29,539 nucleotides of DNA from positions 1 through 29,539 of the forward strand of contig JAMOQH010000167.1 of the NCBI GenBank assembly GCA_027064085.1, read 5' to 3'. Below are positions 1 through 29,539 of the stretch, one piece after another. How positions within the stretch are numbered: the first letter of the stretch is position 1; the number at the start of each line of letters is the position of its first letter. The position numbers and the translations under genes were made by a program. The DNA is from a bacterium. GTDB lineage: Bacteria; UBP6; JAFGXH01. The notes below the pieces were generated by a model that made no database searches, had not been told where the DNA came from, and saw nothing but the letters and a program-made list of their open reading frames with translations.

Positions 1-51
1 GATATCATATAAAATAAAGCAATTGAGAGTACTATAAAAATGGAGCAATAA

Positions 52-1026
52 ATGAAAACAGCATTAGTTTGTGGAGCTGGAGGCTTTATAGGAAGTCATC
101 TTGTTGAAAAGTTAAAAGAAGAAGGATTTTGGGTAAAGGGAATTGATTTAAAATACCCCGAATTTAAAAAAAGTATGGCAGATGAATTTATAATTGGAGA
201 TTTAAGAGACCCTCAGATATGCAAACAAGTAACCGATAGGCCATTTGACGAAGTTTATCAGCTTGCAGCCGATATGGGAGGAGCAGGTTTTACCTTTACA
301 GGAGACAACGATGCTGACATAATGTACAATTCTGCTCTTATAAATTTAAATATGGTAAATGTTGCATTAAAAGCTAAAGTAAAAAAATATTTTTATTCAT
401 CATCAGCCTGTGTTTATCCTGAGTATAATCAACTAAACCCAACTTCACTTAATTTAAAAGAAAGTTCAGTTTACCCTGCTCTTCCTGATAGTGAATATGG
501 TTGGGAAAAACTTTTTAGTGAAAGATTATATCAATCTTTTTCTAGAAACTATAAAATGAATATAAAAATAGCCCGATTTCATAATATTTTCGGAGACTAT
601 GGAGTTTATGAAGGGGGACGAGAAAAAGCTCCCGCAGCACTTTGCCGAAAGGTTGCCCTTGCAAAGGAGGGTGAAAGTATTGAAATATGGGGAGATGGAT
701 TGCAAACACGTTCTTTTTTATATATCAGTGAATGCTTAAAAGGAATCAGAAAATTAATGGACAGTCACTTTTCAGGGCCTGTAAATATAGGAAGTGATGA
801 AATGGTTACAATTAATGAACTTGCAGAAATGATTATTAAGATATCAGGTAAAAATTTGAGTTTAAGGCACATAGAAGGTCCATTAGGTGTTAGAGGAAGA
901 AATTCAGATAATGAATTGATTAAAAAGAAACTCGGCTGGGCACCAAACTACCCTCTTGTAAAAGGAATAGAAAAAAATTATCTATGGATAAAAAATGAAA
1001 TTGAAAAGGCCACTTCAACCCAATAA
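52..1026 (+). CDS. GDP-mannose 3,5-epimerase-like NAD-dependent epimerase
   Basis: Predicted cytoplasmic extended short-chain dehydrogenase (SDR) of 324 aa that would convert GDP-D-mannose to GDP-L-galactose or a related sugar. The N-terminal Rossmann motif GAGGFIGS is at residues 8-15. Against the plant GDP-mannose 3,5-epimerase, whose catalytic residues I recall as C145, Y174, K178 and K217, this protein has C120 (in ACVYPEY), Y149 and K153 (YGWEK), and K192 (GGREKAPAA), all shifted by exactly 25. MGGAGF and GDGLQTRSF are further family motifs. The ATG follows GGAG at 42-45 with a 6-base spacer; an ATG at 40 is closed by TAA at 49. It is the only plus-strand gene and converges with the polysaccharide operon. 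Family assignment is good; substrate is inferred from residue conservation and not proven. Confidence 0.85.
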   Translation: MKTALVCGAGGFIGSHLVEKLKEEGFWVKGIDLKYPEFKKSMADEFIIGDLRDPQICKQVTDRPFDEVYQLAADMGGAGFTFTGDNDADIMYNSALINLNMVNVALKAKVKKYFYSSSACVYPEYNQLNPTSLNLKESSVYPALPDSEYGWEKLFSERLYQSFSRNYKMNIKIARFHNIFGDYGVYEGGREKAPAALCRKVALAKEGESIEIWGDGLQTRSFLYISECLKGIRKLMDSHFSGPVNIGSDEMVTINELAEMIIKISGKNLSLRHIEGPLGVRGRNSDNELIKKKLGWAPNYPLVKGIEKNYLWIKNEIEKATSTQ

Positions 1027-1041
1027 ATTGGTTTTCCGTGC

Positions 1042-1069
1042 AAAAAAGTAAAGCTATGCTTTCTTTTTT
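1042..1069. terminator. Bidirectional intrinsic terminator between convergent genes
   Basis: The sequence forms a stem of AAAAAAG, a single bulged T, AAAGC, a TAT loop, then GCTTT and CTTTTTT. The 12 paired positions have an A-tract on one side and a T-tract on the other, so the hairpin can end transcripts arriving from either direction. It lies between the stop of the plus-strand epimerase (1024-1026) and the minus-strand O-antigen polymerase/ligase, and it overlaps the stop codon of the latter (1054-1056). Function is inferred from structure only. Confidence 0.65.
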
Positions 1070-2358
1070 ATAGTAAATTTAACATATTCAGAATTTAATA
1101 AAACTCCAAAAACAAAATAAATAAATGGGTATGCAAAATTACGCCAGATAATAACCTCGGTTAATTCATAAAGTAATAAAACCATTAATATCCCAAATAT
1201 CAATAGATAGTTAATATCTTTTTTACCTTTTTTTATACTTTTAAACAATAATACTAAATTTAATAACAAATAGCCAAATAAGCCAATAATACCCGTTTCA
1301 CATAAAAGTTTAAAAATCATACTGTGTGAATGAGCATAATATTGATTGTACTGATAAGCCCGTTTTTTAATATAAATTTTTTTTAAGTTTAAATACTCCA
1401 AGTAATTTAATGGATTTCTTTTAAAAATCTCTACCACTTCATTAAATGTTTCAACATAAGCTTTATACTTTCTATCTCTTTGAGCCTTTTTAAAATTCAT
1501 ATATCCAATTCCATTAAAAGGATACTTTTTAAAAATTCTAATTGATTCATTCCATACTTCAATTCGCCCCATGGTACTAACATCAGCCTGTGTTATATTT
1601 TTTAATCTAACAACATATTTATTATTTGGAAACATAAAAATTAATACAACAATACTAATTGAACCTAGTAAAACAGTTATAAAAAAATATTCTAAATTCC
1701 TAATTAATACAATTAAAGGAATAGTTATTAAAATAGATAGGTAAATTCCTCTTGTTTTGGTAACAAGCAATAAATAAAGTGTCATTATTATTAAAATTCC
1801 AATTAATATTTTATCTTTATTTTTTAATTTAGCATAAAAAAAGATAGTAATAAGAATTATAAATACCATTGCTAAAACTAAGCTAACTTGAGATATCATA
1901 TACCCACCTGAATATCTCCCTAACATGTATTTGGGAAAACTAATAATTCCATGTTTATGAAAATAAAATCTTATTAAATATACAATCAACACTCCAAATA
2001 AAGAATATATAAAATATTTTTTACTCTTATTATTAATGACAAATTGCCCTAGTATCAAAGGGTAAAATATCCATTGAAGTATATCAATTATTTCAGATAC
2101 TCCCTTATTGATACTATGTGGAGATGCAATAAAACTAATTACCAAAGTTAATAAAAATATAAAAATATATTTTTCTAAAAAACTTATTTTAAAACCATCT
2201 TTTTTAATTTTTAATAAAGCTAAAATTATTAATATAATTGTTAATAAATTTATTACAAAAGAACTTATATGTAACATTAAAAACAATGGAACGATAATTA
2301 CAATATCATTAAAGAGCTGATTTAGGTTTCGATTTTTTAGACTTTCTTTAATTTTCAT
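1054..2358 (-). CDS. O-antigen polymerase/ligase family membrane protein
   Basis: A 434-aa inner-membrane protein with about ten or more hydrophobic segments and a hydrophilic loop around residues 255-335. Two signatures of the Wzy_C (O-antigen ligase/polymerase) family are present: TKTRGIYLSI near residue 200, and a loop histidine motif YAHSHSMIFKLLCETG at 331-346 followed by GLFGYL. These proteins either polymerise lipid-linked repeat units (Wzy) or transfer the finished chain to lipid A core (WaaL); sequence alone does not separate the two. The position inside a Wzx-containing cluster, as its last gene, favours polymerase. The start overlaps the stop of the preceding glycosyltransferase by 4 bases, implying translational coupling. 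A second polytopic protein at 14463-15731 is a competing polymerase candidate. Confidence 0.8.
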   Translation of the reverse strand: MKIKESLKNRNLNQLFNDIVIIVPLFLMLHISSFVINLLTIILIILALLKIKKDGFKISFLEKYIFIFLLTLVISFIASPHSINKGVSEIIDILQWIFYPLILGQFVINNKSKKYFIYSLFGVLIVYLIRFYFHKHGIISFPKYMLGRYSGGYMISQVSLVLAMVFIILITIFFYAKLKNKDKILIGILIIMTLYLLLVTKTRGIYLSILITIPLIVLIRNLEYFFITVLLGSISIVVLIFMFPNNKYVVRLKNITQADVSTMGRIEVWNESIRIFKKYPFNGIGYMNFKKAQRDRKYKAYVETFNEVVEIFKRNPLNYLEYLNLKKIYIKKRAYQYNQYYAHSHSMIFKLLCETGIIGLFGYLLLNLVLLFKSIKKGKKDINYLLIFGILMVLLLYELTEVIIWRNFAYPFIYFVFGVLLNSEYVKFTIKKKA

Positions 2359-3548
2359 AAAATAGTTTTTAATATTTGACTTACAGCAGAATTTACAGAA
2401 AATTTATTTATAAGCATATTTCTAGCATTCTGCCCCATTTCAATCCTTAATTTTTTATTTTTTAACAATTTCACTGCATTGTTTAATAACTTTTCATCTT
2501 CTCCATTTGTAGTAACAAATCCCGATTTAAACTCTTCAACAGTATCTTTAAGGTCATTTCCTTTATTTATACTTCCCAAAATGGGTAGTGAATTTGCCAT
2601 ATAACCAAGTAGTTTACCTGGAAAATTATGAGCAGTATGATTTTTATGTAAACTAAAAAGTCCAATATCCACTTCTGATAATATTTTTGCAAATTCTTCT
2701 TGAGAAACAGAAGGTAGAAGAGTTAAATTATCTAGTTTAAGTTCTTTAATTTTAGTTTCAACTAAATCATATTCATCTCCTTTTCCAATTAGTAAAAAAT
2801 GAGCAGTTTTATATATCTTCATATTATTTGCAAGTCTTACAATATTCATCATGTCTTGAGCGTGCCCTATATTTCCACCATAAAAGAAAAGCACCTTATT
2901 TTCTAAACTTAATTTTTTTCTGTAAATATTTTTATTATCTTTATTTATTGTTTTAACAACAGTCCAATTAAATAATATTTTTAACTTTTCCGTCTTTTTG
3001 TATTGCTTAGAAAACACCTCAAGATTTTTAGGTGATTGTAAAGCAATAAAATCAGCATATTTATAATTTATACCTTCAAAAAGACGAAAATACTTTGCAA
3101 AAACCGAGTTTTCCTTAATTATTCCTGCATCAATTATCCACTGAGGGAAAAAATCTCGTAAAATCAAATAAGATGGAGCACCATATAGTTTTTTTAACTT
3201 TTTAACAAGAGAGCCAAAAAATATTGTAGGTGAATAATAAACAATTAAATCATAATTTTCCTTTTTAAGTAAATACTTTAAATTTCTCCATGCATTATAA
3301 GATAAAAGAGTTTCATTAATTGCTCTTTTAGCTTTTGATGTATTTTTTATTACTCCATTTTTAAACCTATATATAGTTACATCATCAAGTTTATTTATTT
3401 GATATTTTTCTTTTAATGTACTATCAGGAGTTATAACTGTTACATTATGATTTCTATTTGTAAATTCAATAGCAAGTTCGTGCATCATTTTAGCACCAAT
3501 TTTAATACTATTGGGCATGTAATCATCTACGATAAGCAATATATTCAA
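2355..3548 (-). CDS. WbuB-like glycosyltransferase family 4 (probable L-FucNAc transferase)
   Basis: A 397-aa cytoplasmic GT-B glycosyltransferase. The N-terminus (NILLIVDDYMPNS) is a Rossmann-type acceptor domain, and the C-terminal half has the FFYGGNIGHAQ and LLIGKGDE motifs of the GT4 nucleotide-sugar domain. The overall pattern, including LRDFFPQWIIDAG in the first domain, resembles WbuB/WbjE transferases that add N-acetyl-L-fucosamine. This fits its place directly downstream of fnlA-fnlB-fnlC, the gene order known from E. coli O26-type and P. aeruginosa O11-type clusters. It begins 9 bases after fnlC and overlaps the downstream polymerase/ligase by 4 bases. The donor assignment rests on synteny plus similarity from memory, so the family is firm and the sugar probable. 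Confidence 0.82.
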   Translation of the reverse strand: MNILLIVDDYMPNSIKIGAKMMHELAIEFTNRNHNVTVITPDSTLKEKYQINKLDDVTIYRFKNGVIKNTSKAKRAINETLLSYNAWRNLKYLLKKENYDLIVYYSPTIFFGSLVKKLKKLYGAPSYLILRDFFPQWIIDAGIIKENSVFAKYFRLFEGINYKYADFIALQSPKNLEVFSKQYKKTEKLKILFNWTVVKTINKDNKNIYRKKLSLENKVLFFYGGNIGHAQDMMNIVRLANNMKIYKTAHFLLIGKGDEYDLVETKIKELKLDNLTLLPSVSQEEFAKILSEVDIGLFSLHKNHTAHNFPGKLLGYMANSLPILGSINKGNDLKDTVEEFKSGFVTTNGEDEKLLNNAVKLLKNKKLRIEMGQNARNMLINKFSVNSAVSQILKTIL

Positions 3549-3557
3549 TTTAGGCTC

Positions 3558-4688
3558 CTAATATTTTTGCCATACGACCCTATTTATATAATCAGTATAT
3601 GACAAAATAATTCTTAAAACCTTTTCTGATACATTAGGCATAGAGTAATCACTAACATATCTCAAACTATTATTATTTTGAGTTTCCAAAACCTTCAAGC
3701 CTTGTAAAACCCTCTCTTTATTCAATCCAACCATCATAACAACAGCTTCTTCCATTGCTTCTGGTCTTTCATGAGCTTCGCGTAAATTTAATGCTTTAAA
3801 CTTTAAAATTGATGATTCTTCTGAAATTGTACCACTATCAGACAAAACAGCTTTTGCATCAACTTGTAGTTTTACATAATCAGTAAATCCCATTGGTTTC
3901 ATTAAATTTATATTCTTATGAAGTTTTATATTCTTTTCCGAATTAATTCTGTTTCTTGTTCTTGGATGTGTAGAAACAATTATAGGAATATCATATTGCA
4001 CTGCAATTGAATTCAGTATATCAATAAGGGCATAAAAAGTTCTATCAGAGCTTATATTTTCATCTCTATGAGCAGAAACCAAAAAATATTCTCCTTTTTT
4101 AAGGTTTAAATCTTTTAATATGTTAGATTTATAAATATCATCTTTTTTGGAGTTAATAACCTCAAACATAGGACTTCCTGTTTTTATAACTCTATCAGCA
4201 GGTAATCCTTCTCTTAATAAATATTCTCTTGCAATATCACTATATGTTAGATTTATATCGGAAATATGGTCAACAATCTTTCTATTTGTTTCTTCTGGAA
4301 CTCGTTGGTCAAAACACCTATTACCTGCTTCCATATGAAATATTGGGATTTTTCTTTTTTTCGCAGGAATTGCACATAAACAACTATTAGTATCTCCTAA
4401 AATTAAAAAGGAATCAGGTTGCTCCTTTTCTAAGATAGGGTCAATTGCTATAATAATATTTCCTATTGTTTTTGTTGCATTCTTACCAGCTGCATTTAAA
4501 AAGTAATCTGGCTTTTTTATATTAAAATCTTTAAAAAATATTTCATTTAATTCATAATCATAATTTTGTCCTGTATGAACTAAAATATGCTCTATTGCTT
4601 TAGAATCATCTAATTTTTGCAATACCGATGATAACCTTATTATTTCAGGCCTTGTTCCAACAACAGTCAATACTTTTAGTTTTTTCAT
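3558..4688 (-). CDS. fnlC: UDP-N-acetyl-L-fucosamine synthase (FnlC/WbjD-type 2-epimerase)
   Basis: A 376-aa cytoplasmic enzyme of the non-hydrolysing UDP-GlcNAc 2-epimerase fold, the usual FnlC length. It would perform the last step to UDP-L-FucNAc by C2 epimerisation of the L-talose (pneumosamine) intermediate. Visible motifs are VVGTRPEIIR near the N-terminus, HTGQNYDYEL, ILGDTNSCL, HMEAGNRCFDQRVPEETNR and DSGTISEESS near the C-terminus. The RCFDQRVPEE wording and the linkage to fnlA and fnlB separate it from housekeeping WecB. Its ATG overlaps the fnlB stop by one base (TAATG). A WbpI-type UDP-GlcNAc3NAcA 2-epimerase belongs to the same superfamily and cannot be formally excluded, but synteny argues strongly for FnlC. 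Confidence 0.88.
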   Translation of the reverse strand: MKKLKVLTVVGTRPEIIRLSSVLQKLDDSKAIEHILVHTGQNYDYELNEIFFKDFNIKKPDYFLNAAGKNATKTIGNIIIAIDPILEKEQPDSFLILGDTNSCLCAIPAKKRKIPIFHMEAGNRCFDQRVPEETNRKIVDHISDINLTYSDIAREYLLREGLPADRVIKTGSPMFEVINSKKDDIYKSNILKDLNLKKGEYFLVSAHRDENISSDRTFYALIDILNSIAVQYDIPIIVSTHPRTRNRINSEKNIKLHKNINLMKPMGFTDYVKLQVDAKAVLSDSGTISEESSILKFKALNLREAHERPEAMEEAVVMMVGLNKERVLQGLKVLETQNNNSLRYVSDYSMPNVSEKVLRIILSYTDYINRVVWQKY

Positions 4689-5785
4689 TATACCTCTTGA
4701 TAATAAGTATCAGGCTTTTCTCTATCAAATTGCTCATTTGCCCAAATTAACAATACCATTTCAGTATTTCCAATATTCGTAATACTATGTGTATATCCAG
4801 GAATCATATCTACTATTTCCATTCTATCATCAGAAACATTGTACACAATTTCTTCTTGAGTATCAATCTTTCTTAGTTTTATTACGGCTTTACCCTTGAT
4901 AACTAAAAATTTCTCATTTTTACTATTGTGATAATGATTTCCCCTTGTTACTCCTGGTTTACTTGTAGAAATTGAAATTTGCCCACTATCAAAGGTTTTT
5001 AAAAGTTCATAAAAAGTTCCCCTTTCATCACTATACCCATTAATTTCATAAGAAAATTTATCTGTGGGTAAATAAGATAAATATGTTGAATATAATGCTC
5101 TCTCAAATCCATTTCCTACTCTAGGAATTATTAAATTCGTTCTACTTTCTTTAAATTGATTTAAAAGATTTTTTATCTCTCCAAGTGTTTTTTTATATAT
5201 AGGACTTATTTCAGTTTTAATATCCTTTTTGTCCAAATGTTTTATAAATTGCTCAACAACATCATCAATATAAACCAAGTTAAGCATGGTATTTTCATCA
5301 TTTACAACTATTCCCAAATCATGAGTTATGTTGTAGCACCATGTTGCAATCACAGAATTATAATTTGGTCTTGACCATTTACCAAAAACATTTGGCAATC
5401 TGTAAATAAAAACTTCAACATTATTATCTTTTGAATATTTTTTTAATAATTCTTCTGATTTAAATTTTGATTTACCATAATCATTATCATTTTCAGCTTG
5501 AATAGAAGAAGATATTAAAATTGGTATTTTCCTATGATTATTTTCAATTATTTTTATAATATCTTTTGTTAAACCATTATTTCCTTCATAGAAATCAGAA
5601 ACTTTTTTAGGTCTATTTACTCCTGCAAAATGAAAAATAAAATCTATATCATTAATATATGACTCAATTTCATTTAAACTATTTTCTTTATCAAACTCAT
5701 ATACTCTTATATTTTCTATTCTCAATAATCTTTCAATCAGGTTTTTACCTATAAACCCCTTACTTCCTGTTACCAATATATTCAT
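4688..5785 (-). CDS. fnlB: UDP-2-acetamido-2,6-dideoxy-hexulose reductase (FnlB/CapF/WbjC)
   Basis: A bifunctional cytoplasmic enzyme of 365 aa from the start chosen here. The N-terminal SDR domain begins MNILVTGSKGFIGKNL and is followed by a C-terminal cupin of about 120 residues containing SKPGVTRGNHYHNSKNEKFL, whose histidines should bind zinc as in CapF. In CapF the cupin epimerises C3 and the SDR reduces the C4 keto group. The open frame extends to a GTG at 5803, but that would put six residues ahead of the Rossmann strand and overlap fnlA. The ATG at 5785 has TAAGG just upstream and lies 7 bases after the fnlA stop, so I prefer it. Length and architecture match the family. Confidence 0.9.
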   Translation of the reverse strand: MNILVTGSKGFIGKNLIERLLRIENIRVYEFDKENSLNEIESYINDIDFIFHFAGVNRPKKVSDFYEGNNGLTKDIIKIIENNHRKIPILISSSIQAENDNDYGKSKFKSEELLKKYSKDNNVEVFIYRLPNVFGKWSRPNYNSVIATWCYNITHDLGIVVNDENTMLNLVYIDDVVEQFIKHLDKKDIKTEISPIYKKTLGEIKNLLNQFKESRTNLIIPRVGNGFERALYSTYLSYLPTDKFSYEINGYSDERGTFYELLKTFDSGQISISTSKPGVTRGNHYHNSKNEKFLVIKGKAVIKLRKIDTQEEIVYNVSDDRMEIVDMIPGYTHSITNIGNTEMVLLIWANEQFDREKPDTYYQEV

Positions 5786-5790
5786 AATTA

Positions 5791-5795
5791 CCTTA
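5791..5795 (-). promoter_or_regulatory. Ribosome binding site deciding the fnlB start
   Basis: On the minus strand TAAGG ends 5 bases before the ATG at 5785, and it includes the fnlA stop codon (TAA, 5795-5793). The alternative GTG at 5803 would place this site inside the coding region. The site therefore supports the shorter FnlB. Confidence 0.6.
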
Positions 5796-6806
5796 TAATT
5801 CACTTTTAATATAACTAAGTTTCATTAACATTTCTTTCATTTCATCAACATTAAGCCTTCTTGTATTATGAGAATTATAATCTTCAATCTCATCAAGCAT
5901 AATTTCACCTTTTGCCATATATTTAGTATAATTTAAATCCCTATTATCAGCAGGAATTCTATAATAATTCCCCAAATCAATTGCTTTGAGCATTTCTTCC
6001 CTAGTTACAAGGGTTTCGTATTTTTTTTCTCCATGTCTAGTTCCAATTACTTTAATATTTGCATCTTCTTTATTGAATATTTCACCTATGGCTTTTGCTA
6101 ATGTTTCTATAGTTGCAGCAGGAGCTTTTTGTACAAATGTATCTCCTTGTTTTCCATTTTCAAACGCAAAAAGCACTAAATCAACAGCTTCTTCCAATGA
6201 CATCATAAATCTGGTCATAGTTGGGTCTGTAATAGTAACAGGTTGCTTTGCCTTCATTTGTCCAACAAATAAAGGAATAACAGAACCTCTTGAAGCCATA
6301 ACATTACCATAACGAGTACAACATAGAATAGTACTGTCATCAGTTATTGTTCTTGATGTAGCAACAACCATTTTTTCCATCATAGCTTTAGAAAGCCCCA
6401 TTGAATTAATTGGGTAAACCGCTTTATCGGTAGATAATACAATTACTCGTTTTACTTTATTATTAATAGATGCTCTAACAACATTATTAGCTCCTAAAAC
6501 ATTGGTTTTTACAGCTTCCATAGGAAAAAACTCACATGATGGAACCTGTTTTAATGCAGCCGCATGAAACAAATAATCAACACCATGCAATGCAAAATTT
6601 ATACTTTCATAATCTCTCACATCTCCAATATAAAACTTTAATTTATCATTTTTATATTTAATACGCATATCTTCTTGTTTTTTTTCATCTCTACTAAAAA
6701 CTCTAATTTCTTTAATATCTGTATCTAAAAAACGATTTAGAACAGCATTCCCAAAAGAACCAGTTCCTCCCGTTATTAATAATATTTTATCTTTAAATAA
6801 TGACAT
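5793..6806 (-). CDS. fnlA: UDP-GlcNAc 4,6-dehydratase/5-epimerase (FnlA/CapE/WbjB)
   Basis: A 337-aa cytoplasmic SDR that starts the UDP-L-FucNAc pathway from UDP-GlcNAc. It has ITGGTGSFGN at 11-20 for NAD(P) binding and the dehydratase signature STDKAVYPINSMGLSK at 125-140. Here D127 and K128 are the dehydratase pair, and M136 occupies the usual SDR tyrosine position with K140 following. That Met-x3-Lys form marks the FnlA/CapE branch rather than the PseB/FlaA1 branch, which keeps Tyr. A good AGGAG site precedes the ATG by about 6 bases. It opens the fnlABC-wbuB-polymerase block after a 42-base gap in which I found no convincing promoter. Confidence 0.93.
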   Translation of the reverse strand: MSLFKDKILLITGGTGSFGNAVLNRFLDTDIKEIRVFSRDEKKQEDMRIKYKNDKLKFYIGDVRDYESINFALHGVDYLFHAAALKQVPSCEFFPMEAVKTNVLGANNVVRASINNKVKRVIVLSTDKAVYPINSMGLSKAMMEKMVVATSRTITDDSTILCCTRYGNVMASRGSVIPLFVGQMKAKQPVTITDPTMTRFMMSLEEAVDLVLFAFENGKQGDTFVQKAPAATIETLAKAIGEIFNKEDANIKVIGTRHGEKKYETLVTREEMLKAIDLGNYYRIPADNRDLNYTKYMAKGEIMLDEIEDYNSHNTRRLNVDEMKEMLMKLSYIKSEL

Positions 6807-6848
6807 AATAACTCCTGTTAAATTTCTCTATAACTATCTAATATTTAT

Positions 6849-8012
6849 TTATTGATTTAATACATTTCTATACATATTAACATACTCATTTATCAATTTT
6901 TCAGAAGAAAATTCTTTAGCAAGTTTAAATCCTTTTTCTTTCATTTTGTTTTTTTCATCATCAGATAAAGAAAAATAATTTTCAATTGCACTTTTTATAG
7001 AATTTAACTCCATATCAACCCAGTAACCACACTGTCTTCTATTTAATTCTTCCCATGGTGTCCCTTTTGTCGTAACAACAGGAGTCTTCCGTATTAAAGA
7101 TTCTAAAATAACCATGCCAAAATTTTCTGACCTTGTTGTTGTTACAAACAATTCAGCATTATAGTATAAATCTTCTTTTTCTTTCCCTTCAATACTTTTT
7201 TCACTAAAAATAATTCTATTTTCTAAGTTTAAATTCTTAACTTTGTTTTTTAATTCTTGTCCATATTTTATATCTTCATTAATATTTCCAGCAATAAATA
7301 ATTTTATATTTTTATCAATATCAAGTTTAGAATATACCTCTATCAATAATTCTATATTTTTTTTTCTTGAAATGCGACCCAAATATAAAATATATTTATA
7401 ATCTTTTTTATTTTCAGATTTATTTTCATAAGAAAATAAATTATTATCCAGCATATTAGTTACTTTAAAAATTGTTCTTCTTGATTCAAGCTGTTTATTA
7501 AAATAATTACTATATATTTCTTTTACAAAACCTTCCTCTTCATCTGAAGTCACATGTAATATTGCATTTTTAAATAAAAATTTAACAAAATAATTTTTTA
7601 AAAATATTCTTTTTTTTCTCTTTTTTAGTTTTAAAGGGGCATCTAATAATTCACCTCTAGGTGAAATGATACAGGTAGTGCCTCTTTTTTTAGCTAAAAT
7701 CATAAAATATAAATTAAAAGGGTCAAAAAATGAAGAAAAGTGAAATAAATTAACTTTTGGAATATCAGAAATTAATATTTTATTATAAGGAATATGTTTC
7801 CAATATCTATCAGAGTAATACACATTCATTCCGTCTACGCTATTCCATTCATTAATTTTTATTTTTGAGAGGTCATTAATACCAATAGTTGTAGTAAAAA
7901 CAAAAACTTCCATTCCCTGTTTAACCAATTCTTTTGCTAAAAAATAAACCGAATTTGCAGGTCCTCCTGCCTGAGAAGGATAAAATATTGATGTAGGAAA
8001 CAAAATTCTCAT
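6849..8012 (-). CDS. Glycosyltransferase family 4
   Basis: A 387-aa GT-B retaining glycosyltransferase expected on the cytoplasmic face of the membrane. The N-terminus MRILFPTSIFYPSQAGGPAN carries the glycine-rich acceptor-domain loop. The donor domain has LGRISRKKNIELLIE (R213, K217/K218), AGNINEDI and the E-x7-E motif SENFGMVILE (E296 and E304), followed by TKGTPWEEL. A basic, hydrophobic stretch around residues 125-150 (many Lys plus Phe/Leu) may hold it at the membrane. The ATG follows an AGGAG site. It is 27 bases downstream of another GT4 gene. Donor and acceptor cannot be read from the sequence; the GTPWEEL signature is seen in several O-antigen transferases of differing specificity. 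Confidence 0.85.
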   Translation of the reverse strand: MRILFPTSIFYPSQAGGPANSVYFLAKELVKQGMEVFVFTTTIGINDLSKIKINEWNSVDGMNVYYSDRYWKHIPYNKILISDIPKVNLFHFSSFFDPFNLYFMILAKKRGTTCIISPRGELLDAPLKLKKRKKRIFLKNYFVKFLFKNAILHVTSDEEEGFVKEIYSNYFNKQLESRRTIFKVTNMLDNNLFSYENKSENKKDYKYILYLGRISRKKNIELLIEVYSKLDIDKNIKLFIAGNINEDIKYGQELKNKVKNLNLENRIIFSEKSIEGKEKEDLYYNAELFVTTTRSENFGMVILESLIRKTPVVTTKGTPWEELNRRQCGYWVDMELNSIKSAIENYFSLSDDEKNKMKEKGFKLAKEFSSEKLINEYVNMYRNVLNQ

Positions 8013-8039
8013 AAAACTCCTATTTATAGAATATAAATA

Positions 8040-9113
8040 TTACAATTCTTTATATCTTTCAATATATTTTTTAGCAACTGATTTAATAGAAAATTTTTCT
8101 ACACATCTATCATAAATAAACTTTGAAATATCTCTTCTTTTATTGATATCACTAGATAACTTAAAAATTTTACTTGCCAAAGAATCAACATCACCAATAT
8201 CAACAGCAAATTCATAATCTTTACCAAGCATTTCTTCGGTAGATGAAACTTTAGTTGTAACAATAGGTAAACCAATAGACATAGCTTCAAGCATTGAATT
8301 AGACATTCCCTCTCTTTCAGAGCTAATTACAAAAATATCCGACTTTTTAAGCCACTCCATTGTATTACTTTGATAACCTACAAAATCAACTTTTTTATCA
8401 ATACCTAATTCTACTGACAAACTCACTAAATCATCATATAAATATCCTTCACCAACAATACTCAAATGCCAATTTTTAAAATTTTCATCAAGTTTTTCAC
8501 ATGCTTTTAATAAATCATCACATTTTTTTTGTGGAACCAATCGTCCTAAAAAAATTAATTCAATATTTTTCTTTTTAGTATTTTTTTTTATTTTACTTAT
8601 CTCTACTCCATTAGAAACATTAAAAATTTTCTTTTCAATAAAATTTTCTTTTAATAGTTTTGAATAAGTACTCCTTTCTAAAGTTATTAACATATCAGAC
8701 TTTTTAACAATAAGTTTCCATATTTTTCCACTTATACTATTCTTATTATCAAGCATATTTTCATTAGGAAACTTAAATACTGTTTTATATCCCAATAATT
8801 TTCCAACAATTAATAATGATACACCTATTCTACTAGGAGTATGTATATGAAGAATATTATGTTTTGCTTTCATCTTTAGTAAAAATAGTGGTAAGTATGC
8901 AAATCCTAATAAATCTTTTTTAACTCTTTCAATACTAAGCTTCCCTATTAACTCTGTTTTATTACTATTATGAACATAGGACAGAGCCATAACATCTATT
9001 CCATTTCTTATTAACTCTTGACTCAGTAAATAAGCCTGCTTTTCCTTTCCACCAATAATGGGCGGGGGAAATGCTGCATCAAACATTAATACTGATAATT
9101 TTTTATCTTTCAT
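8040..9113 (-). CDS. Glycosyltransferase family 4
   Basis: A 357-aa GT-B glycosyltransferase. The first domain contains FPPPIIGGKEKQAYLLSQEL and HIHTPSRIG; the second has FLGRLVPQKKCDDLL (R191, K196/K197), IVGEGYLYDDL and the E-x7-E motif EGMSNSMLE (E268 and E276) followed by EAMSIGLPIVTTKV. This is a complete GT4 domain order at usual length. It lies 12 bases downstream of the asparagine-synthetase-like gene and 27 upstream of the next transferase. A nine-A run in the coding strand (around 8581-8589) encodes part of KIKKNTKKK; in this AT-rich sequence I do not take it as evidence of phase variation. Specificity is unknown. Confidence 0.85.
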   Translation of the reverse strand: MKDKKLSVLMFDAAFPPPIIGGKEKQAYLLSQELIRNGIDVMALSYVHNSNKTELIGKLSIERVKKDLLGFAYLPLFLLKMKAKHNILHIHTPSRIGVSLLIVGKLLGYKTVFKFPNENMLDNKNSISGKIWKLIVKKSDMLITLERSTYSKLLKENFIEKKIFNVSNGVEISKIKKNTKKKNIELIFLGRLVPQKKCDDLLKACEKLDENFKNWHLSIVGEGYLYDDLVSLSVELGIDKKVDFVGYQSNTMEWLKKSDIFVISSEREGMSNSMLEAMSIGLPIVTTKVSSTEEMLGKDYEFAVDIGDVDSLASKIFKLSSDINKRRDISKFIYDRCVEKFSIKSVAKKYIERYKEL

Positions 9114-9125
9114 AATTTCTAAACC

Positions 9126-11021
9126 TTACATCCATTCTTCATACCACATCTCAAACATTAATAAAAACCACAATTTAGTTATATTTTGTTTATTTCCATT
9201 AAAATAATCATCTCTAAGTTTAATTATTTCATTAACATTAAAAAAACCCTCTGTTTTCAGCCTCTCTTCATTTAAATACTTCAAAAAATATTCCTTTAGC
9301 TCATCTTTAAACCATTCTATTACAGGAACTCCAAAACCCATCTTTTTTCTATCCATTAACCCTTTTGGTAAATATTTATGAGTTATTTTTTTTAATAAAT
9401 ATTTTTTTATTTTATTTTTATATTTCAAAGAAGATGGTAACTGTGCCATATATTCAATTAATCTATAATCAAGCATAGGTTCTCTTCCTTCAAGGCTTAC
9501 ACTCATTGTTGCCCTATCAACTTTGGTTAGTATGTCATCTACCATATAGGTTTTATAATCAACTGCAAGTATTTTATTTATTTCATCCTTTTCTTTTAAA
9601 GAATTTAAATCAAAATCTGTTTTTAACTCTATGATACTAGACTTAAATAAAGAATAAACATGTTTATTTACAAAAACCTGACTAAAAAACTTTAATATTC
9701 CTATAGAATCATTTAATTTTAATATATTTTTTATCTTTTCATATTTTCTTTCATGTTCATAAATTTTATTCCATAAAGGAATATATTCAGGATTTATTTT
9801 TTCCATAATTTTAACAATAACAGGTTTTATAAATCTGGGAATTTTAAAAAAATAATTATAATATTTTAATACCATTGGGTATTTATTATACCCCATAAAA
9901 ATCTCATCTCCTCCATCAGCAGACAAACTCACTGTAACTTGTTCTCTTGCTAGCTTACTAACTAATGCAGTTGGTATAGCAGAACTATCTCCAAATGGCT
10001 CATCATACATTTTAGGTAACTTAGGAAGAATTTCCAAGGCATCTTTTTGAGTACAATAATATTCAGTATGCTCTGTTCCTAGTATTTCAGCAACTTTTTT
10101 AGCGTAAGGTGCCTCATCAAAGCCCTTTTCATGAAATCCAATTGTAAAAGTTTTTATCTTTTCTTTTCTATTTTTTTGTAATATTGCCGTTACAATACTA
10201 CTATCATATCCACCACTTAAAAACACTCCAACTGGTACATCACTTACCATTCTGTACTCAAATGAAGATTTTAATAATTCTTCAATATGCTCTATTGCTT
10301 CCTCTTCCGTTACATTCAATTTAGGCTTATTATAAAAATCTATTACATCCCAATATTTATTCTCTTTTATTTCCTTATTTTCTAAATTAATTTCAAGATA
10401 ATGCCCTGCTCTAAGCTTATGAGTATCTTTAAAGATTGTATAAGGCTGTAAAATATATCCATATTGTAAATATAAAACCAAAGCATCTGTGTTTATTTCT
10501 TTTACAAAGTTTTTATGCTCATGAAAAGATTTCAATTCACTTGAAAACATTAGTAAACCATTTTTAAAATACCAATATAATGGCTTTACTCCTGCCCTAT
10601 CTCTATAAATGTTAATTTTATTAAGACTTTTATCCCAAATAGCAAATACGAACATCCCATTGAATTTATGAACAGCTTCTTTTCCCCATTTCTTAAATGA
10701 ATGTAAAATAACCTCTGTATCACTATTAGATATAAATTCATCTCCTGATTCTTCAAGTTCAAGTTTAATTTCTGAAAAATTATAGATTTCTCCATTATAA
10801 GTTATTACTAAATTATCATAAAACATAGGTTGATGGCCATGTTTTGATAAATCCAATATACTTAATCTTCTATGTCCAAAGCCTAAATTACAACTGTCCA
10901 ATTGTTCAAATAAATATCCACTATCATCAGGCCCACGATGATGCAAAACATCTGTCATACTCTTTAGTATATTTTTATCTGACTTTTTATTAAAATCTAC
11001 AAAACCACTTATTCCACACAT
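9126..11021 (-). CDS. Asparagine-synthetase-like glutamine amidotransferase (first of two)
   Basis: A 631-aa two-domain enzyme. The N-terminal Ntn glutaminase domain starts MCGISGFVDF with the catalytic Cys2, and keeps RRLSILDLS, TYNGEIYNF (canonical glutamine-binding Glu) and DTEVIL. The C-terminal synthetase domain has the ATP pyrophosphatase loop SGGYDSS at 269-275 and SADGGDEIFMGYNKY. In polysaccharide clusters such proteins (for example WbpS) are thought to amidate uronic acid carboxyls rather than make asparagine. The UDP-glucose dehydrogenase gene 22 bases upstream in the operon fits that role. A plain AsnB function is possible but less likely in this setting. All catalytic residues I can check are present. 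Confidence 0.85.
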   Translation of the reverse strand: MCGISGFVDFNKKSDKNILKSMTDVLHHRGPDDSGYLFEQLDSCNLGFGHRRLSILDLSKHGHQPMFYDNLVITYNGEIYNFSEIKLELEESGDEFISNSDTEVILHSFKKWGKEAVHKFNGMFVFAIWDKSLNKINIYRDRAGVKPLYWYFKNGLLMFSSELKSFHEHKNFVKEINTDALVLYLQYGYILQPYTIFKDTHKLRAGHYLEINLENKEIKENKYWDVIDFYNKPKLNVTEEEAIEHIEELLKSSFEYRMVSDVPVGVFLSGGYDSSIVTAILQKNRKEKIKTFTIGFHEKGFDEAPYAKKVAEILGTEHTEYYCTQKDALEILPKLPKMYDEPFGDSSAIPTALVSKLAREQVTVSLSADGGDEIFMGYNKYPMVLKYYNYFFKIPRFIKPVIVKIMEKINPEYIPLWNKIYEHERKYEKIKNILKLNDSIGILKFFSQVFVNKHVYSLFKSSIIELKTDFDLNSLKEKDEINKILAVDYKTYMVDDILTKVDRATMSVSLEGREPMLDYRLIEYMAQLPSSLKYKNKIKKYLLKKITHKYLPKGLMDRKKMGFGVPVIEWFKDELKEYFLKYLNEERLKTEGFFNVNEIIKLRDDYFNGNKQNITKLWFLLMFEMWYEEWM

Positions 11022-11043
11022 TCATTATCCCTGTTTATTACGA

Positions 11044-12381
11044 TTAAACTCCTATCTGATAATATTCAAAGCCCAATTTTTGAAGTTTTTTAATATTATA
11101 CTGATTTCTTCCATCAAAAATTATATTATTCTTTAATCTTTTTTTTATTTCTTCAAAATCAGGACTTCTAAATTCTTTCCATTCTGTTAATAATAACAGT
11201 GCAGAACTATCATTTAATACATCATACTTAGAATCAAAATATTCAACATTTTCATTATCTTTTAAGTAAAACTCTTTTGCTTCCTTAACAGCTTTTGGGT
11301 CATAAGCTTTAACTTTAGCTCCAAGAGAAGTTAACTTATTAATAATAACAACAGAAGGAGCTTCTCTCATATCATCTGTTTCAGGTTTAAAACTTAATCC
11401 CCAAATAGCAAAGGTTAATCCATTAAGATTATTTCTGTTTTTATCTGTCATAAATCTTTTAATTACTTTGTTCGCAATAACCTCTTTCTGAGATTTATTT
11501 CTTGCTTCAACAGCATTTATAATTTTAGGTTCAAAACCAACATCTTTAGCTATTTTAATTAAAGCCTGTGTATCCTTTGGAAAACAACTACCACCATAAC
11601 CGATACCAGGATATATAAAACTATAGCCTATCCTACTATCACTTCCTATGCCTATTCTGACTTTATTAACATCAGCCCCTACTCTTTCACAAATATTAGC
11701 AATTTCATTCATAAATGAAATTTTTGTTGCGAGCATAGCATTTGCTGCATATTTAGTCATTTCTGCACTTCTTATATCCATAGATATAAACCTGTCATGA
11801 TTTCTTGTAAATGGAGCATACAATTCTCTCATAACTTCTAATGTTTCATCGTTATCCGTACCAACAACAACTCGGTCTGGCTTCATAAAATCATTAATCG
11901 CAACACCCTCTTTTAAAAATTCCGGATTACTTACCACTGAAAATTTAATAGAAATGTTTCTTTTATTTAATTCCTCTGTAATAACCGCTTTAACTTTATC
12001 AGCACTTCCAATTGGAACTGTTGATTTATTAACAACAATAATATTTTTATTAACAGATTTTCCTATTTCTTTGGCAACAGCAAGTAAATACTGTAAATCA
12101 GCACTACCATCTTCACCCATTGGAGTTCCAACTGCAATAAAAATTATATCAGAATCATTTATAACTTCATTTAATTTAGTATTAAATCTCAATGTATTAT
12201 TTTTTATTCCTCTTAAAACCATCAGCTCAAGACCTGGTTCATAAATAGGAATAACACCTTTCTTTAACCCTTCTATCTTATCTCTGTCAATATCAACACA
12301 AGTTACATTATTACCCATTTCAGCAAAACAAGCACCTGCAACTAAACCAACATAACCTGTTCCTACAACAATTATTTTCAT
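11044..12381 (-). CDS. ugd: UDP-glucose 6-dehydrogenase
   Basis: A 445-aa cytoplasmic NAD-dependent enzyme expected to oxidise UDP-glucose twice to UDP-glucuronate. The NAD motif is [18 protein letters not shown] (6-23). [15 protein letters not shown] (151-165) provides the catalytic Glu/Lys region, and YGGSCFPKD holds the thioester-forming Cys266. [14 protein letters not shown] and DPKAVKEA mark the C-terminal domain. Overall it matches Ugd/TuaD rather than the WbpA/TviB branch found at 27234-28520, so the two dehydrogenases probably have different substrates. Its start overlaps the stop of the upstream nucleotidyltransferase by 4 bases, suggesting that the two enzymes are made in step and may act consecutively. 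Confidence 0.9.
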
Positions 12382-13247
12382 ATTTCCTCACTAACAATAT
12401 TTAATAAATAATCACCATACTCATTTTTTATATTATTTGCAATATTTATTAACTGCTCTTTATTAATATAATTCTTTCTATATGCAATTTCTTCTATACA
12501 TCCAAATTTTACACCTGATTTTTCCTCTATATCCTTTACAAAAACAGTTGTTTCAACAAAAGATTTATGAGTACCTGTATCAAACCATGTATTACTTTCA
12601 TCTATTAATGTTACCTTTAATTTCTTATTTTTTAAATAAATTTTATTCACATCAGTTATTTCAAGTTCTCCTCTTTTAGAGGGCTTTAAAGATTTTGCAA
12701 TATTAACAACCGAATTATCATAAAAATATAAACCAACAACAGCATAATTCGATTTAGGTTTTAAAGGTTTCTCTTCAATTGATAAAACATTCATATCGTT
12801 ATCAAATTCAGCTACCCCAAATCTTTCTGGATCATTTACTTCATAACCAAAAACAGTTGCTGTTTCATTTTTTAGTAATGCATTACTAAAAATATCATAT
12901 ATTTTATCACCATAAAAAATATTATCCACTAAAATCAAAGAAACATTATCACTTCCAATAAATTCTTCTCCAATAATAAAAGCATTTGCTATTCCCTTTG
13001 GCTCATATTCAATTTCATACTTTATTGATATTCCAATATTACTTCCATCTCCTAAAACAGATTTAAATAACTTAATATCTTTCTGCATCGCAATAATTAA
13101 AATATCCTTTATCCCCATACTCATAAAAGTTGACAAAGGATAATAAATCATTGGTTTATCATAAATTGGAAGAAGTGCCTTTGGTATTATTTTTGTTACA
13201 GGATACAATCTTGTTCCAAGACCACCTGCCAATATTATCCCCTTCAT
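12378..13247 (-). CDS. rfbA: RfbA-type sugar-1-phosphate nucleotidyltransferase
   Basis: A 289-aa cytoplasmic enzyme of the glucose-1-phosphate thymidylyltransferase family. Motifs are [73 protein letters not shown] and FDTGTH, and the length is normal for RfbA. A small deviation is LVDNIFYG, where most RfbA proteins I recall read LGDNIFYG. No RfbB, RfbC or RfbD gene lies in the window, while the next gene, overlapping by 4 bases, is ugd. It may supply dTDP-glucose to genes elsewhere, or UDP-glucose to Ugd if it accepts UTP. It has a promoter directly upstream and an AGAGGG ribosome site. Confidence 0.85.
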
Positions 13248-13273
13248 TATTTATACCCTCTAGATAAAAAAGC

Positions 13274-13302
13274 ATTATACATATAACAAACTTTTATTTC
13301 AA
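13274..13302 (-). promoter_or_regulatory. Sigma70-like promoter of the rfbA-ugd block
   Basis: On the minus strand TTGAAA (13302-13297) and TATAAT (13279-13274) are separated by exactly 17 bases (13296-13280). The TGA stop of the upstream glycosyltransferase is embedded in the -35 hexamer. Predicted start of transcription is near 13267, giving a leader of about 20 bases before the ATG at 13247. It has the same architecture as the promoters at 24449 and 28553. Confidence 0.6.
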
Positions 13303-14456
13303 TCAAAAAGCAATTTAAAATATAACTTCTCTGTTTTTTCTGCAACAGAAGATAAAGAAATATTATCACTAATAAATTTTCTAGCATTTTTTCCCATTAA
13401 AATTCGTTCTTTCCTATTATAGTATAAATATATTATTTCATCTGCAAAACTTTCCATATCATCAATATTAACTATTTTACCAGAATTATATTGCTCCAAT
13501 ATATCAATACTCCCTGAAACTTTTGTTGAAACAACAGGTAAGCCGCAACTTAAAGCTTCTAGCATCGCATTTGATAAACCTTCCATTTTTGAAGGAAGTA
13601 AAAAAATATCTGAAACCTGATAATATTTCACGGTATTTTCTTGTAAACCCCAAAATATTATATTTTCATTTAGCTTGTATTTTTTTATTTTTTCTAAAAA
13701 CTTTTCTTTTTCCTCTCCATCTCCAACAATCAAAAGAATAGCAGAAGGAATTTTATCAAGCACTTTTTTCCAAGCATCAATTACTCCCAATGGATTTTTA
13801 GCATTACTTAATCTTCCACAATAAATAGCAGTAAAAACATCTCTATTTAATTTAAGTTTTTCTCTTATAGCAATTTTTTCTTCTAAACTTAAAGGAATAA
13901 ATATATTTTCATCAACTCCATTTGGAATCATAAAAATTTTATCTTGACTTATACCAATTTTTTTTATTTCATTGACAGCACTTTTACTAGTTGCAATAAA
14001 ACCATCAATTCCATAAAATGATTTTTCTAACATATTTTTAACTTTATAATCATTAAAAACATTCATTATTCCCATAGACCCCGTACTAGTAGTTTTTAAA
14101 ACTACTTTCTTTTTCATTAGTTTTGCAACCAAAATAACTATTGCAGATGTAAGCCCGTATTGATGCAAGTGAAACACATCAAATTTTCTTCCACGTACTA
14201 ATAAAAAAGAAATTAATGAAGAATTAAATGAAAGCTGATGAATTTTCTTCTTATAAACACTAAAAATACGATTAATTATAACTCCATCAAGAACTTCATA
14301 TTTTTTCCATTTTTTATTTCTTTGTTCTGTTACGACCTCTACCGTATGCCCTCTTTGGACTAAAGCTCTTGAAAGCCTTAATGCGGCTATCTCATATCCT
14401 CCAGTCATTGGATAAAACTGAGGAGCAACCATTAAAATTTTTAATTTTTTACTCAT
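13299..14456 (-). CDS. Glycosyltransferase family 4
   Basis: A 385-aa GT-B glycosyltransferase. The N-terminal domain shows LMVAPQFYPMTGGYEIAALR and HLHQYGLTSA. The donor domain shows YCGRLSNAKNPLGVIDAW (R205, K210), IVGDGEEKEKF and the E-x7-E motif EGLSNAMLE (E292 and E300) followed by ALSCGLPVVSTKV. It is complete and of usual length. It is the last gene of the unit that starts at the fusion gene, 6 bases after the membrane protein gene, and is followed by a 51-base gap with a promoter. The motif series is very similar to that of the GT4 at 8040-9113, so the two may be related paralogues, with different specificities unknown from sequence. Confidence 0.85.
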   Translation of the reverse strand: MSKKLKILMVAPQFYPMTGGYEIAALRLSRALVQRGHTVEVVTEQRNKKWKKYEVLDGVIINRIFSVYKKKIHQLSFNSSLISFLLVRGRKFDVFHLHQYGLTSAIVILVAKLMKKKVVLKTTSTGSMGIMNVFNDYKVKNMLEKSFYGIDGFIATSKSAVNEIKKIGISQDKIFMIPNGVDENIFIPLSLEEKIAIREKLKLNRDVFTAIYCGRLSNAKNPLGVIDAWKKVLDKIPSAILLIVGDGEEKEKFLEKIKKYKLNENIIFWGLQENTVKYYQVSDIFLLPSKMEGLSNAMLEALSCGLPVVSTKVSGSIDILEQYNSGKIVNIDDMESFADEIIYLYYNRKERILMGKNARKFISDNISLSSVAEKTEKLYFKLLFD

Positions 14457-14462
14457 AAAAAC

Positions 14463-15731
14463 CTATAAATTTAATTTATAAAAAGAAAATAATAAAAATA
14501 TAAATATCATTCCCATTACAGAAAAGTATTTTATAATGAGTTTGCTGTTAATATACCCATAAGCTGAAATCAATGCCATTACTGGAATTACAGAAACCGT
14601 CCATCTTGTAGTATCTCCACTAATAAATCCAATTAAAAAATATCCTCCCATAAATAAAATAATAAATACTTTAAAGAAATAATTTATGACCTGAATATTC
14701 TTATCTATCCAAATATAATATAAACCTAAGAAAAACATTGGTACAAAAAAAAGAATCCATGGAACAGCAAATAAACCTCTTAAACTTCTATAAATATATC
14801 TAGGATTCTTTAAATCAATCCATGTATCTTTTTTAAATCCAGATGTTTCTTTTAAGATAAAAAGAGAAATATACTTTATTTTACTTACTCGCTTTATTTC
14901 ATGATTGGAGATATTTCTTCCTTCTATATAGTTTTTAAGATTACGATTTTCTCCTCTTACTCCTATTTTATTTAACAGGCTACTTGAAAATCCTATAATC
15001 AGGATTAATATAAATATAATAACGGCCAAAAACAATTTCCCTGTTTTTTTAAAATTATTTTCAAATTTAGAAAAATAGGAAGCACCTATAATTAATCCAA
15101 CATTAAAAATAGCCAGAGGCAATCTAAAAGAAGCTATTAAAACCACTGCAATAAATAATTTGAAATAAATAAAAAGCACTCTTTTTTTACTATTAATTAA
15201 AAGTATGTTAAATAAAATATAAGACTGAATAATGGTTATTGACATATCTTTTAATAAGATTAATGTATAATAAAATAATGGTGTTGAAAATAATACAAAT
15301 AAAGCAACTAGTGTGGCAAATTTTTTCCCCTTAATAATAAAAGCTATTTTATACCAATACAAAGAAATAAAAAGGAAAAAAGAAAAATTCAACAATTTTC
15401 GTATATAAAGAGTATCTCCAATAAATTGATTTAACCATGTTAATAATATAGGATACCCTGTTTGAACATATGATTTAGTAAATTTAGAAATATTAAACCA
15501 ATCAGATAAAGATTTAAGTTCTTTTAATGATATTCTATAGTAACCAATATCATCACCTCCCGATGCAAAAGGGGCATAATCATTAAGTACATAAATTATA
15601 AGTAAATATGATATTGTTAATAACATAGCAACAAAAGGATAAATTAATGATGTATCATTTATTTTTACTTCTTTATATATCAGAAAAACAGGTAAAATAG
15701 TTAAAAAAATTATAAAAGCTATATTTATCAA
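14463..15731 (-). CDS. Polytopic membrane protein, candidate Wzy polymerase or GT-C-like enzyme
   Basis: A 422-aa integral membrane protein with about ten hydrophobic segments. I do not recognise the family. After the first two or three segments it has an acidic loop ASGGDDIGYYRISL (56-69), which recalls the early extracytoplasmic loop with acidic and Tyr residues seen in several membrane polymerases and GT-C glycosyltransferases. A second, basic loop lies around residues 260-300 (KIGVRGENRNLKNYIEGR). Lying 3 bases downstream of the flippase and between glycosyltransferase genes, it is a natural candidate for the O-unit polymerase. The Wzy_C protein at 1054-2358 would then be a ligase or a second polymerase. 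Function remains unproven. Confidence 0.55.
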   Translation of the reverse strand: MINIAFIIFLTILPVFLIYKEVKINDTSLIYPFVAMLLTISYLLIIYVLNDYAPFASGGDDIGYYRISLKELKSLSDWFNISKFTKSYVQTGYPILLTWLNQFIGDTLYIRKLLNFSFFLFISLYWYKIAFIIKGKKFATLVALFVLFSTPLFYYTLILLKDMSITIIQSYILFNILLINSKKRVLFIYFKLFIAVVLIASFRLPLAIFNVGLIIGASYFSKFENNFKKTGKLFLAVIIFILILIIGFSSSLLNKIGVRGENRNLKNYIEGRNISNHEIKRVSKIKYISLFILKETSGFKKDTWIDLKNPRYIYRSLRGLFAVPWILFFVPMFFLGLYYIWIDKNIQVINYFFKVFIILFMGGYFLIGFISGDTTRWTVSVIPVMALISAYGYINSKLIIKYFSVMGMIFIFLLFSFYKLNL

Positions 15732-15734
15732 TTA

Positions 15735-17210
15735 TTATCCTAAAATATTTTTAATAAATAAAATTACATTGTTTCTTTCATCTTTATTAAACCCAAATCT
15801 AAAAGATAATACAAAAAATAAAATCATTATAAAATATTTTAAAAGATAGGTAAATAAAGATTTATCATAATAATTGTAAATTGAAGCACCATAAGCAAAT
15901 ATAGAAAATAAAAATATTAAAAATATTTTCATAAATTCATACCTAAGAGGATAATATCTCTTTGATATAAAATAATAAATGATATTCATTATTAGTCTTG
16001 ATAACAATAATGACATTGTTGCTCCAAAAACTCCAAATTTTTGAGTTAGTAAAAAATTAAAACTAAAAATTGAAATCAAACCAATAACCTGTACAATTAA
16101 AAAGTAATAAGTTTTCTTAGACCATGATATTCCTATTGTTGTAAACTGAACCAGCCCTTCAATTATTACAGCTAGCATCAATAAGGGAATCACTAAAATC
16201 GCAGATTCATATTTCATAGAAGCAAATAAATAAATAATAATATCTCCAAAAACAACTCCTAGCACTGCAAAAACAGTTAATAATAAAAAATAAATTCTAA
16301 ATAAATCTCCTATTATTTTTGGAGCATCATCATTTTTCCATATTGAATATAAATACGGACCAAAAGCAATTTGAAAAGCAGACACAACTATTAAAAGCAA
16401 AGAAGAAACTCTAGTACTAACAGCATATTCTCCAATTGTTTCAATACTAACATATCGAAGCAAAAAAGTTCTATCAATTGATGGCATTAGCATACTTATA
16501 ATCATAACGATTGTAAATGGAGCACCATACTTAAGCATTTCTTTAAATATTTTAAACGAATCCTTTTCACCTAGAGATTTCAAGCTAATGTATTCCCTAT
16601 TTAAAAATAATCCCAATAATGCAAAAATATTTGAGGATATAACCAATGAAAAAATTACTCCTAAAATTCTATACTTAAAGACAACTACAAGAGTAATAGT
16701 TAAAATCACATTAAAAATACCATTTCCCAATGTGATTAAAAGATATTTATTTTTTTTAAATGTCCATTTAAATATATTGTTAGAAAATGACATTAACATT
16801 GATGCCGGAACATAAATTATTCCCAATTTCCAATAGTAAACCAATTCTTTATTATTATCAAAGATAATATTTCCAACATTATCACCAAAAATAAAAAATA
16901 AAATTATCATTATTACAGTAGCAATTACCTGAATAAAAAAACCAATACTAGCTATTTTTATTCTATACTCTTTATCCTCTCCTTTATCATAAAAAAATCT
17001 TGCTATAGACGAATCCTGTCCTAATATAAGAAAAGCTGCAAAAACAGACAAATATGATGTTATAACATTTATAGAACCATATTCTCCTTTTGTCAATACT
17101 CTTGTTAAAATAGGAGCTGTAAAAATAGCCAAAAATTTAGTTATCGCGCCAGCAAGCCCATAAACAGCAGAATCCTTCGCTAAAAATTTAATAGAATCTT
17201 TTAATTGCAT
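15735..17210 (-). CDS. wzx: Wzx-type oligosaccharide flippase (MATE/MVF fold)
   Basis: A 491-aa inner-membrane protein with about 14 predicted segments, typical of Wzx/RfbX flippases that move undecaprenyl-linked O-units across the membrane. The N-terminus DSAVYGLAGAITKFLAIFTAPILTR followed by VLTKGEYG is characteristic of the polysaccharide biosynthesis protein family. ILGQDSSIARFFYD, and the loop MKYGAPFTIVMIISMLMPSIDRTFL in the middle, also fit. It lies between a divergent glycosyltransferase (13 bases upstream) and the polytopic membrane protein (3 bases downstream). Family call is confident; which oligosaccharide it carries is inferred from the cluster. Confidence 0.88.
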   Translation of the reverse strand: MQLKDSIKFLAKDSAVYGLAGAITKFLAIFTAPILTRVLTKGEYGSINVITSYLSVFAAFLILGQDSSIARFFYDKGEDKEYRIKIASIGFFIQVIATVIMIILFFIFGDNVGNIIFDNNKELVYYWKLGIIYVPASMLMSFSNNIFKWTFKKNKYLLITLGNGIFNVILTITLVVVFKYRILGVIFSLVISSNIFALLGLFLNREYISLKSLGEKDSFKIFKEMLKYGAPFTIVMIISMLMPSIDRTFLLRYVSIETIGEYAVSTRVSSLLLIVVSAFQIAFGPYLYSIWKNDDAPKIIGDLFRIYFLLLTVFAVLGVVFGDIIIYLFASMKYESAILVIPLLMLAVIIEGLVQFTTIGISWSKKTYYFLIVQVIGLISIFSFNFLLTQKFGVFGATMSLLLSRLIMNIIYYFISKRYYPLRYEFMKIFLIFLFSIFAYGASIYNYYDKSLFTYLLKYFIMILFFVLSFRFGFNKDERNNVILFIKNILG

Positions 17211-17223
17211 TTATTAGTTACCA

Positions 17224-18411
17224 TTACTTTATTTTAGCATCAATTAATTTTTTATACTCTTTTGCCAAAGAAATACCATTATATTTATCAAACCAATCCT
17301 TTAAGTTTTCTCCCATTTTTTTATATTTTTCAGGATTTTTCTCAAAATCAATTAATTTTTTAGCAATTTGATCGGGATTTGATACATTTATAAAATCAGG
17401 AAAAGGTGTATTGTGTATTTTTTCAAATTCTTCAGGAGTAGTATCAAAGTAATGTAAAAAAGGAATTCCTTTTGACATAAATTCCCAGCCTGCTCCACCC
17501 CATAAAAATTTATTAAAGGCAGAACCACCTATTGAAGACTTTTCTATAAGTAACATAATTTCTTTTCTCATTAACATTGGAAGCCAAGTGACATAATTTT
17601 CAATTTCTAATTTTTTTATTAATTCTTTTGTTGCCTCAACATCTTTACCATATTCTAAGGTGTATATTCTTATACTTTTTTTATTGCTTAGTTTTATATA
17701 CTTTGCAAAACCTTCAAATAATATATTATTTTTTTTATCTCCAAATGGCTGATTTATCCATAAATGCCTCACATGATGAAACAAAACATGCTCTGTTTTA
17801 CTCATCTGCTTTAAAATTTCATTCATTTGCTTAGAAAGATTAATTTTACTTATATCAATCTTTTCTCTGTTATAAACCATTGGAACTGATAACTTTTTTA
17901 CCTTACTTCCAATTTTATTAAAATAATATAAATTCTTATCTGAAATATCATAAGTTATAACTAAATTTGTATTATATTTAAGCCCCTGCCATTGAAAATA
18001 CTTAAGAAAATTAAACTGCAATAAATGACGCTTTTTCTTGAACTTAACTTCTTTTGTTAAAAATTCTCCTTGGAAACAATAAGGCTTAAAAATATCAAGC
18101 TTAATATTAGAAATAAAAAAATAAGCAGGTCCCATACCATTTGCTATTATAAAATCATAATCAGAAAATATTTTTCTTACATATCTTATATTTTTATAAA
18201 ATCTTAAAAAATTCCTGTAGTTTCCATTTATAAGTTCTGTTTGAATTATGTATTTTTCCCAGTTTTTTATTTCCCATGTATCCATTTCTGGCATAAAATG
18301 TTTTTGTTCATTTACATACAAAAACAAATAAGTATCTACGCCTAAATCCCTTAAATATCTCATTGTAGAAAAATGATTATTATTCATATTTCCTAATATT
18401 GCTACTTTCAA
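17224..18411 (-). CDS. Divergent GT-B-like glycosyltransferase
   Basis: A 395-aa protein that begins with a Rossmann-like strand (MKVAILGNMNNNHFSTMRYLRDLGVDTYLF) and has the two-domain size of a GT-B transferase. Residues 235-300 contain ILFEGFAKYI, RIYTLEYGKDVEATKEL and WLPMLMRKEIMLLIE, as expected for a nucleotide-sugar domain. The usual GT4 E-x7-E motif is not clear: FLWGGAGWEFMSKGIPFLHYFDTTPEEF stands in its place, with single Glu residues. The C-terminus (MGENLKDWFDKYNG) looks like the closing helix of GT4 proteins. It is 10 bases downstream of the PglD-like acyltransferase gene and may transfer the modified sugar made by that module. Specificity unknown. Confidence 0.6.
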   Translation of the reverse strand: MKVAILGNMNNNHFSTMRYLRDLGVDTYLFLYVNEQKHFMPEMDTWEIKNWEKYIIQTELINGNYRNFLRFYKNIRYVRKIFSDYDFIIANGMGPAYFFISNIKLDIFKPYCFQGEFLTKEVKFKKKRHLLQFNFLKYFQWQGLKYNTNLVITYDISDKNLYYFNKIGSKVKKLSVPMVYNREKIDISKINLSKQMNEILKQMSKTEHVLFHHVRHLWINQPFGDKKNNILFEGFAKYIKLSNKKSIRIYTLEYGKDVEATKELIKKLEIENYVTWLPMLMRKEIMLLIEKSSIGGSAFNKFLWGGAGWEFMSKGIPFLHYFDTTPEEFEKIHNTPFPDFINVSNPDQIAKKLIDFEKNPEKYKKMGENLKDWFDKYNGISLAKEYKKLIDAKIK

Positions 18412-18421
18412 AATGCCTCTA

Positions 18422-19072
18422 TTATTTATTTAAGATATTTCCAATCACTCTCGCAGGGCTTCCTACAACAATATCATAACTATTAACTGTTTTAAGAACA
18501 ACGGAGGCTAAACCTACTATTCCAAATTCACCAATTTCTAATCTTTCAAGTAAAGTTGAATTACTTCCAATATGTGCACCATTTTTTATAAGAACTCGGC
18601 CACCAATACTTGCATTATTGGCGACAAAAACCATTTCTTCCATTTTACTATCATGACCAATAAAACTCTGGGCATACATCTGAGAATGGTTACCAATTTC
18701 TACATTTGGACTAACTAATACCATAGGCATTAATACAACTCCAAACCCAATTTTGGCTTTCCTAGAAACAACAGAAGAAGGATGAATTACAGTTGCAAAT
18801 CTTTCATCTGGAATTTCAAGATTTTTTAACATTTTATATCTTTTATGAGCCTGTTTTACATTGGACATCGCAAATATAAAAAAATAATCTTCAGGAAGTT
18901 TTTTCCAATCCATATTTACGATTCCCCCTAAAACAGGATAACCATTAATTTCATTTTCAAAATCGTTCAAAAAGCCCACACATTCTATGTCTTGTCCATT
19001 TTTTTTACAATCTTCAATAGTAGAAGCAATCACTGTACCATTTCCCCTACCACCAATTATTACAACTTTCAC
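18422..19072 (-). CDS. PglD/NeuD-type sugar acyltransferase
   Basis: A 216-aa cytoplasmic enzyme of the NeuD/PglD family. The N-terminal domain begins MKVVIIGGRGNGTVIAS, the nucleotide-sugar-binding Rossmann half. It is followed from about residue 95 by a left-handed beta-helix of hexapeptide repeats (KIGFGVVLMPMVLV, NVEIGNHSQM, SIGGRVLIKNGAHIGSNS). H140 in IGHDSKM aligns with the catalytic histidine of PglD, and VVGSPARVIG closes the helix as in the family. PglD N-acetylates a UDP-4-amino sugar; here the preceding genes for acyl-CoA chemistry suggest an unusual acyl donor instead of acetyl-CoA. The start overlaps the CitE-like gene by 4 bases. Family is firm, the donor is inference. Confidence 0.82.
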   Translation of the reverse strand: MKVVIIGGRGNGTVIASTIEDCKKNGQDIECVGFLNDFENEINGYPVLGGIVNMDWKKLPEDYFFIFAMSNVKQAHKRYKMLKNLEIPDERFATVIHPSSVVSRKAKIGFGVVLMPMVLVSPNVEIGNHSQMYAQSFIGHDSKMEEMVFVANNASIGGRVLIKNGAHIGSNSTLLERLEIGEFGIVGLASVVLKTVNSYDIVVGSPARVIGNILNK

Positions 19073-19962
19073 TTATCCTTCTCCTCTATTAACTTTATTA
19101 AACTTAAAACTTTTTCTGCTCTTTTTAACATAGGAGGTCCTATCATTTTTCCATTTAACATTGCAATTCCAGAACCATTTTTTCTTGATTCTATTATTGC
19201 TTTTACAATTGACTTAGACCTTTCAACTTCTTCTTTTTTAGGTGTAAAACAAGTATTTGCCAATTTAACCTGATTTGGGTGAACTAATAAAGAACCTGCA
19301 AAACCCATTTCAAATGATATTGTTTCTTCTTTAATAAAACCATCTTCATTTTTTATTTGTAAATATGGGGTATCTACAGGAAGAATTCCTGCTGCTCTTG
19401 CAGCTAAAGCAATTACAGCTCTTGGATAATCAAAAGAAATTGGAGGTTCTCCATGCAGTCCTTCTAAATCATTAAGGTAATCCTCACCACCAAAAGTAAT
19501 CGCAACAGTTCTTTTAGATGCCATTGCAATATTATATATATCTAAAATAGCAGATGTAGTCTCAATTAATGGAGTAAATGCAAAGTGAAAATGCTCTATA
19601 TTGTTCTCATTTTCCAGTTGGGTAAAAAGCTTGTCATAATAAATCATATCATCTGCAGTATATACTTTAGTTAGCATAAAACCATCTATATCTTTATGTA
19701 AAACATATTTTAAATCTTCAAATACTAAATTACTTTCCAAAGGATTAATTCTTACAAATACTTTCTTGTCTTTAAATCTCCCCATGTCAAGAAACTTCTT
19801 GACATTTTTTCTGGCTTGATCTTTGAATTGTTCTGGTATTGAATCTTCGAGATCAAGTATAATTGCATCTGCTCTAGATTCTAAACCATGTATAATAAAA
19901 CTTTCTTTATAAGTTGGAACAAATAAATAGCTTCTTAATAAGAGCGTCTTTTTATCTATCAT
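19069..19962 (-). CDS. CitE/HpcH-type C-C lyase (malyl- or methylmalyl-CoA lyase-like)
   Basis: A 297-aa TIM-barrel enzyme of the HpcH/HpaI aldolase/citrate lyase beta family. Motifs are RSYLFVP (10-16), ADAIILDLEDSIP (31-43), KVFVRINPLES (67-77), FAFTPLIETTSAIL (127-140) and TFGGEDYLNDLEG (156-168). E134 and D161 sit where the family binds Mg2+, and R71 where the substrate carboxylate is held. CitE-like and malyl-CoA lyases cleave or form malyl-CoA, beta-methylmalyl-CoA or citramalyl-CoA. The upstream MaoC hydratase overlaps it by 11 bases and is of the mesaconyl-CoA hydratase type, so the two may make or interconvert a hydroxy-dicarboxylyl-CoA. Such genes are central-metabolism types and their place in a glycan cluster is unusual. 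Confidence 0.82.
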   Translation of the reverse strand: MIDKKTLLLRSYLFVPTYKESFIIHGLESRADAIILDLEDSIPEQFKDQARKNVKKFLDMGRFKDKKVFVRINPLESNLVFEDLKYVLHKDIDGFMLTKVYTADDMIYYDKLFTQLENENNIEHFHFAFTPLIETTSAILDIYNIAMASKRTVAITFGGEDYLNDLEGLHGEPPISFDYPRAVIALAARAAGILPVDTPYLQIKNEDGFIKEETISFEMGFAGSLLVHPNQVKLANTCFTPKKEEVERSKSIVKAIIESRKNGSGIAMLNGKMIGPPMLKRAEKVLSLIKLIEEKDK

Positions 19963-20422
19963 ATTTCTCTCTTAATTTAACTAAAACCTTTCTTTTGAAT
20001 CTAAGAACATCAATATCATTTTGATTATAAGCAATAGATTCAATGTAAACGATACCTTGACTAGGGTTTGATTTAGAAACTCTTTTTTCCAAAATTTTTG
20101 TTTTAACATATATTGTGTCATTAATAAAAACAGGTGCTAAATGATCAATAGTTTCATACATAAGATTTGCAATAGCTTTTCCACTAATATCAGGAACAGT
20201 AATTCCCACAGCTAAACTAAAAACTAAAGTTCCAACAACAAGAGGCTTTCTATACTTTTCCGTTTTACAATAATCAATATTAGTATGTACAGGATGATGA
20301 TTCATTGTTATAAGGCTAAAAAAATTATTATCACTCTCAAAAATTGTTTTAGAAAGTGAGTGTTTAATCATATCACCTACTATAAAATCCTCAAAATAAT
20401 TTCCCATTTTACTTGATTCCAT
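19952..20422 (-). CDS. MaoC-type acyl-CoA hydratase (mesaconyl-CoA hydratase-like)
   Basis: A 156-aa hot-dog-fold protein. GNYFEDFIVGD opens the domain and LITMNHHPVHTNIDYCKTEKYRKP holds the catalytic region, with His at the family position. The common hydratase SGD-x-NP-x-H motif reads TMNHHPVH here, a form I recall from beta-methylmalyl-CoA/mesaconyl-CoA hydratases paired with malyl-CoA lyases. LVVGTLVFSLAVGI and APVFINDTIYVKT are further MaoC features. The start chosen (20422) directly follows the stop of the asparagine-synthetase-like gene and has AAGGGG 5 bases upstream; the Met at residue 6 lacks such a site. Expected to act on an enoyl/hydroxyacyl-CoA; the exact acyl group is not visible from sequence. 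Confidence 0.8.
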   Translation of the reverse strand: MESSKMGNYFEDFIVGDMIKHSLSKTIFESDNNFFSLITMNHHPVHTNIDYCKTEKYRKPLVVGTLVFSLAVGITVPDISGKAIANLMYETIDHLAPVFINDTIYVKTKILEKRVSKSNPSQGIVYIESIAYNQNDIDVLRFKRKVLVKLREKYDR

Positions 20423-22321
20423 TTAAACCCCTTCTATCTTTTCCCCATTAAGAAATATTCTTGTCCACCATTCAAAATTCATAAAAGACCATATCAGAAG
20501 CCGGTGATTTACCTTTTTATTAAAATGTTCATTTAATATTTTTTTGATATAGTCAGGGTTAATAAATTCAGATGAAACAGTCTTTTTATTTAATAACAAG
20601 TCTTTAATATATTTTGCATTTTCACCTCTATACCACGACTCATCAGGAGCAGAGAACCCTTGCTTTTTCCTATTTATTATTTTTTCAGGAATAAACCCCA
20701 TCATTGCCTGGCGCAGAACATTCTTTCCATCATTATATTCTTGATATGATTTCTTTTTTTTTCTAAAAGTATTTTCATCAATTTTTTTCATATTTTCCAA
20801 ATTTGCAAGTTTATGCCTTATTGGTATTTTTTGAGCAAAATTAACTAAATCATTATCCATAAAAGGAAACCTTTCTTCTAAACCATTAGCCATTGCAAGT
20901 TTATCACCAACTAATAAAAGCCCCGGCAAAAAAGTTTTTATTTCAAAATACAAAGAATTTTGTATATGCTGCTCTGGAGTATCATATTTTAACTTATCAT
21001 TAAACAGAAAAACTCTTTCAAATATTTTACGGGGTTCATTTACATCAGTATTATTAAATACATCTTTTTGAAACAATATTTTCTTATCATTATCAGGAAC
21101 TAATCTCTGCCATGAATTATAGTAATCATTAAAAAATTCCTGCTGATTCAATGAGCGAAAGACCCGATAATATCGCCATGGATATCCTGCAAAAAGTTCA
21201 TCTCCACCAGTACCTTGTAAAGCAACTTTTACAAATTTAGAAGCCAATCTACTAATATAATAATTGGGATAACTCATTCCTACACGCAAATCTTCAAGGT
21301 GCCATACAACTCTCGGTAAAGACCAACTTAAATCTCCTGCATTAATCACTTGTTCATAATGCTCTGTTTTAAAAAAATTAGCCATTAGTTCAGCATCTCT
21401 TCTCTCATCATAATTTGCTTCAACTCCAGTTACTTCAGACATATCAAAACCAGCAGTAAAAGTAGTAAGTCTTTTTACATGATTAGAAGCAATAGAAGCA
21501 ATAGAACCACTATCCATTCCACCTGAAAGATAAGAACCAACAGGAACATCTGCAATCATCTGTCTTGCAACAGCTTGTTTCATTAATCTTTCTGTTTCTT
21601 CCTTCGCTTCCATAAAACTAATTGTTTCATCAGGATTTGAAAAATCATAATCCCACCATGACACATGCTTTACAATTGTTGTATTTTCATTAATTTTAAC
21701 AGTATTTGCCGGTGGTAACATAATTACATCTTTAAAGAGAGTTTGAAATGTAAATTGATTTTGAAAAGTAAAATATTCATTCAAGGCGTAATTATTAAGT
21801 CTGATATTAAAATCAGAATGTTTCATGATTGCTTTTACCTCTGATGCAAAAACTATTTTTCTGCCATCAAACCAATAATACAAAGGTTTAATTCCAAATC
21901 TATCTCTACTTAAATATAATGTTTTTTCTTTATTATTATATGCACCTATAGCAAACATACCATTAAAGCGTTCAAATATCTCAGGTCCATACTCAGCAAG
22001 TCCTTCAACTATTACTTCCGTATCAGTTGTTGATATAAATTCATGTCCTTTTGCCTTTAATTCCTGTTTCAACTCCAAAAAATTATATATACAACCATTA
22101 AAAACCACAGTCCACTCACCATTTTGTGATGTCATTGGCTGAGTTCCTCTTGCAGAAACATCTAAAACAGCTAATCTTTTATGACCAAATCCAAGATTTT
22201 TACTAACAAAATATCCTTCTCCATCAGGACCACGATGCGCAATAGAGTTTGCCATATCTTTTATTAATTTTAAAGTTACGGGTTCCTGATTTAAATTAAA
22301 TACCCCAACAATTCCACACAT
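20423..22321 (-). CDS. Asparagine-synthetase-like glutamine amidotransferase (second of two)
   Basis: A 632-aa two-domain protein. Cys2 (MCGIVGVFNL) is the expected glutaminase nucleophile, and the ATP loop SGGMDSG is at 266-272. GTGGDELFAGYPWRYY and VGDKLAMANGLEERFPFMDN are synthetase-domain motifs. The glutamine-binding motif reads VFNGCIYNF, with Cys77 where AsnB and the other copy in this cluster have Glu; a similar NGCIYN form occurs in some other amidotransferase subfamilies, as I recall. It overlaps the fusion gene by one base and touches the MaoC gene, so it belongs to the acyl-sugar module. It may amidate a carboxyl group on a sugar or on the acyl substituent. Whether glutamine or ammonia is the nitrogen source is open. 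Confidence 0.82.
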   Translation of the reverse strand: MCGIVGVFNLNQEPVTLKLIKDMANSIAHRGPDGEGYFVSKNLGFGHKRLAVLDVSARGTQPMTSQNGEWTVVFNGCIYNFLELKQELKAKGHEFISTTDTEVIVEGLAEYGPEIFERFNGMFAIGAYNNKEKTLYLSRDRFGIKPLYYWFDGRKIVFASEVKAIMKHSDFNIRLNNYALNEYFTFQNQFTFQTLFKDVIMLPPANTVKINENTTIVKHVSWWDYDFSNPDETISFMEAKEETERLMKQAVARQMIADVPVGSYLSGGMDSGSIASIASNHVKRLTTFTAGFDMSEVTGVEANYDERRDAELMANFFKTEHYEQVINAGDLSWSLPRVVWHLEDLRVGMSYPNYYISRLASKFVKVALQGTGGDELFAGYPWRYYRVFRSLNQQEFFNDYYNSWQRLVPDNDKKILFQKDVFNNTDVNEPRKIFERVFLFNDKLKYDTPEQHIQNSLYFEIKTFLPGLLLVGDKLAMANGLEERFPFMDNDLVNFAQKIPIRHKLANLENMKKIDENTFRKKKKSYQEYNDGKNVLRQAMMGFIPEKIINRKKQGFSAPDESWYRGENAKYIKDLLLNKKTVSSEFINPDYIKKILNEHFNKKVNHRLLIWSFMNFEWWTRIFLNGEKIEGV

Positions 22322-24414
22322 TATTTTATTTTCTCCACTAACTTATTTACAATAATCTCCTGCTGTTTAAAAGTTAGCTCATCAAATAAAGGAAGTGTTA
22401 AACAGTGTTCAAAGGCATAAGTACTATCCTTAAAATCTCCTTTTAATTCAACTAAAGAATGATTATTAAAAGCAGGATGCTGATGTAAAGCATAAGTTCC
22501 TATTTGAACTTCTATTCCTTCTTCTCTCATTTCGGTCATTATTCTATCTCTATCATTTACATAAATACAAAATGACTGTCTTGAATGTTTTCCATCTTTG
22601 GTTGTTTTAGGTATTACAATATTATGTTTTTTAAATAATTCAACATAATTATCTGCAAGTTTTAATCTTTTTTCCAATAAAGACTCTACATGTTTCATTT
22701 GAGCAAGTCCTATTGCAGACGAAACATTTGAAAGTTTATAATTTGTACCTATCTTATCAAAAATAATACCTTTTCTGTCTGCTGAATTATTAATTCCAAA
22801 ATGTTTATATGAATACATCCACTTTGCCCATTCATCATTATCAGTAGTAATCATACCACCTTCACCTGTTGTAATAAACTTTCTTGGATGCAAACTAAAC
22901 ACTGAAATATCAGCAAATGTACCAACTTTTTTATTTTTATATTCTGCTCCAATAGAACAAGCTGCATCTTCTATAATATATAAACCATACTTTTCTTTTA
23001 TTTTATTTAATCTTTCATAATCTAAAGGATTTCCAAAACCCGAAACAGGAATTATAGCTTTAGTTTTACTTGTAATTGCTTTTTCTAACTCATCATAATC
23101 AATGAGCATATCTTCTTTATTTGAATCCACAATAACCACTTTAGCTCCAACTATAGGAACAACTGATGCCGTTGCAGGATATGTATAATCTGGAACAATT
23201 ACCTCATCTCCCTCTCCTATGCCTAAACATCTTAAAGCAACTTCCAATCCTGTTGTACATGATGTTACAGCAATGGCATGTTTAGAACCAATATAATCCT
23301 TAAATACTGATTCAAATTCTCTTGTAACTGGTCCTTCTGTTAAATAACGACTTTCAAGAACATCAACAACATTATCTTTAATTTCTTGATTAATAAATGG
23401 CCTAATTAGTGGTATTTTATCATTTACAACTGTTTTCTTTTTGTCAATACCTATTTCTATTCTCCAATCTATCAATTTCTGTAAACCTTCCCTCAAAGAG
23501 TATTTAAACTTAAAACCCAATTCCTTTTCTGCCTTTTGTCTAGAACCAATTCTATTTTTAACAAACTGCCTAGCATCATCTTCGCTATAAGGTTTATATT
23601 TAACCTTTAAATCAGAACCCTTCAAGTCTAAAATTGTATCACAAAGCTCTTTTATTGATGTTTGAACCTCTGTTCCTACATTATAAAACCCCATATCAAC
23701 ATCTGATTCTAGTGCAGCGATATTACATCTTGCAATATCTTCAACATAAATAAAATCATAAGCCTGAGAACCATCTCCATTAATAGTAGGAGCCTCATTT
23801 GCTTCAATTTTATTTAGCATGATTGGTACAACTCCAGTGTAGGCAGCATGTTGGTCTTGACCAGGTCCATAAACATTCATATATCTAAGCCCAATAATAG
23901 GAAGCTTATATCTATCATTATAAGCTGTTGCCATTGCCTCACCTGCAATTTTAGTTGCTCCATAAAAATTTGTATTATTGAATGGATGATTTTCTGTCAT
24001 TGGTAACTCAACCGCATCTCCATAAACAGAAGCAGAAGATGAATATATTAATTTTTTCACTTTATTTTTAACACAAGCTTCCATAACATTAAATGTTCCT
24101 TCAATATTTACATGAAATGCTGTTCTTGGAAAGTCTTTGCAATGTAACAACCACATTGCAGCTAAATGAAAAACATAATCAACACCTTCCATTGCCTGAT
24201 TTAAAACATCAATCTCTCTTACATCTCCCCCAAAAGGATAAATTGAACATCTTGAATCCTTTAACGACTCTTCAATGTTTTCCATCTTTCCTCTGCTGAA
24301 ATTATCATATATTATTATTTCTTTTACATTTGTTTTTAATAATTCTTTAATAACAAAGCTACCAATAAAGCCAGCCCCACCAATAACTAATACTTTTGAA
24401 TTTTCTAAATTCAT
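22321..24414 (-). CDS. Fusion of NAD-dependent sugar epimerase and DegT/DnrJ/EryC1 aminotransferase
   Basis: A 697-aa two-domain enzyme. Residues 1 to about 325 are an extended SDR: IGGAGFIGS (11-19), SSSASVYG (125-132), Y151 and K155 (NFYGATK), and LRYMNVYGPGQ (176-186). The SSSASVYG loop lacks the Asp/Glu of 4,6-dehydratases and decarboxylases, so an epimerase or C-oxidising enzyme is more likely. From about residue 335 it is a PLP aminotransferase: RYLTEGPVTREFE, TSCTTGLEVAL, IEDAACSIGAEYK and FSLHPRKFITTGEGG with the probable PLP lysine K512. Each half is near the usual length of its stand-alone family. Both catalytic sets look intact, implying two steps on one nucleotide sugar. It opens the translationally coupled module, behind its own promoter and an AAGGAG site. 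Confidence 0.88.
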   Translation of the reverse strand: MNLENSKVLVIGGAGFIGSFVIKELLKTNVKEIIIYDNFSRGKMENIEESLKDSRCSIYPFGGDVREIDVLNQAMEGVDYVFHLAAMWLLHCKDFPRTAFHVNIEGTFNVMEACVKNKVKKLIYSSSASVYGDAVELPMTENHPFNNTNFYGATKIAGEAMATAYNDRYKLPIIGLRYMNVYGPGQDQHAAYTGVVPIMLNKIEANEAPTINGDGSQAYDFIYVEDIARCNIAALESDVDMGFYNVGTEVQTSIKELCDTILDLKGSDLKVKYKPYSEDDARQFVKNRIGSRQKAEKELGFKFKYSLREGLQKLIDWRIEIGIDKKKTVVNDKIPLIRPFINQEIKDNVVDVLESRYLTEGPVTREFESVFKDYIGSKHAIAVTSCTTGLEVALRCLGIGEGDEVIVPDYTYPATASVVPIVGAKVVIVDSNKEDMLIDYDELEKAITSKTKAIIPVSGFGNPLDYERLNKIKEKYGLYIIEDAACSIGAEYKNKKVGTFADISVFSLHPRKFITTGEGGMITTDNDEWAKWMYSYKHFGINNSADRKGIIFDKIGTNYKLSNVSSAIGLAQMKHVESLLEKRLKLADNYVELFKKHNIVIPKTTKDGKHSRQSFCIYVNDRDRIMTEMREEGIEVQIGTYALHQHPAFNNHSLVELKGDFKDSTYAFEHCLTLPLFDELTFKQQEIIVNKLVEKIK

Positions 24415-24448
24415 AATCTAACTCCTTAAAGCTATATAAACAATATGT

Positions 24449-24477
24449 ATTGTACAGTAATAAGTACTTTATTTCAA
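24449..24477 (-). promoter_or_regulatory. Sigma70-like promoter of the fusion-gene module
   Basis: On the minus strand TTGAAA (24477-24472) and TACAAT (24454-24449) are separated by 17 bases. The -35 hexamer is made of the last two sense codons (Leu-Lys) of the upstream aminotransferase gene. A start of transcription near 24442 would leave a leader of about 28 bases before the ATG at 24414. Confidence 0.55.
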
Positions 24478-25614
24478 TACATTTTCACAAATAAATTCAA
24501 TTTCTTTATCATTCAAATAAGGATTCATAGGCAAACTTATGATTTCATTACTAATTGATTCAGCCACAGGAAAATCCCCCTTTTTATATTCAAGATGCTC
24601 AAAAGCTTCCTGTAAATGCAAAGGAATCGGATAATGAACAGCAGATGGAATACCATTTTCCTTTAATTTAACTTGCAATCCAGCTCTATTCTTTACTCTA
24701 ATAGAATACTGTGCATAAGTTGACACATTAAACTCCTCAACAAACGGTAAAATAATAGGTTCCAATCCCCTCTCGGGAGGGGTGGCAAACTTGTGTTTGC
24801 TGGGGTGGGTAATACTTCCCTCAAATTTTTTATTATATTTCTCCGCTACTTGGTTTCTTAACTTAATATTTTCATCAAAATACCTAAGCTTAACTCTCAA
24901 AATTGCGGCCTGAATAGTATCCAATCTTCCACCTATACCAATAAATTTATGGTAATACCTCTTAGATTGTCCGTGCAATCTTAAACTTCTTATCTTTTGA
25001 GCTAAAACTTCATCATTAGTAAAAACAGCACCTCCGTCCCCAAAACAACCTAGTGGTTTTGCAGGAAAAAAACTAGTTGTAGCTAAATTTGATAAATTAC
25101 AACTTTTTTTACCTTTATATTCTGCCCCAAAAGATTGCGCAGCATCTTCAATAACTATTAAATTATATTTCTGTGCAATTTTGTTAATTTTATCCATATC
25201 AGCGATTTGTCCAAACAAACTAACAGGAATAATTGCCTTTGTCTTAGATGTTATTTTTTCTTCAATTTTATTAGCATCAATGTTATATGTCTTTTCATCA
25301 ATGTCAACAAAAACAGGTTTTGCCTTTAAAAACGCTATTGTTTCTGCTGTTGCAATAAATGTAAACGGTGTTGTTATAATTTCATCACCAGGTTGAATAT
25401 CTATAGACATCATAGCTAAAATCAATGCATCTGTACCACTACTACAAGTAATAGCATACTTCGCCCCAGAAAATTCTTCAAGTTCCTTTTCAAGCAATGA
25501 AACATCATCACCCATAATATAATTTGACTTATTTAAAACATTTTGTATTGCATTATCAATATCATTTTTATGTAGTTGATAGTCCTTTTGTAAATTTGCA
25601 AAATCTATTTTCAT
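24469..25614 (-). CDS. WbpE/WlbC-like DegT/DnrJ/EryC1 aminotransferase with an in-frame repeat insertion
   Basis: A 381-aa PLP enzyme expected to aminate the 3-keto group of UDP-GlcNAc-3-keto-uronate, as WbpE does. SSGTDALILAMM (58-69), IEDAAQSFGAEYKGK (155-169) and SFFPAKPLGCFGDGG with the probable PLP lysine K186 are clear, and GIPSAVHYPIPLHLQ is the usual C-terminal motif. It is about 20 residues longer than typical WbpE. The excess lies at residues 269-286 (THPSKHKFATPPERGLEP), which are encoded by a palindromic repeat element. The reading frame is kept on both sides. An AAAGGA ribosome site precedes the ATG. Its partners WbpD-, WbpB- and WbpA-like are directly upstream in the operon. Confidence 0.88.
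   Translation of the reverse strand: MKIDFANLQKDYQLHKNDIDNAIQNVLNKSNYIMGDDVSLLEKELEEFSGAKYAITCSSGTDALILAMMSIDIQPGDEIITTPFTFIATAETIAFLKAKPVFVDIDEKTYNIDANKIEEKITSKTKAIIPVSLFGQIADMDKINKIAQKYNLIVIEDAAQSFGAEYKGKKSCNLSNLATTSFFPAKPLGCFGDGGAVFTNDEVLAQKIRSLRLHGQSKRYYHKFIGIGGRLDTIQAAILRVKLRYFDENIKLRNQVAEKYNKKFEGSITHPSKHKFATPPERGLEPIILPFVEEFNVSTYAQYSIRVKNRAGLQVKLKENGIPSAVHYPIPLHLQEAFEHLEYKKGDFPVAESISNEIISLPMNPYLNDKEIEFICENVLK
24764..24813. repeat. Double-hairpin palindromic repeat inside the aminotransferase gene
   Basis: Plus-strand structure: CCCCTC (24767-24772), a 4-base TCGG loop, GAGGGG (24777-24782), then GCAAAC (24785-24790), a TTGT loop, GTTTGC (24795-24800), and a GC-rich tail TGGGGTGGGT (24801-24810). 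It is far richer in G and C than its surroundings. It resembles dispersed elements I recall from Bacteroidota and related genomes, of the form CCCCTC...GAGGGGTGG...GGGGTGGGT. Only one copy lies in this window, so its dispersed nature is inferred. Confidence 0.7.
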
Positions 25615-25666
25615 TTTGTCCTTTAGCTAATTACCATTTGAAACATACAAATTATAAATAATTTGA

Positions 25667-25687
25667 AATCGTAGCAGTGCTACGATT
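25667..25687. repeat. Perfect 10-bp inverted repeat in the intergenic gap
   Basis: AATCGTAGCA (25667-25676) and TGCTACGATT (25678-25687) are exact reverse complements around a single G. It lies in the 97-base gap between the WbpD- and WbpE-like genes and shares the core CGTAGCA...GCTACG with the palindrome at 25725-25745. It begins 10 bases upstream (in the minus direction) of a TATAAT-like hexamer at 25651-25656. In RNA it would form a tight hairpin, but no T-tract follows, so it is not a convincing terminator. Confidence 0.7.
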
Positions 25688-25711
25688 CTACAGCACATTA
25701 TCTTTTAATGA

Positions 25712-26293
25712 TTATTTACTGTACAGACGTAGCACAGCTACGTCTCTTTTGCTACCCTTTTTATCCAATTGATATTCCCCAAATTCATCCTTAGCAAAAC
25801 CATTTTTATCAAAAATCAATCTATTACCAGCTATTCCCACCCAACCAATTTGCTTTGCAGGAACCCCTACAATTAAAGCAAAATCAGGAACATCTTTATT
25901 TACTACAGTTCCAGCACCAACAAATGCATATTTACCTATAGTAACACCACACACAATAGTCACATTTGCTCCTATTGCTGCTCCTTTTTTTACCAATGTT
26001 TTTTTATATTCATCTTTTCTAACTATAAAAGACCTAGGATTTATTACATTAGTGAAAACCATTGATGGCCCTAAAAATACATCATCTTCGATCTCAACAC
26101 CTTCATAAATTGAAATATTATTCTGAACTTTCACTCCACTACCAACTTTTACTCTTGGCCCAACAACACAATTCTGTCCAAATGAACAATTATCACCAAT
26201 AATAGTACCATTCATAATATGATTAAAATGCCAGATTTTTGTATTTTTACCAATAACTACATTTTCATCTATGTAAGAAGATTCATGTATCAT
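25712..26293 (-). CDS. WbpD-like UDP-sugar N-acetyltransferase
   Basis: A 193-aa left-handed beta-helix acetyltransferase expected to N-acetylate the 3-amino group of UDP-GlcNAc3NA, as WbpD does. Hexapeptide repeats run from [10 protein letters not shown] through [16 protein letters not shown] to [25 protein letters not shown], followed by [11 protein letters not shown] and the C-terminal [11 protein letters not shown], a WbpD/WlbB feature. The last 11 residues ([11 protein letters not shown]) are mostly encoded by a palindromic repeat (25725-25745) and do not look like a natural C-terminus. The ATG overlaps the WbpB-like gene by 4 bases. Function is well supported by family and neighbours. 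Confidence 0.88.
25725..25745. repeat. Perfect 9-bp inverted repeat in the 3' end of the acetyltransferase gene
   Basis: AGACGTAGC (25725-25733), ACA, GCTACGTCT (25737-25745) is an exact inverted repeat. It recalls a dispersed palindrome of the GAGACGTAGC...GCTACGTCTC type that I associate with Bacteroidota and allied genomes. It encodes residues DVAVLRL of the acetyltransferase and shares its core with the palindrome 37 bases downstream in the transcript direction. Confidence 0.7.
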
Positions 26294-27234
26294 ATTTTCT
26301 CCTTTAATAAAGGATGATAATCACCTTTTAAACCAATTGCCTTAGCATTTCTAATAGCAAACGCAATATCTATTGAATTTCGAGCATTAGAAAGTCCAAA
26401 ACCATTACCTTTTAATATCTCTCTGTATGAATCAGTATGTAATTCAGTGAAACCACCACTAAATTCTAGCTCCTTCTCTCCTATAGTTATAGACCTAAAT
26501 GTTCTTTGCCCCTTTTCTTTTATCTCTTTTGGTAACATATTGCTATCAACAGATAAAAACCATCTTACTCTCGCTCGTTTTAACTGTAAAAAACCAGAAT
26601 TTGTATGAGGTTCGGCAAAATGAACTATATTTTTTTCAACTTTACCAAAAATATATGTAAGCATATCAAAAAAATGAATACCAATATTTGTAGCAACTCC
26701 ACCTGATTTACTGTTATCACCTTTCCATGAAGTAAAATACCAATGCCCTCTACTTGTTATATATGTTAAATCAACATCATAAATTTTATCTTTTGGCCCG
26801 TTATCAACCATGTTTTTCAATTCAATAATTGACTTATGCAACCTTAGCTGAAAAATAGTATTAACATTTCCCTCACTTTCTTCTTCAATTTCCATTAAGG
26901 CATCAAGATTCCATGGATTTAAAACAATAGGTTTTTCACATATTGCATTACTACCACTTCTAAGCGCAAATCTAATATGAGCATCATGTAAATAATTTGG
27001 AGAACAAATTGAGACATAATCAATTTTATTTCCTTTTCTCCTTAATTTATCAAGATGCCTATCAAATCTTTCAAATTCAGTAAAAAAATCAGCATCAGGA
27101 AAATAACTATCTATAATACCAACACTATCACTTTTATCAAGAGCAGCAATTAATTGATTATTAGTATCTTTAATCGCCTTCATATGTCTTGGAGCAATAT
27201 ATCCAGCAGCCCCAATAAGTGCAAATTTCTTCAT
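26290..27234 (-). CDS. WbpB/WlbA-like NAD-dependent C3 dehydrogenase (Gfo/Idh/MocA)
   Basis: A 314-aa cytoplasmic oxidoreductase, normal length for WbpB/WlbA. It has the N-terminal nucleotide motif [28 protein letters not shown] and the family signature [12 protein letters not shown] (K of EKP being catalytic). [15 protein letters not shown] in the C-terminal domain carries the His usually required. It would oxidise C3 of UDP-GlcNAcA to the 3-keto sugar used by the WbpE-like aminotransferase. The ATG overlaps the WbpA-like stop by one base. WbpB-type enzymes recycle NADH using 2-oxoglutarate; nothing in the sequence speaks against that here. Confidence 0.88.
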
Positions 27235-28520
27235 TACAACCTTCCATCAACTAAATCTTTATCCAAAAAACTTTTTATATCATAAACAACAGTATTTTTG
27301 TTTTTAAAATCATTAATATTCAATTTGTAAAATTCTTTATGAGCAACAGCAAGTACTATTCCATCATATTTTTTATTTTTAATATCATTAATATCTTTTA
27401 AATCAATATTATATTCATGTTTAACTTCATTACTGTCAGCCCATGGGTCATACACATCAATATTACAATTAAAATCCCTAAGCTCATTGTAAACATCTAT
27501 AACTTTTGAATTCCTTATATCAGGACAATTTTCCTTAAAGGTTATACCCAAGAGTAATATATTAGAATCCTTGATTTGAGTACCTTTCTGTATCATCAGT
27601 TTTACAACTTTATTTGCAACAACCATGCCCATATTATCATTAATTCGTCTTCCTGATAAAATAACTTGAGGATTATAACCAACAGATTCGGCTTTATATG
27701 TTAAATAATAAGGGTCAACACCTATACAATGCCCTCCAACAAGCCCTGGTGTAAATGGCAAAAAATTCCATTTTGTTCCTGCTGCTTTTAAAACATCTAT
27801 AGTATCTATGCCTATTTTGTCAAAAATAAGAGCTAATTCATTTACAAATGCAATATTTATATCTCTTTGAGAGTTTTCAATAACTTTTGCTGCTTCAGCA
27901 ACTTTTATAGATGAGGCTTTGTGAGTTCCTGCTTTAATTATAGATTTATATATATTATCTATTTTATCTGCAATTTCAGGAGTAGAGCCTGATATTATCT
28001 TTTTTATAGTTGTTAGAGTATGTACTTTATCTCCAGGATTAATTCTTTCAGGGCTATAACCACAATAAAATCCGTCATTGAACTTTAAACCAGAACCATT
28101 TTCCAATAAAGGCACGCAAATTTCCTCTGTACACCCAGGGTAAACAGTTGATTCATATACAACAATATCTCCTTTTTTCAGAACTTTTGCAACTGTTTCC
28201 GTTGCTTTAATTACAGGAGTTAAATCAGGATTTTTATGAGCATCTATTGGTGTTGGAACAGTAACAATATAAAAATTACTATCCTTAATTTCACCTAAAG
28301 AAGTAGTACACACAAGAGTAGAATCACCTTTAATAACTTCCTTTAATTCTTCACTAGTAGTCTCAAGCGTTCTATCGATACAATTCATCAACTCATCAAC
28401 ACGCTCCTCATTAATATCAAAGCCAACAACTTTATTTTCTTTAGCAAATTCTACAGCTAATGGTAATCCAACATAACCAAGACCTATTACTGCAATTTTT
28501 ATAGAACTATCTATTTTCAT
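27234..28520 (-). CDS. wbpA: WbpA-like UDP-N-acetylglucosamine 6-dehydrogenase
   Basis: A 428-aa NAD-dependent enzyme of the UDP-glucose/GDP-mannose dehydrogenase superfamily, WbpA/TviB branch. The Rossmann motif is [16 protein letters not shown] (11-26), followed by [14 protein letters not shown] (87-100), [16 protein letters not shown] (152-167) and [13 protein letters not shown] with catalytic Cys265. The C-terminal NAD/substrate domain has [13 protein letters not shown]. It should convert UDP-GlcNAc to UDP-GlcNAcA, the first step of the diacetamido-uronic acid route whose other enzymes follow at once. A GGGAG ribosome site lies 6 bases before the ATG and a near-consensus promoter just upstream. 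UDP-GalNAc or another UDP-HexNAc as substrate cannot be excluded. Confidence 0.88.
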
Positions 28521-28552
28521 TTATTTCTCCCACATATAATAAATATATTCAG

Positions 28553-28581
28553 ATTATACTACTTACTATAGTTTATTTCAA
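28553..28581 (-). promoter_or_regulatory. Sigma70-like promoter of the wbpA block
   Basis: On the minus strand TTGAAA (28581-28576) and TATAAT (28558-28553) are separated by 17 bases (28575-28559), close to the full consensus. It sits in the 66-base gap behind the epimerase gene, and a start of transcription near 28546 would give a leader of about 26 bases with the GGGAG ribosome site. Confidence 0.65.
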
Positions 28582-28586
28582 GGTTT

Positions 28587-29539
28587 TCAGTTTTGTTTAA
28601 CATTAAAAAAATCCAAATACCAATCAATAAATTTATCAACACCTTCTTTAATTGTTGTTTCAGGCTTATATCCTAAATCCCTAACTAAATCATCTACATT
28701 TGCATAAGTAGCAACAACATCACCGGCTTGAAGTGGCATCATATTTTTTTTAGCAATTTTACCAATTTTCTCTTCAATGGCTGTAATAAAATCCATTAAT
28801 TTTATAGGTGAATTGTTTCCTATGTTGTAAACTTTATAAGGAGCCTTTGAATCAGCAGGGTCAGTATTTTTACCACTCCATTCAGGATTACCCTTTGGAG
28901 GATTATCAATTACTCTTATAATTCCTTCTACGATATCATCAACATAAGTAAAATCCCTTACCATTTCTCCATTATTAAATACATTTATGGGTTTATCTTC
29001 AAGTATAGCTTTGGTAAATAAAAAAAGAGCCATATCTGGCCTACCCCATGGGCCATAAACTGTAAAAAATCTTAAACCTGTTGTTGGTAAATTAAAAAGA
29101 TGACTATAAGAGTGAGCCATTAACTCATCAGATTTTTTAGTTGCAGCATAAAGACTAATTGGGTGGTCAATATTATCAGAAGTTGAAAACGGTAAACTCT
29201 CATTAGCTCCATAAACAGATGAACTTGAAGCATATACGAAATGTTTTATATTATTTTGTCTTGATGCTTCGAGTACATTTATATACCCAACAATGTTACT
29301 ATCTATGTAGGCATAGGGATTAACAAGAGAGTACCTTACACCTGCCTGAGCAGCTAAATTGCAAACTTTATCAAATTTACTATTAGCAAATAATTCATTA
29401 ATTTTTTCTCTATCTTCAAGTTTTAATTTCATAAAACTATAATTTGAATATTTCTTACTTTTAATTATTTGCCCATAAACAATATCATCTTTTTCAATTC
29501 CATGCTCTTTTAATCGTCCATATTTTACATTTATGTCAT
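28587..29539 (-). CDS. UDP-glucuronate 4-epimerase-like enzyme (partial, start outside window)
   Basis: An extended SDR epimerase of the CapI/UDP-glucuronate 4-epimerase type, expected to interconvert UDP-GlcA and UDP-GalA. An internal ATG at 29432 is not the start: the same frame stays open to the window edge and encodes [15 protein letters not shown] and [10 protein letters not shown], which match the region of this family before the second Rossmann strand. About 317 residues are visible, and some 30-35 N-terminal residues with the GxxGxxG motif lie beyond the edge. [45 protein letters not shown] (Tyr/Lys catalytic pair) and [15 protein letters not shown] are diagnostic. It lies before the wbpA promoter, so it may belong to a transcript starting outside the window. 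Confidence 0.87.

Follow-up and report, generated by a model that had tools for sequence, protein, structure and literature searches.

What does a MaoC-CitE gene pair, of kinds normally used in the breakdown of small acids, do among genes for the synthesis of an amino sugar, as found in the bacterial DNA of 29,539 nucleotides analysed here (the window)? N-acyl groups on surface sugars contribute to serotype and immune recognition, and we know of no acyl-donor genes for most of the unusual ones. We propose here that the MaoC protein and its CitE-like neighbour (CitE1) are likely to form a portable cassette supplying an acyl-CoA donor for amino-sugar N-acylation.

A sequence-only reading had described five genes linked by overlaps of 1, 0, 11 and 4 bases; these calls and their coordinates were all borne out, with the five open reading frames on the minus strand. 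The unit extends beyond the limits set there, with four UDP-GlcNAc3NAcA-type genes (24469-28520) lying directly upstream on the same strand:

27234..28520 (-): UDP-GlcNAc C6 dehydrogenase, TviB/WbpO-like
26290..27234 (-): Gfo/Idh/MocA oxidoreductase, WbpB-like
25712..26293 (-): hexapeptide acetyltransferase, WbpD-like
24469..25614 (-): DegT aminotransferase, WbpE-like
22321..24414 (-): epimerase/aminotransferase fusion, 697 aa, a WbpP/WbgU-type C4-epimerase-like SDR (residues 1-325) joined to a DegT/PseC-type sugar aminotransferase
24019..24042 (-): SSSASVYG, active-site stretch of the fusion's SDR half, epimerase type
20423..22321 (-): asparagine-synthase-like glutamine amidotransferase, 632 aa, with an N-terminal Cys2
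19952..20422 (-): MaoC hydratase, 156 aa, in the clade found at glycan loci
19069..19962 (-): CitE1, 297 aa, a CitE-like protein in the GPP clade, HpcH/HpaI-CitE family (Pfam/NCBIfam)
18422..19072 (-): PglD/NeuD-like hexapeptide N-acyltransferase, 216 aa, PglD_N plus hexapeptide (Pfam/NCBIfam)
18653..18655 (-): His140 of the PglD-like enzyme, matching the catalytic His of PglD in position and invariant in aligned homologues

Both the epimerase and the DegT aminotransferase assignments of the fusion gene are supported by Pfam/NCBIfam. Its SDR half is devoid of the D-E pair of 4,6-dehydratases (from the sequence and its alignment with WbpP and 6dnt), and in a related locus, L010, the two halves are separate adjacent genes with 82% and 65% identity to those of the window. 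The amidotransferase starts with MCGIVG, including Cys2, and falls in the glutamine-hydrolysing asparagine synthase family (441.2 bits against an NCBIfam cut-off of 267.1). The PglD-like protein scores just under the cut-off of TIGR03570 (153.1 against 160.8 bits) and features the PglD_N domain, hexapeptide repeats and His base of NeuD/PglD/VioB N-acyltransferases. Among the window genes scanned we found neither an ACP nor a ketoacyl synthase, as would belong to a type II fatty-acid R-group cassette, and the number of promoter-like matches, 73, was no greater than the 75.4 expected by chance.

MaoC and CitE enzymes had been regarded as unusual in glycan clusters, a generalisation that fails for this subfamily, whose close relatives sit in such clusters. 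Our main scan was keyed on MaoC alone and returned 224 relatives, of which the best 80 matches were retained, hence with a bias towards close relatives, and the genes in their loci were called by a simple ORF script. The kept loci span Bacteroidota, Ignavibacteriota, Clostridia, Akkermansia, Calditrichota and others. Cultured bacteria that carry the cassette include Maribacter antarcticus DSM 21422, Phocaeicola abscessus, Odoribacter laneus and Myroides marinus. CitE1 directly follows MaoC in 81 of the 83 scored loci, at a spacing of -14 to +16 bases in 77, with a PglD-like gene no more than six genes away in 66 and DegT in 57. Overall, an N-acyltransferase, whether PglD-like, AAC(3)-like or another hexapeptide protein, lies nearby in about 74 of the 83; no recognised one was found nearby in about nine, some of which are at contig ends. 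Where PglD is missing, an AAC(3)-like protein, with a different N-acyltransferase fold, comes after CitE1. An independent random draw of 393 genomes contained MaoC in six, and all six carried the MaoC-CitE1-PglD-like set among neighbours of glycan families. The conservation of MaoC, CitE and an acyltransferase within polysaccharide loci, the main test of the sequence-only reading, is therefore seen in many lineages. Furthermore, the cassette occurs with several amino-sugar pathways (RmlA/RmlB/FdtA; PseB-like/CTP transferase/NeuB; TviB/TviC-like), and in pseudaminic-type loci the PglD-like gene occupies the place of the N-acyltransferase. It is present in single copy per genome, and a search for a further or catabolic MaoC/CitE copy in the genome gave none. 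A phage-borne cassette was rejected, as IMG/VR scans contained no relative. MaoC and CitE1 make up a mobile cassette specific to glycan loci; since its glycan context recurs in many unrelated bacteria, usually beside a sugar acyltransferase, it probably serves to provide a special group for surface sugars.

The same survey bears on whether the pair could be a catabolic passenger, for itaconate, citramalate or leucine breakdown, that sits in the cluster by chance. Relatives of this kind do exist on Rhizobium plasmids, where isovaleryl-CoA dehydrogenase and methylcrotonyl-CoA carboxylase accompany MaoC and CitE, and on Pseudosulfitobacter plasmids, together with CoA-transferase and MmgE/PrpD. 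However, in trees built by a quick method and featuring long branches, the glycan-locus MaoC and CitE1 are each placed across a branch from their catabolic relatives, and the glycan context recurs across phyla. On gene context and trees we reject the passenger reading, which we consider highly improbable.

If the cassette is biosynthetic, which reaction does CitE1 carry out? Two sites in the protein are relevant:

19132..19140 (-): G275-P276-P277, standing in place of the lid Asp of CitE/malyl-CoA lyases
19453..19455 (-): His170, a mere candidate replacement residue, present in 76 of 82 sequences and for that reason rejected as a universal substitute base

This GPP stretch, Gly275 included, is invariant in all 82 aligned CitE1 sequences, and the lid Asp is present in the controls (E. 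coli CitE, 4l9y, 5vxc and 1sgj). This residue has been reported as conserved across the entire CitE-like superfamily, the exception being a Glu in the thioesterase group, and the malyl-CoA lyase lid that carries it extends into the neighbouring subunit (PMC3832036). CitE1 thus lacks the lid Asp that the malyl-CoA/citramalyl-CoA lyase catalytic subgroup provides to the neighbouring active site, and it misses the NCBIfam cut-offs of both the citE (210 against 443.4 bits) and RipC (148.1 against 375 bits) equivalogs. The metal site is preserved, with the Mg ligands E134 and D161, as well as the active-site R71, each found in 100% of the 82 sequences. An AF2 model, used for fold and lid only (pLDDT 95.2), features a TIM barrel with a C-terminal lid and has malyl-CoA lyase and CLYBL as best matches. 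Because the lid Asp is an invariant Gly in the clade, ordinary malyl-CoA-lyase or Claisen chemistry cannot be assumed for CitE1, and to judge by its sequence the reaction might be other than C-C bond formation. The enzyme might dispense with the lid Asp through a nucleophile that needs no deprotonation (malonyl-type CoA) or through another residue. It is possible, if doubtful, that CitE1 founds a biosynthetic CitE-like subgroup working without this Asp and, with MaoC, makes an acyl group undescribed on bacterial sugars.

These observations divide the sequence-only reading, whose dedicated acyl-CoA route for sugar N-acylation is well supported and whose ordinary malyl-CoA-lyase step is opposed by the Gly at the lid position. 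In its full form CitE1 would condense acetyl- or propionyl-CoA with glyoxylate, MaoC would tailor the product, the PglD-like enzyme would transfer it and the amidotransferase would amidate its free carboxyl. The closeness to malyl-CoA lyase and CLYBL folds, the retained metal ligands and Arg, the joint occurrence of AsnB, SDR, aminotransferase and cassette in three lineages, and the existence of N-malyl sugars (PMC3210612) speak for this sequence of steps, which is nonetheless unlikely given the invariant Gly and the absence of an AsnB-like gene from most cassette loci. Such a gene, of any sort, occurs in four of the 83, too few for AsnB to count as a general cassette part, and this role was rejected. 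Homologues with 72-76% identity adjoin the cassette in loci L010 and L115, and only three lineages have a close homologue alongside the epimerase and the aminotransferase. Amidation of the acyl carboxyl is accordingly weak as a proposal, and the amidotransferase more likely forms a uronamide, the more economical product.

Could the missing acidic residue be supplied in trans? A second CitE-like protein, CitE2, occurs in 17 loci, directly 5' of MaoC in most of them, as well as in four of the six random-draw loci, and has Glu at the lid-Asp position. With lids reaching the neighbouring subunit in malyl-CoA lyase (PMC3832036), a complex in which CitE2 provides this Glu to CitE1, as in the malyl-CoA thioesterase group, can be envisaged; we regard it as distinctly improbable, and with no CitE2 in the window or in most loci it cannot be a general answer.

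The nature of the acyl group is further constrained by MaoC, in which the TMNHHPVH motif noticed earlier was confirmed:

20285..20302 (-): active-site stretch N41-H46 (NHHPVH) of MaoC

The protein exceeds the gathering scores of Pfam for the MaoC / mesaconyl-CoA hydratase family (56.1 and 55.8 bits) and misses the cut-off of the RipB itaconyl-CoA hydratase equivalog (127.3 against 340 bits, NCBIfam). It is the best conserved cassette member, at 58-74% to the window copy, a feature that, like the loss of the lid Asp from CitE1, would suit a plain 3-hydroxyacyl group such as 3-hydroxybutyryl, often found among the non-acetyl N-acyl groups of these sugars (PMC3210612), with MaoC hydrating crotonyl-CoA and CitE1 acting as an accessory or non-lyase protein. 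This alternative, which we hold to be rather unlikely, leaves unexplained why CitE1 keeps an intact metal site and is retained in nearly all loci; moreover, the active-site Asn of MaoC replaces the Asp of plain R-specific hydratases, as it does in beta-methylmalyl-CoA dehydratase. Since relatives of both MaoC and CitE1 act on the corresponding CoA esters, we favour as the best single guess, at slightly less than even odds, an acyl of the hydroxy-dicarboxylyl type, such as malyl, methylmalyl, citramalyl or hydroxymethylglutaryl.

The direction of the pathway and the identities of sugar and acyl group are those that we infer in the following model. MaoC and CitE1 would produce or modify a short hydroxy-acyl-CoA, from which the adjacent N-acyltransferase, PglD-like in the window, would transfer the acyl to the amino group set by the DegT aminotransferase on a nucleotide sugar. 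Most economically, the window sugar would be UDP-2,3-diacetamido hexuronic acid, made via TviB/WbpO, WbpB, WbpD and WbpE, which the fusion protein would oxidise and aminate at C4, the amidotransferase would convert to the uronamide and the PglD-like enzyme would acylate at N4; the window product would thus perhaps carry a C4-amino uronamide. We know of no glycan structure from a cassette-bearing organism. The cassette offers a set of genes open to testing, by which unusual N-acyl sugars could be predicted in the genomes of gut and marine bacteria, and it reveals a CitE subgroup with chemistry not readable from its relatives.

Our literature search found no paper joining MaoC, HpcH and polysaccharide biosynthesis and none describing this gene set, and the nearest known systems each share only part of it. 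For F. psychrophilum O-antigens, N-acyl variation is proposed to arise from the R-group genes wfpC-G, in which dedicated acyl-making genes likewise accompany a homologue of PglD, with N-acylation of an amino sugar as its predicted role; that system, however, employs ACP, ketoacyl synthases and a ketoreductase, and MaoC is unmentioned (PMC6519341). Malyl-CoA and citramalyl-CoA lyases (4l9y, 5vxc, RipC) share with CitE1 the fold, metal ligands, Arg and C-terminal lid, from which its invariant Gly-Pro-Pro and its scores below the citE and RipC cut-offs set it apart. In RipB/RipC itaconate and Rv2498c-type leucine/itaconate catabolism MaoC also adjoins CitE, both being distant homologues of the present pair, but the surrounding genes there are degradative and include a CoA transferase, a carboxylase or an acyl-CoA dehydrogenase. 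N-malyl amides occur on the 2,3-diamino-glucuronamides of Pseudoalteromonas rubra and Vibrio vulnificus O-antigens (PMC3210612), and the window genes fit such a route to a 2,3-diamino uronic acid with amidotransferase and non-acetyl N-acyl group, a correspondence drawn from chemistry only. Strains producing N-malyl sugars are P. rubra ATCC 29570, V. vulnificus CECT 5198 and Shewanella algae BrY. Finally, PglD, VioB and NeuD resemble the window enzyme in PglD_N, hexapeptide repeats and the catalytic-position His, whereas the latter is accompanied by an acyl-CoA-type gene pair instead of acetyl-CoA alone.

The five genes of the module proposed in the sequence-only reading are found at the same positions, on the minus strand and with overlaps of 1, 0, 11 and 4 bases, and family searches upheld the assignment of each gene. 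The unit is adjoined on its upstream side by a second gene set:

18422-24414, minus strand: epimerase/aminotransferase fusion, asparagine-synthase-like amidotransferase, MaoC, CitE1 (19069-19962) and PglD-like N-acyltransferase
24469-28520, minus strand: TviB/WbpO-, WbpB-, WbpD- and WbpE-like genes

The latter are as expected for UDP-2,3-diacetamido uronic acid genes. The window spans an entire contig, part of a draft genome of 3.65 Mb in which no second copy of MaoC or CitE was found. Since the end of the contig truncates an upstream SDR gene (28587-29537), and RmlA (12378-13247) lacks an obvious RmlB partner within the window, the gene cluster probably extends further. A second asparagine-synthase-like amidotransferase (9126-11021) finds its best match in the XrtA/PEP-CTERM type.

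Among the 28 genomes sampling the phylum, the MaoC-CitE-PglD trio is present in two other families, as DegT-MaoC-CitE-PglD in one (G006, the order of the window) and as PglD-MaoC-CitE with one additional CitE in the other (G015). A genome scan with MaoC as the only key returned 224 relatives, and the best 80 loci, retained for comparison, are mostly from Bacteroidota, together with Ignavibacteriota, Clostridia, Akkermansia, Calditrichota and others. The predicted association of the three genes in polysaccharide loci proved conserved: CitE1 follows MaoC in 81 of the 83 scored loci (spacing -14 to +16 bases in 77), with a PglD-like gene at most six genes away in 66/83 and a DegT gene in 57/83. 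Of 393 further genomes drawn independently from the Bacteroidota group, six have MaoC, all with a GPP-bearing CitE1 and a PglD-like gene. Random neighbours encode aminotransferases, hexapeptide transferases, epimerases, flippases, glycosyltransferases and cytidylyltransferases.

The cassette stands among RmlA/RmlB/FdtA/DegT genes, among PseB-like/DegT/cytidylyltransferase/NeuB genes, where the PglD-like gene fills the N-acyltransferase place, or among TviB/TviC-like genes, the pathways being named from family membership and established pathway knowledge. In seven more loci CitE1 is followed by an AAC(3)-like N-acyltransferase (two assigned by Pfam, the others by clustering with those two), and locus L010 has a hexapeptide transferase of another kind. 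Comparative genomics thus lends good support to the MaoC-CitE pair as a putative acyl-donor cassette, mainly because the pair is kept across sugar pathways while the acyltransferase type is exchanged. Because WbqC-like genes (L015 8502-9197, L023, L028, L060, L069, L081, L089) are repeatedly found next to the cassette, as are ATP-grasp ligases elsewhere, the attachment of an amino acid or further group is also suggested for some loci. In two Clostridia cassettes an MmdA-like carboxyltransferase adjoins MaoC and CitE1 (L047 10469-12022, L055 11336-12877) and may feed the acyl-CoA step. A divergent protein of ~320 aa in L005 (13649-14599) and 14 other loci, often adjoining ATP-grasp and PglD-like genes, gave no Pfam match in the two members scanned and by eye resembles DegT aminotransferases.

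CitE1 is predicted with confidence to fold as a lidded TIM barrel, nearest to malyl-CoA lyases and CLYBL, and its metal ligands and Arg are invariant across 82 sequences. In all 82, Gly (Gly275 in the window) replaces the lid Asp within an invariant GPP motif; E. coli CitE, a plasmid CoA ester lyase, 4l9y, 5vxc and 1sgj keep the Asp. This residue was described by Zarzycki and Kerfeld as conserved superfamily-wide, except that the malyl-CoA thioesterase group has Glu instead (PMC3832036). The same Glu is found in CitE2, a second CitE present in 17 loci, mostly immediately upstream of MaoC. A tree built without lid-position columns sets CitE1, CitE2 and catabolic CitE apart, with long branches present. 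Gly at this position also occurs in the CitE of a Streptomyces sp. NBC_01527 plasmid (L101, 1-5650), in a biosynthetic cluster with acetaldehyde dehydrogenase, DmpG aldolase, KAS III, ACP, MaoC and GNAT. CitE-like proteins of 26-27% identity are encoded in human-faeces records that carry a phage label (MT835692.1 and MT835693.1) and possibly contain host DNA.

The window MaoC lies near mesaconyl/itaconyl-CoA hydratases and shares Asn at the Asp position with beta-methylmalyl-CoA dehydratase; the catabolic relative L090 has the same motif, which is therefore a mark of the wider MaoC family rather than of the glycan clade. In a tree that contains long branches, a branch with support 92 separates the MaoC sequences of glycan loci from the catabolic ones.

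The SDR half of the fusion aligns with WbpP/WbgU C4-epimerases, and the dehydratase D-E pair is absent. Because both the SDR (71-82%) and the amidotransferase (72-76%) have close homologues that recur with an aminotransferase and the cassette in L010 and L115, we infer that one nucleotide sugar would undergo C4 oxidation and amination, uronamide formation and then N-acylation. In L115, the SDR and aminotransferase genes are separated by a pair of small genes (13268-14007), possibly a toxin-antitoxin-like insertion, of which one encodes a Polbeta-type nucleotidyltransferase. Comparable SDR-aminotransferase pairs yield the 2,3,4-triamino uronamide of Bordetella O-antigens and the 2,3,4-triamino arabinose of Psychrobacter.

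No description of MaoC-CitE in a sugar acyl-donor role was found in the literature searched. 2,3-Diamino glucuronamides bearing N-malyl groups have been reported (PMC3210612), and in F. psychrophilum acyl-making genes adjoin a PglD homologue, but that set is of the fatty-acid type (PMC6519341).
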